Shown here piece by piece: positions 1 through 64,000 of a stretch of DNA of 64,000 bases. This stretch comes from Aureivirga marina (GTDB taxonomy: Bacteria > Bacteroidota > Bacteroidia > Flavobacteriales > Flavobacteriaceae): the NCBI RefSeq assembly GCF_015767265.1, contig NZ_JADPIB010000001.1:496001-560000 (forward strand). Reading direction: 5' to 3'. Each line of letters begins with the position of its first letter. The stretch's first letter is position 1. The position numbers and the translations under genes were made by a program. The notes below the pieces were generated by a model. The model ran no database searches, was not told the origin of the DNA, and saw only the letters and a program-made list of their open reading frames with translations.

Positions 1-480
1 TTTCTCTGTAAAAGCATAATTTGCTAATTGTGGACAAGAATAAGAAGCACAATTTACTCCAACATGAATTCTTGGATCATCAAACTTCTTTCTTAAAATT
101 TCGTGTTCAATTTGGTTTAATGTATATGTTTTTCCACCAACTTTTGCAAAAGGAATTTCCCAAGCATTTTTTCCATTTTCTTTAATTTCAGTAATGCTAT
201 TTAAAGGATAATTATCTAAAATAAGTTTCACAGTATATGCATTATAAGCATTGATCCAAAAAGCTTTCTCTTTGTCAGCTGACCAATTATTAGGAGAAGT
301 TTTCGTTAAATAAGTAATATATACATCTAATTTTTGTGGTGATTTTTTCCAACTTTTATAATCAACATTTCCAGAATTACTTACATATTTTTGTAATTCT
401 CCATTCCACACAGAAGTTTGTGCGTTTGCTTCTGACAACATCATTGTAAGAAAAGCTACTATAAGAATTCTCAGTTTCAT
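1..480 (-). CDS. DUF547 domain protein, 3' end cut by window edge
   Basis: The visible 160 residues start with a signal peptide (MKLRILIVAF..., cleavage near SEANAQ) and run into a DUF547 domain. Landmarks are KAFWINAYNAYTVK around residues 88-101 and the NCASYSCPQL cysteine motif near residues 145-154. DUF547 proteins are secreted or envelope proteins of unknown biochemical function. The C-terminus lies outside the window. The same domain recurs in the gene at 10235-11800, so the locus has two paralogs. The start at 480 is chosen because the signal peptide begins directly there. Family call firm; function unknown. Confidence 0.85.
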   Translation of the reverse strand, partial: MKLRILIVAFLTMMLSEANAQTSVWNGELQKYVSNSGNVDYKSWKKSPQKLDVYITYLTKTSPNNWSADKEKAFWINAYNAYTVKLILDNYPLNSITEIKENGKNAWEIPFAKVGGKTYTLNQIEHEILRKKFDDPRIHVGVNCASYSCPQLANYAFTEK

Positions 481-682
481 ACTTGTATAATTTTATGGTT
501 ATAAAATACTTCTTGACATTAAGACGTAAAAAAAAACAAGAGTTTACAAGTTTTTTTTACAATATTAGAAGTTAATGATTTTCTAAGAATATAATTCTAT
601 ATTGAAGTTGATTTTAATATAGTTTTAGCTTAGAGATAGAAGTGAAAAGCTTTTTCATTTTTTAAAAATAGAAAATCTTAGC

Positions 683-775
683 AAACGGAGGCGATTGGCA
701 ATGAGCCCAAGGATTGCTTAGAATTTCTTTTTAAATAATAAAAAACTTGTAACGAAAAGCTCGTCCCGCAGGGAA
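683..775. repeat. Divergent relative of the dispersed hairpin repeat
   Basis: A GC-rich island in AT-rich DNA. Its right part (AACGAAAAGCTCG, then CCC and GGGAA) resembles the right half of the repeats at 15058-15155 and 24607-24697, which carry AGCGAAAAGCTCGACCC or AGCGGAAAGCCCGACCC followed by GGGAAA. The left half (GGAGGCGATTGGCAATGAGC) does not match the other copies, so this is either a second repeat subtype or a decayed copy. Confidence 0.4.
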
Positions 776-778
776 GCA

Positions 779-807
779 CAAAAAAAGACTGCATAAATAC
801 AGTCTTT
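779..807 (-). terminator. Terminator of rlmN
   Basis: Inverted repeat AAAGACTG / CAGTCTTT with an 8-base loop. Read on the minus strand it is followed by a run of T. It lies about 80 bases past the rlmN stop. Confidence 0.75.
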
Positions 808-885
808 CTATTATTATTTATAATATTTAATAATTTTATTTATTCTTTTCCTGATAAAAAAACAGATAGTTGAGCGAAATCGAAA

Positions 886-1926
886 CTAGCTTTTATTTGC
901 TAATTGTCCACAAGCTGCATCAATATCTTTTCCTCGACTTCTTCGAACATTTACAACAATATCATTCATTTCTAAAATACTGATATAATCAGTCAATGCT
1001 TTTTGAGAAGCTTGCTGAAATTCGCCATCGTCAATTGGATTGTATTCAATCAAATTCACTTTACAAGGAATATATTTACAAAACTTTACCAAAGCTTCAA
1101 TATCTTCACGTTTGTCGTTGATTCCTTTCCAGACAACGTATTCATAAGTAACTTTTCGTTTTGTTTTTGCATACCAATATTCCAAAGCTTCACGAAGTTC
1201 AGTCAATGGAAATTTTTTCGTGAAAGGCATGATTTTATTTCTTGTTTCTTCAATTGCAGAATGTAGGGAAACTGCAAGATTGAATTTCACTTCATCATCT
1301 GCCATTTTACGAATCATTTTTGTCACACCTGAAGTAGAAACCGTAATTCTTTTAGGTGACATTCCAAGACCTTCTGGAGAAGTAATTTTTTCAATAGATT
1401 TCAGAACATTGTTATAATTCATCAATGGCTCTCCCATTCCCATATAAACAATATTTGACAATTTTCTGTTGTAATAAAGAAGACTTTCTTGATTGATTGC
1501 AGAAACTTGATCGAAAATTTCATCTGCATTTAGATTTCGCATACGTTTTAAACGTGCAGTTGCACAGAAATTACAATCCAAACTACAACCAACTTGACTA
1601 GAAACACAAGCTGTTGTTCTTGTATCTGTAGGAATTAAAACAGATTCTACAACCAAGCCATCGTGTAATTTCACAGCATTTTTCACTGTTCCATCATTAC
1701 TTCTTTGCATTTGATCCACACGAATATGATTAATCACAAAGTTATCTTCCAGCATTTGTCTAGTTGCTTTTGAAATATTTGTCATATCCTCAAAAGAGTG
1801 TGCAGATTTGCTCCAAAGCCATTCGTAAACTTGGTTTCCTCTAAAAGCTTTATCTCCATTCTCTACAAAAAAATCACGTAATTGCTCTTTTGTTAAAGCT
1901 CGTATGTCTTTCTTCTTATTAGTCAA
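886..1926 (-). CDS. rlmN: 23S rRNA (adenine2503-C2) methyltransferase RlmN
   Basis: Radical-SAM dual-specificity methyltransferase that modifies A2503 of 23S rRNA and A37 of some tRNAs. The 346 residues match the usual family length. The radical-SAM cluster motif CxxxCxxC is at C114, C118 and C121; MGMGEPLMN follows at about 162-170; the C-terminal cysteine that forms the methyl-enzyme intermediate is C339 (AACGQLA). The reading frame opens with TTG at 1926; the next methionine is at residue 48, which would remove conserved N-terminal sequence, so I keep the TTG start. A promoter-like TATCTTTG lies just upstream (1949-1956). Confidence 0.96.
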   Translation of the reverse strand: MTNKKKDIRALTKEQLRDFFVENGDKAFRGNQVYEWLWSKSAHSFEDMTNISKATRQMLEDNFVINHIRVDQMQRSNDGTVKNAVKLHDGLVVESVLIPTDTRTTACVSSQVGCSLDCNFCATARLKRMRNLNADEIFDQVSAINQESLLYYNRKLSNIVYMGMGEPLMNYNNVLKSIEKITSPEGLGMSPKRITVSTSGVTKMIRKMADDEVKFNLAVSLHSAIEETRNKIMPFTKKFPLTELREALEYWYAKTKRKVTYEYVVWKGINDKREDIEALVKFCKYIPCKVNLIEYNPIDDGEFQQASQKALTDYISILEMNDIVVNVRRSRGKDIDAACGQLANKS

Positions 1927-1948
1927 AATCTATTTTGTTTTTGGGCTG

Positions 1949-1956
1949 CAAAGATA
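1949..1956 (-). promoter_or_regulatory. Possible -7 box of rlmN
   Basis: TATCTTTG on the minus strand fits the Bacteroidetes -7 consensus TAnnTTTG, 23 bases before the TTG start. No good TTG element is visible about 19 bases further upstream, so only half of the promoter is supported. Confidence 0.4.
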
Positions 1957-1973
1957 CAAATAATTAAAATCAT

Positions 1974-2000
1974 AAAAAAAGAAGCTAGTATTAGCTCCTT
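1974..2000 (-). terminator. Terminator of the lipoprotein gene at 2032-2964
   Basis: Interrupted stem around GAAGCTA / TAGCTCC with a 4-base loop, followed on the minus strand by a run of T. It sits 32 bases past the lipoprotein stop and just upstream of the rlmN promoter region. Confidence 0.65.
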
Positions 2001-2031
2001 TTCTATTGTAATTATTTTAATTTATTCTGTT

Positions 2032-2964
2032 TTATTTTTTCAGAACTTCTCTAGCTTTTTCTAAACTTAAAAAATGGTAAAATGATTTTGTAATTGCATC
2101 TTCTATAGATTTCTTTGTGGCATTATTCCAATAATCATCTGTAAATTCATCTGATTTTATTGTAAATCGATTCGAATATAATATTTCATCTTTTTCATTT
2201 AATATTGACCAATTAATAACTAAATCAGTTGTAAAATATCTGTGTTTCCATTTATTTTGTTGTTCAATAGAATTAATTTCCAAATCAATTATTTCAGAAG
2301 ATATTTTCAAGGAATTTTGAGTTTCATCTTTATTTTTTGTTTTAAAATTATGAATCCTTAAAAGCTTTTCTACAATATCATAAAAAACATAAAAATCAAA
2401 ACCAGCTTTTCCTTGTCTAATATTAGACTCTTTAATTGTACCTCTTTTAGCTTTCAAATAATTTTTCTCTGTAAACTCGTTTACTTTAAATAAATCATTA
2501 GGAAGAGATAATTTAACTTTAGAAATTTTTAAAAATACTTCATCATCATTTCTAAACTTTTTTTCAACATAAAAATCTTGAGAAATCCTCAAACTTTTAT
2601 CGTAAATAAAAGATTTTGGCCCCGTATCTAAAAGTGGTGGAATAAAAGCTAAAGCCCCTCCTGGAATACAAGATAAAATATACAAAGGATGTTTACTTGA
2701 TTGTTTATGAATTGTATAAAAATCCTTAAAACCTTCTCTTTCAATTCTAATTTGCTTTACCTTTCCGTCTTTTAATAATTTTGATTTTACAATCTCGCCT
2801 TCTCCTACTTTATCTCCGTCAACATAAATTTTTGCATCTTTTTTTCCAGATTTAATATTTACATCTTGATATTGTTTTGATAAAATAGTTGCACAATTAG
2901 TAAGTGATAAAGTCAAAAAAAATAATAGAAAGCATTTTGTTGTAATAAGTATTTTTCTTTTCAT
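2032..2964 (-). CDS. Hypothetical lipoprotein with PEGA-like N-terminal part
   Basis: 310 residues with a lipoprotein signal peptide; lipobox SLTNC puts the lipidated cysteine at C24. Residues about 35-85 (AKIYVDGDKVGEGE...) look like a PEGA-type segment, a small beta domain found in cell-surface proteins, and are followed by a short hydrophobic stretch (LYILSCIPGGALAFIP). The rest is polar with no motif I recognise. The start at 2964 gives a clean signal peptide. It stands alone, with its own terminator at 1974-2000. Envelope localisation is well supported; function unknown. Confidence 0.75.
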   Translation of the reverse strand: MKRKILITTKCFLLFFLTLSLTNCATILSKQYQDVNIKSGKKDAKIYVDGDKVGEGEIVKSKLLKDGKVKQIRIEREGFKDFYTIHKQSSKHPLYILSCIPGGALAFIPPLLDTGPKSFIYDKSLRISQDFYVEKKFRNDDEVFLKISKVKLSLPNDLFKVNEFTEKNYLKAKRGTIKESNIRQGKAGFDFYVFYDIVEKLLRIHNFKTKNKDETQNSLKISSEIIDLEINSIEQQNKWKHRYFTTDLVINWSILNEKDEILYSNRFTIKSDEFTDDYWNNATKKSIEDAITKSFYHFLSLEKAREVLKK

Positions 2965-3031
2965 AGAATTTTAATTTTAAACAATATTTTTGAAATTCTT
3001 AATAACAAAAATATTGCCAAAAGAGATATTT

Positions 3032-3061
3032 AAAAAAGGGTTGAAGTAAATTCTTCAACCC
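3032..3061 (-). terminator. Terminator of the tilS-dsbD operon
   Basis: Perfect 9-base stem GGGTTGAAG / CTTCAACCC with a 6-base loop, followed on the minus strand by six T. It lies 9 bases past the dsbD stop. Confidence 0.9.
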
Positions 3062-3069
3062 ATCTTTGT

Positions 3070-5526
3070 TTAATGTTTTTTATTTTTATTAAAATTATCT
3101 ATTCCTTCTCTTAACCAATCTTTATATTCATCAATATCTGGATTGTAAGCTGAAGGTTCATTTAGTTTTTCTTCTTCTAAATCTACAAGAACATAATATG
3201 GTTGTGCATTAGTTTTATATTTTTCTACTTGCATTTCACTCCATTTTTGTCCAATATAACGATAAGGTTCACCGGTTATTTTTGAAATTTCTCCATTTGC
3301 ACTCTTTCTCTCATCAACATATAATGAAATTAAAACTATTTCATTATTCAATATTTTCAAAATTTGTTCGTCAGACCAAACATTTGCTTCCATTTTTCGA
3401 CAATTGACACAAGCATGACCTGTAAAATCAATTAAAATTGGCTTATTAACTTTTTTCGCATATGTAACCCCTTTATCATAATCTGTAAATGAAGGAATAT
3501 CATGAGGTCCATATTTTGCTCCTTCAGGTAAAGCTTGAAATGAAGCTGTTCCACCTATTTGTTTTTTCATAAAGCCAACTCCATAAGGTGATTCACTATA
3601 TTTCATTGGAGGCAAAAATGCTGATACTAATTTTACTGGTGCTCCCCATAACCCTGGAGTTATATACACTGTAAATGATAGTGTTAATAATCCTAACATT
3701 AATCTTCCTACTGAAATATGATGTAATGGAGAATCATGTGGTAATTGGATTTTTCCAAATAAATATAAGGTTAATGCTCCAAAAATTGCAATCCAAATAG
3801 CGATAAATACTTCTCTTTCTAAAAAATGTAATTGTAAAACTATATCTGCATTTGATAAGAATTTAAAAGCTAAAGCAAGCTCTAAAAATCCTAAAACAAC
3901 TTTTACAGTATTTAACCATCCCCCAGATTTTGGTAAAGAATTCATCCAACCTGGGAATGCTGCAAATAAAGAGAAAGGTAAAGCTAAAGCAAGAGAAAAT
4001 CCAAACATTCCTACAGCTGGAGCAATTCCACCTTTGGATGCAGATTCTACTAATAAAGTTCCTACAATTGGTCCAGTGCATGAAAAAGAAACAATAGCGA
4101 GTGCTAGAGCCATAAAAATAATACCTATAATCCCACCTCTGTCAGCTTTTGAATCCATTTTATTTGCCCAAGACTGTGGTAACATAATTTCAAAAGCTCC
4201 TAGAAATGATGCAGCAAAAACAATTAATATAATGAAGAAAATTAAATTAAACCATTCATTTGTTGAAAGTTCATTTAAAAATTTAGCATCAAAAATCCAT
4301 GTAACAACAAGTCCTAAAACCATATAAATTACAATAATTGCTATTCCATAAAAAATTGCTTTCTTTATTCCTTCTGCTTTTGTTTTGCTTTGTTTTGTAA
4401 AGAAACTTACAGTCATCGGAATCATTGGGAAAACACAAGGTGTTAATAATGCTGCAAATCCTGCTAAGAAACTTAAAATAAAGATTGTCCATAAATCTTT
4501 TTGTTTCTTTTTCTTTACAGCAGATTTTCCTTTCTTTTCATTTTTATCTTGATCTTCCTTTACAATAATTTCAGAAGCATTCTCTAATTTTTCTCCAGCT
4601 TTTCCTTGAAGAGAAAAAGTTAATTCTTTATAAGTCGGAGGTGTACAGCGACCATCATCACAAGCCATGTATTCAACTTCCGTCTTGATATCTACTTTAG
4701 CATCCGTTAAAAGTCTTATTTTTTGTTTAAAAACAGCTTCATTTTCAAAATAAACAAGTTCCATTTCAAATTGTTTATCTAAAACTGCATGCCCTTTAGG
4801 TTCTATTGGTTTTCCAATAAGTTGAAAAGTATTTAAAGAATCTTTTAAAAGAAAATTCGTCGGAATTGGTCCTCCAACAGGAATATTTTGAGAATATAAA
4901 TGCCAACCTTTATCAATTTTTGCTGTTGAAACTAAATAAAAATCTGAATCATTGATTTTCTCAACAGAAGTTGACCATTTTACTGGATCTAAAATTTCTG
5001 ATTTTTTTTCTTCTTTAGTTTCAGATTGAAAAATATTTGTTTGTGCTTCAATTTTATCTGTTGTCGCTTTTTTTCCTTTTACTTTAAAAACTAGATCTTT
5101 AAAAGTTGGAGGCAAACAACGAGAATCATCACAAACCATATATTCTACTTCAGCTTTGATGGTAATTTCTTCATCTGTAAGAAGTTTTATTTTTTGTTTA
5201 AAAACAACCTCTTTTTCGAAATAAACAACTTCCATATTGAATTGCTTATCGAAAACTTTATGCCCTTTTGGCTCTGTTGGTGTTCCAACTACTTCAAAAT
5301 GATTATTCTCAGATTTAAAATAAAAAGTAGTAGGAATTGGTCCAAATTCAGGAACTTTTTGTGAATACAAATGCCATCCTTTTTCCAATTTAGCAGTTGC
5401 AACCAGAAAATATTCTGAATCCGAAATCTTTTCAATGGAAGTTTTCCATTTTACGGGGTCATGAATTTGAGCTTTACTCGTGATTGTAAAGAGTAAAACG
5501 ACAAACAAGCTTAAAATTTTTCTCAT
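3070..5526 (-). CDS. dsbD: Thiol:disulfide interchange protein DsbD with duplicated alpha domain
   Basis: DsbD moves electrons from cytoplasmic thioredoxin across the inner membrane to periplasmic thiol proteins. The 818 residues comprise a signal peptide, two consecutive DsbD-alpha-type domains (about 22-150 and 180-308), a highly charged Lys-rich linker (about 310-343), a multi-helix CcdA-like membrane domain with the redox cysteines C364 (LTPCVFP) and C483 (SCTGP), and a C-terminal thioredoxin domain with C706-V-N-C709. Each alpha copy keeps its cysteine pair in a CDDxRCxPP motif (C132/C137 and C289/C294). The two copies are clearly homologous, starting HDPVKW and LDPVKW. Most DsbD proteins have one alpha domain. 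The start overlaps the tilS stop by four bases, indicating translational coupling. Confidence 0.95.
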   Translation of the reverse strand: MRKILSLFVVLLFTITSKAQIHDPVKWKTSIEKISDSEYFLVATAKLEKGWHLYSQKVPEFGPIPTTFYFKSENNHFEVVGTPTEPKGHKVFDKQFNMEVVYFEKEVVFKQKIKLLTDEEITIKAEVEYMVCDDSRCLPPTFKDLVFKVKGKKATTDKIEAQTNIFQSETKEEKKSEILDPVKWSTSVEKINDSDFYLVSTAKIDKGWHLYSQNIPVGGPIPTNFLLKDSLNTFQLIGKPIEPKGHAVLDKQFEMELVYFENEAVFKQKIRLLTDAKVDIKTEVEYMACDDGRCTPPTYKELTFSLQGKAGEKLENASEIIVKEDQDKNEKKGKSAVKKKKQKDLWTIFILSFLAGFAALLTPCVFPMIPMTVSFFTKQSKTKAEGIKKAIFYGIAIIVIYMVLGLVVTWIFDAKFLNELSTNEWFNLIFFIILIVFAASFLGAFEIMLPQSWANKMDSKADRGGIIGIIFMALALAIVSFSCTGPIVGTLLVESASKGGIAPAVGMFGFSLALALPFSLFAAFPGWMNSLPKSGGWLNTVKVVLGFLELALAFKFLSNADIVLQLHFLEREVFIAIWIAIFGALTLYLFGKIQLPHDSPLHHISVGRLMLGLLTLSFTVYITPGLWGAPVKLVSAFLPPMKYSESPYGVGFMKKQIGGTASFQALPEGAKYGPHDIPSFTDYDKGVTYAKKVNKPILIDFTGHACVNCRKMEANVWSDEQILKILNNEIVLISLYVDERKSANGEISKITGEPYRYIGQKWSEMQVEKYKTNAQPYYVLVDLEEEKLNEPSAYNPDIDEYKDWLREGIDNFNKNKKH

Positions 5527-6842
5527 TTGTTAAGTTTAATTTTTAAGAAATTGGTAGTTAATTTAGTGGTTTGGAATCGACGATCCATACGTTTTCCAAC
5601 AATCCAAACAATAGCTTCATCAGAACATAAAACGTATGTTCTTTCTTTTTCGAGAATAGAGAATTTCTCATCTTTAAAGTATTTGCTGAGTTTCTTCTTT
5701 CCACCCATACCAATAGGGCAAAAATAGTCTCCTTCTTTCCATAGTCTTAGGGTTAATGGAAATTTTAACAAATCTTTATCAACAAGAATTTCTTGAGGGG
5801 TATTTATTAGTTTCTTTTCTGAAAAAGTGTCAATTATTAGTCGTATTGGAAAATCGATACTGACATCTGATTCCGAGATTAATATAATTGGGTTAGGTGT
5901 TTCCTGTTCTTTTTGTATTGAAATTAAAAGTAAATATTCTCTGTCTTTAATTAATCGATGTGTTTTTGAAAAAATTTGTTTTCCAGATTGTGCAGTTAAT
6001 AAATCAAAAACATCGTCCCAAGAAGTAAATCCAAACTCTTTTAATAAATAATATAAGTAAGATTTTACATTAGAAATAGAAAGTAATTTTTGAATTTCAA
6101 TTTTAATATAATCGTCTTCATATTCAAATGTTTCTTTCTTTAAATTTTCAATTTCATTTAAAATAATATGTTCGCTATTATTCAAATGATCTATTGTATT
6201 TTGAAAAGAATCTAAAAGATTTGGGTTTAATTCTTTTAAAATTGGTACAATTTGGTGTCTAATTTTATTTCGAAAATATTTCGTAGAAGCATTGCTTTTA
6301 TCTTCTCGCCATTCTATTTTATTTTCCTTTGCATATTTCAAAATTTCCTCTCTTGAAAAAGGTAATAATGGACGCACAATATTTTCATTTATTTCAGGAA
6401 TTCCAGTTAAACCTTCTAATCCTGTTCCTCTTGTAAAATTAATCAAAAATGTTTCCAAAACATCATCTAAATGATGTGCGGTTAAGATATAAGAAAACTC
6501 TTCGCTTTCTGCAATTTCTTGAAACCAATTATATCGCAATTCTCTTGCAGCCATCTGGATAGATAACTGTTTTTCTTTAGCGTACTTTTCTGTTTCAAAT
6601 GATTGAATATAAATTGGAATTTGTAATTCAGATGCTACATTTTTAATAAAATTTTCATCCTCATCACTCTCTTTTCCTCTTAATTGAAAGTTACAATGTG
6701 CAATAGAAATATCTAGTTTTAAATTATGCAATAAATACAGCATAACAATACTATCTACTCCACCAGAAATTGCTAATAGTAATTTTTTATTCAATAAAAA
6801 AGGTAAATCTTTAAGAATATGTAAATCTAACCGTGATAACAT
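5523..6842 (-). CDS. tilS: tRNA(Ile)-lysidine synthetase TilS
   Basis: ATP-dependent ligase that attaches lysine to C34 of the tRNA-Ile with anticodon CAU, converting its reading from AUG to AUA. The N-terminal PP-loop motif SGGVDS is at residues 26-31, followed by the family motifs HCNFQLRGKES and TAHHLDDVLETFLINFTRG. A C-terminal TilS domain ends the protein. 439 residues is a normal length. It is the first gene of a two-gene operon and overlaps dsbD by four bases. Confidence 0.95.
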   Translation of the reverse strand: MLSRLDLHILKDLPFLLNKKLLLAISGGVDSIVMLYLLHNLKLDISIAHCNFQLRGKESDEDENFIKNVASELQIPIYIQSFETEKYAKEKQLSIQMAARELRYNWFQEIAESEEFSYILTAHHLDDVLETFLINFTRGTGLEGLTGIPEINENIVRPLLPFSREEILKYAKENKIEWREDKSNASTKYFRNKIRHQIVPILKELNPNLLDSFQNTIDHLNNSEHIILNEIENLKKETFEYEDDYIKIEIQKLLSISNVKSYLYYLLKEFGFTSWDDVFDLLTAQSGKQIFSKTHRLIKDREYLLLISIQKEQETPNPIILISESDVSIDFPIRLIIDTFSEKKLINTPQEILVDKDLLKFPLTLRLWKEGDYFCPIGMGGKKKLSKYFKDEKFSILEKERTYVLCSDEAIVWIVGKRMDRRFQTTKLTTNFLKIKLNK

Positions 6843-6903
6843 CTATATTTTTTTACTCGTTTGTAAATATATAAAAATCAAGTTAAAATACTAATTTATG
6901 TTA

Positions 6904-6941
6904 AAAGAATATTAATATATGATAAAATATTAATATTCTTT
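6904..6941. repeat. 14-base perfect inverted repeat
   Basis: Arms AAAGAATATTAATA and TATTAATATTCTTT around a 10-base spacer. It lies about 60 bases upstream of the tilS start. It could be an operator or an extruding AT-rich cruciform; it has no clear T tract and is not needed as a terminator for any neighbour. Confidence 0.5.
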
Positions 6942-7107
6942 CATTTTTGATATAAATAAGAAATCTTCTTTTTATTTTATAATTCATAAAAAATTTCTTA
7001 AAAAATGAAAAAAATATAGATTCTATTTTAAAAAATAGTTTTTAGCCTCTTTTTCAAAAGCATCCAATTTTCAGAAAATAAATAGCATTTTTTTACTCTA
7101 CAATTTT

Positions 7108-7144
7108 TTATAAAAAATCGAGTCCAATAAATTATTGAACTCGA
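7108..7144 (-). terminator. Terminator of the 7186-11800 operon
   Basis: Stem TCGAGT-c-CAAT / ATTG-a-ACTCGA around a 5-base loop, followed on the minus strand by ATTTTTTA. It lies about 40 bases past the last gene of the operon. Confidence 0.85.
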
Positions 7145-7185
7145 CAAACTGTTTGTGTTTAACCTTCAAAAAAATCAAAAAATAT

Positions 7186-8439
7186 TTAAAAATATTGTCC
7201 TAATCCTATCACTAATCCATTCGAAGAATTTCTAGTGACTCCGTAGCCATAATCAATTCTTATGACTGCGTTATAAATTCGTTTATGTAAAAAACGTAAT
7301 CCAATTCCTGGATATACATTTACTTTATTTGCTCTTAAAAAGTTAGAAATATCCTCTCCAGGTTGTCTAATTAAACCTGTGTCGACAAATCCAACCCCTT
7401 GAATTCCTAACCAATCATTTTCGTATAATGTATGTCGGTATTCATTATTTAAAATTACAGTCGCAGTTCCACGATCAATTCTATCACCAATTCCACGAAT
7501 ATTAATATGGTTATCCAAAGCAAAAGGTGCAAAAGGCGAATCGTTATTTGTTGCTAAACCAACTCGAAAACGAAAAGCTAAATTCCCTTTTTCTTTTACT
7601 CTTTTATAATATTTGACATCATTCCATCCAATCAAGAAATCATCCGCAACTCCTTCTGCTGTTTTTACAGATTGGAAATAAAAACTATTTGCAATTCCAT
7701 CAACATAGAAGAAATGTTGTTTTACATTATTATATTCATAATTAAATTTCAACAACCATTTATCAATATTTAAAGTCAAAGGCTTATCTGTAATTTCATC
7801 TGCTCCTTCTACATGGTTATATCTTTCATTAAAAAAAGTTCCACCAACTGAAAAAGTATTTTTAAAATCTAATTCATAAAAACCTAATAATTCAATGGAA
7901 CGATTTTGATAAGTATAGGTAGCTTCGATATCATTTGGTCCGAAATAAAGTGGTTCATCAGAAGTCCAATTCATATGATTTAATTCAACTCCAAATCGAG
8001 AACCAAATAGGAAAGGAATTTTCAAATTTACTCCATAAGAATTATGTGTATTATATTGATAAAATCCACCCAAAGTGATATTTCTTCCTAAAAGATTGTA
8101 TTCATAAGCTCCAACTTTAAACCAAAGTTCATCGGAAACTGTCCATAAATTAATATCAGGAAGAATCGTGAAATTTTCTTGAAAATGATATGTTACTACA
8201 TCATCTTTCACTTGAAAATAAACATGAGCAAAAGATGGTAATCGACGTAAACGATCTATATCTTTATTTAAGATTAAAGAATCTAATGGTTCTCCTTCTT
8301 TCACTTTAATAATAGACTTCACAAAAGATGGTTTGGTTTTATCCAATCCTTCAAATTCTATTTTTTTAATAATTTTCTCTTGTGCAAAACCAATTGTTGT
8401 AAAAAGAACTGCAACAAAAATGATAAGTTTTGATTTCAT
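7186..8439 (-). CDS. Omp85/BamA-like outer membrane barrel protein
   Basis: 417 residues from the chosen start. A signal peptide (MKSKLIIFVAVLF...GFAQ) is followed by one POTRA-like domain (KIIKKIEFEGLDKTKPSFVKS, about residues 22-95) and then a beta-rich C-terminal region ending in aromatic-rich strands (LVIGLGQYF). This is the layout of short Omp85-superfamily proteins, in contrast to the five POTRA domains of BamA. The frame extends 14 codons further upstream, but the ATG at 8439 gives a proper signal peptide and sits two bases after the previous stop. Last gene of the four-gene operon. The substrate is unknown: protein insertion, transport or a passive barrel are all possible. Confidence 0.8.
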   Translation of the reverse strand: MKSKLIIFVAVLFTTIGFAQEKIIKKIEFEGLDKTKPSFVKSIIKVKEGEPLDSLILNKDIDRLRRLPSFAHVYFQVKDDVVTYHFQENFTILPDINLWTVSDELWFKVGAYEYNLLGRNITLGGFYQYNTHNSYGVNLKIPFLFGSRFGVELNHMNWTSDEPLYFGPNDIEATYTYQNRSIELLGFYELDFKNTFSVGGTFFNERYNHVEGADEITDKPLTLNIDKWLLKFNYEYNNVKQHFFYVDGIANSFYFQSVKTAEGVADDFLIGWNDVKYYKRVKEKGNLAFRFRVGLATNNDSPFAPFALDNHINIRGIGDRIDRGTATVILNNEYRHTLYENDWLGIQGVGFVDTGLIRQPGEDISNFLRANKVNVYPGIGLRFLHKRIYNAVIRIDYGYGVTRNSSNGLVIGLGQYF

Positions 8440-8441
8440 AA

Positions 8442-9194
8442 TTATGGCATAAATTCTTTTTGAATTACAGTATTTACCCAATTATCTTCGCTTACTCCCA
8501 TCATCGTAAAGTTGTAGGATTCTCCGGATTCTAGTTCGGGAGGCGTACGATGATGGACAGAAAGCGAAACGTTAGTAAAATCAAGGTAAGTAAACATTGG
8601 ATCGTAAGTATAAGTTCCTGAAAGTAAATCTCCGTTTAATTTAGAAATTACTTCAAAAAACACAAAACTATTATCATGAACAGAAGCGCTCCACTCAAAA
8701 GTTGGTCTTAAATCTGCATTTTGTGTAATATTTACTTCTGAAATCCAATTTGTTGGTTGCGTGTTATGTTTCAAATAAATCGGATTCGAAGTATAAAACT
8801 TATCTCCTACTTCAAAAGTTACGATTACCCAAGTCTCATTTTCTTTCGCTCTTACAAACCTTTTTAAATGTCCATTAAAAACATCTTCTAAAGGGAAAGA
8901 GCTAAATTCTTTATAGTTTGCTAAATTATTTTTATCGTCTTGAATTGAAGTTGTTTCAAAATATTTAAAATTCGTAGCACCTTCAATTGGATAAAAGAAA
9001 ACCCAAGAAGTTTCTTGTTGTTCTTTTGCAGAAGCTGCGCAAGCAATTACATTGTATGCATCAATTTCAGCAAAATTTTCTGCATATTTATCTAGGGTCA
9101 ATGTTGTTGTTGCTGTATCATCATCGTTAGAACACGAAATGAAAAAGATGGTACAACAAAAAATAATTAATTTGGTTAAAAATCTAGTTTTCAT
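8442..9194 (-). CDS. Surface lipoprotein of unknown function
   Basis: 250 residues. The signal peptide ends in lipobox FISC; the mature N-terminus CSNDDDT matches the surface export signal known for Bacteroidetes lipoproteins (acidic residues just after the cysteine). The body looks like beta-sandwich repeats: two segments each with Pro-Thr and Trp-rich strands, e.g. TSWVFFYPIEGATNF and RPTFEWSASV. No enzyme motif seen. It overlaps the preceding gene by 11 bases and ends two bases before the barrel gene, so the operon assignment is firm. It may bind a ligand or partner for the neighbouring hydrolase; this is inference. Confidence 0.7.
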   Translation of the reverse strand: MKTRFLTKLIIFCCTIFFISCSNDDDTATTTLTLDKYAENFAEIDAYNVIACAASAKEQQETSWVFFYPIEGATNFKYFETTSIQDDKNNLANYKEFSSFPLEDVFNGHLKRFVRAKENETWVIVTFEVGDKFYTSNPIYLKHNTQPTNWISEVNITQNADLRPTFEWSASVHDNSFVFFEVISKLNGDLLSGTYTYDPMFTYLDFTNVSLSVHHRTPPELESGESYNFTMMGVSEDNWVNTVIQKEFMP

Positions 9195-10224
9195 ATTGCT
9201 CTTTTAAAATTTCTTCGGCTGGTTTATTTTGAACTGTAAATCGATTATCTGTTTCTCCATTTACATTTTCATCATTTTGATGCCATTTCCAAATAAATCC
9301 TCCAGCAAACCATTCTTCTTCCCAGAAAGTTTCAAACACTGCTTTTAAAGCATTAATTTGTGCTTGATGGTTTATTGGCTGATCTGCATGACTAGCATCC
9401 CAAGGCTCTTTTGTATTAAAATCAATATTTCTATATCCAAATTCTGTAAACAAAATCTTCTTTTGAATCGTTTCAGATTTGGTTTGTAATTTAGTTTTAA
9501 TTGCTTGCCAAGCAGTTTTTAGAGCTTCTAACTCTGGCGTGTGTGCATCCGAAAGTGGGAAATAAGCATTTACTCCGATGAAATCTAAATCTTCATAAAA
9601 ACTCACATGTTCATATTCATCCCAGTTTGCTGCATAAGTTAATTTTCCAGAATATACTTCTTTAATTTTCGGAATTAATTGTTTCCAAAACATTGGTCTT
9701 TCAACAGAAAATTTTTTCATTTCTGTTCCGATAGCAAACATTTCAAGATTATATCTTTCTGCTATGATAGCATAAGTTAAAATGAAATTTTCATAATTTG
9801 TCTCAAAAATTTGCCATTTTTCTTCCGAATTATAAGAAATATCTCCTGTAAAAGATCCTGGAATCCAAATTTGTGGTTTTAATAAAACTTGGATGTTTTT
9901 TTGATGAAACAGCTTTGAAATTTCTCGGATTCCTTCTTCTGTTTCTCCCCACCAAACTTGTCCTGGCTCAGTATTGTAAAAAATAGATGTTGCTTCTAAG
10001 TTTTGCATAAAACCAAAAGGAATTAAAGCAGACCAATTGGCATTTACGTCTTCAACATGTACAACATCTTCTGGATCAATCACCTCGTTAATAGCCTCAA
10101 AGCTAATCCCATTTACAGGATTAACTTTTGTGGCTACGGGGGATGATAAACCAACCTCGTCTTTATTACAAGACTTGGTAAAAAAACTTGTTATTAATAC
10201 TATCCAAATAATTTTAAAGTTCAT
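9184..10224 (-). CDS. GH113-like TIM-barrel glycoside hydrolase lipoprotein
   Basis: 346 residues. N-terminal lipoprotein signal with C19 (TKSCNKDE, again with an acidic surface-export-like tail). The remainder reads as a TIM barrel of the GH113 / glycoside-hydrolase TIM-barrel-like type, a family that includes beta-mannanases. Probable acid/base E168 in AIGTEM and nucleophile E261 in LFTEFGYR; strand motifs FIGVNAYFP and FIWKWH also fit. Substrate cannot be read from sequence. It starts 10 bases after the DUF547-barrel gene and overlaps the following lipoprotein gene by 11 bases. Clan-level call is good; the exact family needs a profile search. Confidence 0.8.
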   Translation of the reverse strand: MNFKIIWIVLITSFFTKSCNKDEVGLSSPVATKVNPVNGISFEAINEVIDPEDVVHVEDVNANWSALIPFGFMQNLEATSIFYNTEPGQVWWGETEEGIREISKLFHQKNIQVLLKPQIWIPGSFTGDISYNSEEKWQIFETNYENFILTYAIIAERYNLEMFAIGTEMKKFSVERPMFWKQLIPKIKEVYSGKLTYAANWDEYEHVSFYEDLDFIGVNAYFPLSDAHTPELEALKTAWQAIKTKLQTKSETIQKKILFTEFGYRNIDFNTKEPWDASHADQPINHQAQINALKAVFETFWEEEWFAGGFIWKWHQNDENVNGETDNRFTVQNKPAEEILKEQYEN

Positions 10225-10234
10225 CTTTTAAAAT

Positions 10235-11800
10235 TTATTTAGATAAGATATATCTTAATCCTAGGTTAAATGTTTGTCCTAATCCACTTGCTTTTCCTCT
10301 TAAGAATTTAGAATAAGAAGTTTCTACATTTAAAGAAGGTGTAACTTGGAATTTTGCTCCAAATCCAGCTGATGTATAATTTTGAGAGAATTCATTTCCT
10401 AAATCAATTAACTCATAATGTTGTCCATTTACATAAACTGTAATAATATCAGATGGGAAATAACTTAAGAAAGCACTTACAGGAACTCCTAAACTATTAT
10501 TTGCAAATCCTTCTCCTTTTTCTCCGAAGTTATATGCGAAATCAATTTCTCCAAAGAATTGGAATTTATCTGCTCCAAAAGAATAATCATAATAGAATCT
10601 TGTTTCCCAAACATAACTTTTCTTGTCTAAGAAAACACCATCTTTTAATTCATTTTCCACTAAAGGAATAAAGAAAGAAGATTGGAAAGAGAAATTTGAA
10701 ACATTTTTGAAAGGTTGAATTTTAATCGAAGGCGCAATAGAAGTCAATCCGAAAGCAGAAACATTTGGATCATTTTTATATTTGAAAACGCTAGTTGCAC
10801 TTTCTCCACCTTGAGAATTCGATTTAATATTTGCAATAAGACCCACGTTAATTCTAGAGTTTTTAGAAATACCAGTATAAACTTCTAAAGTAGTTGTAAA
10901 GAAATTTGAACGCTCTACATCTTGAACATCTCCATCTTCATTTGCAGCTTTCGTCTGCGTATATAAGTTGTTGAAGATTTTAAAATCCCATTGTCCTTTC
11001 TTTAATAATTTTGAAGGTGTAAATACCTGAATATTTGAACCTTCAGCAGTTTCACCACCTAAAATAGAAGAACCAGCTTGATCATTTAATTTCCAGTTAT
11101 ATTTATAATATTTTACTTTATAATCTTCTGGAATTTGATTCTTTCTATACTGATTAACGTATTGGATTAATGTTTTACCTGTGTTTGTAAAATCCTTTGT
11201 ATACCAAACCATAATTTGAGACATTTCTACTGTATTTTCAGCAGGTTTTACTCTTAAAAATTCTGGATTGTTTAAAGCTAATTTTGTTTGCTTGTCCATT
11301 TGCTTATCTAAAATTTCTGGACGATATGCAAAATCAGTAATTGGAGGACAGCTAATTGCTCCACAAACTAATACAAAGTGAAAACGTGGATCCTCGAAAT
11401 TTCCTCTTAACAATTTGTTCTCTAAATCATTAAGAGTAATCTTTTTTCCTCCTAAATTCATTTTATTCGACTTGAAAAAACCACCTACATCTAAAGGAGA
11501 ATTTATTGGGTAATTATCTGCAATTTGTTTAATCACACCTAAATTGTACACATTGATCCAAAATGCTTTATATTCATTTGCATTTGACTTTGGTACAGTA
11601 ATTTCATTCGAAAGTTCTATCAACTCATCTAAACTTTTCGTATTTTTAGATAACCCTTTATAATCAACAAACCCATCTGTCACATATTTTTTAAAAAAGG
11701 TATCCGATTTATCTAAAAACGAATTAAGTTTTGTCGTCTGTGCGTATGATGTAATCGTAGTAAATACAATAACAACAACTAGTAAGATTTTTTTATTCAT
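10235..11800 (-). CDS. DUF547 domain fused to an outer-membrane-type beta barrel
   Basis: 521 residues. Signal peptide (cleavage near SYAQ), then a DUF547 domain at about 25-215 (KAFWINVYNLGVIKQ, CGAISCPPITDFAY), then about 280 residues of alternating hydrophobic and polar strands with many aromatics, ending LGLRYILSK, which resembles a beta-barrel of the outer membrane. DUF547 proteins are usually stand-alone, as at 1-480, so the fusion is unusual. First gene of a four-gene operon whose other members are a GH113-like lipoprotein, a surface lipoprotein and an Omp85-like barrel; this context suggests an outer-membrane assembly acting on a glycan or surface layer. Function unknown. Confidence 0.8.
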   Translation of the reverse strand: MNKKILLVVVIVFTTITSYAQTTKLNSFLDKSDTFFKKYVTDGFVDYKGLSKNTKSLDELIELSNEITVPKSNANEYKAFWINVYNLGVIKQIADNYPINSPLDVGGFFKSNKMNLGGKKITLNDLENKLLRGNFEDPRFHFVLVCGAISCPPITDFAYRPEILDKQMDKQTKLALNNPEFLRVKPAENTVEMSQIMVWYTKDFTNTGKTLIQYVNQYRKNQIPEDYKVKYYKYNWKLNDQAGSSILGGETAEGSNIQVFTPSKLLKKGQWDFKIFNNLYTQTKAANEDGDVQDVERSNFFTTTLEVYTGISKNSRINVGLIANIKSNSQGGESATSVFKYKNDPNVSAFGLTSIAPSIKIQPFKNVSNFSFQSSFFIPLVENELKDGVFLDKKSYVWETRFYYDYSFGADKFQFFGEIDFAYNFGEKGEGFANNSLGVPVSAFLSYFPSDIITVYVNGQHYELIDLGNEFSQNYTSAGFGAKFQVTPSLNVETSYSKFLRGKASGLGQTFNLGLRYILSK

Positions 11801-11977
11801 AAATCACAATAATTTACCGTTAAAATTGAAAAGATAACAAGCACTAAGTCGAAACAAGAATTAAGTTACTTACAAAAATTTTTATTTTTTTTTTGAAACA
11901 TCTGTAATCAACAACCATTTTTTACTACTAAACCGAAGTAATTGAACAAAAAAGGTATTTAAAATTTTTATCGAAAT

Positions 11978-13309
11978 ATGAAGCATGTAGTTATAATAGG
12001 AAATGGAATTTCGGGGGTAACAACTGCGAGGCACGTTCGAAAAATGAGTGATCAAAAAATTACGATTATTTCAGATGAAACAGATTATTTCTTTTCTAGA
12101 ACAGCCTTAATGTATGTTTATATGGGGCATATGCCTTTCAAAAACACACAACCTTACGAAAATTGGTTTTGGGAGAAAAACAGAATCAATTTAATAAAAA
12201 ATAGAGTAGAAAAAATCGACACAGATTCAAAAAAATTGCTTCTGAAAAACGGTGAAGAAATTACGTATGACAAATTAGTTCTTGCAACTGGATCTAAACC
12301 AAATAAATTCGGTTGGAAAGGTCAAGATTTAGATGGAGTTTCTGGAATGTATTCTAAACAAGATTTAGATGCTATAGAAAAATACACAAAAAACATCAAA
12401 AGAGCTGTAATTGTTGGAGGTGGTTTAATTGGAATTGAACTTGCAGAAATGCTAATTTCAAGAGAGATTCCTGTTACTTTTTTAGTGAGAGAAACAAGTT
12501 TTTGGAACAATGTTTTACCAAAACAAGACTCTCAACTGATTACAAATCATGTAAAAAGTCATCATGTTGATTTAAAATTAGATACAGAACTTCGAGAAAT
12601 TATTCCAGATGAAAATGGAAGAGTAAAAGCAGTTCTTACGAGCAAAGGAGAAACAATCGATTGTCAGTTTGTTGGATTGACAGCTGGAGTTTCGCCAAAT
12701 ATTGACTTTGTTCGTGATTCTAAAATTGAATGTAATAGAGGAATTTTAATCAACAGACATTTAGAAACAAATATTCCTGATGTTTATGCAATTGGAGATT
12801 GTGCAGAACAAGAAAACGCAATCGGAAGAAGAAGACCAATTGAGCAAGTTTGGTATACAGGAAGAATGATGGGAGAAACGCTTGCACAAACACTTTGTGG
12901 AAATCGTAGACAATACAATCCTGGACATTGGTTTAATTCAGCAAAATTCTTTGATATCGAATATCAAACTTATGGATGGGTTACGGCAAGAATTCAAGAA
13001 GATGAACAAGATTATTACTGGGAATCTTCATGTGGTCAAAAAGCAATTCATTTAGTATTTGACAAAAATGATAAATCATTTGTAGGTATTAATACTTTCG
13101 GAATTCGATTACGTCATGAAATGTTTGATAGATGGTTAAATGAGAAAAAATCAATCGAACATGTGTTAGAATATTTGAAAGATGCAAACTTTGATCCAGA
13201 GTTTTACAAGCAACATGAAGAGGAAATTATCAATGGATTTAATCAAAAATTCAATGCTAATATCCAACCAAAGAAGAAAAGCTGGAAACGCATCTTTACA
13301 ACTTTTTAA
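11978..13309 (+). CDS. FAD/NAD(P)-dependent pyridine nucleotide-disulfide-type oxidoreductase
   Basis: 443 residues with two Rossmann dinucleotide-binding segments: IIGNGISG at residues 6-13 for FAD, and VIVGGGLIGIELAE at about 143-156 for NAD(P)H. The FAD-phosphate motif ATGSKP and the C-terminal AIGDCAE motif are present. No redox-active CxxxxC pair follows the first motif, so it is not a thioredoxin- or lipoamide-type reductase; it is closer to rubredoxin or ferredoxin reductases and NirB-like flavin domains. It sits 26 bases upstream of a membrane polyferredoxin gene, so the two probably form an electron-transfer pair from NAD(P)H to an iron-sulfur chain. The terminal acceptor is unknown. 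Confidence 0.85.
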   Translation: MKHVVIIGNGISGVTTARHVRKMSDQKITIISDETDYFFSRTALMYVYMGHMPFKNTQPYENWFWEKNRINLIKNRVEKIDTDSKKLLLKNGEEITYDKLVLATGSKPNKFGWKGQDLDGVSGMYSKQDLDAIEKYTKNIKRAVIVGGGLIGIELAEMLISREIPVTFLVRETSFWNNVLPKQDSQLITNHVKSHHVDLKLDTELREIIPDENGRVKAVLTSKGETIDCQFVGLTAGVSPNIDFVRDSKIECNRGILINRHLETNIPDVYAIGDCAEQENAIGRRRPIEQVWYTGRMMGETLAQTLCGNRRQYNPGHWFNSAKFFDIEYQTYGWVTARIQEDEQDYYWESSCGQKAIHLVFDKNDKSFVGINTFGIRLRHEMFDRWLNEKKSIEHVLEYLKDANFDPEFYKQHEEEIINGFNQKFNANIQPKKKSWKRIFTTF

Positions 13310-13335
13310 ACAAACTCCAACCCAAAAACAACATC

Positions 13336-14916
13336 ATGAAAATTATAAAAAAATTAGGACTAACCCTTTTTATCATTGGTCTTGTTATTTTCACCTCCCT
13401 TATTTTTATTGGGAAATATGAATTAACAGAAAGCACTTTTGATTCTTATGTAAAAAGCAGAGGATTTAAAAGTGAATTATTTATCGATGATATTCAGAAA
13501 AATGTCGTAGGAAAGACATATTCTAATCAATTTGAATTGTCATCAGATATTACTTCTGCACTTGAAAACGCAAACGAAACTTATAAAAAAGAACAACAAT
13601 GGGATAAAGTAATTTGGGACAAACCACATTCTTTATCTTATAGTTTAATAAAACCATCAGCAAAAGGAATTGTTGTAGATAATCAAGGTTTATTTTTCTT
13701 TCTAACTTTTGGTTTAGGAATTATTGGAGCCTTAATGTTCATTATTCCTGATGTCGTTTTACTTGGTCCTCCAGGAATTAAAAACAATGGAATTTACCAA
13801 AGTAAAGCAACAAATAGAGGTTGGATTGGTTACTTGGCTTTTATCTACCTTGTTTCTTTTTATATTTTACTTTATTTCTATGCGGATTACATCGTCAACT
13901 TAGTTTATTTAGTAGATCCAATCAGTAAATCATTAAGTGGAAATGCTGCAAGTCAATGGTTTTTATATGGATTTTTATATTGTACTGTGATGGTTGTGAT
14001 GGGAATTCGAATGTTCATCAAATATCGTCATAACAAATATCAAGTTATTCGAACAGCTTCTGTTTTATTCTTCCAAATTGCTTTTGCATTTTTAATTCCA
14101 GAAATTTTAGTTCGTTTTAATATGCCATATTTTGATTTTAAAAATGCTTGGCCATTAGATTATGATTTCTTTTTTGATTGGAATATTAAAAGTTTAATAA
14201 ACAGTGGAACTTTAGGAATTTTCATGTTAGTTTGGGGAACGATTTTCTCTATCATTATCATTCCTATTGTAGTTTATTTTTATGGAAAAAGATGGTATTG
14301 TTCATGGGTTTGTGGATGTGGAGGATTGGCCGAAACTTTAGGAGATCCTTATAGACAACTTTCTGATAAATCGATGAAAGCATGGAAAATTGAAAGATAT
14401 TTGATTCACTCTGTATTAGTTTTTGCAATTATAATGACTGCAATGACTTTATATACTTATTTCACAGGAGTTGATTCTTTATTTGGAATTAAAACTTATG
14501 ATTTACAATTCTATTATGGATTTTTAATTGGATCTATTTTCTCAGGAGTAATCGGAACAGGATTCTATCCTGTAATGGGGAACAGAGTTTGGTGTCGTTT
14601 TGGTTGTCCACTTGCAGCTTATATGGGAATTGTACAAAGATTCAAATCAAGATTCCGTATTACAACAAATGGTGGACAATGTATTTCATGTGGTAACTGT
14701 TCAACTTATTGTGAGCAAGGAATTGATGTAAGAGCTTATGCACAAAAAGGACAAAATATTGTTCGTGCATCTTGTGTAGGATGTGGAGTTTGTTCTGCTG
14801 TTTGTCCAAGAGGAGTATTAAAATTAGAAAACGGACCAGAAGAAGGAAGAATCCAAGAAAACCCAACATTACTTGGAAACGATATCGATTTAATGAAAAT
14901 GTTGAAAGACAAATAA
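13336..14916 (+). CDS. Membrane polyferredoxin (NapH/NosR/CcoG-like)
   Basis: 526 residues. An N-terminal membrane helix and a periplasmic segment of about 90 residues are followed by several membrane helices, two cytoplasmic cysteine motifs typical of NapH/NosR proteins (C322/C326/C328 in CSWVCGCGG, and C420/C424 in CRFGCP), and a C-terminal pair of 4Fe-4S motifs (C449, C452, C455, C459 and C480, C483, C486, C490). The first motif lacks the usual CP ending. It follows the flavin oxidoreductase gene at 26 bases. A role in moving electrons between a cytoplasmic flavoprotein and the membrane or periplasm is inferred. It is not close to the nap operon at 44839. Confidence 0.85.
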   Translation: MKIIKKLGLTLFIIGLVIFTSLIFIGKYELTESTFDSYVKSRGFKSELFIDDIQKNVVGKTYSNQFELSSDITSALENANETYKKEQQWDKVIWDKPHSLSYSLIKPSAKGIVVDNQGLFFFLTFGLGIIGALMFIIPDVVLLGPPGIKNNGIYQSKATNRGWIGYLAFIYLVSFYILLYFYADYIVNLVYLVDPISKSLSGNAASQWFLYGFLYCTVMVVMGIRMFIKYRHNKYQVIRTASVLFFQIAFAFLIPEILVRFNMPYFDFKNAWPLDYDFFFDWNIKSLINSGTLGIFMLVWGTIFSIIIIPIVVYFYGKRWYCSWVCGCGGLAETLGDPYRQLSDKSMKAWKIERYLIHSVLVFAIIMTAMTLYTYFTGVDSLFGIKTYDLQFYYGFLIGSIFSGVIGTGFYPVMGNRVWCRFGCPLAAYMGIVQRFKSRFRITTNGGQCISCGNCSTYCEQGIDVRAYAQKGQNIVRASCVGCGVCSAVCPRGVLKLENGPEEGRIQENPTLLGNDIDLMKMLKDK

Positions 14917-14921
14917 TATAT

Positions 14922-14953
14922 ATTTCCCCTCTATTACTTCAGAGGGGATTTTT
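14922..14953 (+). terminator. Terminator of the oxidoreductase-polyferredoxin operon
   Basis: Eight-base stem TCCCCTCT / AGAGGGGA followed by TTTTT, directly after the stop codon. Confidence 0.9.
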
Positions 14954-15057
14954 CTAGAAATACCTTATTTCCTATTAAGAAATTCATTTACTATAAACTT
15001 AAGAAACTAAAAACCTCAAAGATGAATTATCCTCCAAATTCAAATAAAAAAACAAGC

Positions 15058-15155
15058 GTTAGGGATTGCAGCGACATCCTTTTTGCTGCCAGCAGTTTTG
15101 CAGCAAAAAGATATAGCGAAAAGCTCGACCCGAAGTTCGACGGAGGGAAACGCCC
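15058..15155. repeat. Dispersed hairpin repeat, copy 2
   Basis: Shares TTAGGGATTGCAGCGACATCC, a T-run, a hairpin (here TTTTTGCTGC / GCAGCAAAAA), AAGATATAGCG and AAAGC(T/C)CGACCC with the copy at 24607-24697. GC-rich against an AT-rich background. I have a general memory of comparable AAAGATATAGCGG-containing intergenic elements in other Flavobacteriaceae, which cannot be checked here. It lies just upstream of the MORN-repeat gene; an open frame runs through it by chance. Confidence 0.75.
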
Positions 15156-15189
15156 ATATCAAAGAATCCTAAATTTTCTTTCAGTTTGT

Positions 15190-15864
15190 ATGTATTTACT
15201 TCCTCTTTTGGTTTTTGCCAGCCAAGAGGAAGTTTATTTAAAAGAATATTTTGACAACGGACAAGTTAAGTCGGAAGGTTGGAAAAAAGGAACGCAAAAA
15301 ATTCGTTATTGGAAATATTATTATGCGGATGGAACTTTAAAAGAAGAAGGTCATTTTAAAAATGGTTTAAAAGAAAATTATTGGAAATCCTATTTTGAAA
15401 ATGGAAGACTAAAAAATGAAGGTTCTTATTCTTATAATCAAAAAAATAATTACTGGAAATCCTATTTTCAGAATGGAAAATTAAAAGAAGAAGGAAGATA
15501 TGTGCAAAATAAAAAAGATCTTTATTGGTTGTATTATTTTGAAAATGGTACGATTAAAGAACGAGGATTTTATAAAAATAATTTAAGAGAACAATTTTGG
15601 GTTTTCTTTCATCAAAATAAAACGAAAAAAGAAGAAGGTCATTATTTAAACGGCTTGAAAACAAAATGGTGGGTTTTTTACAATTCAGTTGGAGAAGTTC
15701 AAAAAAAGTGTCAATTTGTAGATGATAAATGTAGTGGCTACTGCTTGGTTTACGAAAATGAAAAATTAGTGAAAGCTGAGAAGTATGTTAACGACAAAAA
15801 GGTGAATGAATGGACAAGCTATAGTAGCTTCCGAAAAGAAAATAAATTATCCGATTTAAAATGA
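15190..15864 (+). CDS. MORN-repeat (YwqK-like) secreted protein
   Basis: 224 residues from the chosen start. A short signal peptide (MYLLPLLVFAS) is followed by about eight tandem copies of a 23-residue MORN_2-type repeat (pattern YFxNGxLKxEGxYxxxxKxxYW). Such repeats occur in YwqK-family proteins, often labelled antitoxins without proof. The open frame extends upstream to 15022, but those 56 codons are the dispersed repeat at 15058-15155 and give no protein-like sequence, so I start at the ATG at 15190. The stop overlaps the next gene by four bases, placing it in the glycosyltransferase operon. Function unknown. Confidence 0.75.
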   Translation: MYLLPLLVFASQEEVYLKEYFDNGQVKSEGWKKGTQKIRYWKYYYADGTLKEEGHFKNGLKENYWKSYFENGRLKNEGSYSYNQKNNYWKSYFQNGKLKEEGRYVQNKKDLYWLYYFENGTIKERGFYKNNLREQFWVFFHQNKTKKEEGHYLNGLKTKWWVFYNSVGEVQKKCQFVDDKCSGYCLVYENEKLVKAEKYVNDKKVNEWTSYSSFRKENKLSDLK

Positions 15865-16550
15865 CCAAAATTAAAGTAATAATTCCTGCCTATAATGAAG
15901 GGAATTCCATTGCAAATGTTGTGAATGACATTCCTGACATTGTGGAAGAAGTGATTGTTGTAAATAACAATTCTTCTGATACAACGGAAATTAATGCCAA
16001 AAAAGCAGGTGCAACTGTATTGAGAGAGAACAGAAAAGGATACGGTTACGCATGTTTAAAAGGAATGGAATACATAGAAAATCAGACAGATAAACCAGAT
16101 ATTATTGTATTTTTAGATGGCGATTATTCTGATTATCCAGAACAATTATTAGAATTGATTGAACCGATTGAAAAAAATGGAACCGATATGGTAATTGGTG
16201 CGAGAAGTGCAGCTTTCCGAGAAAAAGGTGCAATGACTCCACAGCAAGTTTTTGGAAATTGGTTGGCAACAACTTTAATGAAATGGATTTATGGAGCAAA
16301 GTTTACTGATTTAGGTCCATTTAGAGCGATTAAATATGATAAACTTATGGCTTTAAATATGCAAGACAAAACTTATGGTTGGACGGTTGAAATGCAGATT
16401 AAAGCTTTAAAACAAAAATTTACTTATTGTGAAATTCCAATGAAATACAGAAAAAGAATTGGAGTTTCAAAAGTTTCAGGGACTGTCAAAGGAACAATTA
16501 TGGCAGGTTACAAGATAATTATGTTAATTTTTAAATACAGTATTCGATAG
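15861..16550 (+). CDS. Family 2 glycosyltransferase (polyprenyl-phosphate mannose/glucose synthase type)
   Basis: 229 residues of a GT-A fold. IIPAYNEGNSIANV marks the nucleotide-sugar binding start; the metal-binding DxD is in FLDGDYSD near residue 90; KYRKRIGVSKVSGT near the C-terminus matches dolichyl-phosphate mannose synthase-like enzymes. No membrane helices are evident, as in soluble DPMS-type enzymes. It overlaps the MORN gene by four bases and abuts the next gene, so it is co-translated. It probably charges a lipid carrier with a hexose for the membrane transferases that follow; the donor sugar is unknown. Confidence 0.88.
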   Translation: MTKIKVIIPAYNEGNSIANVVNDIPDIVEEVIVVNNNSSDTTEINAKKAGATVLRENRKGYGYACLKGMEYIENQTDKPDIIVFLDGDYSDYPEQLLELIEPIEKNGTDMVIGARSAAFREKGAMTPQQVFGNWLATTLMKWIYGAKFTDLGPFRAIKYDKLMALNMQDKTYGWTVEMQIKALKQKFTYCEIPMKYRKRIGVSKVSGTVKGTIMAGYKIIMLIFKYSIR

Positions 16551-18023
16551 ATGGAAGTTGTTGTTATTTTAATTTACAGTGTTTCTCTTTTTTTAATTTT
16601 TACGTATAGTTTAATGCAATTGAATTTGCTTTTTAATTATTTAAAATCAAAGAGAAAAAACGATTCAAGTCCTACATTTGATTTTAACAATCCAGATGAA
16701 ATTCCTGTGGTTACTATTCAATTACCACTTTTTAATGAATTATATGTGGTAGAAAGACTTTTAGATAGAATTGCTACAATTGATTATCCAAAAGATAAGT
16801 TAGAAATCCAAGTTTTGGACGATTCTACAGATGAATCTGTTGAAATTACTGCAAAAAAAGTACATAAATTAAAAGAATTAGGATTTGATATTTCTCATAT
16901 ATGTCGTGTAGATCGAGTTGGTTTTAAAGCTGGAGCTTTAAAAGAAGGTTTGGAAATTGCAAAAGGTGATTATATTGCCATTTTTGATGCAGATTTCTTA
17001 CCAGAAAAAGATTTTCTTTACCAAACAATTCCATTTTTTAAAGATGAAAATATTGGAGTTGTTCAAACTCGTTGGGGACATTTAAATAGAGATTATTCAA
17101 CACTTACTAAAATTCAAGCTTTTGCTTTAGATGCACATTTTACTTTAGAACAAGTTGGAAGAAATATTGGTGGACATTTCATCAATTTTAATGGAACTGC
17201 TGGTGTTTGGAGAAAAGAATGTATTCTTGATGCAGGAAACTGGGAAGGAGATACTTTGACAGAGGATTTGGATTTAAGTTATAGAGCTCAGTTAAAAGGT
17301 TGGAAATTTAAATTCTTAGAAAATGTTGTTTCTCCAGCAGAATTGCCAATGGTAATTAGCGCAGCAAAATCGCAACAATTTAGATGGAATAAAGGTGGAG
17401 CAGAAAATTTCAAGAAAATGAAATGGCGAGTTTTAACATGTAAGAAAACGCCTTTAAAAACTAAAATTCACGGAATTCTACATTTATTAAATAGTTCAAT
17501 GTTCGTGAATGTATTTATTGTAGGATTGTTAAGTATTCCAATGTTATATATCAAAAGCTCAAGTCCAGAATATAGAAATTATTTCTTGGCGACAAGTTTC
17601 TTTATTTTGAGTACAATTTTATTCTTTGTTTCTTATTGGTTTACTTTCAAAAAAGTAAATGGTGGCGGAATTAAAAACTTCTGTAAATACATCGCACATT
17701 TCTTTACATTTTTCTCTGTTGCAATTGGATTTTCATTTCATAATTCTATTGCAGTAATCGAAGGTCATCTAGGGAAAAAAAGTGCTTTTATTCGTACGCC
17801 AAAATTCAATGTAAATTCTATCAAAGATTCTTGGAAAGGAAATAAATATTTAACAAAGAAGTTATCACTTTCTGTAATTATCGAAGGACTTTTAATGTTG
17901 TATTTCTTATTCGGAATTTTCAGTGCATTTAAATTGATGGATTTCGGGTTACTTCCTTTCTATTTAATGTCTTTTTTAGGGTTCGGATTTGTATTTATTA
18001 ATTCTTTACGAACAGCATCTTGA
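16551..18023 (+). CDS. Membrane family 2 glycosyltransferase, cellulose synthase-like
   Basis: 490 residues: one N-terminal membrane helix, a GT2 catalytic domain (PLFNELYVVERLL, DDSTDES, DADFLPEKD, TEDLDLSYR and QQFRWNKGG, i.e. the D,D,D,QxxRW pattern of processive or lipid-acting enzymes), then about four C-terminal helices. Related proteins include glucosyl-diacylglycerol synthases and beta-glucan synthases, so a glycolipid or simple polysaccharide product is plausible. It starts at the base after the previous stop and overlaps the next gene by four bases. Confidence 0.88.
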   Translation: MEVVVILIYSVSLFLIFTYSLMQLNLLFNYLKSKRKNDSSPTFDFNNPDEIPVVTIQLPLFNELYVVERLLDRIATIDYPKDKLEIQVLDDSTDESVEITAKKVHKLKELGFDISHICRVDRVGFKAGALKEGLEIAKGDYIAIFDADFLPEKDFLYQTIPFFKDENIGVVQTRWGHLNRDYSTLTKIQAFALDAHFTLEQVGRNIGGHFINFNGTAGVWRKECILDAGNWEGDTLTEDLDLSYRAQLKGWKFKFLENVVSPAELPMVISAAKSQQFRWNKGGAENFKKMKWRVLTCKKTPLKTKIHGILHLLNSSMFVNVFIVGLLSIPMLYIKSSSPEYRNYFLATSFFILSTILFFVSYWFTFKKVNGGGIKNFCKYIAHFFTFFSVAIGFSFHNSIAVIEGHLGKKSAFIRTPKFNVNSIKDSWKGNKYLTKKLSLSVIIEGLLMLYFLFGIFSAFKLMDFGLLPFYLMSFLGFGFVFINSLRTAS

Positions 18024-19372
18024 AAAACATATTAAAATTAAACAACCCCAGCATTTTTGCGATATTGTTTTCTTTAATCGCATATATTTCTCTGGCTTAT
18101 TTTACAGTCAGAGAAGATTTTCCTCAAGTTATCGGATTATATTCTGTTGCTTTTTTAGGATTTTTAGTTTTGATGAAACAAAAACTAGATTTTAAAACTT
18201 TAGTATTGTTAGCAATTATTTTTCGATTGGTATTTTTACCTGTAATTCCGAATTTATCCAATGATTTTTATCGATTTATTTGGGATGGAAGAATGATTTA
18301 CAACGGATGGAATCCTTATTTAATTTTACCTGAAAACAATCCAGATTTAATTGTAGAAGGTTCACAACTTTATGCAGGAATGGGAAGTATGAATGGAAGT
18401 CATTTCACTTGTTATCCACCTGTAAATCAATTTGCATTTTTTATTCCTTCTATATTTTTTTCAGAGAATTTATTAGGAAGTACAATTGTGATGCGAATTT
18501 TAATAATTCTTGCTGATCTTGGAACTTTATATTTTGGTAAAAAACTTTTAGAACATTTTAATCTTTCTCCAAAAAGTATTTTTCTATATATTTTAAATCC
18601 TTTTCTAATTATAGAAATGACAGGAAATTTACATTTTGAAGGTGTTATGCTGTTCCTTTTAGTTTGGTCTCTTTATTTATTATTCAAAAACAAATGGCAA
18701 CTTTCTGCGGTGGTTTTCGCGTTGTCTGTTTCTGTAAAATTGATTCCACTTTTATTTTTACCACTATTTTTTAGAAAATTAAAATTCAAAAAAAGTTTCT
18801 TTTTCTATTGTATTGTTGGATTGACAAGTGTTGTACTTTTTCTTCCATTTGTTAGTACAGAATTGTATGATAATTTTATGAAAAGTATTCATTTGTATTT
18901 CCAGAATTTCGAATTTAACGCGAGTATTTATTATATCATTCGAGAAATTGGTTATCATCAAGTTGGATATAATATTATTCAAACTGTAGGGAAAATTACG
19001 CCTTTTATCATTCTTACCATTGTTCTTTTATTGACATTTATAAGAAAAAACGAAAAACACATTATTCTTTTTCAATCAATGGTAATTGCAGTCTGTAGTT
19101 ACTATTTTATCGGATCTGTAATTCATCCTTGGTATATTGCAGTTCCACTAGTTTTAAGTGTTTTCACAAATTATAAATTTCCATTAGTTTGGAGTTTCTT
19201 GATTATGTTGAGTTACATTGCTTATTCCAATAATGTATATCAAGAAAATTATTGGCTAATCGGATTTGAATATACAATTGTTTATGGATTGTTTATTTAT
19301 GAAGTGATTCTGAATAAGAAAATTACTTGGTTTTCTTTTGAAGAAGGAAATTCGAAGCTTAGTATCAAATAA
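18020..19372 (+). CDS. Polytopic membrane mannosyltransferase-like protein
   Basis: 450 residues, hydrophobic over most of the length with about eleven to thirteen predicted helices. The first large loop carries NDFYRFIWDGRMIYNGWNPY, the acidic motif typical of GT-C fold transferases that use lipid-linked donors (DUF2029/GT87-like and related bacterial mannosyltransferases). It overlaps the preceding gene by four bases and ends the operon before the terminator at 19401. It likely uses the lipid-linked sugar made by the gene at 15861; the acceptor is unknown. Confidence 0.8.
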   Translation: MKNILKLNNPSIFAILFSLIAYISLAYFTVREDFPQVIGLYSVAFLGFLVLMKQKLDFKTLVLLAIIFRLVFLPVIPNLSNDFYRFIWDGRMIYNGWNPYLILPENNPDLIVEGSQLYAGMGSMNGSHFTCYPPVNQFAFFIPSIFFSENLLGSTIVMRILIILADLGTLYFGKKLLEHFNLSPKSIFLYILNPFLIIEMTGNLHFEGVMLFLLVWSLYLLFKNKWQLSAVVFALSVSVKLIPLLFLPLFFRKLKFKKSFFFYCIVGLTSVVLFLPFVSTELYDNFMKSIHLYFQNFEFNASIYYIIREIGYHQVGYNIIQTVGKITPFIILTIVLLLTFIRKNEKHIILFQSMVIAVCSYYFIGSVIHPWYIAVPLVLSVFTNYKFPLVWSFLIMLSYIAYSNNVYQENYWLIGFEYTIVYGLFIYEVILNKKITWFSFEEGNSKLSIK

Positions 19373-19400
19373 AATTAGGTTTAAAAATAAATTAATAAGA

Positions 19401-19430
19401 AACAGCAGTTATTTAATTGCTGTTTTTTTA
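19401..19430 (+). terminator. Terminator of the glycosyltransferase operon
   Basis: Stem AACAGCA / TGCTGTT around a 10-base loop, followed by a T run, 28 bases past the stop. Confidence 0.88.
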
Positions 19431-19562
19431 TTTAAACTTTTTTAAATGTTTTTTTACTATTTGTAGAAACAAATCTTTTGTTTTAATTTTAAGTGAATGT
19501 ATAAAAAATTATGATTGATAAAAACTATTATAATTTAAAAAACACTAAAAATCTTCTATAAT

Positions 19563-20207
19563 TTGCTCTATTTATCTTTTCTATTAACCAAAGAAAGTCT
19601 TTCCATAATTGCAGTTCTTGTGTTGATTTTGGGAAATTATGGTTATATCTACGGTATCATTAAAAAGCAAATAAAACCTCATATTTTCACATGGATTATT
19701 TGGACAATCCAAACTTATATCGCAGCTGCTGGACAATGGAAAGGTGGAGCTTATTGGGGAGCTGTTCCAACTTTTATGAATGGAACATTGTGTCTTGTAA
19801 TCGCAATTCTTTGTATTTCTAATGGTGAGAAAAAAATCACCAAATCAGATTGGTTTCTTTTCATTGGGTCGATCAGAGCAATTCCTGCTTGGATGCTAAC
19901 AAAAACACCTTTTCTCTCAGAACTTATTGTAAGTGTTGTCAATTTAGTTGCATATATTCCTACGATGAGAAAATCTTGGAACAAACCTTTAGAAGAAGGA
20001 TTAACCGTTTATACTTGGTCAAATGTAACCCAAATCTTATCTCTTTTTGCTTTAAGAAATTATACTTTGACAACAATTATGTATCCTATTTCTTGTATTA
20101 TAGCAAATGGAACAACAACTGTTTATTTATTAATTCGAAGAAAAAAACTACACAATGTTTATTTTATTTCTGCAATGAATAAAGAGAAATCAACGATTGT
20201 TTCTTAA
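19563..20207 (+). CDS. Integral membrane protein of unknown function
   Basis: 214 residues with about six to seven hydrophobic helices. Segments such as IKPHIFTWIIWTIQTYIA and a second half with PTMRKSWNKPLEEGLTVYTWS hint at a two-fold internal similarity resembling PQ-loop/SemiSWEET-type transporters, but I cannot confirm the family. The frame opens with TTG at 19563; the first ATG inside it is about 70 codons later, so the start is uncertain. The gene stands alone between two terminators. Confidence 0.6.
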   Translation: MLYLSFLLTKESLSIIAVLVLILGNYGYIYGIIKKQIKPHIFTWIIWTIQTYIAAAGQWKGGAYWGAVPTFMNGTLCLVIAILCISNGEKKITKSDWFLFIGSIRAIPAWMLTKTPFLSELIVSVVNLVAYIPTMRKSWNKPLEEGLTVYTWSNVTQILSLFALRNYTLTTIMYPISCIIANGTTTVYLLIRRKKLHNVYFISAMNKEKSTIVS

Positions 20208-20359
20208 TTTATTCTCAGAAAAATTACAATAAAATCTTCTCTTTTAAATAATATTCTTAAGCAAAATCATTAAAAAGCTTAAAAGAACAATTAATTATTC
20301 ACTTTCACAAAAAAACACAAACCTATAAATATCAATAATTTATATTTTTCCTATTTTTT

Positions 20360-20397
20360 AAAAAGGTTCGAAATATGTTTTTGGAACCTTTTTTTCT
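20360..20397 (+). terminator. Terminator downstream of the membrane protein gene
   Basis: Ten-base stem AAAAAGGTTC / GAACCTTTTT with a 14-base loop and a T run. It is about 150 bases past the stop, so an untranslated 3' region precedes it. Confidence 0.7.
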
Positions 20398-20499
20398 CAA
20401 AAAAATTAATCGGAATCATAGTTTTGCATTTTTTAAATTTATTTTCCAAAAGGATTCCTAAAATTCTTAATTATCTTAGCTTAAACTTTAAAGTATTTT

Positions 20500-21534
20500 A
20501 TGTTACAAACAATCCAAATTATAGCCATTCTTCAAGGTTTATTCTTATTATTAATTTTAATAAGACAAAAAAAAGAATTCAAACCTGTAAATTTTTGGCT
20601 TTTAATTGGACTTATAATTTCCATTATAGGTTATTCGATTGGCGATGATGATTACAATCTTTTTGTGAAAGATGCGCATTGGTTTTTCTTTTATGATTTG
20701 CTTTTTATCACTTTTTTCTTCTTGTTCATAAAATACCAATATTCCGATAAAAAAACCTTTGACAAAAAAGATCTTGTTTATTTTATACCTTATTTAATCT
20801 TTGCAATTTTTGAAATTTTTGAAAATATCTTTTTTGAAGAAAATGCAATTACTACAATTTTCCTTCGAATTCCAATAATGATTGCAATTTCCTATTATTT
20901 ATTCAACACTATATATATAACGTATAAAAAAGCAGAGAAAAAATGGGTTTTATACTTTTTGATTCCTTATACTTTTATTTTTTTAGTTGAAAAAATCGCA
21001 GACATTGTTTACCAACAACATGATAGTATTCCTTTTATCGAAAGTTATGGAATCATCGGTTTATCTGTTCTTTTATTTTATATTATTATTTTTAATTTCA
21101 TCACTCATCCTAAATCGATTTTACCAAAACCAAAAATGGAGAAATATAAAAGTTCTAACTTAAAAAAAGATACTATTGAATTACAAAAGCAACGAATTTT
21201 AGATCTTTTTGAAAAGGAAAAAATTTTTAAAAACAAGGAAATTAAAGTAAATGATGTTGCAAAACAATTGGGAATTTCTAGACAACAATTATCGGAAATT
21301 TTAAATCTTCATCTTGGTGGAAATTTTCAAGATCTTCTGAATAAATATCGTGTGGAAGAATTTATAAATGCTTTGCAAGATGAAAAATTTAAAAATTATA
21401 CTTTATTAGGAATTGCTTTTGAAGTTGGATTTAGCTCAAAAACTTCTTTTTACACTTGTTTTAAGAAAGAAAAAGGAATGACTCCAAATGCTTTTAAAAA
21501 GAATCTAGAAAAAAAAGACGAAAATTTTCAATGA
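20500..21534 (+). CDS. Membrane-anchored AraC-family regulator
   Basis: 344 residues. The first two thirds hold about seven membrane helices in short alternating segments (e.g. FWLLIGLIISIIGYSIG, FFFYDLLFITFFFLFI). The last 100 residues form an AraC-type double helix-turn-helix: VNDVAKQLGISRQQLSEILN and the second unit LLGIAFEVGFSSKTSFYTCFKKEKGMTPNAF. This combination of a 7TM sensor with an AraC DNA-binding domain is common in Bacteroidetes and implies membrane signal reception coupled to transcription. Target genes are unknown; the downstream glycosyltransferase operon, 120 bases away, is one candidate. Confidence 0.88.
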   Translation: MLQTIQIIAILQGLFLLLILIRQKKEFKPVNFWLLIGLIISIIGYSIGDDDYNLFVKDAHWFFFYDLLFITFFFLFIKYQYSDKKTFDKKDLVYFIPYLIFAIFEIFENIFFEENAITTIFLRIPIMIAISYYLFNTIYITYKKAEKKWVLYFLIPYTFIFLVEKIADIVYQQHDSIPFIESYGIIGLSVLLFYIIIFNFITHPKSILPKPKMEKYKSSNLKKDTIELQKQRILDLFEKEKIFKNKEIKVNDVAKQLGISRQQLSEILNLHLGGNFQDLLNKYRVEEFINALQDEKFKNYTLLGIAFEVGFSSKTSFYTCFKKEKGMTPNAFKKNLEKKDENFQ

Positions 21535-21553
21535 TTTAATTAATACGTTTTTA

Positions 21554-21586
21554 AATAAGTTCGACATCTGTTTCTAGAACTTATTC
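21554..21586. repeat. Inverted repeat between the AraC gene and the glycosyltransferase operon
   Basis: Arms AATAAGTTC / GAACTTATT with a 15-base spacer, 20 bases after the regulator stop. No T tract follows, so it may be a weak terminator or an operator-like site. Confidence 0.4.
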
Positions 21587-21654
21587 AAATCGTTACACAT
21601 GAAATTGGGTTTTAATTTTGTGGAAATTTTTTTGACAATTTTAAACCTCAAAGA

Positions 21655-22437
21655 ATGCAATTTAATCATGAATTAATAATCGTAATCCCATGCTTTAACG
21701 AGGAAAATAGACTTCAAGTAGCAATATTTGAAAAATATTTATCTCTGGATTTAAGCAGATTTATTTGTTTTGTAAATGATGGATCTTCTGACAATACAAA
21801 AGAAGTTTTAGAATCTATAGAACAAAAATTTCCAAATCAAGTTGAAGTTTTAAACTTAAAAGAAAATAGAGGAAAAGCTTTTGCTGTAAGAGCAGGAATT
21901 TTACTTTGCTTAAAATGTTTTGAGTTTCGAAACATCGCTTATCTTGATGCAGATTTATCAACTTCCTTGGAAGAATGCTATGAAATTCATCAAAGATTAA
22001 ATGAAAACTATTCTTTCGCTTTTGGCTCTCGAATTGCAAAATTAGACACTACAATTGACAGAAAATTTTATCGATTTTTTATTGGAAGAATAATTGCAAC
22101 TCTTATTTCTTTACAACTTAAAGTCAAAGTTTATGACACACAATGTGGTTGTAAAGTTTTCTCTAAAGAAATTGCAGGCAATATTTTTCACGAAAAGTTT
22201 ATCTCAAAATGGCTTTTTGATGTGGAAATTTTTCATCGATTAATTCATTCTTTCGGACAGGAAGAAGTAAAAAATAATTGCTTGGAAATTCCTCTAAAAA
22301 ACTGGATCGACACAGATGATTCGAAAGTAAAATTCTCCTATTTCTTTAAACTTTGGTTTGATTTACTTCGAATTAAAAATAAATATAAAACGACGGGTAG
22401 AACCAATAAAAAAGCTCTAGAAAATGCGTTATCTTAA
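21655..22437 (+). CDS. Polyprenyl-phosphate glycosyltransferase, family 2
   Basis: 260 residues of the dolichyl-phosphate beta-glucosyltransferase type. Motifs: IPCFNEENRL, VNDGSSDNT, NRGKAFAVRAG, YLDADLSTS (DxD), CGCKVFSKEIA. No clear membrane helix. It overlaps the following ArnT-like gene by 14 bases. The likely role is to build a lipid-phosphate sugar that the ArnT-like enzyme transfers. Donor sugar unknown. Confidence 0.88.
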   Translation: MQFNHELIIVIPCFNEENRLQVAIFEKYLSLDLSRFICFVNDGSSDNTKEVLESIEQKFPNQVEVLNLKENRGKAFAVRAGILLCLKCFEFRNIAYLDADLSTSLEECYEIHQRLNENYSFAFGSRIAKLDTTIDRKFYRFFIGRIIATLISLQLKVKVYDTQCGCKVFSKEIAGNIFHEKFISKWLFDVEIFHRLIHSFGQEEVKNNCLEIPLKNWIDTDDSKVKFSYFFKLWFDLLRIKNKYKTTGRTNKKALENALS

Positions 22438-23821
22438 AACTAAAAATGCAATTCCACTTCTTGTATTAAGTATCCTTTTTCTTCGAGCTTTTTTAAATGC
22501 TGTGATTCCTTTTATGGATAAAACAGAAGCTCGTTATGCTGAAATTGCTAGGATAATGGCAGAAACAAATGAATGGATCATACCGCAAATAGATTATGGA
22601 GTTCCTTTTTGGGCAAAACCTCCACTTTCTACGTGGCTTTCTGCAATAAGTATTTCTTTATTTGGAGCTAGCGAATTCTTTGTTCGATTTCCGTCTTTAT
22701 TAGTATCAATAATCATCATTTATTTGGTTGGCAAATATGCAAAAAGAGAAAATCTTTCCTTCTTTTTACCTGGATTGATTTTGCTGACAATCCCTGAATT
22801 TGTACTTCATACGGGTGTGGTTTCTACGGATGTCAGTCTTTCTTTTTGTATTATTCTAGTGATGTTATCTTTCTGGGAAACTCTTCGAGAGAATTCTAAA
22901 AAATACTGGAAATACTTGTTTTTTGTTGGATTAGGTTTTGGACTTTTAGCAAAAGGACCGATAGTTTTTATCCTGACTTTTCCTCCTCTTTTTCTTTGGA
23001 CAATTCTCTTTAAAAAACACATAATCGTCTGGAAAAAATTCCCATGGATAATCGGAATATTCATCGTGGGGTTTGTCTCGATTCCGTGGTATATTTTAGC
23101 TGAAAAGGAATCAGAAGGTTTTATTAATTATTTTATTGTTGGTGAGCACTTCAAACGTTTTTTTGATGCATCTTGGAGTGGAGATAAGTATGGATTTCCT
23201 AAAATTCAACCTTTAGGAATTGTTTGGGTTTTCCTACTTCTCTTCACAATTCCTTGGTGTTTCTCTCTTCTTGATAAATTATGGAAACAAAAAAAACAAT
23301 TAATAAAAAATCCTTGGATAAGTTTTCTTTTTTTATGGTTCATATGGACACCAATTTTCTTTACTGTTTCAAAAAGTCTAATTCATCCATATATTTTACC
23401 AGTAATGGTTCCATTTGCTTTATTAATTACACATTGGTGGAGCACTATAAAATTTAAAGAAACACAACTTATTATTGGATTTCTGATTCCATTTTTAGCG
23501 ATTATCGTTTTCATTTATAGTAAATCGACAAATCAATTTGAATTCTACATTAAATCTGATAAATATTTATTGGAAAATAATTCTAAAGAAACTCCCCTTT
23601 TCTATTTAAATGATAAAACTTATTCCAGTCAATTTTATAGTCAAGGAAAAATTAAGCAAATCAGTTTTAAAGATGTTCAGAAAAAAATAAAAACAAAAGA
23701 ATCTTTTCAAGCAATTATCGAACATAAAGATACTTTGAAATTAGAACCAAATCTATTTTCAAAATTAGAATTAAAATCAACTAACAAAAACAAAGGCTTT
23801 TATACCTTCAATCATAAATAA
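22424..23821 (+). CDS. ArnT-like GT-C glycosyltransferase
   Basis: 465 residues with about ten or more membrane helices. The first periplasmic loop carries MDKTEARYAEIARIM, then GVPFWAKPPLSTWLSA, the signature of ArnT/PMT-superfamily enzymes that move a sugar from undecaprenyl phosphate to an acceptor such as lipid A or protein. The C-terminal about 90 residues form a soluble domain. Overlaps the upstream lipid-phosphate glycosyltransferase by 14 bases, and the YceI gene starts two bases after its stop. Acceptor not known. Confidence 0.87.
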   Translation: MRYLKTKNAIPLLVLSILFLRAFLNAVIPFMDKTEARYAEIARIMAETNEWIIPQIDYGVPFWAKPPLSTWLSAISISLFGASEFFVRFPSLLVSIIIIYLVGKYAKRENLSFFLPGLILLTIPEFVLHTGVVSTDVSLSFCIILVMLSFWETLRENSKKYWKYLFFVGLGFGLLAKGPIVFILTFPPLFLWTILFKKHIIVWKKFPWIIGIFIVGFVSIPWYILAEKESEGFINYFIVGEHFKRFFDASWSGDKYGFPKIQPLGIVWVFLLLFTIPWCFSLLDKLWKQKKQLIKNPWISFLFLWFIWTPIFFTVSKSLIHPYILPVMVPFALLITHWWSTIKFKETQLIIGFLIPFLAIIVFIYSKSTNQFEFYIKSDKYLLENNSKETPLFYLNDKTYSSQFYSQGKIKQISFKDVQKKIKTKESFQAIIEHKDTLKLEPNLFSKLELKSTNKNKGFYTFNHK

Positions 23822-23823
23822 TC

Positions 23824-24465
23824 ATGAAAAAAACAATTTTATTTAGCATTTTAAGTGTTTTATTTTTTGCTTCCTGCAATGAAAAACCAAAACAAACAAC
23901 AGCCGTTAAAGTTCAAGAACAAGTAAATGAAACTCCAAAAATCATAAATGGAGTTTATAAAGTAAATACTGAAAAATCGGTTTTAAATTGGGAAGCAAAA
24001 CAAATCTCTGGTGGACATACTGGAATTTTCCCTGTGGCAAAAGGTTTATTAGAAGTAAATAATGAAAATGTAATCAAAGGAAGTTTTGAATTTGATATCA
24101 AGAAATTGGAAGTAACAGATATTCCAAAAGATGATCATGATTATGAGGAAATTTATAATCATTTGATAGATCCTGATTTTTTTGAAGCAGACAAATTTCC
24201 AAAAGCAAACTTTCATATTACAGATTTCTCAAATGGCATGATTACTGGAAAATTGGTGATGCGAGGAATTGAAAACGAAATTTCTTTTCCAGCAAAAATT
24301 AAAAAAGACAATGCGCAACTTATTTTAAAATCTGAAGAATTTTATATCGATAGAACTTTATGGAAAATTGGTCCAAAATCTGAAAAATTATTTAGTTTGA
24401 CAGAATTAATGGATAGTACAATTAAGGATAAAGTAAAAATTCAGTTTCAAGTTTATTTGATTTAG
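23824..24465 (+). CDS. YceI-family lipoprotein
   Basis: 213 residues. Lipoprotein signal with lipobox FFASC (C18), then a Thr/Pro-rich spacer and a YceI domain from about residue 42 (VYKVNTEKSVLNWEAKQISGGHTG, IKGSFEFDIKKLEVTDI, HLIDPDFFEADKFPKANFHITDF). YceI proteins form a lipocalin-like barrel that binds polyisoprenoid molecules. That fits a position two bases after a lipid-linked-sugar glycosyltransferase: it may handle the isoprenoid carrier in the periplasm. This link is inference. Confidence 0.92.
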   Translation: MKKTILFSILSVLFFASCNEKPKQTTAVKVQEQVNETPKIINGVYKVNTEKSVLNWEAKQISGGHTGIFPVAKGLLEVNNENVIKGSFEFDIKKLEVTDIPKDDHDYEEIYNHLIDPDFFEADKFPKANFHITDFSNGMITGKLVMRGIENEISFPAKIKKDNAQLILKSEEFYIDRTLWKIGPKSEKLFSLTELMDSTIKDKVKIQFQVYLI

Positions 24466-24529
24466 AAAGCTCGTATTTTTGCTTTTTTTAAGTGAAAATT
24501 GAGCTTTCATTTTAAGTTTGATTTTTTGA

Positions 24530-24553
24530 CACACTTTTTTAAGTGTGTTTTTT
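24530..24553 (+). terminator. Terminator of the 21655-24465 operon
   Basis: Seven-base stem CACACTT / AAGTGTG with a TTTT loop, followed by a run of T. Confidence 0.85.
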
Positions 24554-24606
24554 ATTTTAAAAAATCTTCTAAAATTTCGAAAGTATGTTTTAGGAGAACT
24601 TCGGCT

Positions 24607-24697
24607 TAGGGATTGCAGCGACATCCTTTTGTGGAAGTATGGAACAAAAGATATAGCGGAAAGCCCGACCCCGCATGTTATGCGGGGAAAGCTCCCA
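24607..24697. repeat. Dispersed hairpin repeat, copy 3
   Basis: Same order of blocks as copy 2: TTAGGGATTGCAGCGACATCC, TTTTGT/ACAAAA hairpin, AAGATATAGCGGAAAGCCCGACC, then a perfect hairpin CCCCGCAT-gtt-ATGCGGGG at 24669-24687, then GGGAAAGCTCCC. It lies between the YceI operon and galE, which converge on it. Confidence 0.75.
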
Positions 24698-24737
24698 ATT
24701 ATTTTTATAAATCAACTAAAAATTGTTCTGTTTTTTT

Positions 24738-25751
24738 TTATTTACGAATTGCTTTTTCCCAATTCCAAGCAGAAAGTAGGCAATCTTCCAAACTTAAATC
24801 TGCTTTCCAACCCAATTCTTTTTCAGCCAAAGTTGTATCTGCAAAAGCGGCAGTAATATCTCCTGCTCTTCTTTCGACAATTTTATACGCTAATTTTTGA
24901 TTGGTTACTTTTTCAAAAGCTTTTACAATTTCTAAAACAGAATTTCCAGTTCCAGTTCCAATATTGAAAACTTCAAACTTTTCTTTATTGCTGCTTTTTA
25001 TCAATCTTTCTAAAGCTTTAATATGTGCTTTTGCCAAATCAACCACATGAATATAATCACGAATTGCAGTTCCATCTTCTGTGTCATAATCATCACCAAA
25101 AACTGAAAGTTCTTCACGAATTCCAATCGCAGTTTGTGTGATATATGGAATCAAATTTTGTGGAACACCAATTGGTAATTCACCAATTTTTGCAGATGAA
25201 TGAGCTCCAATTGGATTAAAATATCGCAATGCAATTCCATTTAAATCGGAAACAGATGTTGTTTCTTTAAGAACTTCTTCACCGATTTGTTTGGTATTTC
25301 CATAAGGAGATTCAGCAATTTTCATAGGAGCTTTTTCTGTTATTGGCAATTCATCTGCTTGACCATAAACTGTACAAGAAGAACTAAAAATAAAGTGATT
25401 TACATTATTTTCTGTCATCTCTTTCAGTACATAAACCAAAGTTGAAATATTATTTTCATAATATTTTAATGGTTCTTTTACACTTTCTCCTACAGCTTTA
25501 GAAGCAGCAAAATGAATTACACCATCAATTTTTTGTGATTTAAAAAACTGTTGAACATCTTCTTTATTTCTTAAATCAATTTGATGAAATTCTGGTTTTT
25601 TTCCTGTAATTTCTGCAATTCTATCTAAGACAAAAATTTGTGAATTTGACAGATTATCAATAATCACAACTTCATATCCAGATTCTTGCAATTCTACTAC
25701 AGTATGAGAACCTATAAAACCTAACCCTCCTGTAACAAGAATTTTTTGCAT
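24738..25751 (-). CDS. galE: UDP-glucose 4-epimerase
   Basis: 337 residues, extended short-chain dehydrogenase fold. NAD-binding GGLGFIGSHT at about 8-17; catalytic Ser/Thr in SSSCTVYG; catalytic Tyr-Lys in SPYGNTKQIGEE; C-terminal GWKADLSLEDCL. It interconverts UDP-glucose and UDP-galactose for surface glycans. It starts at the base after the stop of the aminotransferase gene, so both are co-transcribed from the promoter at 26915-26944. Confidence 0.95.
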   Translation of the reverse strand: MQKILVTGGLGFIGSHTVVELQESGYEVVIIDNLSNSQIFVLDRIAEITGKKPEFHQIDLRNKEDVQQFFKSQKIDGVIHFAASKAVGESVKEPLKYYENNISTLVYVLKEMTENNVNHFIFSSSCTVYGQADELPITEKAPMKIAESPYGNTKQIGEEVLKETTSVSDLNGIALRYFNPIGAHSSAKIGELPIGVPQNLIPYITQTAIGIREELSVFGDDYDTEDGTAIRDYIHVVDLAKAHIKALERLIKSSNKEKFEVFNIGTGTGNSVLEIVKAFEKVTNQKLAYKIVERRAGDITAAFADTTLAEKELGWKADLSLEDCLLSAWNWEKAIRK

Positions 25752-26891
25752 TTATTTTGAATTGTTATTTACAAAATCGTTTATAGTTTTTGTAATAAAT
25801 GCTAATTGCTCTTCATCTAATTCTGTGTGCATTGGAAGAGAAATTACAGTTTTCACTAATTCATTTGTTACTTTAAAATCATCTTCATTATATCTTTCAT
25901 CAGCATATGCTTTTTGAGAATGAAGAGGAACTGGGTAATAAATTGCATTAGGAATTTTGTTTTCTAATAAATGTTGGTGTAAAGCATCTCTATCTACATT
26001 TTTCACTTTTAAAGTATATTGGTGGAAAACGTGTGTTGTGAAATCACTTACAACAGGAGTTTCGATGTTTTCATTTGATGCGAAAGCTTCATTATAATAA
26101 GTTGCAGCTTTTCTTCTCGCATCGCAATAACCATCTAATAAAGGAAGTTTAATTCTTAAAATTGCAGCTTGAATACTATCTAAACGTGAATTTACTCCAA
26201 CTACATCATGGTAATATCTTTTATACATTCCATGATTTACAATTCCACGAATCGTATGTGCTAAATCATCATTATTTGTAAAAATTGCTCCACCGTCACC
26301 GTAACAACCTAAGTTTTTAGAAGGGAAGAAAGAAGTTGTACCAACATCTCCAATTGTACCAGCTTTTTTTGTTTCTCCATTAGAGAAAGTATAATTTGCA
26401 CCAATTGCTTGCGCAGTATCTTCAATTACGAATAAATTATGTTCTTTCGCAACTTTTAAAATTTCTTCCATATTTGCACATTGTCCGAATAAATGAACAG
26501 GAACAATTGCTTTTGTTTTAGGAGTAATTGCTTTTTTTAATGCTTCAATATCCATGTTGAAAGTATCTTCTTCCACATCAATTAAAACAGGAGTTAAATT
26601 TAAAAGCCCAATAACTTCCACAGTTGCAGCGAAAGTAAAATCAACAGTAATTACTTCATCACCTGGTTTTAAGCCAAGTCCCATCATTGCAATTTGTAAC
26701 GCATCCGTTCCATTTGCACAAGGAATTACGTGTTTTACATCTAAATAATCTTCTAAATCTTTTTGAAATTGGTGAACCTCTGGTCCATTTATATATGCTG
26801 ACGATTCTACTACGTCAATAATTGCTTTATCTACTTGTGATTTAATATGTTCGTATTGACTTTTTAAGTCAACCATTTGAAGTTGTCTCAT
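25752..26891 (-). CDS. DegT/DnrJ/EryC1/StrS-family sugar aminotransferase
   Basis: 379 residues. PLP-dependent fold-type I enzyme acting on nucleotide keto-sugars to give amino sugars. Motifs: PCANGTDALQIAM (cofactor phosphate), PVHLFGQCANM, EDTAQAIGA (PLP ring Asp), and the Schiff-base lysine in FFPSKNLGCYGDGG; SRLDSIQAAIL is also typical. It is WecE/WbpE-like. The first gene of a two-gene operon with galE, so it serves nucleotide-sugar synthesis for surface polysaccharide. The exact sugar cannot be read. Confidence 0.93.
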   Translation of the reverse strand: MRQLQMVDLKSQYEHIKSQVDKAIIDVVESSAYINGPEVHQFQKDLEDYLDVKHVIPCANGTDALQIAMMGLGLKPGDEVITVDFTFAATVEVIGLLNLTPVLIDVEEDTFNMDIEALKKAITPKTKAIVPVHLFGQCANMEEILKVAKEHNLFVIEDTAQAIGANYTFSNGETKKAGTIGDVGTTSFFPSKNLGCYGDGGAIFTNNDDLAHTIRGIVNHGMYKRYYHDVVGVNSRLDSIQAAILRIKLPLLDGYCDARRKAATYYNEAFASNENIETPVVSDFTTHVFHQYTLKVKNVDRDALHQHLLENKIPNAIYYPVPLHSQKAYADERYNEDDFKVTNELVKTVISLPMHTELDEEQLAFITKTINDFVNNNSK

Positions 26892-26914
26892 ATCGTATTA
26901 TCTTATGAATTTCA

Positions 26915-26944
26915 CAAAAATACGAATAAATCAAATCTGTACAA
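26915..26944 (-). promoter_or_regulatory. Promoter of the aminotransferase-galE operon
   Basis: On the minus strand, TTG (26944-26942), 19 bases, then TATTTTTG (26922-26915), an exact match to the Bacteroidetes TTG-N19-TAnnTTTG pattern. The start codon is 24 bases further. Confidence 0.75.
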
Positions 26945-26999
26945 CGAATTATAAATACAATTCCATCTACAATTTTTTTTCTTTTTTTAGTGTAAAAAA

Positions 27000-27022
27000 A
27001 AGAGGCTGAAAAATTCAGCCTC
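27000..27022 (-). terminator. Orphan terminator-like hairpin
   Basis: Perfect 9-base stem GAGGCTGAA / TTCAGCCTC with a 3-base loop; on the minus strand eight T follow. No annotated leftward gene lies to its right, so it is unclear which transcript it ends. A promoter-like sequence overlaps its right edge (27022-27052). Confidence 0.6.
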
Positions 27023-27052
27023 AAATCTACTTACCCCTTTTATATAAGCAAA
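27022..27052 (-). promoter_or_regulatory. Second leftward promoter-like sequence
   Basis: TTTG (27052-27049), 19 bases, TAGATTTG (27029-27022) on the minus strand, an exact fit to the Bacteroidetes consensus. Its predicted start point falls inside the orphan hairpin. It could be a distal promoter for the aminotransferase operon or the promoter of a very short RNA. Confidence 0.5.
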
Positions 27053-27168
27053 CAAAAGTTTTTGGTATTTTTTAAAATTTCGATTGATTAATTTATAACA
27101 TATACTAACTAGACTACTTTTTCCTTAAATTGTTACACCAAATATTTATTTTTTTATAATTCTTTTTT

Positions 27169-27696
27169 ATGCACAAAAGTCACATTTTATCTACGCAAGA
27201 ATATGCTCCGTTTTATGAAAGTTATTTTCAATTAAATCAAGAAAATAATATTATTCAGGCAATGTTAAACTCTGAAAAAGAGCTTATTTCGATGCTTCTT
27301 TCTATTTCAGAAGAAGATTTTAATTATGCTTATGAACAAGGAAAATGGACGATTAAAGAATTAATGCAACATATCATTGACAATGAAAGAGTTTTTGGAT
27401 ATCGAGCGATGCGATTTTCAAGAAATGATTTTACAGAATTGCCTGATTATAATGAAAAAGAAACCATTCCATATAGCAATGCAAACAATCGAACAAAAAA
27501 AGAAATTATCGATGAATTTATAGCTGTAAGAAAATCATCTATTGCTTTATTTTCTTCTTTTTCAAAAGAAATGCTATTAAAAAAAGGAATTGCAAGTAAA
27601 AATTATATTTCAGTTCGTGCTTTAGGATATTTAATTTCTGGACATCAAAGACATCATCAAAATATATTAAAAGAACGATATTTAGAATTGCTTTAG
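27169..27696 (+). CDS. DinB-family protein
   Basis: 175 residues forming a DinB/YfiT-like four-helix bundle. Putative metal-binding histidines are in LMQHIIDNERVFGYRAM (about residue 69) and at the C-terminal GHQRHHQNIL. Members are often metal-dependent thiol transferases or stress proteins, but the activity of this one cannot be inferred. It lies 56 bases upstream of the acylase gene on the same strand. Confidence 0.88.
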   Translation: MHKSHILSTQEYAPFYESYFQLNQENNIIQAMLNSEKELISMLLSISEEDFNYAYEQGKWTIKELMQHIIDNERVFGYRAMRFSRNDFTELPDYNEKETIPYSNANNRTKKEIIDEFIAVRKSSIALFSSFSKEMLLKKGIASKNYISVRALGYLISGHQRHHQNILKERYLELL

Positions 27697-27752
27697 GTCT
27701 AAAATTTCACTTATTAAAAAAAAGCAATTATCTTTAAGGAAAACGATTTGGT

Positions 27753-30131
27753 ATGCGCTTTTTCAAAAAATTATTTAAAGTACTTTCTGTATTAATTATC
27801 ATCCTATTGATTTTAGGATTTTTCTTCAAAGAATATTTAAAACCTACATATAAAGGTCATTTAAGAATTGAAAATTTAAAAGATTCTACTTCTGTTTATT
27901 TTGATGATTATGGGATTCCACATATTTATGCAAAAAACGAAGAAGATGCTATGCGAGTTTTGGGTTATGTTCATGCACAAGATAGACTTTGGCAAATGGA
28001 ATTAATGCGAAGAATTGGTCCGGGAAGACTTTCAGAAATTTTCGGGAAAGATATGTTAGAAGTAGATAAAATGTTTACTTCCATGGAAATTGCAGAAACT
28101 TCGAGATTTTGTGTGCAGCAATTGGATAAAAACAGTACGCATTATAAACTTTCTTTAGCATATTTGGATGGTGTAAATCAATTTTTAGAAGATGGAGCAA
28201 CACCAATAGAATTCTATTTACTTGGTATTCAAAAAGAACGTTTTACTTTGGAAGATGTTTATAATATTTATGGATATATGGCTTTTAGTTTTGCTTTAGG
28301 TCAGAAAACAGATCCATTGATGACAGCAATTAAAGAAAAACTTGGAGAAGCTTATATCAAAGAATTACCTTTAGTTACACCAGAAGATTATACCAAAATT
28401 CCTGTTTTTGATAAAGAAAATATAAAAAATCAATTTTCGGAAAAAATCAATAAAATTCTAGATGAATCCGAAGTTCCTCTTTTTATGGGAAGCAATAGTT
28501 GGGTTTTATCTTCAGAAAAAACAAAAAATGGAAATGTTCTTTTTGCAAATGATCCACATATTAGTTATTCTCAGCCAGCAGTTTGGTATGAAGCTCATAT
28601 AAATACGCCAAATTATGAAATGTATGGTTATTATTTAGCTTGTTCACCGTTTCCTTTATTGGCGCACAATCGTGAATATGCTTATGGTTTAACGATGTTT
28701 GAAAATGATGATTTAGATTTTTATGCTTTGGAGGATAATTCTAAAAATAAAAACGAATATCGTTCAGAAATGGGTTGGGAACGTTATAATTTAAAGAATA
28801 AAGAAATTAGAATTAAAGGAGGGGATGTTTGTATTCACACAGTAAAATATAGCAATTTAGGACCAATCATCAATGATGTTTTTGATGATGTAGAAATGAA
28901 AACACCTGTTGCCATGTGGTGGATGCATACACAATTTCCGGGAAAACTTCTAGAGGCTGTTTACAGTATGTCACATTCTAAAAATTTACATGATTTTAAA
29001 AGTGCAATGCATTTGATAAATGCTCCAGGACTGAATGTAATGTATGGAAATAATAAAGATTCTATCGCTTGGTTTGCTGTTGGAAAATTGTATAAAAATA
29101 ATCAAGGAGTTAATCGTAAATTTATTTTAGATGGAACAACTTCACATGATTTACCTACAGAATATTTAGATCATGAAAGTAATCCATATGCAATAAATCC
29201 ACCATGGAATTATGTTTTTTCCGCTAACAATCAGCCCGAAGCTGTAAATGGATTTTTATATCCAGGTTATTATGCACCGGATAATCGTGCAAAAAGAATT
29301 AAATATTTCTTGGATAAAGATGAAAAATGGGATACGAAAAATGCAGAAAAAATGATTGTAGATGTTACTTCTGCTGTAACACCAACAATTGTTGCAAATA
29401 TTGCACAATCAATTGATACAACAGAATTTTCAAGAAATGAATTAAAAGCTTGGAATATTTTAAAAAATTGGAAAGGAGATAGTCCATTAAATAGTATCGC
29501 TTCTACAATCTATTATAAATTTGAATATAATTTCTTGAGAAACACCTATGAAGACGAGCTTGGAACACCACTTTTCAAGCAACTTTTAAGAACTTTTACA
29601 GTAAAAAAATCAATCATTCAATTGGCTGAAAAAGAGGAATCAATTTGGTGGGATAATGTTCGAACAGTGATGGTTGAAAATAAAGCAGAAGTTGTTAACA
29701 AATCTTTTAAAGAAACAATTGATTTTCTAGAAAATCAACTTGGTGATGATATTGCTAAATGGAAATGGAAAAAAGTACAAACAGTTGAATTTTCACACCC
29801 TTTAGGAAAAGTTGCCTTATTAAGACCATTTTTTAATGTTGGTCCATTTGAAGCTCCAGGTGCTAGAGAGGTTATTAATAACCAAGAAACAAAATATGAT
29901 AGTACTGGAATTTATAAAGTTGTGGCAGGACCTTCGACAAGAAGAATTATCGATTTTAATGATGTAGAAAATGCTGTCAGTATTTCACCAACAGGACAAT
30001 CAGGAAACCCTTTAAGCCCACATTATAAAGATCAATCAGAAATGTACATGAAAGGAAGTTTTAGAAAAATGTTAATTAACGAAAAAAAGATAAAATCTTA
30101 TCCTAATAAGCTATTATTTTCATCAAAATAA
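27753..30131 (+). CDS. Penicillin acylase-family N-terminal nucleophile hydrolase
   Basis: 792 residues with an N-terminal membrane anchor or uncleaved signal (residues about 7-26). The pro-region contains AQDRLWQMELMRR, typical of the alpha chain. The autocatalytic site and new N-terminal serine of the beta chain is S247 in MGSNSWVLSS. Further family motifs: FANDPHISYSQPAVWYE and GPSTRRIIDF, and near the end SPTGQSGNPLSPHYKDQ. The family cleaves amides such as penicillins or acyl-homoserine lactones; the substrate here is unknown. Full-length with an intact nucleophile. Confidence 0.93.
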   Translation: MRFFKKLFKVLSVLIIILLILGFFFKEYLKPTYKGHLRIENLKDSTSVYFDDYGIPHIYAKNEEDAMRVLGYVHAQDRLWQMELMRRIGPGRLSEIFGKDMLEVDKMFTSMEIAETSRFCVQQLDKNSTHYKLSLAYLDGVNQFLEDGATPIEFYLLGIQKERFTLEDVYNIYGYMAFSFALGQKTDPLMTAIKEKLGEAYIKELPLVTPEDYTKIPVFDKENIKNQFSEKINKILDESEVPLFMGSNSWVLSSEKTKNGNVLFANDPHISYSQPAVWYEAHINTPNYEMYGYYLACSPFPLLAHNREYAYGLTMFENDDLDFYALEDNSKNKNEYRSEMGWERYNLKNKEIRIKGGDVCIHTVKYSNLGPIINDVFDDVEMKTPVAMWWMHTQFPGKLLEAVYSMSHSKNLHDFKSAMHLINAPGLNVMYGNNKDSIAWFAVGKLYKNNQGVNRKFILDGTTSHDLPTEYLDHESNPYAINPPWNYVFSANNQPEAVNGFLYPGYYAPDNRAKRIKYFLDKDEKWDTKNAEKMIVDVTSAVTPTIVANIAQSIDTTEFSRNELKAWNILKNWKGDSPLNSIASTIYYKFEYNFLRNTYEDELGTPLFKQLLRTFTVKKSIIQLAEKEESIWWDNVRTVMVENKAEVVNKSFKETIDFLENQLGDDIAKWKWKKVQTVEFSHPLGKVALLRPFFNVGPFEAPGAREVINNQETKYDSTGIYKVVAGPSTRRIIDFNDVENAVSISPTGQSGNPLSPHYKDQSEMYMKGSFRKMLINEKKIKSYPNKLLFSSK

Positions 30132-30598
30132 AATTTAATTTGGATTTTTAGTTTTTTTTTATTATAATAAAATTAAGAAAAGGTTATATAATAAAGGGAA
30201 TTGCTATGAAAAATCGAGAAATTAAAAATTTGGTTGTACTTGATAATTTACGGAAACACACATCTGTGAAAATACAATTTCTACATATATTTTTACAATA
30301 TTTCCCCTCCAATAAACAATAGGGAAATGTCCTATTTTTTCGCTTTTATTTGAATGAATATTTTTTGGTTTTAATGTTTATAAAATGAAAATCTCACTTT
30401 TATAAGCCTAAATTCTTATACCCTAAAAATTCAGAATAAAAGTATTCTACCATAATTTATTAATAAAAGAATTTTAAAAGTTGCTTTCAAAAAGCGACAT
30501 GAAATTCTATTGCCAAAAAAGAAAGATTAAATATGAATCTAACGCATATTTAATCAAAATGATACATGAAAAAGAAGTCTAATTTAAAATTAAATACT
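30132..30598. other. Intergenic region upstream of the first small paralog
   Basis: AT-rich and without a convincing gene; a 38-codon frame at 30206 has no supporting feature. It holds an 11-base perfect inverted repeat at 30525-30555 and the leader shared with the second paralog (30568-30598). Confidence 0.55.
30525..30555. promoter_or_regulatory. Inverted repeat upstream of the first small paralog
   Basis: Perfect arms GATTAAATATG / CATATTTAATC with a 9-base spacer, 43 bases before the ATG at 30599. Placement suggests an operator or leader hairpin. The second paralog lacks it. Confidence 0.5.
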
Positions 30599-30925
30599 AT
30601 GAGAAATTTAAAGAATACAATAACACTAGAAACTGCAATTCGTTGGGTAAAAAATTGGAGAAAAGGAACAATTATAAATCCTACTTTTATCAAATCAATC
30701 AGTATGGAAAGAATTAATTTTGATCAAGTTTTAGCGGAACCAAATGTTACAAGAGTAAAATCATATTTAGGTGTAAATGATCAAAATCAAATGGTTTTGT
30801 TAATAGTTGGTACAGATGATTTTGATAATGATTTATTTGCGAATGATCCTTCAAATCATCATATCTACGATTTTTCAAAAGTTTGTCCACCAAGATGTGC
30901 ACCTAAGTTTAGTCCTTTAGATTAA
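30599..30925 (+). CDS. Small conserved protein of unknown function, paralog 1
   Basis: 108 residues from the chosen start. Paralog of the product of 31199-31537: both share AxxWxxNWRxGT, RxNFxQVLxEPxVxRVKSYLGVND, MVLLIVG and a HHxYD motif. It has no signal peptide or membrane helix, is rich in conserved Trp and Asp, and ends in a variable Cys/Pro tail (CPPRCAPKFSPLD). The open frame has an earlier ATG at 30566, but that stretch is the DNA leader also found upstream of paralog 2 (GAAAAAGAAGTCTAATTTAAAA), where it is not translated; hence the start at 30599. Function unknown. Confidence 0.75.
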   Translation: MRNLKNTITLETAIRWVKNWRKGTIINPTFIKSISMERINFDQVLAEPNVTRVKSYLGVNDQNQMVLLIVGTDDFDNDLFANDPSNHHIYDFSKVCPPRCAPKFSPLD

Positions 30926-31129
30926 AATCAGTAATAACTAATCTTAATTATATTTTATACTTTCCGTTGTTTAATTTTTAAATTATATTTATTTTAAAAT
31001 TGAATAATTTATTACTAAGGTAATCAGATAAGTAAAAATTTGTAAAACTATATTCATGTTAATATTTTTGAAAAGTTTTTAATCTTTTTACATCATAATT
31101 ATATTTACAAAAAAATAATACCTAAATCA

Positions 31130-31159
31130 TTGGTTTTCACATATATTTTTTTATTTTTA
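31130..31159 (+). promoter_or_regulatory. Promoter of the second small paralog
   Basis: TTG (31130-31132), 19 bases, TATTTTTA (31152-31159): one mismatch to TAnnTTTG at the last position. The leader shared with paralog 1 begins about seven bases downstream, where transcription would be expected to start. Confidence 0.6.
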
Positions 31160-31198
31160 GCCCTCGAAAAAGAAGTCTAATTTAAAAAATTAATTACT

Positions 31199-31537
31199 AT
31201 GAGTAATCAAACAATTACCAATGCGATTACAATTGAAAAAGCTAAAGAATGGATTCAAAATTGGAGGCGAGGCACATGTAAATTTCAGCTAAATTCTATC
31301 ATTTCAATTTCACATGATAGAGTAAATTTTGAACAAGTTCTATCAGAGCCAGGAGTCAAAAGAGTAAAATCTTATTTGGGTGTAAATGACTGTGGCGAAA
31401 TGGTTTTGCTTATTGTTGGAGCAGACGAAAATGACAGAGATTTAATTGCTTTGGATTCTTCTAGACATCATGTATATGACATGAGTAGTCAAGAGCCGCC
31501 ATTAAATTTAAGTAATGATTGTAGTCCTTTAAATTAA
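31199..31537 (+). CDS. Small conserved protein of unknown function, paralog 2
   Basis: 112 residues, same family as 30599-30925. Conserved core: AKEWIQNWRRGT, RVNFEQVLSEPGVKRVKSYLG, MVLLIVGAD, SSRHHVYDM; the tail differs (PPLNLSNDCSPLN). No signal peptide. Its 5' leader is nearly identical to that of paralog 1, indicating duplication of gene plus leader. The next gene, a membrane protein, starts within eight bases of its stop, so it is probably co-transcribed with it. Confidence 0.75.
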   Translation: MSNQTITNAITIEKAKEWIQNWRRGTCKFQLNSIISISHDRVNFEQVLSEPGVKRVKSYLGVNDCGEMVLLIVGADENDRDLIALDSSRHHVYDMSSQEPPLNLSNDCSPLN

Positions 31538-31544
31538 TATTATT

Positions 31545-32219
31545 TTGCTGTATTTTATTCTTAGACGATTAGGAGATGCTATCTTGTTATATTACATTTT
31601 TTTAGTAATATATATTTTCAGAAATAAATTATATAGAGTAAAAACTCTATTTCCTTTTATATTATATATAATAGCAGGATTTTCTGTTGAATTAGTCATG
31701 AATATAATGCAGAAATTAGGGTACCGCAATGTATTTTTACAAAATTATATGATAGTACTCCAGTTTGGAATACTATCATATTATTTCCAAAATTTCTTAA
31801 AAAATAAAATCATAAAATACAGTGTTTTAACTGTAACTGGAGTAATTATTACGGGAATTATATATGCATATTTCCAAATAAGTGATACTTATCTCTTTAA
31901 TTCTTTTAGGTTTTTCTCTACCTATCCTTTCATTATTTTTTATGCACTTTATATATGTTTTCTTTCCATTTCTAATAAGAAAATGAATGAATTAATTTAT
32001 ATAAACTCTGCAATACTTATCTATTTTTCATGTAGTTTAATTATTTTCTTCTCTTATAAAACTTTCATTGAATTAAATCAAAACGATTCTTTAATATTAA
32101 TCTTAATGATAAATAATATTATTTATTTGTCTTTTTTAACTGCTGTTTTCTACAATTTTAGGCAATTAAGAGAATCTTATAAAGAAATACTAGAACCTAA
32201 ACATCTTTTAGATAATTAG
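31545..32219 (+). CDS. Polytopic membrane protein, putative sensory module
   Basis: 224 residues with about seven hydrophobic helices and short loops; no enzymatic motif. It opens with TTG at 31545; no in-frame ATG occurs upstream before the stop of the preceding gene, and the first internal ATG is too late. The C-terminus is charged and cytoplasmic (FRQLRESYKEILEPKH). It lies between the small paralogs and a sensor kinase with only one membrane helix, so it may be the input part of a split sensor. This is inference. Confidence 0.65.
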   Translation: MLYFILRRLGDAILLYYIFLVIYIFRNKLYRVKTLFPFILYIIAGFSVELVMNIMQKLGYRNVFLQNYMIVLQFGILSYYFQNFLKNKIIKYSVLTVTGVIITGIIYAYFQISDTYLFNSFRFFSTYPFIIFYALYICFLSISNKKMNELIYINSAILIYFSCSLIIFFSYKTFIELNQNDSLILILMINNIIYLSFLTAVFYNFRQLRESYKEILEPKHLLDN

Positions 32220-32323
32220 AATATATTAACGAAAATCATCCTACATATTTAATATTAATAAGACATATTTAATTAGAATAAATATTTTTATATTTACCTC
32301 CCAACCACATTCTACGGTAAATT

Positions 32324-33112
32324 ATGATTACAAATGAAGCCCTTGAAGAGCACTTATTAACGATTATAATAGGTAGTATAATATTTATTTTATTACTTTC
32401 TACTTTAGTTGTTGTATTTTTCTTTCTTTCAAGGAAGAAGATTTTAAAAGAACAATTAGATAAGGAAAGAATTAAAGTAGAACATAAAACTAAAATTCTT
32501 CATGAAACTATCATAACACAAGAAAAGGAACGAAAGAGAATTGCAAAAGATTTACATGATGATGTAAGTTCCAGTTTGAATGCCGTAAAATTAATGCTTC
32601 AAACATATAACACAGATACAACCGGAAATTCGAAAGACAATATTGTTTCTGCAATTAATACTTTAAATCAAACTATTGACAGTTCGAGGAAAATTGCACA
32701 TGGGTTATTACCTCCTGTTTTAGAAAAATTTGGTTTAAAAACCGCTTTAGAGCAAATGCAAGATGATTACAATAGAAGTGATCAAGTAGAAATAACTCAA
32801 TTTATTCAATATGAGAATAAGCAATTAAATGCCACATATGAATTAAATATTTACAGAATTTTTCAAGAGCTTGTCAATAATTCTGTAAGACATGGAAAAG
32901 CAAATGATATTTTAATTAAAATCATAACCAATGATGATGATTCTATTAAAATGAGTTATCGAGATGATGGAAATGGATTTGATTTAGAAAAAGTTCAAAA
33001 AGCAAAAGGACTTGGGATGAGTAATATTGATAGTCGTGTGGAATTAATTAAAGGAGAAATCGAATATAAAACTGCTCCAGGAGAAGGTTTCCAAGCATTT
33101 ATTACAGTATAA
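32324..33112 (+). CDS. NarL-type sensor histidine kinase
   Basis: 262 residues. One N-terminal membrane helix (about 12-35), a short coiled segment, a HisKA_3 dimerisation domain with the phospho-accepting H78 in ERKRIAKDLHDDVSSSL, and an HATPase domain with N box ELVNNSVRHGKAN, G1 box DDGNGFD and GLGMSNIDSRV. It has almost no periplasmic sensing part, so another protein, perhaps the membrane protein upstream, must supply the signal. No LuxR/NarL response regulator gene is next to it: the following gene is on the opposite strand after a terminator. The partner must be elsewhere. Confidence 0.92.
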   Translation: MITNEALEEHLLTIIIGSIIFILLLSTLVVVFFFLSRKKILKEQLDKERIKVEHKTKILHETIITQEKERKRIAKDLHDDVSSSLNAVKLMLQTYNTDTTGNSKDNIVSAINTLNQTIDSSRKIAHGLLPPVLEKFGLKTALEQMQDDYNRSDQVEITQFIQYENKQLNATYELNIYRIFQELVNNSVRHGKANDILIKIITNDDDSIKMSYRDDGNGFDLEKVQKAKGLGMSNIDSRVELIKGEIEYKTAPGEGFQAFITV

Positions 33113-33142
33113 AAAAGAGGCAATTTGCCTCTTTTATTTTTT
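33113..33142 (+). terminator. Terminator of the sensor kinase gene
   Basis: Ten-base stem AAAAGAGGCA / TGCCTCTTTT around ATT, followed by a T run; it begins right at the stop codon. Confidence 0.9.
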
Positions 33143-33364
33143 TAATCTGTGTATTACTATAATTGAAAAAAATAATGCTTTTTAATTCAGTAAATTTGGG
33201 GAATGAATTAATATTTATCTTAACACAAATTAAAATAGGTTAAAACAAAACAACGATTTTTCAAATTCAAAACCATTTGTTATTCAGTTGCAAATGTATA
33301 TGATTTTTATAAAAAGGTTTATGATAATTATCAAATAAACGAATTTAAAAATCAATCTAATAAG

Positions 33365-34171
33365 TTACTTTTGAATTGTTAATCTTTCGTGTATTTGTTT
33401 AAAATATGGAAAAGCTTTTATCAACCTAGAACCAAACCAAGAAAACATTTCTCCATCCACAAAAATCGTTTTTCCATGGTGTGTAAATCTTCCTAATTCA
33501 AATGCATGTTCGTCTTTAAAAGGAAATGGTTCAGAAGATAACATTACTATTTTTGGGTCTCCTTCTAGTCTAATTTTCTTAATTTCAACTTCAGGATATC
33601 TTCCTTTTTCCTCATATATATTTTCAAACTTATTTAACTTCATCAATTCATTTATAAACGTATCCTGACCAGCAACCATCCAAGGTTTTGCCCAAATAAA
33701 ATAAGCAGCTTTTCTGTTTGGCTGTGTTTTTATAAACTCTTTGAAATCATTTAAATGAAAATTAATTTTGGAGATAATTTTCGTTGCTTCAAAACGTCGA
33801 TTTAATAATTCTCCTAAGTCTGAAATTAAATCTAAAGAATCTTGAATTGTTTTTACATCAGAAAAATAAACAGGAGCTATTTTTTCTAATTCTTCCAACA
33901 TATCTTGTGCATTTTCTTCTTTATTACACAAAATAAAATCTGGATTTAAATCTTTAATTTTATCATAATGCACTTTTTTAGTTCCACCAACAATCTTTTT
34001 AGTCGATTTAAAATGCAATGGATGAACACAAAATTTTGTAATCCCTACAATCTGATCTTCTAATCCCAAATCATATAATAATTCTGTTTGTGAAGGAACT
34101 AAAGTTACGATTCGTTTTGGTGTATTTTCAATGTTCACCTCTCTTCCCATTTGGTCTTTAAAAGATTTCAT
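33365..34171 (-). CDS. Helical-backbone metal receptor (BtuF/FepB-like) without signal peptide
   Basis: 268 residues of the class III periplasmic-binding-protein fold used by cobalamin and siderophore ABC systems: PKRIVTLVPSQTELLYDLGLEDQIVGIT near the N-terminus, LNPDFILCNKEEN, a long linking helix, and AYFIWAKPWMVAGQDTFINEL in the second lobe. There is no signal peptide or lipobox: the protein begins MKSFKDQMGREV, directly in the mature fold, and no better upstream start is evident. No permease or ATPase gene is adjacent. It may be a cytoplasmic member acting in another role, such as cobalamin handling. Confidence 0.82.
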   Translation of the reverse strand: MKSFKDQMGREVNIENTPKRIVTLVPSQTELLYDLGLEDQIVGITKFCVHPLHFKSTKKIVGGTKKVHYDKIKDLNPDFILCNKEENAQDMLEELEKIAPVYFSDVKTIQDSLDLISDLGELLNRRFEATKIISKINFHLNDFKEFIKTQPNRKAAYFIWAKPWMVAGQDTFINELMKLNKFENIYEEKGRYPEVEIKKIRLEGDPKIVMLSSEPFPFKDEHAFELGRFTHHGKTIFVDGEMFSWFGSRLIKAFPYFKQIHERLTIQK

Positions 34172-34205
34172 GCTTTTTCAAAAATTAAAATTATGATGCG
34201 AATTT

Positions 34206-34235
34206 AAATAAAAAAAGAGCCTAAAAAGGCTCTTT
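34206..34235 (-). terminator. Terminator of the thioredoxin gene
   Basis: Eight-base stem AAAGAGCC / GGCTCTTT with a 6-base loop, followed on the minus strand by a T run. Confidence 0.88.
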
Positions 34236-34254
34236 AATGAAGTTTGTATTTTTT

Positions 34255-34803
34255 TTATTTAAAAGTTGCCACAAACGATGATTGGTAATTTACAAAGTCT
34301 TCTTGTGATTTAAATTCTTTGTATTTATCTGTAGCAAATAATTTTAAATATAATTCAATGTTTTGTGGAGTTTGGTATCCAGGAACTGGCGCAATTAAAT
34401 TCGCATTTTCATCCAAATAAATCAATGTTGGATAAGCTCTAATTCCAAAAGCTTGACTTAATTGGTGCGAACTATTTCTAGAATTTTTTCTAGAAGCTTG
34501 ATACCCTGGATTTGTAAAAGTTTTTCCTTTAAATTTTACAGTTTCATTTCCTTCTGCATTAAATTTAACAGCATAAAAATGTTTGTTCACATAAGCAACA
34601 ACATCTGGGTTATGAAATGTATTTTTATCTAACATTTTACATGGACCACACCAAACAGTATAAGCATCCATGATAATCTTTCTTGGTTCTTTTTTTTGAG
34701 CTTCAACAGCTTCTTCTAAAGTCATCCAATTAATTTCTGCTTGTTGTGCAAAAGTAAAACCAGATAACATCATTACGAACATTAATAATATAGTTTTTTT
34801 CAT
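34255..34803 (-). CDS. Secreted thioredoxin-fold protein
   Basis: 182 residues. Signal peptide MKKTILLMFVMMLSGFTFAQ, then a thioredoxin domain of the DUF255/thioredoxin_7 type with active site WCGPC (VWCGPCKMLDKN) and cis-proline segment YPTLIYLDE. The frame extends 13 codons upstream to 34842, but the ATG at 34803 gives a clean signal peptide. Periplasmic thiol-disulfide exchange is likely; it could receive electrons from DsbD (3070-5526). Monocistronic with its own terminator. Confidence 0.88.
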   Translation of the reverse strand: MKKTILLMFVMMLSGFTFAQQAEINWMTLEEAVEAQKKEPRKIIMDAYTVWCGPCKMLDKNTFHNPDVVAYVNKHFYAVKFNAEGNETVKFKGKTFTNPGYQASRKNSRNSSHQLSQAFGIRAYPTLIYLDENANLIAPVPGYQTPQNIELYLKLFATDKYKEFKSQEDFVNYQSSFVATFK

Positions 34804-34880
34804 CGTAAATATATTTTTGTTACTTAATTTGTCGTTTTTCAATAGCTTTTTTTACATCATTAAGATAGTACAAATAAAAT

Positions 34881-34915
34881 AAAAACGCCTTAAATACACA
34901 ATTTAAGACGTTTTT
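34881..34915 (-). terminator. Terminator of the peptidase-POT operon
   Basis: Long stem AAAAACG-c-CTTAAAT / ATTTAAG-a-CGTTTTT with a 5-base loop, 25 bases past the POT stop. T tracts on both strands allow two-way function. Confidence 0.85.
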
Positions 34916-34939
34916 AAAGTAAATATATTTTCTTTTGGC

Positions 34940-37045
34940 TTATTTCACTCCATGCATTAATTTCTTAATTATAGGGTTTAATAATAAAATTATTAAACCT
35001 GCTACAACAGGAACTATTGTAAAGATTAAGAAGAATGTTGATAATGAATAAGCTTCTGTAATTTTTTCAATTTGAGAACCCAATACAGCTGCTAATTTGT
35101 TTCCGATTGCGATAGCTAAATACCACATCCCAAACATGAATGCTATCATTCTAGCTGGAACTAATTTAGATACATAGGACAGTCCTACAGGTGACAGACA
35201 TAATTCTCCAAGTGTATGGAATAGATATGCTAAAATTAGCCATATCATACTTACTTTCATTCCTTCCTGTAAACCATGAGATCCGAATGCTAATAATCCA
35301 AATCCGATTGCCATAATTATTAATCCTAAAGCGTATTTTGTTGCAGCTGAAGGATTATATTTACTATCCCACCATTTTGAGAACATAGAAGCAAAAGCAA
35401 TAATAAAGAATGAGTTTAAGATACTAAACCAAGATACAGTAATTTCAACTTCATTATCTTTAATTTGTGTAACTTTTGCATTTACAACTGCATGATCAAC
35501 TCCTAATTCAGCAGCTCTATCATATGCAGCTTGTAATCTTTCTGCATCTAAGTATCCAAAGCTCGAATTATCTTTATCTTTTGTAATAATTTTTACATCT
35601 TGATGTAAAGTTAACTCAACAGGCTCAGCAATTGATGCTGTTTTTTCAATTACTTTATATTCTGGTTTTACTTCCATATCATGTGACATTGGAACTTCCG
35701 AATACATTAATTTCCCTTCATCATCTTTTTGGTGAATACCATCTTTCATTACTGGCATTTCAACAACTTTATAAGAAACATCATAAGAAGTTGTAGAGAA
35801 ATCTCTATTTAACATCCATCCAACAATCGCCCAAACTCCAGCAAAACATATTGCTAAAACAATGTTTGATCCAGGAATTTTATTCCAAGTTCTTTTCGCT
35901 AATAATATTAAAACCCAAGTGATAATTCCTAATGGGATTAATGTTAATAATGCATTAATAATATTATAAATTAAAGCCGCATTCCCAGTTAAACTTCTGT
36001 TTACAGAATCTCTTGCAAATAATACTAATGAAGTAGCTCCTTGCTCGAAAGACATCCAGAAAAATACGGTGAAAAATGCAAAAATAATTACAGCAATCAT
36101 TCTATCACGAACAATTCTTGTATAACGTGCAATACGAGTAATAACAAGGAATAAGAATAGTACTAATCCAAATAATGCCATTATATATTGTCCACTAATT
36201 CCTCCTATTTCAAATGGGAATAAATCAATATTTCCAATTTTAGAAAGTGGATCATTAATTGCGTATCCTAAACCAATTACCGAAGTAATGATAATTAATA
36301 TTTTATCAACTAAAGTAAATGGATTTAATTTATCTCCGTTTTCATCAACTTGAGGAGCAGCTTTAGATTTAGTTTCAACTGTCTCGTCTTTTTTAACTTT
36401 TGAAGGAACATCTCCAATTTTACCGAATAAAGGTTTTGCTAACCAGAATTGTAAAGTACCTAATAACATAAATACTCCAGCAAGTCCGAATCCCCAGCTC
36501 CATCCTACTTTCTCAGCTAAGTAACCACAAAGTAACATTCCGAAAAATGCTCCAGCGTTTACTCCCATATAGAAAATTGTGAAGGCACCATCTTTCTTTT
36601 CTGGTAAATCTTTATACATTTCAGAAATAATAGATGTCATATTTGGTTTAAAGAAACCTGTACCAATTACAAGTAATGCTAAACCAACATACAACCAGAA
36701 TTCTGTTTCAATTGCCATTGCTGCGTGACCAAGAGTCATAATTATCGCTCCAATTACAACTGCCCATCTATATCCAGTAAATTTATCTGCAATAACCCCT
36801 CCAACAATTGGTGTTAAATAAAGAAGCATTGCATAAGTTCCAAACAATGCTCCTGCATTTTCAGCCGTCCATTCCCATCCAGGGTTATAACCTACCAATG
36901 CCATTGTTAAGAAGTTAATTAATAATACTCTCATTCCGTAGAAAGAGAAACGTTCCCACATTTCTGTGAAGAACAGAACGAATAAACCAGCTGGGTGGCC
37001 TAATACGTTTGAATCAAAAAAATTAGGTTTCTTAATACTATCCAT
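34940..37045 (-). CDS. Proton-dependent oligopeptide transporter (POT) with large soluble insert
   Basis: 701 residues, about 200 longer than usual bacterial POT proteins. The ExxERF motif is in TEMWERFSFYG (E28, E31, R32, F33); GFFKPNMTS is the second family signature. The membrane part is interrupted at about residues 415-538 by a hydrophilic domain between two helices (MLNRDFS ... EITVSWFSILNSFF). Its position late in the helix order resembles the extracellular domain of animal PEPT transporters, although homology is not shown. It imports di- and tripeptides with protons. Third gene of the operon with a DPP-IV peptidase and a second POT. Confidence 0.93.
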   Translation of the reverse strand: MDSIKKPNFFDSNVLGHPAGLFVLFFTEMWERFSFYGMRVLLINFLTMALVGYNPGWEWTAENAGALFGTYAMLLYLTPIVGGVIADKFTGYRWAVVIGAIIMTLGHAAMAIETEFWLYVGLALLVIGTGFFKPNMTSIISEMYKDLPEKKDGAFTIFYMGVNAGAFFGMLLCGYLAEKVGWSWGFGLAGVFMLLGTLQFWLAKPLFGKIGDVPSKVKKDETVETKSKAAPQVDENGDKLNPFTLVDKILIIITSVIGLGYAINDPLSKIGNIDLFPFEIGGISGQYIMALFGLVLFLFLVITRIARYTRIVRDRMIAVIIFAFFTVFFWMSFEQGATSLVLFARDSVNRSLTGNAALIYNIINALLTLIPLGIITWVLILLAKRTWNKIPGSNIVLAICFAGVWAIVGWMLNRDFSTTSYDVSYKVVEMPVMKDGIHQKDDEGKLMYSEVPMSHDMEVKPEYKVIEKTASIAEPVELTLHQDVKIITKDKDNSSFGYLDAERLQAAYDRAAELGVDHAVVNAKVTQIKDNEVEITVSWFSILNSFFIIAFASMFSKWWDSKYNPSAATKYALGLIIMAIGFGLLAFGSHGLQEGMKVSMIWLILAYLFHTLGELCLSPVGLSYVSKLVPARMIAFMFGMWYLAIAIGNKLAAVLGSQIEKITEAYSLSTFFLIFTIVPVVAGLIILLLNPIIKKLMHGVK

Positions 37046-37069
37046 GTTCGTTTCGTATATTTCTATATT

Positions 37070-38611
37070 TTAATGTGCTATTTCTTTCTCGTGATCTTCT
37101 GCTCCGTGTGTTAATCTTTTTAATGGTTTAATTAATAAAACAACTAATAAACCAAAAATAACGGTAAACCCTGTAATTCCAGCGAAAATTGCGTACTCTC
37201 CCAATTCAGAAGCGCTCTCTCCTAAAAGTCCGGCTACTTTATTTCCTAATCCTGTAGAAGCAAAATAAACTCCCATCATTAATGAAACATATTTTACAGG
37301 TGCTAATTTTGTAATAAATGATAATGCAACTGGTGAAGCACAAAGCTCTCCAATTGTATGTAATAAATAAGCGAATACTAACCAATACATATCTGAAGCT
37401 CCTAAAGCTTCATAATCTCTTACAGCAAAAATCATAAAAACAAATCCAAGTCCCATAATAATAGTACCTATACCCATTTTGAATAAAGAAGAAGCTTCTT
37501 TATGTTTTAGTCTTCTTTTTGCCCAATAATTAGCTACTAATGTTGCAAAAATAATAATAAAAGCTGCATTTAATCCTTGAAAAACTGCCGTTGGAATTTC
37601 AAATAATCCAAAGAAATTACGGTCTGTTTTTTCTTCTGTATAAATACTCATTAATCCTCCAGCTTGCTCAAAAGCTCCCCAGAAAACAATTACAATTAAG
37701 AAGGAAAGTAATAAAACAAGAAATCTATCTTTCATTACTTTTGTAGTTAATTCTTTATAAATCATCATTAACATTCCAGCAATTAAACCAATAAAAATAA
37801 ATAATGCTGTAAATGCCCAACTATCATTTCCTTCATATGTAAATCCTGCATAAATTCCGTATGCACAGATTAAAGCAACAATTCCTAATTGTAGTGGAGA
37901 TCTTAATAAATCAGCAAAAATCTGACCAATTGAAGATTCTTCTCCTTTATCTGAAGCTTTGATTTCAGAAGGTTTATTTCCTACATGGATTAAATATTTT
38001 TGACCAAATATATAAACTAATAAACCTAATAACATTCCAATTCCTGCTAATCCAAATCCTGCATGCCATCCATAAACAGCAGCAGTAACACCAACAGTTG
38101 TTGTTGCTAATAAAGAACCTAAATTAATTCCAATATAAAAAATACTAAATCCTTTATCTCTTCTGATATCTCCTTTTTTATAAAGTCCTCCAACCATTGT
38201 TGAAATATTAGGCTTTAATAAACCTACTCCAAGAATAACTAATCCTAAACCAGTATAAAATGCCCAATCTTGTTCAATTGCTAAAACTCCATGTCCTGCA
38301 ACTAGAATCCATGCTCCAACTAGAACTGATTTCTTTTGTCCAAGCCATTTATCAGCGATTAATCCTCCTGGAATTGAAACTAAATAAACCAACATCGTAT
38401 ACCAACCATATAATGCTAAAGCTTCTCCTGAAGTCCATCCTAAACCTGGATTCTCTCCCATAGTTTCTGCAACCATGTATAAAGTTAATAAAGCTCGCAT
38501 TCCATAGTATGAAAAACGCTCCCACATCTCTGTGAAGAATAAAATATATAATCCTATTGGATGCCCAAACAGCTCTCTTTCATGAGGTTTATTGATGGCG
38601 GTACTCGACAT
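37070..38611 (-). CDS. Proton-dependent oligopeptide transporter (POT)
   Basis: 513 residues from the chosen start, the normal POT size, with about 14 helices. TEMWERFSYYGMRALL holds the ExxERF proton/peptide motif; LLKPNISTMVGGLY and FYIGINLGS also fit. The frame runs 19 codons further upstream (to 38668), but the region is poor and the ATG at 38611 (MSSTAINKPHEREL) matches the family start. It sits between the DPP-IV gene and the larger POT gene, in an operon for uptake of peptides released outside the cytoplasm. Confidence 0.93.
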   Translation of the reverse strand: MSSTAINKPHERELFGHPIGLYILFFTEMWERFSYYGMRALLTLYMVAETMGENPGLGWTSGEALALYGWYTMLVYLVSIPGGLIADKWLGQKKSVLVGAWILVAGHGVLAIEQDWAFYTGLGLVILGVGLLKPNISTMVGGLYKKGDIRRDKGFSIFYIGINLGSLLATTTVGVTAAVYGWHAGFGLAGIGMLLGLLVYIFGQKYLIHVGNKPSEIKASDKGEESSIGQIFADLLRSPLQLGIVALICAYGIYAGFTYEGNDSWAFTALFIFIGLIAGMLMMIYKELTTKVMKDRFLVLLLSFLIVIVFWGAFEQAGGLMSIYTEEKTDRNFFGLFEIPTAVFQGLNAAFIIIFATLVANYWAKRRLKHKEASSLFKMGIGTIIMGLGFVFMIFAVRDYEALGASDMYWLVFAYLLHTIGELCASPVALSFITKLAPVKYVSLMMGVYFASTGLGNKVAGLLGESASELGEYAIFAGITGFTVIFGLLVVLLIKPLKRLTHGAEDHEKEIAH

Positions 38612-38654
38612 ATTTCTATAATGTTTTTTAATTAATATTTCATTTAATAACAAA

Positions 38655-38690
38655 TAAAGTGACTTCAACTGTTTAGTTCAAATCACTTTA
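38655..38690 (-). other. Intercistronic hairpin between the peptidase and POT genes
   Basis: Extended stem TAAAGTGA / TCACTTTA with further pairs inward (CAACT...AGTTC region). No strong T tract follows on the minus strand, so it is more likely an mRNA-stability or attenuating structure than a full terminator. Confidence 0.5.
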
Positions 38691-38703
38691 CTTTTTCATG
38701 CTT

Positions 38704-40860
38704 CTATAAATTTTGGCGAACAAAATTAGTCATTTTTTTATAAAGGTGTAATCGTGTATTTTTCCCTCTATAAATTCCGTGTGTTCTATCTGGATAAATC
38801 TCTGAATCATAAGGAACATCTGCTTCGATCATTGCATTAATCATACGCATAGTATTTTGCACATGTACATTATCATCTCCACTTCCATGAATTAATAGAT
38901 ACTTTCCTTTCATTTGATTCACAAAGTTAATTGGCGAATTATCGTCATATCCACTTGGGTTTTCTTGTGGAGTTCTCATGTATCTCTCTGTATAAATACT
39001 GTCGTAAAAACGCCAAGAAGTTACAGGAGCAACTGCAATTGCCATTTTAAAAACATCATTTCCTTTTAATAAACAGTTTGAAGACATAAATCCTCCAAAA
39101 CTCCAACCCCAAATTCCGATTCTATTTTCATCAATAAAATCTTCTTTAGCAAAAATCTTTGCAGAAGCAATTTGATCAATCACTTCATATTTTCCTAATT
39201 CTTTATAAGTAACTTTCTTGAAATCTCTTCCTTTATATCCTGTTCCTCTTGGATCTACACAAGCAACAATATAACCTTCTGAAGCTAACATATAATACCA
39301 AAAATCATTAGAACTATTCCATCTATTAGCAACTTGTTGCGAACCTGGTCCAGAATATTGGAACATTAATAAAGGATATTTTTTATTTGGATCAAAATTC
39401 TTTGGCTTAATCATCCAAGCATTCAATGTTGTTTCACCTGTTTGTACTGTGAAGAATTCTTTTGTTCCAATATTATAATTTGCTAATTTCTTAGCTAAAT
39501 TTTTATTGTCTTTTACGTGCTTTAATTTTTTTCCTTTCGCATTGTATAAATCAAATTCTAAAGGTGTTGTAGCATCTGAGAAATTATTGATAAAATAGTT
39601 TAAATTCTTACTGAAAGAAGCATTATTTGTTCCTATTTTTTCACTTAATTTCGTCTTTGATTTTCCATTTAATTTAATGTTATAAACAGTTCTATTAATT
39701 GAACCATCTTCTACAGATTGGTAATAAATTCTTTTTAATTTTTCATTATATCCGTAGTATTTTGTCACATCCCAATTTCCAGAAGTTATCTGCTTTTTTA
39801 ACTTCCCATCTTTTGCATAATGATAAATATGATTGTATCCACTTCTATCACTTGTCCAAACAAAAGATCCATCTTTTAAAAACTCAAAATTTAAATCTGT
39901 TACTTCAATATAAGCTTTATCAGTTTCATGTAAAACTGGCTTAGCATCAAATGTTGCAGCATCAATAAAAAATAAGTTTAAATCATTTTGATGACGATTT
40001 AAAGTGATTGCAGTTAATTTATTTGCATCATTTGACCATTTTAATCTTGGAATATATTCGTAATCTCCTAATGAGATTTTTGTAGTTTCTTTTTTCCCTA
40101 AATTATAAATATGAAGTGAAACAACTGAATTGTTTTCTCCAGCTTTTGGATATTTAAAAACTTGTTGTGTTGGATATAATTTATTTCCATAAATATCCAT
40201 TGAAAACTCTGGAACATCTGTTTCATCAAAACGGATAAAAGCAATATTTTTACTATCTGCACTCCAGTCAAAAGCTCTTACAAAAGCAAATTCTTCTTCG
40301 TAAACCCAGTCAGTAATTCCATTAATGATTTTATTTTTCTTTCCGTCTGTGGTAACTTGTGTTGTTTTTCCTGTTGTAAAATCTTTAATGAAGATGTTGT
40401 TATCTTTTACATAAGCAACTTTTTTGCTATCAGGAGAAAAAGTTGGTTCTTGGATTTTTGCTTCGTCAACTAATTCTAATTTTTGTGAATTAATATCATA
40501 AACATAAAAATAAGCCAGAGTAGAATGTCTATAAATCGGCTCTGATTCTGTTCCAAGAATTAATTTTGTTTCATCATTGTTAAATTCATAGCTATCAAAA
40601 TAATTTAGTTGTTGTAAATCGTTTGAATTTACAATTGTTTCAACCTTTTCTAGCGTTTTATATGAATATTTATCAACGGATGTACTTCTTGTTGCTCTGT
40701 CAAAGTTTAGCAACGTATAAAAGTCTCCGTTCATTGAGTTTAAAGAGTTTAGATAGTCTTGTCTAAATTCTCCTCCCCAAATTTCTTCTAAAGTTATATC
40801 TTTTTTTTGTGCTGTAGCTACTGTGGAAATAGCTAGAATAAACAAAAATAGTTTCTTCAT
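38704..40860 (-). CDS. Dipeptidyl peptidase IV-type S9 prolyl peptidase
   Basis: 718 residues. Signal peptide (cleavage near VATAQ), DPP-IV N-terminal beta-propeller, then alpha/beta hydrolase domain. The paired glutamates that hold the substrate N-terminus are in WVYEEEF (188-190). Catalytic triad: S587 in GWSFGG, Asp in GSGDDNVH (662), H694 in DRTHG. It removes X-Pro or X-Ala dipeptides from peptides in the periplasm. It is first in an operon with two dipeptide transporters, which would import its products. Confidence 0.95.
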   Translation of the reverse strand: MKKLFLFILAISTVATAQKKDITLEEIWGGEFRQDYLNSLNSMNGDFYTLLNFDRATRSTSVDKYSYKTLEKVETIVNSNDLQQLNYFDSYEFNNDETKLILGTESEPIYRHSTLAYFYVYDINSQKLELVDEAKIQEPTFSPDSKKVAYVKDNNIFIKDFTTGKTTQVTTDGKKNKIINGITDWVYEEEFAFVRAFDWSADSKNIAFIRFDETDVPEFSMDIYGNKLYPTQQVFKYPKAGENNSVVSLHIYNLGKKETTKISLGDYEYIPRLKWSNDANKLTAITLNRHQNDLNLFFIDAATFDAKPVLHETDKAYIEVTDLNFEFLKDGSFVWTSDRSGYNHIYHYAKDGKLKKQITSGNWDVTKYYGYNEKLKRIYYQSVEDGSINRTVYNIKLNGKSKTKLSEKIGTNNASFSKNLNYFINNFSDATTPLEFDLYNAKGKKLKHVKDNKNLAKKLANYNIGTKEFFTVQTGETTLNAWMIKPKNFDPNKKYPLLMFQYSGPGSQQVANRWNSSNDFWYYMLASEGYIVACVDPRGTGYKGRDFKKVTYKELGKYEVIDQIASAKIFAKEDFIDENRIGIWGWSFGGFMSSNCLLKGNDVFKMAIAVAPVTSWRFYDSIYTERYMRTPQENPSGYDDNSPINFVNQMKGKYLLIHGSGDDNVHVQNTMRMINAMIEADVPYDSEIYPDRTHGIYRGKNTRLHLYKKMTNFVRQNL

Positions 40861-41097
40861 CTTATGTTTTTTAAAAAAAATAATGCCAAGTTTAAGAAAT
40901 TTTAATGGTTTTTTAGCATTAAAAATCGAAAAATTTGTGCAAGAAACTATTTTTGAATGTTATTTTTTATCAGCGAATTAATTCATATATCTAATTCGAA
41001 TTATAATATTTATTAATTTTATTCAAATTGTATTATTTTTTGGCTTTTTAGTTTAAAATTTTTCAATAAAAAGCTAGAAATATTAAATGAATCCTTT

Positions 41098-42681
41098 TTA
41101 CTTCATTTTCTTCTTATCTTTTAAAACCATTTCCTCTTCCAATATCTTTACAATCTCTTTGTTATCACCACGAATTGCATCATTTAAAGGTGTATTTCCC
41201 CAACGATCTTTTAAGTCATGTTTTACTCCTTTATCCAATAAATATTTCACAATTTCTACTTGATTTTCTGAAGCTGCTAAATGTAAAGCAGTTCTTCCAT
41301 CATAATCTGAACTATTTAAAGACATTCCTTCTGCTTCCAAACGTTGTAATTCATTTAAATCACCATATCCAGCAGCATAAATCAGATTAATTAATTTATT
41401 CACTTTAGATTCATGTTTTCTTTTTCTTGGATCTTTCTTAGAAGTTTGCTCCATTAAAGAATCATACATATGAAAATTAAACTTATCAATTAACTTCTTA
41501 CAAAACTCTACACCACGAACACTATTTCCCATTTTATCCAAACGAGGCGACCAAATACTAATTCCCATTACATTTGGAATCACAACTAAAAGCGAACCTG
41601 AAACTCCAGATTTTGCAGGAACTCCAACACGGAAAGCAAACTCTCCCGAAAAATCATACATTCCACAAGAAGACATTAAAGACATACAATGACGAACAGT
41701 ATTTTCGTTAAAAATTGCTTCTCCAGTTAAAGGATTTATTCCAGAATTAGCAAAAGTTGCTGCTGCAATTGATAAATTTTCCGTGCATGATTCAATAGAA
41801 CAACATTGAAAATAAAATTCTAAAGTTTCTGTAATATCCGTTTTTGGCATAAATGCTTTATTTTCTCGCATAAAATAAGCCAAGGCAAAGTTTCTATCTG
41901 CTGTTTGTCTTTCTGATAAATACACAGAATTATTAAAATGTACGTTTCTTCCACCACATAAATGCTTCCAAATACTAGAAATATGCTCAAATCGATCTGC
42001 AATTGCACTATTTCTTTTAATTAAGGAACAAGCCATAATTGCTCCTGCATTAATCATCGGATTATGCGGTAAACCCTTATGATTTAAGGAAAGCTCATTA
42101 AAAGAACGTCCACTTGGCTCACGTCCAATATGTCTGTGAACTGTTTCTTCACCAAGTTCTTCCATTGCAATACAATAGTTTATAGGCTTACAAGTAGATT
42201 GTACACAAAAATTATCTTTGGAATCACCAATCGAAAATCGTTGCCCATCAACTGTACAAATAGAAAGCGCAAAATGTTCAGGATTTACACGTGCTAACTG
42301 AGGAATATAATCTGCAATTTCTCCTTTTTTATTTACTTCTACTTCGTGATAAATTTTTATTATTTCTTTACAAAAATCTTTAAAATCAGGAATGATTAAA
42401 TCTCTATAAAGTGCTCTTCTTACTAAATTATCTTGTTTTCCTAGCTTTAAAAACAATTTTTTGTCAATACCTTTTTCGGTAACAGAATTTTCTAAGGTTG
42501 TTCGAAATTCATTCAGACGAATATCGTCTTCCAAAATTCCCATATTTTCCAATTTTCTCCAAATGGTTTCAGGATTTACATATCCTTTTTCATTTTTATC
42601 CAACTGCTTAAATAGAGAATCTGCTGCTTTTTCTTCAAAAGAACTTAAGTTCTCAATTTTCTTACTTCTCGATTTTTCCAT
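41098..42681 (-). CDS. glsA: Glutaminase with C-terminal ankyrin repeats
   Basis: 527 residues. An N-terminal helical, EF-hand-like region (about 15-90), a serine-dependent beta-lactamase-like glutaminase domain (about 110-405) with catalytic S162 and K165 in VQSTCKPINY, plus NPMINAGAIM and AAATFANSGINP, then two to three ankyrin repeats (about 430-520: DGRTALHLAASENQVEIVKYLLDKG, WGNTPLNDAIRGDN). Most bacterial GlsA enzymes have only the catalytic domain (about 300 residues); this three-part layout matches animal GLS/GLS2. It hydrolyses glutamine to glutamate and ammonia. Single gene. Confidence 0.93.
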   Translation of the reverse strand: MEKSRSKKIENLSSFEEKAADSLFKQLDKNEKGYVNPETIWRKLENMGILEDDIRLNEFRTTLENSVTEKGIDKKLFLKLGKQDNLVRRALYRDLIIPDFKDFCKEIIKIYHEVEVNKKGEIADYIPQLARVNPEHFALSICTVDGQRFSIGDSKDNFCVQSTCKPINYCIAMEELGEETVHRHIGREPSGRSFNELSLNHKGLPHNPMINAGAIMACSLIKRNSAIADRFEHISSIWKHLCGGRNVHFNNSVYLSERQTADRNFALAYFMRENKAFMPKTDITETLEFYFQCCSIESCTENLSIAAATFANSGINPLTGEAIFNENTVRHCMSLMSSCGMYDFSGEFAFRVGVPAKSGVSGSLLVVIPNVMGISIWSPRLDKMGNSVRGVEFCKKLIDKFNFHMYDSLMEQTSKKDPRKRKHESKVNKLINLIYAAGYGDLNELQRLEAEGMSLNSSDYDGRTALHLAASENQVEIVKYLLDKGVKHDLKDRWGNTPLNDAIRGDNKEIVKILEEEMVLKDKKKMK

Positions 42682-42936
42682 GAAATTGGGGTTTATTCAA
42701 ATTCTTATCTTAAAATTAATTGTTATTATAAAAATAAATTTTTAACATTTATCCAATTAACATCTATTTAACAAGCATTTTTAATAATAAAACCTAAAAT
42801 TCTTCTTATTAAATTATATTTTCAAAATAAAAAGACAAAATACAATTTTACTCCAAATTGAAAAAAAAACGACATTGCTCTCTTTAGTTTGATGATTTAT
42901 TTATTTTTGTAACTATTAAAATTTTGAAAAAATATT

Positions 42937-44340
42937 ATGAACAAATATGATGTGGCTGTAATTGGTTCTGGTCCTGGTGGCTATGTTGCAGCAATTAGAT
43001 GTGCACAATTAGGCTTAAAAACAGCAATTATTGAAAAATATTCTACTTTAGGAGGAACTTGTTTAAATGTTGGATGCATTCCATCAAAAGCATTATTAGA
43101 TTCTTCTCACCATTATCACGATGCAGTGCATCATTTCGAAAAACACGGAATTGGTGTTGACGGTTTAAAAGTAGATTTAGGACAAATGATTTCTCGTAAA
43201 GATGAAGTAGTTTCTCAAACTACAGAAGGAATCAATTTCTTAATGAGTAAAAACAATATTGATGTTTACCAAGGAATTGGAAGTTTTAAAGACGCTACAA
43301 ATATCAATATTACAAAAGAGGACGGAAACGTAGAAACAATTGAAGCTGCAAAAACAATTATTGCAACAGGTTCAAAACCATCTACACTTCCATTTATCAC
43401 TTTAGATAAAAAAAGAGTAATTACTTCAACTGAAGCTTTAAAATTAAAAGAAATTCCTAAACACATGATTATTATTGGTGGTGGAGTTATCGGTTTAGAG
43501 CTTGGTTCTGTTTATAAAAGATTAGGAGCTGAAGTTTCTGTAGTTGAGTTTATGCCAACAATTATTCCTACAATGGATAAAATGTTAGCTAAAGAATTAC
43601 AAAAATCATTAAAGAAACAAGGAATGAAGTTCTACACTTCTCACAAAGTGACTTCTGTTACAAACAATGGTGATGAAGTTGTGGTAACTGCTGATGATAA
43701 AAAAGGAAAATCAGTAGAATTTAAAGGAGATTATGTTTTAGTTTCTGTTGGAAGAAGACCTTTTACTGATGGATTAGGTTTAGACAATGTTGGAATTAAC
43801 GTAAATGAAAGAGGTCAAATTGAAACAAACGATCATTTACAAACTAATGTTTCTAATATTTTTGCAATTGGTGATGTTGTTAAAGGAGCAATGTTAGCAC
43901 ACAAAGCAGAAGAAGAAGGAACGATGGTTGCTGAATTTATTGCAGGACAAAAACCACACATTAATTATAATTTAATTCCTGGGGTTGTTTATACTTGGCC
44001 AGAAGTTGCTGCTGTTGGAAAAACAGAAGAGCAATTAAAAGAAGAAGGAGTTGCTTACAAATCTGGAAGTTTCCCAATGAGAGCTTTAGGTAGAGCAAGA
44101 GCTAGTATGGATATTGAAGGACAAGTAAAAGTTTTAGCTGATAAAGAAACAGATGAAATTTTAGGAGTTCATATGATTGGAGCAAGAGCTGCAGATATGA
44201 TTGCTGAAGCTGTTGTTGCAATGGAATTCAGAGCATCTGCTGAAGATGTTTCAAGAATGTCACATGCACATCCAACGTTTACAGAAGCGATAAAAGAAGC
44301 TTGTTTAGCTGCTACAGATAATAGACCAATTCATAGCTAA
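42937..44340 (+). CDS. lpdA: Dihydrolipoyl dehydrogenase
   Basis: 467 residues. E3 component of 2-oxo acid dehydrogenase complexes: FAD motif VIGSGPGGYVAAIR, redox disulfide GGTCLNVGCIPSKALL, NAD motif IIGGGVIGLELGS, AIGDVVKGAMLAHKAEEEG, and the C-terminal HAHPTFTEAIKEA with the catalytic His-Glu pair. Stand-alone, as is usual in this phylum, so it can serve several complexes. A strong terminator follows. Confidence 0.97.
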   Translation: MNKYDVAVIGSGPGGYVAAIRCAQLGLKTAIIEKYSTLGGTCLNVGCIPSKALLDSSHHYHDAVHHFEKHGIGVDGLKVDLGQMISRKDEVVSQTTEGINFLMSKNNIDVYQGIGSFKDATNINITKEDGNVETIEAAKTIIATGSKPSTLPFITLDKKRVITSTEALKLKEIPKHMIIIGGGVIGLELGSVYKRLGAEVSVVEFMPTIIPTMDKMLAKELQKSLKKQGMKFYTSHKVTSVTNNGDEVVVTADDKKGKSVEFKGDYVLVSVGRRPFTDGLGLDNVGINVNERGQIETNDHLQTNVSNIFAIGDVVKGAMLAHKAEEEGTMVAEFIAGQKPHINYNLIPGVVYTWPEVAAVGKTEEQLKEEGVAYKSGSFPMRALGRARASMDIEGQVKVLADKETDEILGVHMIGARAADMIAEAVVAMEFRASAEDVSRMSHAHPTFTEAIKEACLAATDNRPIHS

Positions 44341-44838
44341 AAAAGCGTTTAAAATACATCAAAAAAACGTTCTAAATTTTAAACTTTTTAGAGCGTTTTT
44401 TTATGCCTTTTTTTGACTGATTTTTCACTTATTTTCACTTCCTAATTTCCTACAAAATCTATAGGATTTTCATGATTTTCAATTTTAGAAACATGATATA
44501 GGTCATAAAAAGACAAAATAATCCTTAATTCCTATTTTTCGGAGTGAATAAAGGAAATAAAAAGAATTTTAACATATTTTTAATTTTAAAATCTACTTTT
44601 TGTTAAAATATCATTTTTTACACATTAAAATTAAAAACAATTTCCTTGTTTTAATTCAGTCTAAATTTAAATATTGTTTTTTAGAATTTTCACAAGACTT
44701 TCTTCGGACAAAAATGAGTAATTTAACTACATAATTATTGAAATTATCACGAAAAAAAATGGATTTTTTCAACTCAAAAAAAGGTCCATTTCACAAACTG
44801 ATTTTGATGATTTTTTAAACCCATAAAATATCAATATC
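44341..44838. other. Intergenic region between lpdA and the nap operon
   Basis: Holds the lpdA terminator at 44364-44403. The remaining about 430 bases are AT-rich and probably carry the nap promoter and regulatory sites; I see no TTGAT-N4-ATCAA (FNR-type) site and no clear TAnnTTTG promoter. An imperfect AAATGGA / TCCATTT inverted pair lies at about 44757-44793. Confidence 0.5.
44364..44403 (+). terminator. Terminator of lpdA
   Basis: About 13-base stem (AAAACGTTCTAAA pairing with TTTAGAGCGTTTT, one G-T pair) and T tract. Confidence 0.85.
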
Positions 44839-45069
44839 ATGCCCATTAAAAGTTATATCGCTTACCCTGCCGAAGGGAAGAGACAAGAGCTAATAAATAC
44901 CTTAAAAAAATTCGAGGAATGTGAAGTAATTCCTTCTGAAAATCATGATATCGTAATTGTGATTACAGAAACCAACTCCAAAGAAGAAGAAAAAGTATTC
45001 GAAGCAAGACTGAAAGAAGTAAATAGTTTAATGATGCTATCAATGGTAGCAGGTTTTGATACAAATTAA
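44839..45069 (+). CDS. napD: NapD-type chaperone for nitrate reductase
   Basis: 76 residues with a ferredoxin-like babbab pattern: PIKSYIAYPAEGKRQELINTLKKFEECEVIP, then HDIVIVITETNSKEEEKVFEARLKEVNSLMMLSMVAGFD. NapD binds the Tat signal of NapA and holds back export until the cofactor is loaded. Location directly upstream of napA (14 bases) supports the call. Confidence 0.88.
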   Translation: MPIKSYIAYPAEGKRQELINTLKKFEECEVIPSENHDIVIVITETNSKEEEKVFEARLKEVNSLMMLSMVAGFDTN

Positions 45070-45083
45070 TAAAACGAAAAACT

Positions 45084-47405
45084 ATGTATAAACAAACAGA
45101 AGATCGTAGATCATTTCTTAAGAAAATGGCAATTCTTTCCGCTGTTACAACAGCTACAGCAATGTTCCCTGGAATATTATTCGCTGAAGAGCAAACAAAA
45201 AGCTTACCTGCTGGAGATTTGGAATGGAAAAAAGCTCCTTGTAGATTTTGTGGTGTAGGTTGTGGTGTGAAAGTAGGAATTGAGAATGGAAAAGCAGTTG
45301 CTGTTAAAGGAGACCCGAATTCTACAGTAAATAAAGGATTATGTTGTGTGAAAGGTTATCACGCAGTTATTTCAATGTATGGAAAAGACCGTTTAACTAA
45401 ACCTTTAGTTAAAAAGAATGGAAAATATGTTGAAACAAGCATGAAAGAAGCACTTGATTTAGTAGCTTCTAAATTAAAAGAAACTCGTGACCAATATGGA
45501 AAAGATAGTGTTTCTATTTACGGTTCAGGTCAATGGACTATTCCTGATGGATATGTAGCTTCAAAACTTTTCAAAGGATGTTTAAGTACTAATAATGTGG
45601 AAGCAAATGCCAGACTTTGTATGGCGGGAGCAGTAACAGGTTTTGTAACTTCTTTTGGAATGGATGAGCCAATGGGTTGTTATGAAGATATTGATCATGC
45701 AGATGTTTTCGTTTTATGGGGAAATAACATGGCAGAAATGCACCCAGTTCTTTTCTCAAGAATGCTAGATCAAAAATATAAGAGAAATGCAGTTATTATT
45801 GATTTTGCTACAAGAACTACTCGAACAAGTGTAGCTGCGAATAAATCCATTTTATTCCAACCACAAACAGATTTAGCTGTTGCAAATGCAATTTGCCATG
45901 AAATATTAAGAAATGGTTGGGAAAACAAAGATTTTATTGAGCAAAACTGTAATTTAAATAAAGGTCTTACTAATATCGGTTATGGATTAGAAGATAAATT
46001 TAAATTTAAAGACAAACCAGAACCAATTTCTTTTGAAGATTATAGAAAGTTCTTAGAAGATTATTCTCCTGAAAAAGTAGAAAAATACTCTGGAGTTTCT
46101 GCGAAAGATATTAAATATATGGCATCTCTTTATGGAGATCCAAATAAGAAAGTAACTTCTTTTTGGTGTATGGGAATGAACCAACATACTCGTGCAACTT
46201 GGATTAACAATTTAGTTTATAACATTCACTTATTAACTGGAAAAATTTCAACTCCAGGTAACAGTCCTTTCTCATTAACTGGACAACCAAGTGCTTGTGG
46301 AACTGTAAGAGAAGTTGGAACATTAACTCACAAACTTCCAAAAGGAGTTGTGATGAATAAGAAAAGTCGTGAGTTTGCAGCTAAAATTTGGGGAGTTCCA
46401 GAATCGAATATTCCACCAAAGCCAACTTATGATACTGTTGAAATGTTCCGTGCATTAGATAGAGGTGATATTCGTTTTATGTGGATTCAAGTTACCAATC
46501 CAATGGTATCGCTTCCGCATGCAAACAGATATACAGAAGGAGCTAAAAAAGAAGGACGTTTTGTTGTAGTTTCTGATATCTACCCTACTCCAACTACAGA
46601 CGTTGCAGATGTAATTTTACCATCAGCAATGTGGGTTGAAAGAGAAGGATTATTTGGAAATTCAGAAAGAAGAACGCAATACTGGAAAAAAATGGTCGAA
46701 CCGCCTGGAGAATGTATGAGTGATACTTGGCAGATTATTGAAGTTGCTCGTCGTCTTGGATTCAATGAGCAATTCCCATACAAAGAAGAAACTCATGTTG
46801 CGGAGATTTACAATGAATATCGTCAATTCCACGATAACAAAAAACATAATATGGCTCCACTTGAAGTTCTTGAAAAAGAAGCAGGAATGCAATGGCCTTA
46901 TGTAGATGGAAAACCAACAAAATGGAGATATAATTCTAAATACGATCCAGCTTGTACAAAAGAAGGATTTGATTTCTATGGAAAACCAGAGGGAAAAGCT
47001 ATTATTTGGCAAAGACCTTATGAAGCTCCAGCAGAAGTTCCTACGAAAGAATATCCTTTCTGGTTAAATACAGGACGTGTGTTAGAGCATTGGCATACAG
47101 GTTCTATGACAAGAAGAATTCCAGTTTTACACAGAGCAATGCCACATGCATATGTAGAGATAAACCCTGTAGATGCAAAAAGACTTGGAATTACAGACGG
47201 AGATATGGTTTTATTAACATCAAAAAGAGGACAATTAAAAATGCCTGCTTTAATTAATGGAAGAGGTTTACCTCCAGTTGGGCAAGTATTTACACCTTTC
47301 TTCGATGAGAATATGTTAGTAAATAAATTGACATTAGATTCTTATGATCCTATTTCAAGAGAACCAGATTATAAGAAATGTGCAGTTAGAGTAGAAAAGG
47401 CATAA
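45084..47405 (+). CDS. napA: Periplasmic nitrate reductase, catalytic molybdoprotein NapA
   Basis: 773 residues. Twin-arginine signal with RRSFLKK at 8-14; 4Fe-4S ligands C53, C56, C60 and C88; molybdenum ligand C179 in ARLCMAGAV; FGMDEPMGCYED is a NapA signature. It reduces nitrate to nitrite in the periplasm with bis-MGD molybdenum. C87 next to C88 is an extra cysteine where family members usually have another residue. Full-length. It is followed 19 bases later by the NapB-like cytochrome gene. Confidence 0.96.
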   Translation: MYKQTEDRRSFLKKMAILSAVTTATAMFPGILFAEEQTKSLPAGDLEWKKAPCRFCGVGCGVKVGIENGKAVAVKGDPNSTVNKGLCCVKGYHAVISMYGKDRLTKPLVKKNGKYVETSMKEALDLVASKLKETRDQYGKDSVSIYGSGQWTIPDGYVASKLFKGCLSTNNVEANARLCMAGAVTGFVTSFGMDEPMGCYEDIDHADVFVLWGNNMAEMHPVLFSRMLDQKYKRNAVIIDFATRTTRTSVAANKSILFQPQTDLAVANAICHEILRNGWENKDFIEQNCNLNKGLTNIGYGLEDKFKFKDKPEPISFEDYRKFLEDYSPEKVEKYSGVSAKDIKYMASLYGDPNKKVTSFWCMGMNQHTRATWINNLVYNIHLLTGKISTPGNSPFSLTGQPSACGTVREVGTLTHKLPKGVVMNKKSREFAAKIWGVPESNIPPKPTYDTVEMFRALDRGDIRFMWIQVTNPMVSLPHANRYTEGAKKEGRFVVVSDIYPTPTTDVADVILPSAMWVEREGLFGNSERRTQYWKKMVEPPGECMSDTWQIIEVARRLGFNEQFPYKEETHVAEIYNEYRQFHDNKKHNMAPLEVLEKEAGMQWPYVDGKPTKWRYNSKYDPACTKEGFDFYGKPEGKAIIWQRPYEAPAEVPTKEYPFWLNTGRVLEHWHTGSMTRRIPVLHRAMPHAYVEINPVDAKRLGITDGDMVLLTSKRGQLKMPALINGRGLPPVGQVFTPFFDENMLVNKLTLDSYDPISREPDYKKCAVRVEKA

Positions 47406-47424
47406 CCTTAAAAAATAACGTACT

Positions 47425-48111
47425 ATGAAACGGTTATTCATTTTATTATTTTTTGCCTTACTAATTATTGCTGCTGCAATGATTGTCGCAAATAGTTTAC
47501 GGGCTACCAATGAGGATGCATATACGCCAATCATCGAACCAGTCGATGATGAATACACTATATTACCAAAAGAGCAAGGTGTATTTGAAAGAGCAAAATA
47601 TGCAACAGATTATGAAAATCTTCCTTATGATATTCCGGGAGAAAGAGATTTAAGTGATTATTATAAAACACAAGCTTATCATGGAGCACCACCTTATGTT
47701 CCACATCCAGTTTCTGATGATAGAAATATTGGTGATGGTCAGTGTTTACAATGTCACCAAAACGGAGGATTTGTAGTTATTTATGATGCTTATGCACCAG
47801 TTACTCCACATCCAGAAAAAGTAAATTGTCGTCAATGTCACGTAACTAAAGAGACAAATTCTTTATTTAAAGCTTCGAATTATGAAAGATTAGAAGCTCC
47901 ATCAATTGGAAATAAAGCATTAGTTTCTAGTCCACCAGTGATACCTCATCAATTACAATTACATGAAAATTGTTTGGCTTGTCATGCTGGACCTTCAGCA
48001 CCAAAAGAAATTCGTGTAACACACCCTGAAAGAGTAAATTGTCGTCAATGTCATGTTGTTAATAATTTAGAAGTTGTTCCTGTTCCAGATTTTACAAGAA
48101 AGTCTGAGTAA
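47425..48111 (+). CDS. napB: NapB-like cytochrome c with four heme sites
   Basis: 228 residues with an N-terminal membrane anchor (about 3-22). Four CxxCH motifs at C107, C135, C183 and C206. Two pairs are arranged as an internal duplication: PHPVSD...CLQCH...PHPEKVNCRQCH and PHQLQL...CLACH...THPERVNCRQCH. Classical NapB is about 150 residues with two hemes, so this looks like a duplicated, four-heme form retaining the spacing of NapB. It probably passes electrons from the five-heme lipoprotein to NapA. Confidence 0.85.
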   Translation: MKRLFILLFFALLIIAAAMIVANSLRATNEDAYTPIIEPVDDEYTILPKEQGVFERAKYATDYENLPYDIPGERDLSDYYKTQAYHGAPPYVPHPVSDDRNIGDGQCLQCHQNGGFVVIYDAYAPVTPHPEKVNCRQCHVTKETNSLFKASNYERLEAPSIGNKALVSSPPVIPHQLQLHENCLACHAGPSAPKEIRVTHPERVNCRQCHVVNNLEVVPVPDFTRKSE

Positions 48112-48124
48112 AAAAATACAGATT

Positions 48125-48826
48125 ATGCAAAGATTTTTATACATAATAATAATTCTGACAACACTGTTTTCTTGTAAAACAGAAGATCCAGAAAAAGAAT
48201 ATGGGAGCTTACATAAAAGAATTGAACATAAGAGCGAACATTATAAGCCTTTCTATGTACAAAATAATTCTGAGATAGAATATGATACAGTACAAGTTGC
48301 ACTTGATACGGTTGCAGCACATCATTTTGGAATTCCGAAAAGAACTTCCATGGTTGATTCTTATCCTTGTAATAAGTGTCATGCTGTTTCTATTGATGAA
48401 TTAAAAAGCAAAGGAGGAAATTTTGTTACTCCTAAAGATAAAGCACATGAAGGAGTTACTGCAAAAGATTGTAAATCTTGTCATGAATATTTAAAAAAAT
48501 CTCATTGGAATATTTCTTTAAATCATGCGGATGATAATGCGATGAATTGCGCTACATGTCATAACCAAGATGAAATGAATAATTTATCTAGTTTAACTAA
48601 TAAAAATATCAATTTCAACAATAGTTACCAAATTTGTAGCCAATGTCATAGTACACAATTTAATGAATGGAAAAATGGAGCACATGGAAAACAATTAACT
48701 GGATGGGGAGAACCTAAAGTTAGACAAACATGTGTAGGATGTCATAATCCACATGATCCTGCAATTAAACATCGCTGGCCATCACGTTTGAATACACAGA
48801 TGATTGAACAAAGAGATTTAGAATAA
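48125..48826 (+). CDS. Five-heme cytochrome c lipoprotein
   Basis: 233 residues from the chosen ATG. Lipoprotein signal ending TLFSC (C16). Five CxxCH sites: CNKCH, CKSCH, CATCH, CSQCH, CVGCH. It is not NapC (no N-terminal NapC/NirT helix pattern and different spacing); it may be a NapM-like or NrfB-type electron carrier between the NrfCD-type module and NapB. The frame extends 17 codons upstream into the napB end; ATG at 48125 gives the lipoprotein signal. It starts 13 bases after the napB stop. Confidence 0.85.
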   Translation: MQRFLYIIIILTTLFSCKTEDPEKEYGSLHKRIEHKSEHYKPFYVQNNSEIEYDTVQVALDTVAAHHFGIPKRTSMVDSYPCNKCHAVSIDELKSKGGNFVTPKDKAHEGVTAKDCKSCHEYLKKSHWNISLNHADDNAMNCATCHNQDEMNNLSSLTNKNINFNNSYQICSQCHSTQFNEWKNGAHGKQLTGWGEPKVRQTCVGCHNPHDPAIKHRWPSRLNTQMIEQRDLE

Positions 48827-48835
48827 CTTCAAAAA

Positions 48836-49891
48836 GTGAATGAAATGGGTAATAATATAAAAAAATGGTTTTCTATCGGTTCTAAAAGAGTGGTAAATGA
48901 ATCATGTGATTCAGATAAACCTTGCTCTTGTAAATCAGAAAAAACAAATGATGGATTTGATCAGGTTTTAAATGCTCAAACAGACAGAAGAAATGCCATT
49001 CAAAAACTTACTGCTGGTTTACTTATTGGAGCTGGAGCAGTTTCTTCCTCTTGTAGTGTTTCCAAAAGTGATGAAGCCAAAGAACAATCTGATCTTGATT
49101 GGGAAGAGTACTTTAAGGGAAATTACAAATTAATGACAGATGAAGAAAAGCAAAACACAGTAGATAGACTTACACGTTCTTATGAATTAAGAACAGGTAA
49201 AAAAATTAATATGTCTGCTGCTGGACCAATTGATGATGTTCTTTATGGTTATGCTTTTAATATCTCGAAATGTCAAGGTTATATGGATTGTATCAATGCA
49301 TGTGTGGAAGAAAATAACCAAGATAGAGAATCTCAAATGCAATACATTCGAATTCATGAAATAGAAAAAGGAAGTGGTATTGAATTTAAAAATGGTGATG
49401 ATACTTATTATCATGAAGTTCCTGCTGCAAATCATTTCTATATCGGAACACAATGTTTCCATTGTGATAACCCTCCTTGTGTAGAAGTTTGTCCTGTACA
49501 AGCTACTTGGAAAGAAAAAGATGGAATTGTTGTAATCGATTACGATTGGTGTATTGGTTGTAGATATTGTATGGCTGCATGTCCTTATGATGGAAGAAGA
49601 TTTAACTGGAAAACTCCTGAAGTTCCAGAAGAAGAAGTAAACAAAAACCAACATTATCTTGGAAATAGACTTCGTAAACAAGGTGTTATGGAAAAATGTA
49701 CTTTCTGTATTCAAAGATCAAGAAACGGAAAGAATCCTGCTTGTGTAGAAGCTTGTCCAACTGGAGCTAGAGTTTTCGGTAACTTATTAGATCCAAATAG
49801 TGATATTCGTTGGATTATTGAGAATAAAAAAGTATTTCGTTTAAAAGAAGAATTAGGAACAGAACCTAAGTTCTGGTATTACATGGATTAA
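48836..49891 (+). CDS. Four-cluster ferredoxin subunit, NrfC/HybA-like, with Tat signal
   Basis: 351 residues. A polar N-terminal extension of about 50 residues with four cysteines (ESCDSDKPCSCK) precedes a Tat-like signal (DRRNAIQKLTAGLLIGAG). Then four groups of iron-sulfur cysteines: CQGYMDCINACVEEN, CFHCDNPPCVEVCP, CIGCRYCMAACPYDG, and CTFCIQRS...CVEACP, as in NrfC, DmsB, HybA and TtrB. It pairs with the NrfD-like membrane protein that follows (11 bases). In the nap operon it should take quinol electrons to the cytochromes; it is not NapG by architecture alone. Confidence 0.88.
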   Translation: MNEMGNNIKKWFSIGSKRVVNESCDSDKPCSCKSEKTNDGFDQVLNAQTDRRNAIQKLTAGLLIGAGAVSSSCSVSKSDEAKEQSDLDWEEYFKGNYKLMTDEEKQNTVDRLTRSYELRTGKKINMSAAGPIDDVLYGYAFNISKCQGYMDCINACVEENNQDRESQMQYIRIHEIEKGSGIEFKNGDDTYYHEVPAANHFYIGTQCFHCDNPPCVEVCPVQATWKEKDGIVVIDYDWCIGCRYCMAACPYDGRRFNWKTPEVPEEEVNKNQHYLGNRLRKQGVMEKCTFCIQRSRNGKNPACVEACPTGARVFGNLLDPNSDIRWIIENKKVFRLKEELGTEPKFWYYMD

Positions 49892-49902
49892 AAACAAGAA
49901 CT

Positions 49903-51114
49903 ATGGGAGTATTTACAAATTTAGTAAAAGACAGTTGTAAATCAATTGTACAAGGAAACAAAGCTTATCATGTTTGGATGGGAGTTTTAACTTTCATCAT
50001 GCTAGTTGGAGCGTTTTGCTATGGTTTACAAATTTCTGAAGGATTACAAGTTACAGGTATGACTGACAGAGTAAGTTGGGGATTATATATTTCAAACTTT
50101 ACGTTCTTAGTTGGAGTTGCTGCGGCAGCTGTAATGTTAGTTTTACCAACTTATATTTTAAACGATGTCGATTTTAAACAAGCTGTATTAATTGGAGAAG
50201 GAATGGCAGTTGCTGCACTTATTATGTGTTTGGCTTTTGTTGTTGTAGATATGGGAGGACCTGCTAGATTATGGCATATCATTCCTTTTATCGGTGTATT
50301 TAACTTTCCTAATTCAATGCTTGCTTGGGATGTTGTAGTATTAAATGGATATTTAATTATTAATATTACAATTCCACTTTATATCTTAATTATGCGTTAT
50401 CAAGGAAAAACACCAAATCCAAAAGTGTATATTCCTGGAGTTATTCTTTCTGTTTTTTGGGCAGTTGGAATTCATATGGTAACAGCATTCTTATATCAAG
50501 GACTTCCTGCTAGACCATTCTGGAATACAGGTTTACTTGGACCTAGATTCTTAGCTTCAGCATTTACAGCTGGACCTGCTTTAATTATTATTGCATTAGC
50601 AATTATTAGAAAGTTTACAGCCTTTAAAATTGAAGATAAAACTTTAAGGAAATTAGGTTTAGTGATTACAGTTGCTGCACAAATCAACTTAATTATGTTA
50701 TTATCTGAATTCTTTAAAGAATTCTATTTCCCAACACACCATAGTGAAAGTGCACACTACTTATTCTTTGGTATTGACGGAAAAGATGCTTTAGTTCCTT
50801 GGATGCGAATTTCTATTATCATCAATGTTTTTGCAACAATAAGTCTTCTATTTCATAAACTGCGAAACAATCTTAACTTCTTATATTTTGTGAGTGGATT
50901 ATTATTTATCGCAATTTGGATTGAAAAAGGTTTTGGATTAATCATTCCTGGATTTATTCCTGGACCTTGGGGAGCAATTGTTGAATACACACCAACAAAT
51001 GTAGAAATTGGAGTTACTGTAGGAATTTGGGCTTTAGGAGCGTTTATTTTCACAATTTTAGCTAGAACTGGAGTTCAGATAGAATTAGGTAAAATCAAGT
51101 ATAAAAAAGCGTAA
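49903..51114 (+). CDS. NrfD/PsrC-family quinol-binding membrane subunit
   Basis: 403 residues with about nine to ten helices. The first contains a conserved quinone-site pattern VSWGLYISNFTFLVGVAAAAVM, later DMGGPARLWH and a conserved NFPNSMLAWDV, then HMVTAFLYQGLPARPFWN: all typical of NrfD/HybB/DsrP proteins. It oxidises menaquinol and passes electrons to the adjacent ferredoxin subunit. It replaces NapC or NapGH as the quinol dehydrogenase in this nap operon. Last gene, followed by a terminator. Confidence 0.92.
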   Translation: MGVFTNLVKDSCKSIVQGNKAYHVWMGVLTFIMLVGAFCYGLQISEGLQVTGMTDRVSWGLYISNFTFLVGVAAAAVMLVLPTYILNDVDFKQAVLIGEGMAVAALIMCLAFVVVDMGGPARLWHIIPFIGVFNFPNSMLAWDVVVLNGYLIINITIPLYILIMRYQGKTPNPKVYIPGVILSVFWAVGIHMVTAFLYQGLPARPFWNTGLLGPRFLASAFTAGPALIIIALAIIRKFTAFKIEDKTLRKLGLVITVAAQINLIMLLSEFFKEFYFPTHHSESAHYLFFGIDGKDALVPWMRISIIINVFATISLLFHKLRNNLNFLYFVSGLLFIAIWIEKGFGLIIPGFIPGPWGAIVEYTPTNVEIGVTVGIWALGAFIFTILARTGVQIELGKIKYKKA

Positions 51115-51421
51115 AAATCATATACTTTACATATATATTGTTTTCTTTTAAAGAAAAAAACCTCAAGAGTCGAATTCTTGAGGTTTTTTTATATAAATTA
51201 TTCCAATTTAATTAACCTATTTTTAAATCTTAAAAATCAAGAAATTTGAAAAAATTAGACGAAAAACTGTTTGAGCAATAGCGAGTTTTTTGAGTCTTTT
51301 TTAAATTTTATAGATTTTAGATTAAAAAAATATAAGTCTTGATTTTTTTGATTCTTTTTTTATCAAGAAAAAAATGAATAAGCTAAAATATTGAAATTCA
51401 ATCCTTCTTTTTTAAATAACT
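51115..51421. other. Intergenic region between the nap operon and the Na/Ca exchanger gene
   Basis: No gene. It holds the nap terminator at 51154-51190 and AT-rich DNA with weak stem pairs (AAAAACT / AGTTTTT at 51262-51290), and one CTTGAT / ATCAAG pair near 51337-51367. Confidence 0.5.
51154..51190 (+). terminator. Terminator of the nap operon
   Basis: Stem AAAAAAACCTCAAGA / TCTTGAGGTTTTTTT, about 15 base pairs, 40 bases after the last gene. Confidence 0.93.
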
Positions 51422-52357
51422 TTATAATGTCATATAAACAAAAGTACCATAAATCAGAAGTAAAATAATTCCCTCTTTTTTTCCTAATTCCATTTTCTTT
51501 GGAATGAAAATTAATGGAATTAAAACAGCTGCTACACCTAACATCCAATAAATATCACTACTTAATAATCGTTGATCTTGTGCTACAACTGGTTGTACAA
51601 TTGAAGTTATTCCAAGAACAGCAAGAATATTAAAAATATTAGATCCAATTAAATTTCCTAAAGAAATAGATTTTTCTTTCTTTAAAGCTGCAATAACAGA
51701 CGCTGCAAGCTCAGGAATACTTGTTCCTATAGAAACAACTGTAACACCAATTACACGCTCTGTAACACCTAAATCTGTTGCTAAACCAGTTGCTCCATTA
51801 ATCAATAATTCTGAACCTCCCCAAAGTCCTACTCCACCAACAACTAAAAACATTAAACTTTTTGGTAAAGATAAAATCTCATCGTCGTCAGATAAATCAT
51901 CTTCGACAGCTTTTTTCTGATATTTTAAAAGATATAAAAGAAAAGCAATTAAAAGAACTACAAATAAAATTCCTTCCCAACGCAGTAATTGTCCGTCAAA
52001 TTTGATAAAACCAAATAATAACAAAGAAGCAACCATCATAAATAGCCAATCTGTTTTATAAAAATCTTTCGCAACCGTAATTTTCGTCAGAAGAACTGTA
52101 ACTCCTAAAACCAAAGCAAGATTTGCAATATTAGATCCTATAACATTTCCCAAAGCTAAATCTGCGTGTCCTTCTAAAGCTGATTTAATACTAACAATTA
52201 ATTCTGGTGCAGAAGTAGCAAAAGAAACGACTGTCATACCGATTACAATTTTTGGAATCTTCAATCTGTAAGAAAAATCTACAGCTGATTTCAATAAGAA
52301 ATCACCTCCAAAAACTAATAAAACTAATCCTATGACTATATATAAAAAATCTAACAT
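51422..52357 (-). CDS. Calcium/sodium antiporter, CaCA family (YrbG-like)
   Basis: 311 residues, ten helices in two homologous halves. The paired alpha repeats hold TSAPELIVSIKSALEG...LGNVIGSNIANLALVLG and TSIPELAASVIAALKK...LGNLIGSNIFNILAVLG, with the ion-binding Glu in each PEL. It exchanges Na or H against Ca. Single gene, leftward. Confidence 0.94.
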   Translation of the reverse strand: MLDFLYIVIGLVLLVFGGDFLLKSAVDFSYRLKIPKIVIGMTVVSFATSAPELIVSIKSALEGHADLALGNVIGSNIANLALVLGVTVLLTKITVAKDFYKTDWLFMMVASLLLFGFIKFDGQLLRWEGILFVVLLIAFLLYLLKYQKKAVEDDLSDDDEILSLPKSLMFLVVGGVGLWGGSELLINGATGLATDLGVTERVIGVTVVSIGTSIPELAASVIAALKKEKSISLGNLIGSNIFNILAVLGITSIVQPVVAQDQRLLSSDIYWMLGVAAVLIPLIFIPKKMELGKKEGIILLLIYGTFVYMTL

Positions 52358-52481
52358 CTATACTTTTTTTGTGCAAATATAACAGAATAAATTCCAGTTC
52401 TATACATATTTTTAACTGTATTTTATAATTAAATCTTTGAATTCTAATAACTAATTATTCAAAGTTTTCATATATTTAAGC

Positions 52482-52631
52482 ATGAATAAAACTTTTTTTA
52501 AAATAATTGCAAAAGCAAATAAATTGTTGCTTCCTTCCTATTCAAAAAAACAATTGGATTTAAGTAAAGCCTCTAAAATACAATTAATGATAGTCGCTTG
52601 GCGTTATTTTATTACGAAAAACTCTCTTTAA
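52482..52631 (+). CDS. Small basic protein of 49 residues upstream of DUF2007
   Basis: The frame starts at ATG 52482 and encodes MNKTFFKIIAKANKLLLPS... then SKKQLDLSKASKIQLMIVAW and RYFITKNSL. It is short and basic, with an amphipathic first half and a C-terminal hydrophobic segment ending in Trp-Arg-Tyr. I recall similar small frames in other Flavobacteriaceae, often next to a DUF2007 gene, but cannot verify this here. It lies 12 bases upstream of the DUF2007 gene. No function known. Confidence 0.65.
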   Translation: MNKTFFKIIAKANKLLLPSYSKKQLDLSKASKIQLMIVAWRYFITKNSL

Positions 52632-52643
52632 ATTCGAAATACT

Positions 52644-52883
52644 ATGATAGATCATTCAAAATATATAAAAGTTTACACAGGTTCTTTAGTTTTGGTTACA
52701 CATCTTAAAACTTTATTATCCGAGATAGGAATTTCTGCTTTAGTGAAAAACGATTTTCAATCTGGTTTAATGGCTGGCTTCAGCACAGGAACTCCTGATG
52801 TTGTTGAAATTTACATTTTAGATGAAGATTTAGACAAAGCAAAACCTGTTATTGATGATTTTTTAAAAAGTGTAAACGATTGA
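52644..52883 (+). CDS. DUF2007-family putative signal-transducing protein
   Basis: 79 residues. A ferredoxin-like small domain: YIKVYTGSLVLVTHLKTLLSEIGISALVKNDFQSGLMAGF, then VEIYILDEDLDKAKPVIDDFL. DUF2007 proteins resemble regulatory GlnB-type folds and have no known ligand. Clustered with the 49-residue protein. Confidence 0.88.
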   Translation: MIDHSKYIKVYTGSLVLVTHLKTLLSEIGISALVKNDFQSGLMAGFSTGTPDVVEIYILDEDLDKAKPVIDDFLKSVND

Positions 52884-52939
52884 ATAACTGCATGATAAAA
52901 ATTACACCTAAAAAAAGTTTATTTTTTTTCACAAAAACA

Positions 52940-52970
52940 TTTGGTAGTAATCAAAAAGCTTGTATATTTG
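52940..52970 (+). promoter_or_regulatory. Promoter of tRNA-Arg
   Basis: TTTG (52940-52943), 19 bases, TATATTTG (52963-52970): exact match to the Bacteroidetes consensus. The tRNA starts 22 bases later. Confidence 0.85.
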
Positions 52971-52992
52971 CAACCGCAAAAACAAAGCAATT

Positions 52993-53066
52993 GGCCTCGT
53001 AGCATAACTGAATAGTGCACTTGATTACGGCTCAAGAGGTTGCAGGTTTGAATCCTGCCGAGGTCA
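52993..53066 (+). tRNA. tRNA-Arg, anticodon ACG
   Basis: Full cloverleaf: acceptor GGCCTCG pairs with CGAGGTC (one G-U); D stem GCAT/GTGC; anticodon stem CTTGA/TCAAG around loop TTACGGC, giving anticodon ACG; T stem GCAGG/CCTGC with loop TTTGAAT; discriminator A. CCA is not encoded. A34 is expected to be deaminated to inosine by TadA to read CGU, CGC and CGA. Confidence 0.96.
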
Positions 53067-53070
53067 CAAA

Positions 53071-53103
53071 AAAAAGCTCAACTTAAAAGTTGAGCTTTTT
53101 TTA
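53071..53103 (+). terminator. Terminator of tRNA-Arg
   Basis: Stem AAGCTCAACTT / AAGTTGAGCTT around AA, followed by a T run, four bases after the tRNA. Confidence 0.92.
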
Positions 53104-53260
53104 TTTCTAGATATTACTTTATCAATTTTATATTCCTTTTTTAAAATTCACTTCATTTCTGAAATTAATTTCAGATTTAAACTTCAAAAAAGAATGAATT
53201 TTGCACTTTTCCTTTCTTTAAAATAGAATTAGTATTTTACAGATGTAATCCCAAAGAATT

Positions 53261-54484
53261 ATGTTTAGATTTATCTTATTTTGCCTTGCTATTTTTATAA
53301 TTGATTTTTATGGCTATCAATTTATAAAATCCTCCTTTGATACTATTTGGAGTAAAATTTTATACATTTTATTAAGTTTTTCAATCCTTGGCGCAACCTT
53401 TTACATTTATTCTTTTGGGAGACAATCTGTTTCTATAAAAACTTCAAATTTAATTACTGGAATTTTTGTTTTAGTTTACTTGACAAAACTAACTTTTGCT
53501 TTCGTATTTTTTATGGATGATATTTTCCGAATATTGAAAGCAACTTTTAATTTTTTCAACCAAAAAAACAATTCTTTTCATCTTCCTGAACGAAGAAAAT
53601 TTGTAAAACAATTTGCTTTAGGATTGGCAGCAATTCCATTTACTTCTCTTTTATATGGAATGATTCGTGGGAAATATAATTTTAAAGTGTTACAATACAC
53701 TCTTTATTTTGAGGATTTACCAAAAGCTTTTGATGGTTATCAACTTACGCAAATCAGCGATATTCATAGTGGAAGTTTTGATGATAAAAAGAAAATTGAA
53801 TATGCTATTGATTTAATAAATAAACAACATTCTGATGTAATTTTATTCACTGGGGACATGGTGAATTTAACAGCTTCTGAAATGGAGCCTTGGAAAACTA
53901 CTTTCGGAAAACTTCAAGCGAAAGATGGAATTTTTTCTGTTCTTGGAAATCACGATTATGGAGATTACGCAAATTGGAATTCAAAAGAAGATAAAATCAA
54001 AAATTTTGAGCAATTAAAAAAGATTCAAAAAGAAATGGGTTTTCAACTTTTATTAAATGAAAATCATTTTATTGAAAAAAATAAAGAGAAAATTGCTTTA
54101 ATTGGCGTAGAAAATTGGGGACATGGATTTATTAAAAAAGGAAATTTAAAAAAAGCTTCTGAAAATGTACAGCAAGATGATTTTAAAATAGTTTTAAGTC
54201 ACGATCCAACACATTGGCAAGATAAAATTGTTCCAGACGAAAATCATTACCATTTGACTTTAAGTGGACATACACATGGAATGCAAATGGGAATTGAAAT
54301 TCCTGGTTTTATCAAATGGAGCCCGATAAAATGGCGTTATAAATATTGGGCTGGAATTTATAAAGAGCAAAATCAATATTTAAATGTAAATAGAGGTTTT
54401 GGATTTTTAGCGTATCCTGGAAGAGTTGGAGTTTGGCCTGAAATTACAGTAATTACTTTGAAAAAAGGAAGTAAAGAAAGCTAA
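53261..54484 (+). CDS. Membrane-anchored metallophosphoesterase
   Basis: 407 residues. Three hydrophobic helices in the first 95 residues, then an ERRKFVKQF segment resembling an internal Tat-like anchor, and a calcineurin-type phosphoesterase domain from about residue 155 with the metal-binding blocks DIHSG, GDMVN, GNHDYGD and SGHTHGMQMG. Members act as phospholipid or UDP-diacylglucosamine phosphatases or have unknown substrates. A periplasmic catalytic domain is inferred from the anchor pattern. Confidence 0.9.
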   Translation: MFRFILFCLAIFIIDFYGYQFIKSSFDTIWSKILYILLSFSILGATFYIYSFGRQSVSIKTSNLITGIFVLVYLTKLTFAFVFFMDDIFRILKATFNFFNQKNNSFHLPERRKFVKQFALGLAAIPFTSLLYGMIRGKYNFKVLQYTLYFEDLPKAFDGYQLTQISDIHSGSFDDKKKIEYAIDLINKQHSDVILFTGDMVNLTASEMEPWKTTFGKLQAKDGIFSVLGNHDYGDYANWNSKEDKIKNFEQLKKIQKEMGFQLLLNENHFIEKNKEKIALIGVENWGHGFIKKGNLKKASENVQQDDFKIVLSHDPTHWQDKIVPDENHYHLTLSGHTHGMQMGIEIPGFIKWSPIKWRYKYWAGIYKEQNQYLNVNRGFGFLAYPGRVGVWPEITVITLKKGSKES

Positions 54485-54532
54485 AATTCTTTATTTTTAG
54501 GTTTTAAAAAATTCTTCTATTAAATTCCAAAA

Positions 54533-55135
54533 ATGACAAAAAACGAAATTATCAATTCTGCACTTTCTCTATTTATTTTAGAAGGAATTAAAAATACTTC
54601 TATGGACGAAATTGCACAAAAAAATAATATTTCTAAAAAGACCATTTATAAGTATTTCAGTAGCAAAAATGATTTAGTTGAAAACGTTTTAAATTTTGCT
54701 GTTTTACAAATTGAAAATGGGATTTTTAAAATTCAAAAAGAAGCAAAAAATGCGGTAGATGAATTTCGAATTTATAATTTTTCCATTGAAGAACATTTTA
54801 GTGAAATAATTCCAGATTTTTTTAATGATATCGATTTAATTTGTACCGATTTAAAAGTTCATTATGCAGAAAAAATCTGTGAAATTATTCAGCTTTTTCT
54901 ACGAAAAAATATTGAAAGAGGAATTGAAGAAAATATGTATTTTAAAGATTGTAATTTGGAACTAATCGTGAATTCTTATGTCAATATTTATCGATTAGTT
55001 CTTATAGAAAAATTCAACAAAACTACTGAGACGATTAATTCCATTTTATTTTTAAATGAACTATTAAATCATTCAATAAACAACAATCAAGATATAACAA
55101 ATAAGAATTTATTACTTCCAATTTTTCAAAAATAA
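54533..55135 (+). CDS. TetR-family transcriptional regulator
   Basis: 200 residues. N-terminal helix-turn-helix: IINSALSLFILEGIKNTSMDEIAQKNNISKKTIYKYFSSKNDLV. C-terminal ligand domain is not recognisable. It is followed 43 bases later, on the same strand, by the SigZ-type sigma factor gene and may be co-transcribed with it. Possible regulator of the cassette at 55179-57777. Confidence 0.9.
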   Translation: MTKNEIINSALSLFILEGIKNTSMDEIAQKNNISKKTIYKYFSSKNDLVENVLNFAVLQIENGIFKIQKEAKNAVDEFRIYNFSIEEHFSEIIPDFFNDIDLICTDLKVHYAEKICEIIQLFLRKNIERGIEENMYFKDCNLELIVNSYVNIYRLVLIEKFNKTTETINSILFLNELLNHSINNNQDITNKNLLLPIFQK

Positions 55136-55178
55136 AATTCTAAATTAAATCGTAATTTTACAATCTAATTTTTCGAAA

Positions 55179-55766
55179 ATGAAAAAGGAATGTTGTAATA
55201 TAAATGAGATTGTTCAACACTTTTACGATTATTTAAAAGCTTTTATTTTAAAGAAAGTAAATGATAAAGAACTTGCGGAAGATTTAGTTCAAGAAGTGAT
55301 GTTGAAACTTGTTGAATCACATCAAAAAGAAATTGAAATTACGAATGTAAAAGCTTGGCTTTTTAAAGTTACTAGAAATACTATTTATGATTATTTTAAA
55401 AGTCATAAATTAGAAATTGATTTAGAAGAAAACATCAATTTATTTAAAGATTTACAAGATTCTGAGTCGAAAATCTTAACAACAGATTATATCATTCCAA
55501 TGATAGGTTTACTTCCTGAAAAATTTTCTGTTCCTTTAAAAATGAGTGATATTGAAAATATTCCCCAAAAAAAAATTGCGAAAAAATTAAACTTAGGACT
55601 TTCAGCTACAAAAATGCGCATTAAAAGAGCTCGTGTAGAATTACATGGATTATTCATTGAATGTTGTGAAATTTCTTATGATAAAAATGGTTCTTTTGTA
55701 GGTTGTACCATCAGAAATTCCTGTGATTCTCTTCATAAAATCACTAACAAATTGAATAGAAAATAA
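55179..55766 (+). CDS. sigZ: SigZ-type extracytoplasmic-function sigma factor with cysteine-rich ends
   Basis: 195 residues. Region 2 (DYLKAFILKKVNDKELAEDLVQEVMLKLV, then AWLFKVTRNTIYDYFK) and region 4 (PEKFSVPLKMSDIENIPQKKIAKKL, LSATKMRIKRARVEL) are intact. Cysteine pairs flank it: C5-C6 at the N-terminus and C162-C163 with C176 and C182 at the C-terminus. No anti-sigma gene is adjacent. Sigma factors with cysteine-rich C-terminal tails, such as CorE, sense metal directly, so this one may be its own sensor. This is inference. 86 bases separate it from the next gene, room for an autoregulated promoter. Confidence 0.9.
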   Translation: MKKECCNINEIVQHFYDYLKAFILKKVNDKELAEDLVQEVMLKLVESHQKEIEITNVKAWLFKVTRNTIYDYFKSHKLEIDLEENINLFKDLQDSESKILTTDYIIPMIGLLPEKFSVPLKMSDIENIPQKKIAKKLNLGLSATKMRIKRARVELHGLFIECCEISYDKNGSFVGCTIRNSCDSLHKITNKLNRK

Positions 55767-55792
55767 ATTAAAATCATTTTTTTCAAAAAAAA

Positions 55793-55820
55793 TGTGACTT
55801 TTACTTCTTGATTACAGACT
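55793..55820 (+). promoter_or_regulatory. Possible ECF-type promoter before the thioredoxin-like gene
   Basis: TGTGAC at 55793-55798 resembles the TGTAAC-type -35 element used by ECF sigma factors, and AT-rich DNA follows with a candidate start region about 16 bases later (CAGAC). It lies in the 86-base gap after sigZ. Weak: only one element is recognisable. Confidence 0.3.
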
Positions 55821-55852
55821 TCATAAGAAAGTTTAATTTAAAAACATCAATT

Positions 55853-56092
55853 ATGAGTACTGAAATCAAAATTTTACATGCTTCTTGTTGTTCAAAAACA
55901 ACAAAAATTAAAAATCAATTAGAGAAAATTGCAAAAGAAAATCAGTTAGAAATTTCTATCAAAGAACTTTCGGATTTAAAAGATATAATGGTTTTTGGCA
56001 CAATGACGTTCCCTTCTTTAGTAATAAATGATAAAGTTTATGACTATAAATTATATGAATCGGATGCAAAATTAATTTCACTTTTAAAATAA
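55853..56092 (+). CDS. Small thioredoxin-like protein with vicinal cysteines
   Basis: 79 residues with a short thioredoxin-fold pattern: IKILHASCCSKTTKIKNQLEKIAKEN, then MTFPSLVINDKVYDYKL with the cis-proline TFPS. It resembles small glutaredoxin-like (thioredoxin_3) proteins, which normally carry CxxC; here the site is C12-C13. The frame extends upstream to 55808 but the ATG at 55853 fits the fold start. It lies 6 bases from the permease gene. A role in binding or reducing a thiophilic metal(loid) is inferred. Confidence 0.8.
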   Translation: MSTEIKILHASCCSKTTKIKNQLEKIAKENQLEISIKELSDLKDIMVFGTMTFPSLVINDKVYDYKLYESDAKLISLLK

Positions 56093-56098
56093 TCTGCC

Positions 56099-57073
56099 AT
56101 GAAACAATTAACAAACTTTCTCTCAGGAATTGCAGATTATCTTGTTTATGATTTACTTCAAATTACACAAAATAGTCTTTTAGGAAATGCTTTACATTAT
56201 TTCTTTATTGGATTTACAGAAATCGTGATTTTAGTGATTTTAGTGACATATCTGATGGGAATAATTACAAGTTATTTGCCAATGGATAAAATTCGATTTT
56301 ATCTAGAAAAACATAAAAAATCAGGTTTAGGAAATATTTTAGCTTCACTTCTCGGAGCAATTACACCATTTTGTTCTTGTTCATCAATTCCACTTTTTGT
56401 TGGAATGATGCAGGCAAGAATTCCACTTGGAATTGCACTTTCATTTTTAATCACTTCTCCTCTAGTTAACGAAATTGCAATAGCAATTTTCTGGGTAACT
56501 TATGGTTGGAAGGTAACTTTAATTTATATTCTAACTGGAATTACTTTAGGTGTTTTAGGAGGAATTATTTTAGAAAGATTGGGAATGGCTGCTTATGTTG
56601 CAAAATGGATTAAAAATTTGGAGCAAAATCAGACGGAGTTATCTGAAGATAAAAGAAGTTTATTAAAACGACTTCCCGAGATTAATGCAGAAGCAAAAAA
56701 AACGCTGAAAAAACTGATTCCATATATTTTTATTGGATTAGCAATTGGTTCTTTTGTTCATGGTTATGTTCCACAAACATTTTTTGAAACTTATATTTCA
56801 AAATCAAATCCGTTTGCTGTTCCAATTGCCGTAATCACAGCGATTCCACTTTATATTGATGCTGTAGGAATTTTACCAATTATTGATTCTTTAGTGAGTA
56901 AAGGTGTTCCGCTCGGTACTGCAATTGCTTTTATGATGGCTTCTATCGGATTATCGCTTCCTGAAGCTCTTTTACTTAAAAAAGTAATGGAAAAAAAATT
57001 GATTTTCGCATTTTTTTCAACCATCGGAATTGGAATGATTTTATCTGGTTTCTTCTTTAATTTCATTTTTTAA
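56099..57073 (+). CDS. ArsP/DUF318-family permease
   Basis: 324 residues with eight to ten helices. Two-fold arrangement with FCSCSSIPLF (C92, C94) and ARIPLGIALSFLITSPLVNE in the first half, and DAVGILPIIDSLVSKGVPLGTAIAFMMASIGLSLPEALLLKKV in the second, characteristic of PF03773 permeases. ArsP members export trivalent organoarsenicals; others are tied to other metals or sulfur compounds. It is flanked by small Cys-rich proteins, suggesting export of a thiophilic species handed over by them. Confidence 0.92.
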   Translation: MKQLTNFLSGIADYLVYDLLQITQNSLLGNALHYFFIGFTEIVILVILVTYLMGIITSYLPMDKIRFYLEKHKKSGLGNILASLLGAITPFCSCSSIPLFVGMMQARIPLGIALSFLITSPLVNEIAIAIFWVTYGWKVTLIYILTGITLGVLGGIILERLGMAAYVAKWIKNLEQNQTELSEDKRSLLKRLPEINAEAKKTLKKLIPYIFIGLAIGSFVHGYVPQTFFETYISKSNPFAVPIAVITAIPLYIDAVGILPIIDSLVSKGVPLGTAIAFMMASIGLSLPEALLLKKVMEKKLIFAFFSTIGIGMILSGFFFNFIF

Positions 57074-57083
57074 AACCAGCAAT

Positions 57084-57446
57084 ATGAAATCATTTTTAAC
57101 CTCAATAAGTGCTGTTTTTACAGCACTTTTATCATGTACATGTTGTGTGGCTCCTTTTTTAAGTATCGCAGGATTTTTAGGTGTAAGCACTTCTCAATTA
57201 ATTTGGCTTTCAGACATTAAAAACTATCTTATTTTCATTAGTTTGATTGCTATTAGTTATAATTTATATCGTGCTTATTCCCCAAAAGAAAAAGAAAATT
57301 GTTGTGATTTAAATCAGCAAGAAATTATTACAAAATTGAACAAAAAAGAATCAAAATTTGTTCAAATTCTTCAATCAAAAACATTTTTATGGTTGATTGC
57401 ACTTCTTACATTATTCATTTTACTATTACCATTTATCCATTTTTAA
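57084..57446 (+). CDS. MerT-like membrane protein
   Basis: 120 residues, about three helices. The first helix has C18-T-C20-C21 in LLSCTCCVAPF, like the vicinal cysteines of MerT in mercuric uptake; the cytoplasmic loop has C73-C74 in KENCCDLNQ. It ends FILLLPFIHF. It sits between the ArsP-like permease and a MerP-like lipoprotein, 10 bases after the permease stop. Mercury import by MerT is known only with MerP and a mercuric reductase, and no MerA or MerR is present here, so mercury is not the only candidate. Confidence 0.83.
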   Translation: MKSFLTSISAVFTALLSCTCCVAPFLSIAGFLGVSTSQLIWLSDIKNYLIFISLIAISYNLYRAYSPKEKENCCDLNQQEIITKLNKKESKFVQILQSKTFLWLIALLTLFILLLPFIHF

Positions 57447-57456
57447 AATCAATTTT

Positions 57457-57777
57457 ATGAAATTTCAAAATATTTTATTTTTAATATTAATTAGCCTTTC
57501 TGTTTCTTGTCAAACTTCAGAAACAACTAAAAAAAAACAAACAAAAGTCGAAAAAACTGAAAATCAGATTATTCAGAAAACTTATACTTTAAAAAACTTC
57601 AATAAATCATGCTGTATTGGAATTGTTGCGTATTCTTTGAAAAAAGTAGATGGCTTTAAAAAGTCGGAAGCAAATACTAAAAAACAGCAAATAACCGTTT
57701 GGTATGAAAAGCAAAGATGTAATGAGACGGAAATTAAAAATGCTATTAACAAAACTCCTTATAAAATAGTTAATTAG
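57457..57777 (+). CDS. MerP-like lipoprotein with an HMA-type domain and Cys-Cys motif
   Basis: 106 residues from the chosen start. Lipoprotein signal (lipobox SVSC, C18), a charged linker, then a heavy-metal-associated-like fold: YTLKNFNKSCCIGIVAYSLKKVDGF, QQITVWYEKQRCNETEIKNAINKTPYKI. MerP uses CxxC; here the pair is directly adjacent (C52-C53), with C88 further on. The frame extends upstream to 57397, inside the MerT-like gene, but ATG 57457 gives a signal peptide. It probably captures the metal in the periplasm for the MerT-like protein. Confidence 0.78.
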   Translation: MKFQNILFLILISLSVSCQTSETTKKKQTKVEKTENQIIQKTYTLKNFNKSCCIGIVAYSLKKVDGFKKSEANTKKQQITVWYEKQRCNETEIKNAINKTPYKIVN

Positions 57778-57787
57778 CAATTTCCTT

Positions 57788-57827
57788 AAAAGTAGCAATA
57801 ATTATAAATCAAATTGCTACTTTTATT
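57788..57827 (+). terminator. Terminator of the SigZ cassette
   Basis: Perfect 11-base stem AAAAGTAGCAA / TTGCTACTTTT followed by a T-rich tract, 10 bases after the last gene of the cassette. Confidence 0.88.
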
Positions 57828-57904
57828 TACGATTTATAATTTCCGTCATCTGACAAAAATAGCTTATTTTTATAGTAAATTAACCTCTATTTTTAGATTC
57901 TCTT

Positions 57905-58798
57905 ATGTCAGAAATTAAAACCTATTCTCATATAAATGACTTTCTTTCTGAACTTGGTGTGCCTATCCTTCGACATTCCGATTTTTATATTGTGAAATTT
58001 GAAGAACATCAGGCAAATCTGCAAAATCCTAAAACTTCCTATACACATTCATATTTTGAAATTGCATTTTCGATAGGTTATGATGCAAATGTTTCAATTG
58101 GAAATCAAAAAGTAAATGCTATAGATACTAATTTTTCTTTTGTTTCTCCAGGACAAATTGTAAAATGGGAAGTGAATCATTTGAAAAAGGAAAGTTCTGC
58201 TTTTTTAATATTACTAAAACCCGAATTTTTACCATTTTCACCAAGTATTTTTAATGTTTATGAAAATTTTCCATTTTTCAACCATCATACATTATCAAGT
58301 TATCAGATAAATGAAAATCAACAGCAAATTTTTCTAGATTTTTTTGAGAAAATTAATGAAGAATATAAAAGAAATGAAAAAGATAGTTTAGAAATTATAC
58401 GTTCTTATTTGAATATCTTACTTTTTAATGCAAAAAGAGAATTGAAGTTTGAGCAAAATATTAGTTTTTTAAAGAATCGAAGTCAAGAAATTACTTATAA
58501 ATTTGAACAATTAATCAAACAAACAAAACTTAAAAGAAAACCGATTGCTTTTTATGCAAGAAAATTAAATATCAGTTCGATTTATTTAGCAGAATGCATT
58601 AAAAAAACAATTCAGAAAACACCAAAACAAGTAATTGATGAATATATTGTTTTAGAAGCAAAATCACATCTTTCTCAATCTTTATTAAGTGTTTCAGAAA
58701 TTGCTTATTTACTAGGATTTGAAGATACTTCTTATTTTATTAAATATTTCAAAGCACATTCAGGTATTACTCCAAGTAATTTTAGAAAAAACAACTAA
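57905..58798 (+). CDS. AraC-family transcriptional regulator
   Basis: 297 residues. A cupin-like N-terminal effector domain (SYTHSYFEIAFSIGYDANVSIGN, FVSPGQIVKWEV) and a C-terminal double helix-turn-helix: IAFYARKLNISSIYLAECIKKT and VSEIAYLLGFEDTSYFIKYFKAHSGITPSNFR. After the SigZ cassette terminator, so separate from it. It may control the next gene, a RidA-like lipoprotein. Confidence 0.92.
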   Translation: MSEIKTYSHINDFLSELGVPILRHSDFYIVKFEEHQANLQNPKTSYTHSYFEIAFSIGYDANVSIGNQKVNAIDTNFSFVSPGQIVKWEVNHLKKESSAFLILLKPEFLPFSPSIFNVYENFPFFNHHTLSSYQINENQQQIFLDFFEKINEEYKRNEKDSLEIIRSYLNILLFNAKRELKFEQNISFLKNRSQEITYKFEQLIKQTKLKRKPIAFYARKLNISSIYLAECIKKTIQKTPKQVIDEYIVLEAKSHLSQSLLSVSEIAYLLGFEDTSYFIKYFKAHSGITPSNFRKNN

Positions 58799-58889
58799 CA
58801 TAAATAATCACCTTAAAAACATAAAATACAACTACATTTTTCATGTAAACCGATTGTAATTTTGTTTTAAAATTAAATCATTAGAAATC

Positions 58890-59351
58890 ATGAAAAAATT
58901 ATGTATAGCACTTTTAGGAATTATTTGTGGTTCTTGTGCATCGAATTCAAATGAAATTATAAGACAAAATCCTACGACTTTATACAATCCTTCCAAATAT
59001 GGATTTACACAAACAATTAAAGTTCCTGCAAAAGGGGAATATGTTTTTGTTTCTGGGCAATTAGGTTCCAAAAAAGAAGATCGCGAATTTTCAACAAATT
59101 TTAGAACACAAGTAAAAAACACGATTCAAAATGTCATTTACGGTTTAGAAGCGAACGATGTTTCTACAGAAGATGTTGTAAAAATTACTGTTTTAATTGT
59201 GGATCACGACAATGAAAAACTAGAGATTTTAACAGAAGAATTTTTAAAAGTGTGGGGAGAAAAAAATCCAACCAGTACATTAATTCCAGTTCCAAAATTG
59301 GCTTTAGATGGAATGTTGATTGAAATTGACGCTTTGGCTTATAAAAAATAG
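58890..59351 (+). CDS. RidA/YjgF-family protein with lipoprotein signal
   Basis: 153 residues. Signal sequence with candidate lipidation at C16 (IICGSC), then a YjgF fold: FTQTIKVPAKGEYVFVSGQLG, NVIYGLEANDVSTEDVVKITVLIVDHD, NPTSTLIPVPKLALDGMLIEIDALAYKK. Classical RidA is a cytoplasmic imine deaminase with an active-site arginine near the C-terminus (about R105); here the equivalent stretch reads TSTLIPVPKLA, with a lysine-free ST in front and no arginine seen, so catalysis is doubtful. Export of a RidA fold is unusual. Confidence 0.85.
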   Translation: MKKLCIALLGIICGSCASNSNEIIRQNPTTLYNPSKYGFTQTIKVPAKGEYVFVSGQLGSKKEDREFSTNFRTQVKNTIQNVIYGLEANDVSTEDVVKITVLIVDHDNEKLEILTEEFLKVWGEKNPTSTLIPVPKLALDGMLIEIDALAYKK

Positions 59352-59353
59352 AA

Positions 59354-59389
59354 AGAAGAGTTCTTTAAATAAAGAACTCTTCTTTTTTT
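59354..59389. terminator. Terminator shared by converging genes
   Basis: Stem AGAAGAGTTCTTT / AAAGAACTCTTCT with an AAAT loop and a T run on the plus strand, an A-rich segment on the other side; it can end both the RidA-like and the exporter transcripts. Confidence 0.88.
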
Positions 59390-59391
59390 AT

Positions 59392-60612
59392 TTACATAAC
59401 TTTTGCTTCTTTAGGTTTTCTAGCAATAAAAAATGTGATAAAAGAAAGAATTCCACAAATTGCAAAACCAATAAATAAAGGATATACAGAAACTTCAATA
59501 TATCTTCCAACAACAACTCCAATAGGAACAGCGATTAAAGTAGAAATAAATCCATTAATTGCAGCTCCAATTCCAGCAATATGTCCGATTGGCTGCATGG
59601 AAATTGCTCTAATATTTCCAAATAAAAATCCAATAGCAAAAAATTGTAAAGCCATAAAAGCGATTAAAACAATTAAAGAAGGATTTGCAGAACTTGAAAA
59701 AGTCATAAGAAAAATGATTGGTAAAATTGAAAATGCTGTTAGAGCAGTTAATGCCAATTTATGCATTCCAAGTTTCATTACAAGCATTCCGTTAGTGAAA
59801 GTAGCAATTCCGACAGTTAAAGCCATTCCAGCAAAAACAAAAGGAAATTCATCTTTTAATCCATATTGATTTTCAAAAATATGTTGTGAAGAACTAATGT
59901 ATGTCATAAAAGAACCAGTAATAAATCCAGAAATTAAGGTAAAACCAACAGTTTCTCGAAATTTAAAAAACTCTTTAACTCCATTTTTATAAATGCTTAG
60001 ATTAAAGTTACTTTTAAATTCAGGTTTTAACGTTTCAGGTTGTCTTTTCCAGAACCAAAATAAAACAAAAACACCGAAAACAATTTGAAAATAGAAAATT
60101 GACTTCCAATCAAAATTATTTAAGATTAGTTTTCCTAAACTTGGAGCAATGACTGGAACTAAGATAAAAATTACAGTTACAAACGACATAATTCTTGCTA
60201 AAAAATCGCCTTTATATGTATCTCTCACAATGGAAATACACAAAGTATAAGGTGCTGCCAAACCTATTCCTTGAAGAAGTCTTCCCATAATCATCACATC
60301 AAGAGAAGTTGCAGCAACACAAAGGAAACTTGCTAAAGTATAAATTGAAAATCCAATATAAATAATTGGTTTTCTTCCAAAACTATCAGAAAGTGGACCG
60401 AATAAAAGTTGACCAAAACCTAAACCAAGAAAAATCATTGTAACCAACAATTGATTATCGGCAGTATTTTGACTTTTGATTGCAATTCCAATTTCAGAAA
60501 GTGCAGGAAGTAAAGCGTCGATAGAAAGAGCCACGATAGACATCAAAGAAGCCATTAGCGCAACAAATTCTATGTTTACACCATTTGTATTATTATTTAT
60601 CATTTTATGCAT
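59392..60612 (-). CDS. Bcr/CflA-type MFS multidrug exporter
   Basis: 406 residues, twelve helices. Motif A is GPLSDSFGRKPIIYIG, and LLQGIGLAAPYTLCISIVRD is the Bcr/CflA signature. Proton-driven efflux of drugs such as bicyclomycin or chloramphenicol is typical for this group. ATG codons at 60612 and 60603 are both possible starts; the choice changes only three residues. Divergent from 60821. Confidence 0.92.
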   Translation of the reverse strand: MHKMINNNTNGVNIEFVALMASLMSIVALSIDALLPALSEIGIAIKSQNTADNQLLVTMIFLGLGFGQLLFGPLSDSFGRKPIIYIGFSIYTLASFLCVAATSLDVMIMGRLLQGIGLAAPYTLCISIVRDTYKGDFLARIMSFVTVIFILVPVIAPSLGKLILNNFDWKSIFYFQIVFGVFVLFWFWKRQPETLKPEFKSNFNLSIYKNGVKEFFKFRETVGFTLISGFITGSFMTYISSSQHIFENQYGLKDEFPFVFAGMALTVGIATFTNGMLVMKLGMHKLALTALTAFSILPIIFLMTFSSSANPSLIVLIAFMALQFFAIGFLFGNIRAISMQPIGHIAGIGAAINGFISTLIAVPIGVVVGRYIEVSVYPLFIGFAICGILSFITFFIARKPKEAKVM

Positions 60613-60820
60613 GTTTTATAAAAGAATGAGATTTCATTCTGTTTGCAAAGTTACTATACTTTCTGTTTATTAAAAAAGTAGTTTTTCGGGTAAAAATGGT
60701 ATAAATTAATGTTTAACACAAAGATGTAAGGAATGTTTAATTTAAATTTCTATTCCATTTCCAACAATTTATAATTAAATTTAAAGGTTCATTTTCTAAA
60801 AATTTCAAAAATTATTGAAT

Positions 60821-61360
60821 ATGGAAAAACTTAAGAAACTAGCAAATTGGAAAACAATATTAATTTTATTTATTCTTTTTTTACTATTTACTCTTTATTT
60901 ATTTCCAAAATATCAGAAAATAATTAATGACGTATCAAATGGTGAAGTTGTAATTCTTGATGAATTATTTGATTATAGTAAAAATGATGTTGACAAACTT
61001 TTCAATGCAATGGGAGAAAAAGGAAGAGATGTCTATATCTATATGTCAAGTGTAATTGATTCTGTCTATCCGATTGTTTATGGTTTATTAGCTTTTTTTA
61101 TCATTCTTAATTTGACCAAAAATGCAGATAACAAATCTTATTTGTTGACAATTTTCCCAATCATGACTGTCATTTTTGATTATTTTGAAAATTTCAATAT
61201 AATTCGGCTTCTTAAAAAGTTTCCAAATATCACGGAAACACAAGTAGAAATTACTTCAATGTTGACGCAAGGAAAGTGGATTTTTCTTTATTTAACTTTT
61301 GTAATTATCCTAATTTTATTTATCTCAAAACTTATTATTATTTTAAAAAAAAGTAAATAA
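60821..61360 (+). CDS. Membrane protein of unknown function
   Basis: 179 residues with about four helices (ILILFILFLLFTLYLF; VYPIVYGLLAFFIILNL; LTIFPIMTVIFDYFENF; IFLYLTFVIILILFI). The third helix carries a conserved-looking DYFEN. The open frame begins two codons earlier with TTG; ATG 60821 is preferred. No family recognised. Confidence 0.7.
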   Translation: MEKLKKLANWKTILILFILFLLFTLYLFPKYQKIINDVSNGEVVILDELFDYSKNDVDKLFNAMGEKGRDVYIYMSSVIDSVYPIVYGLLAFFIILNLTKNADNKSYLLTIFPIMTVIFDYFENFNIIRLLKKFPNITETQVEITSMLTQGKWIFLYLTFVIILILFISKLIIILKKSK

Positions 61361-61441
61361 TTTTATTACATTTGGCTTGGATAAAATAAACTTATCTATC
61401 TGAAAATAAAAGCATTTTCAAAACAAATAAAAACTTGCCAC

Positions 61442-61768
61442 ATGAAAATTAAAAATAGCTATACAAGATTATCTATTCTGTTATCTTTTTTAATTCTTTT
61501 AATTAAATTAGTTATAGAATTTACTTTTTTCACTTTAATAAATAACAATTCGTCAAAAAGAAATTTAAATGATTTTGCTTCTTCATTAATTATGGATCAA
61601 TCGCAAAATTTAATAACTGTCGGTTTAATTCCATCTTTAGCAGCATTAATTTTAGCAATTTTAGGAGTTCGATATTACAATCGTCATCGTTATTTTGGAT
61701 TATTTTTTTGTATTATTACATTAATTGTTTCCGTAACCCCAGCAAGTTTATTCATTTTTATTCCATGA
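61442..61768 (+). CDS. Small membrane protein, tandem copy 1
   Basis: 108 residues with three hydrophobic helices (SILLSFLILLIKLVIEFTFF; GLIPSLAALILAILGV; YFGLFFCIITLIVSVTPASLFIF). Clear relative of the next gene: shared spacing, ILGV followed by a basic loop, and an FxxxxLCIxTLIxxxTPxxxxILI-type last helix. Function unknown. Confidence 0.65.
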   Translation: MKIKNSYTRLSILLSFLILLIKLVIEFTFFTLINNNSSKRNLNDFASSLIMDQSQNLITVGLIPSLAALILAILGVRYYNRHRYFGLFFCIITLIVSVTPASLFIFIP

Positions 61769-61772
61769 GGTC

Positions 61773-62090
61773 ATGAAAAAACAATTTTCTAAAATTTCAA
61801 TCGTAATTTCATTTGTAATTCTATTATTAAAATTAATTCTTGAAATAAGTTTTTTTTCAGAATCCAATGAACAATCCATTGAAGCTTCAAGAATTATTTC
61901 ATCAACAATTATTTATAATGATGTAAAGTTTTTAATCTCATTACTTTTAATTCCATTTTTAGTTTCTTTAATTTTCGCTATTCTTGGAGTTTTTCATAAA
62001 AACAAACGAAGATTTTTTGCTTTGTTTTTATGTATTTTAACTTTAATCATCTTTATTACGCCAATTGGTTTTTTAATTTTAATTACATAA
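61773..62090 (+). CDS. Small membrane protein, tandem copy 2
   Basis: 105 residues, same three-helix plan as 61442-61768 (ISIVISFVILLLKLILEISFF; LLLIPFLVSLIFAILGV; FFALFLCILTLIIFITPIGFL). It starts five bases after copy 1, so they are co-translated and arose by tandem duplication. Function unknown. Confidence 0.65.
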   Translation: MKKQFSKISIVISFVILLLKLILEISFFSESNEQSIEASRIISSTIIYNDVKFLISLLLIPFLVSLIFAILGVFHKNKRRFFALFLCILTLIIFITPIGFLILIT

Positions 62091-62115
62091 AAAAAGCAAT
62101 GTTTTCACATTGCTT
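62088..62115 (-). terminator. Terminator of the desaturase gene, overlapping its stop
   Basis: Stem AAGCAATG / CATTGCTT with a 6-base loop containing the stop codon region; on the minus strand a run of T follows. Confidence 0.75.
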
Positions 62116-63226
62116 CTTCCAATAATTCTTTTGGTGAAATGCCATTTTCTTTCAACATTTGATAATGACTTTTCAAAGCATATCCAAGTGTATATTTGCG
62201 ATAAGGTAAATTGTATTTCTCTGATATTTCAACAAGTTTTTCTGTAATTTCTGGATAATATACATGATTTATTTTCGGAAAAAGATGATGGACTACATGA
62301 AATTGAAAAGATCCCATCATAAATCTTGTAAATGGATTATCCATATCGACATCATTTGTTGTCAAAAGAGTATGAATAAACCATGTATTTGGCAATTTAT
62401 TTTCTTCATCAACTTCAGGATAAATTGCTTCTGTATTTGGATGAGATGTCAATAAAATACTTAAAGCAAAAATACTTGCTGTAACCATATAAATTGCAAA
62501 TCCAACAAAAGCTTGAGTCCAAGTTAAATCCAGAAAATATTTAGGAAAAATAATTGTATAGAAAATAAATAATCCTTTAAAAAAAATCAATCTAAAAAAT
62601 TCAAATTTTGGAATTTTTCCCCATTTATGAATAATTTGATCTTTCGCAAAAAAGTCTCTAAAATCTCTGTAAACTAACCAATTTACAAGATAGATTGGAT
62701 AAATTGGTAAAACATAAAGATGTTGATATTTATGATGCTTTTTATATGGAGCATGAGAAAAAACTCTAAATAAAGCATTTTGTTCCATATCTGTATCCCA
62801 ATCTTTTACATTCGGAAAATTATGATGAAAATACAAATGACGAATTTTCCAGATATAACTATTTGCTCCCATCAAATCGAACAAATAAACATAATATTTA
62901 TTTATCCATTTTGTTTTAAAAATTGTTCCATGCACAGCATCATGAATGATATTTAAAAAAACGAAAACTAAAGTAAATCCAAGTAAAAAATTAAAGAAAT
63001 AAAATAAGGAAATATTCATCCCAAAATATAAGATTGCTGCATAATTTAAAAAGAATAAAAAAGGGAAAAAGAAAGCCTTGAAATAAATCTCTTTCTGTCT
63101 TGTTTTCGACTTTTCATACACAATTTTGTATGCCTCTTTTCGTAATTCTTTAAACCATAATCTGTTTGTGTCCTTCGCAAACTTTGGTTTGTTTTTCTTA
63201 AAAATAGATTCATTATTTTCCATCAA
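62105..63226 (-). CDS. Membrane fatty acid desaturase
   Basis: 373 residues. Three histidine boxes of the membrane di-iron desaturase family: HDAVHG, HLYFHHN and HVVHH (QFHVVHHLFPKINHVYYPEIT). About four helices. Acyl-lipid (linoleoyl-CoA/DesA3-like, front-end-like) desaturases have this layout, although no cytochrome b5 domain is present. It probably adjusts membrane fluidity. The first two codons are both ATG. Confidence 0.93.
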   Translation of the reverse strand: MMENNESIFKKNKPKFAKDTNRLWFKELRKEAYKIVYEKSKTRQKEIYFKAFFFPFLFFLNYAAILYFGMNISLFYFFNFLLGFTLVFVFLNIIHDAVHGTIFKTKWINKYYVYLFDLMGANSYIWKIRHLYFHHNFPNVKDWDTDMEQNALFRVFSHAPYKKHHKYQHLYVLPIYPIYLVNWLVYRDFRDFFAKDQIIHKWGKIPKFEFFRLIFFKGLFIFYTIIFPKYFLDLTWTQAFVGFAIYMVTASIFALSILLTSHPNTEAIYPEVDEENKLPNTWFIHTLLTTNDVDMDNPFTRFMMGSFQFHVVHHLFPKINHVYYPEITEKLVEISEKYNLPYRKYTLGYALKSHYQMLKENGISPKELLEEAM

Positions 63227-63490
63227 AATTCCTATTTATAATATTTAGGTATTTCTTCAGGGGATTCAATGAAAACATTATAAACTTATTGGAATTAATC
63301 ACTCTTCTCTCTTTCTAATTTACGAAAGTTTTGTTAAAAAATAAACACCTTTAACATTGATAATCAATTATATAAATAAAACTTTTAGAAAGAAAAATTT
63401 AATAAAAAAAGCTAATTTTTAGATAAAAATGAAAATTAAAATCACTAAGGATTAATTTTTGAAAAGAATTTAGCTTAAAACTTAACTATT

Positions 63491-64000
63491 ATGAAATGCT
63501 TATTCAAAAAACTTAAAATGAGTGCTCTACTCATTCTTTTCCTATTATTATCCTCCTGTTTTAGTGATGATGACATGACCGATTTTACTCGAGTTGAAAA
63601 TGAATCTAATTCTAATATTTACTTTGATTTCAAACCAAGTACATTTAATAGAGAAGCAAATGGAGATGAATTTTTCAATATGAGTATTCCTTATACAACA
63701 AAAATGGATTTCCAATTGGAATCTTATGAATTAAATGAAGAATTGGATACCGTTGCCGCAACGTATCGAGTTTCAAATATTTTAAATCAGTATTTTGTTG
63801 GCTATCAAGATGGAAAAACACTTGATGGTGGAGAAATTTTTATCACTTTAGATAATTCTGATCCTTTAGATAAAAAGTTATTTATATCGGAAGCAAATGA
63901 ATTTAATGGAGAAAATCCTTATGATGAATCTTCTTATTGGACATCTTGGAGTTTTCCAGAAGAAGATCATAATTTCCAAAATGATTTCTTTTTTAAATTA
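63491..64000 (+). CDS. Surface lipoprotein, 3' end cut by window edge
   Basis: 170 visible residues. Signal peptide with lipobox LLSSC (C23), followed by CFSDDDMTD, an acidic surface-export signal as in the lipoprotein at 8442-9194. The body is rich in Asn, Asp, Glu and aromatics and looks beta-rich; no family recognised. It begins at ATG 63491. A short dyad ATTGAT-a-ATCAAT lies at about 63357-63369 in the upstream region. Confidence 0.75.
   Translation, partial: MKCLFKKLKMSALLILFLLLSSCFSDDDMTDFTRVENESNSNIYFDFKPSTFNREANGDEFFNMSIPYTTKMDFQLESYELNEELDTVAATYRVSNILNQYFVGYQDGKTLDGGEIFITLDNSDPLDKKLFISEANEFNGENPYDESSYWTSWSFPEEDHNFQNDFFFKL

Follow-up and report, generated by a model that had tools for sequence, protein, structure and literature searches.

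The window analyzed here, a stretch of 64,000 nucleotides from Aureivirga marina (Flavobacteriaceae), carries an open reading frame for a SigZ-like ECF σ factor, which is followed on the same strand by genes for a thioredoxin/ArsE-like protein, an ArsP_1 permease, a MerT-like protein, and a MerP-like protein and is preceded by a gene for a TetR-type regulator (Table 1). The top NCBIfam matches of the σ factor are two SigZ models (TIGR02959 and NF007215), which are also its best matches among σ factor families; because both scores stay under the curated cut-offs (142.5 of 168.65 and 145.8 of 212 bits), the label "SigZ-like" fits and "SigZ" is only approximate. In the window, neither adjacent gene encodes an anti-σ factor, the upstream one being of the TetR type and the downstream one thioredoxin-like, and no anti-σ domain is present among the 25 commonest of the 108 Pfam families found in 115 same-strand neighbors of SigZ loci, in agreement with a preliminary description of this locus. 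The upstream TetR gene, considered as a partner, was rejected because it does not lie beside the σ factor gene in the relatives read, and it probably stands outside the σ system.

Table 1. Features of the SigZ-like locus, with positions counted from the first nucleotide of the window
Feature	Position	Strand	Basis
TetR-type regulator, 43 bp upstream of the σ factor gene	54533..55135	+	Pfam
SigZ-like ECF σ factor, 195 aa	55179..55766	+	ORF, NCBIfam and Pfam matches
C5-C6 pair	55191..55196	+	ArsP-subclade alignment
C162-C163 pair	55662..55667	+	Family alignment
C176	55704..55706	+	Family and ArsP-subclade alignments
C182	55722..55724	+	Family and ArsP-subclade alignments
SigZ-type promoter-like element, TGTGACTTTT-N12-CAGACT	55793..55820	+	Sole exact copy of the pattern in the 3.93-Mb genome
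Thioredoxin-like gene, ATG at 55853	55853..56092	+	Thioredoxin_3; TIGR00412 (MTH895/ArsE type), below cut-off
ArsP_1 family permease (PF03773)	56099..57073	+	Pfam, E 3e-63
MerT-like small membrane protein	57084..57446	+	NCBIfam and Pfam matches below cut-off
MerP-like small lipoprotein-like Cys protein	57457..57777	+	NCBIfam matches below cut-off

The SigZ-like protein has cysteines at residues 5, 6, 162, 163, 176, and 182, with none between C6 and C162. Pfam places region 2 at residues 12 to 77 and region 4 at residues 108 to 155, and alignments to those solved ECF structures that extend into region 4 end at about residue 157 to 162, so that the C-terminal cysteines lie outside the σ folds, in an extra tail; C5-C6 likewise lie outside these folds, as the preliminary description had stated. 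An AlphaFold model of mediocre quality (mean pLDDT, 70.4; pTM, 0.45) predicts with moderate confidence a hairpin (residues 163 to 178) and a helix (residues 183 to 194), both after the long helix of region 4.

Homologs were collected by a family search, in which 46 of 249 genomes matched at an E value of 1e-20, and by a phylum search, in which 47 of 395 genomes matched a 19-sequence profile at an E value of 1e-30. The locus set (n = 89) consists of the window, 80 fetched regions, and eight named relatives (Aquimarina, two Tenacibaculum, Maribacter, Flavobacterium, two Flagellimonas, and one Bacteroidetes MAG) and includes 81 of the 93 distinct places found by the searches, the 12 left out being G079, G213, G045, G180, G013, G188, G033:C23, G425, G624, G419, G503, and G426. 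Together with a second SigZ in locus L153, these loci provide 90 SigZ proteins, which we compared with the proteins of 73 control ECF loci, mostly from other phyla, six of them from the A. marina genome with flanks of 1.5 kb only. At least three cysteines are present in the last 45 residues of 83 of the 90 SigZ proteins compared to 2 of the 73 control ECF factors, which rules out chance cysteines in an ordinary σ factor; both cysteine-tailed controls (L156 and L158) are themselves SigZ-like by profile score and tail. Cysteine accounts for 11.8% of tail residues and 1.1% of core residues.

The family alignment holds 102 unique sequences out of 104, the latter including 12 plasmid members, L156, and L158. 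Within it, the tail cysteines are far from freely variable: C162 is a cysteine in 90 sequences, C163 in 91, and C182 in 90, the remaining 12 having alignment gaps at this last position, whereas C176 is a cysteine in 16 of 102. The usual content of the tail is three to four cysteines, and fewer than three were counted in 7 of 102 sequences, one of which is ars linked (L120). The window protein resembles the SigZ family both in the match over the whole core and in the C-terminal CC...C tail of its aligned relatives; enterobacterial plasmid members carry a C...CC rather than a CC...C tail. The cysteine tail thus characterizes the SigZ family at large, and the earlier proposal that the principle evolved here proves too narrow.

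In a tree of the σ core (102 rows and 148 columns, with many unresolved forks), the window protein falls into a clade of 24 rows with 100% support, 20 of them ars linked. Among the 13 unique proteins of the ArsP subclade, C163, C176, and C182 are each found in all 13, C162 and C6 in 12, and C5 in 11; the C5-C6 pair is complete in 11 members, reduced to one cysteine in L088, and absent from the congener L039, which nevertheless retains the same operon and promoter. Compared to the SigZ family, the window's subclade adds C5-C6 and C176 and lacks a cysteine in the linker, and C5-C6 and C176 are mainly markers of this subclade. The N-terminal pair, lost from L039 and confined for the most part to one subclade, is less essential than the preliminary description had assumed. 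The linker cysteine, located before region 4 in the column of residue 104, is shared by 66 of 102 SigZ proteins, none of them from the ArsP subclade, whose members have the N-terminal cysteines instead (Fisher P of 0.002 for the two distributions, with kinship ignored); it recalls the linker CXC of CorE.

Clustering of the genes surrounding the 89 loci, done without preset families, returned ArsP at position +2 or +3 in 13 loci, thioredoxin at +1 in 11, and an ArsI/CadI-like protein at +1 or +2 in 11, as well as, at variable positions, ArsM (7 loci), ArsC-like (7), MerT-like (7), MerP-like (6), ACR3 (5), DUF2703-like (4), and DUF6428 (4) proteins. Cluster representatives scored above curated cut-offs for ArsI/CadI, arsenite methyltransferase, ACR3, and DUF6428. 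Nonmetal clusters were also recovered, for example, a mutase-like protein at −1 to −4 in 14 loci, and reflect the conserved chromosomal setting of a Flavobacteriaceae lineage. Across the 76 SigZ-bearing genomes, and with expectations computed for an assumed genome of 3.8 Mb, 12 of 14 ArsI genes lie within 5 kb of SigZ (0.04 expected), as do 7 of 27 ArsM genes (0.09 expected) and 5 of 51 ACR3 genes (0.16 expected); five of the 12 ArsI cases come from one genus (g308), and seven families are represented. With a single HMM set, an ars-type gene was detected within 5 kb at 37 of the 89 SigZ loci and at none of the 73 control loci, a comparison biased toward the SigZ side because the HMMs were built from SigZ neighborhoods. 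In the Flagellimonas locus L153, ArsR, DUF6428, and ArsC-like genes are followed by the σ factor, thioredoxin, and ArsP genes and then by the second SigZ and a DUF2703-like gene. In L153 (positions 7001 to 9458) and L154, two different SigZ paralogs, with CC...C and C...CC tails, share one Flagellimonas ars cluster. The A. marina genome itself gave no match to ACR3, ArsM, or ArsI at the thresholds used, so that ArsP, the ArsE-like thioredoxin, and the relatives carry the arsenic case for the window.

The association extends to plasmids, 1413 of which encode a SigZ homolog by protein search (1050 from Klebsiella; 1142 conjugative). We read 19 plasmid regions, picked for variety and not at random, and 18 of them have, close to the σ factor gene, either an ars gene or a permease of the ArsP type. 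In 11 of the 19, namely R64, Klebsiella grimontii, Hafnia, four Klebsiella pneumoniae, Enterobacter roggenkampii, two Citrobacter, and Salmonella Infantis, arsH, arsD, or arsA directly adjoins the σ factor gene. A permease and a thioredoxin follow it in five, one with unnamed products; this σ factor-permease-thioredoxin order recurs in Enterobacteriaceae, and Klebsiella quasipneumoniae combines such a module with a complete ars operon in divergent orientation. The σ factor gene of Vibrio is overlapped by an ArsR-type gene, from which the gene for an ArsP-type permease diverges; in Photobacterium, ArsP lies 2.2 kb downstream. A Rhodococcus match (H87), unscored by the SigZ HMM, has no adjoining ars gene, and in an Anaerolineales MAG (L156) a DUF2703 gene is apparent, by eye only, upstream of the σ factor gene. 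The passage of PMC12504007 concerned with a Salmonella plasmid lists a σ70-like gene with arsH, arsD, and arsA and assigns it no role there.

A second type of SigZ neighborhood is marked by cysteine-rich mini-ORFs, found within 700 bp and on the same strand at 37 of the 89 SigZ loci compared to 4 of the 73 controls; 34 of these 37 loci have no ars genes. An ars gene or a mini-ORF is present at 71 of the 89 loci, and neither was found at the other 18. Four mini-ORF representatives gave no useful Pfam or NCBIfam match, for which reason assignment to a named family was rejected and "metallothionein-like" is a description from the cysteine pattern. Many of these loci (L049, L050, L055, L090, L129, L131 to L143, and others) encode metallothionein-like peptides of 33 to 40 aa (CTCNCxxC...CTCxxCNC) upstream of SigZ and in an apparent operon with it. 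The A. marina genome has a second SigZ (L038, positions 7131 to 7658; G000:C20) with a cysteine-rich mini-ORF of 58 aa upstream and a single promoter site of its own. Taken together, the genomic context strongly supports a putative metal(loid) role for SigZ, with trivalent arsenicals or soft metals like them indicated instead of copper or cadmium.

The intergenic regions share a promoter-like element. In the ArsP subclade, it lies between the σ factor gene and the next gene and reads TGTG(T/A)CTTTT-N11/12-CAG(A/T)CT, whereas it takes the form TGCGTCTTTT-N-NGTC(T/A) at ArsM- and ArsI-linked loci; the −10 part is of the CAGACT type in nearly all members of the subclade, in contrast to the CGTCT type of the SigZ family. 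A strict pattern, derived partly from the loci counted and hence not fully independent of them, yielded 63 sites within 400 bp of σ in 59 of the 89 loci, compared to a mean of 0.08 and a maximum of 2 in 50 dinucleotide shuffles. Fifty of the 63 sites have a length of exactly 27 bases, and a strict site was found at 23 of 37 ars-linked loci, 31 of 37 mini-ORF-linked loci, and 7 of 18 loci with neither. A relaxed pattern is 59-fold denser near σ; it gave no site near σ in 10 of the 37 ars-linked loci, seven of which belong to one ArsI-linked lineage, although TGCGTCTTTTT stretches are visible by eye in L109 and L115. A SigZ-ArsI lineage (L109, L114 to L117, and L122) has a gene for an M48 CAAX-protease-like protein upstream, and the standard promoter pattern was not found in it. 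All 10 intergenic stretches examined from plasmids contain similar elements, the −10 being looser in those of R64-type operons. Downstream of the σ factor gene in L153 and L236, the −35 element forms part of a longer inverted repeat, GTGTC-TTTT-GACAC, a possible operator for some other regulator.

At the mini-ORF loci, the element mostly precedes both the mini-ORF and the σ factor gene, which implies autoregulation. The window has no such site within 400 bp upstream of the σ factor gene itself, and its single copy precedes the thioredoxin gene. The pattern TGCGTCTTTTN{8,13}CGTC has no match in the A. marina genome, and the other promoter pattern occurs there at a single place, ahead of the mini-ORF that accompanies the second SigZ. 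From these sequences, the two SigZ paralogs of this genome appear to read two private promoters with different −35/−10 pairs.

An autoregulated σ factor that has no anti-σ factor needs a switch of its activity, for which no conserved candidate other than the tail was seen. Our best reading of the data is that SigZ constitutes a family of anti-σ-free ECF factors that soft metal(loid)s would turn on by way of the tail. For the window, we find it fairly probable that the SigZ-like protein works without an anti-σ factor, binds a soft poison with its cysteine tail, and activates the thioredoxin-ArsP operon, and trivalent arsenicals are the most likely ligand in its clade. In such a mechanism, C162-C163, C176, and C182, perhaps helped by C5-C6, would bind a thiol-seeking soft poison, for which the trivalent arsenicals arsenite and methylarsenite are the most likely candidates; the bound tail would pack differently on region 4, and σ would become active; RNA polymerase with active σ would start at the element at 55793 to 55820; and the four genes downstream, from the thioredoxin-like to the MerP-like one, would be transcribed, their products serving to reduce, trap, or export the poison. 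Chelation of As(III) by three thiols is established chemistry, and tails with mostly three to four cysteines fit it, which leads us to propose direct activation by a trivalent arsenical or a soft metal of similar kind. We infer the direct binding of a metal(loid), the identity of the ligand, and activation rather than repression from sequence and genomic context. The idea of a one-component sensor, put forward in the preliminary description, is thereby strengthened in that the tail is conserved, an anti-σ factor is lacking, and the context is one of metal(loid)s, while binding and switching by the tail stay at the level of a proposal.

The same one-component design could instead be induced by another soft metal, chiefly Hg(II) but alternatively copper or cadmium, with an operon that handles that metal. 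We regard this as unlikely, although a MerP-like gene at +4 in the window and five relatives, a MerT-like gene at +3 in seven loci, the replacement of the thioredoxin gene by a MerT-like gene in L155, and the non-ars SigZ clade with metallothionein-like mini-ORFs would all fit it. ArsP and thioredoxin are the more constant partners, the relatives from Flagellimonas are part of an ars cluster (ArsR, ArsC-like, DUF6428), and mercury resistance through MerA was rejected since none of the five genomes searched from the ArsP subclade has a MerA above the curated cut-off. All five have MerA-resembling matches below that cut-off; the one in the window, at 42946 to 44310, is an FAD disulfide oxidoreductase (367 of 454 bits).

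The position of σ behind arsR and arsH in R64-type operons means that ArsR may control the σ factor instead, and the order arsR-arsH-σ-arsD on enterobacterial plasmids, together with the TetR gene close upstream in the window, could be taken to mean that σ is an unswitched amplifier whose level is set by ArsR (here TetR), with structural zinc held by the tail cysteines. This is quite unlikely in our judgment, given that neither ArsR nor TetR is conserved beside σ in the subclade and that the σ factor of the mini-ORF clade appears to be autoregulated from its own promoter and hence to need an activity switch. A redox (disulfide) switch in the tail that senses thiol oxidation, is reduced by the thioredoxin-like partner, and responds to metals only indirectly would suit the vicinal CC pairs and the presence, immediately downstream in 11 loci, of a thioredoxin-like gene whose product contains CC, but it is improbable because the genes targeted serve export or methylation or are metallothionein-like, a thioredoxin neighbor is lacking at most family loci, and three to four tail cysteines suit metal(loid) chelation.

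Returning to activation by a bound arsenical, a wider claim, which we advance only tentatively and with a little less than even confidence, is that SigZ is a new class of arsenic sensors whose own C-terminal cysteines chelate trivalent arsenicals and which fire one conserved promoter, TGCRTCTTTT-N11-CGTCT, before ars or metallothionein genes. Such a class would span Bacteroidota, Proteobacteria, Chloroflexi, and many of the 1413 plasmids, and paralogs in one cell would each read a single private promoter. The sequence evidence proposes a function for SigZ, predicts its promoter, and names a ligand that can be tested, none of which we found in the literature searched, and places a homolog in the ars clusters of well-known plasmids (R64 and Klebsiella resistance plasmids). 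The pair of sensor and promoter could serve as an arsenic biosensor.

Our literature search, with the main ECF classification paper outside it, returned no link of SigZ or any ECF factor to ars operons; of two papers naming both "sigZ" and "arsenic," one only reports sigZ to be absent and the other is on cyanotoxins. Among the closest known systems are CorE and CorE2 of Myxococcus xanthus (ECF44, now ECF238), which, as described in PMC3107203 and PMC8999054, share with the window protein a cysteine-rich C-terminal extension, the absence of an anti-σ factor, and metal-detoxification targets. The context of CorE is copper or cadmium and that of the window protein is arsenic, and membership in the CorE-like group (ECF44/ECF238) was rejected because the linker CXC motif given in PMC8999054 is absent; by analogy, then, the window protein is one that would work like CorE without being a CorE member. 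CorE itself has four invariant cysteines and requires metal for binding to promoter DNA. The 21 factors with a cysteine-rich domain in the CorE list come only from Proteobacteria, Acidobacteria, Verrucomicrobia, and Nitrospira. According to PMC3107203, CorE without its cysteine-rich domain is inactive, not freed, and by this analogy we prefer activation over repression here. The parts of PMC8999054 that cover CorE and the ECF groups mention neither SigZ nor arsenic; they state that a CorE-like mechanism has been suggested for ECF287 and ECF288, which have cysteine-rich tails and named examples in Nocardia and Blautia.

Arsenic responses are mainly known through repressors such as ArsR, a DNA-binding protein released by arsenite. 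ArsR proteins and the σ factor of the window have in common a cytoplasmic location, cysteine thiols, and, as proposed for σ, the control of ars genes. They differ in that ArsR represses, whereas the candidate sensor described here is a σ factor that would be switched on. If our reading is correct, a σ factor acting as its own metalloid sensor would follow a different logic, that of activation via a private promoter.
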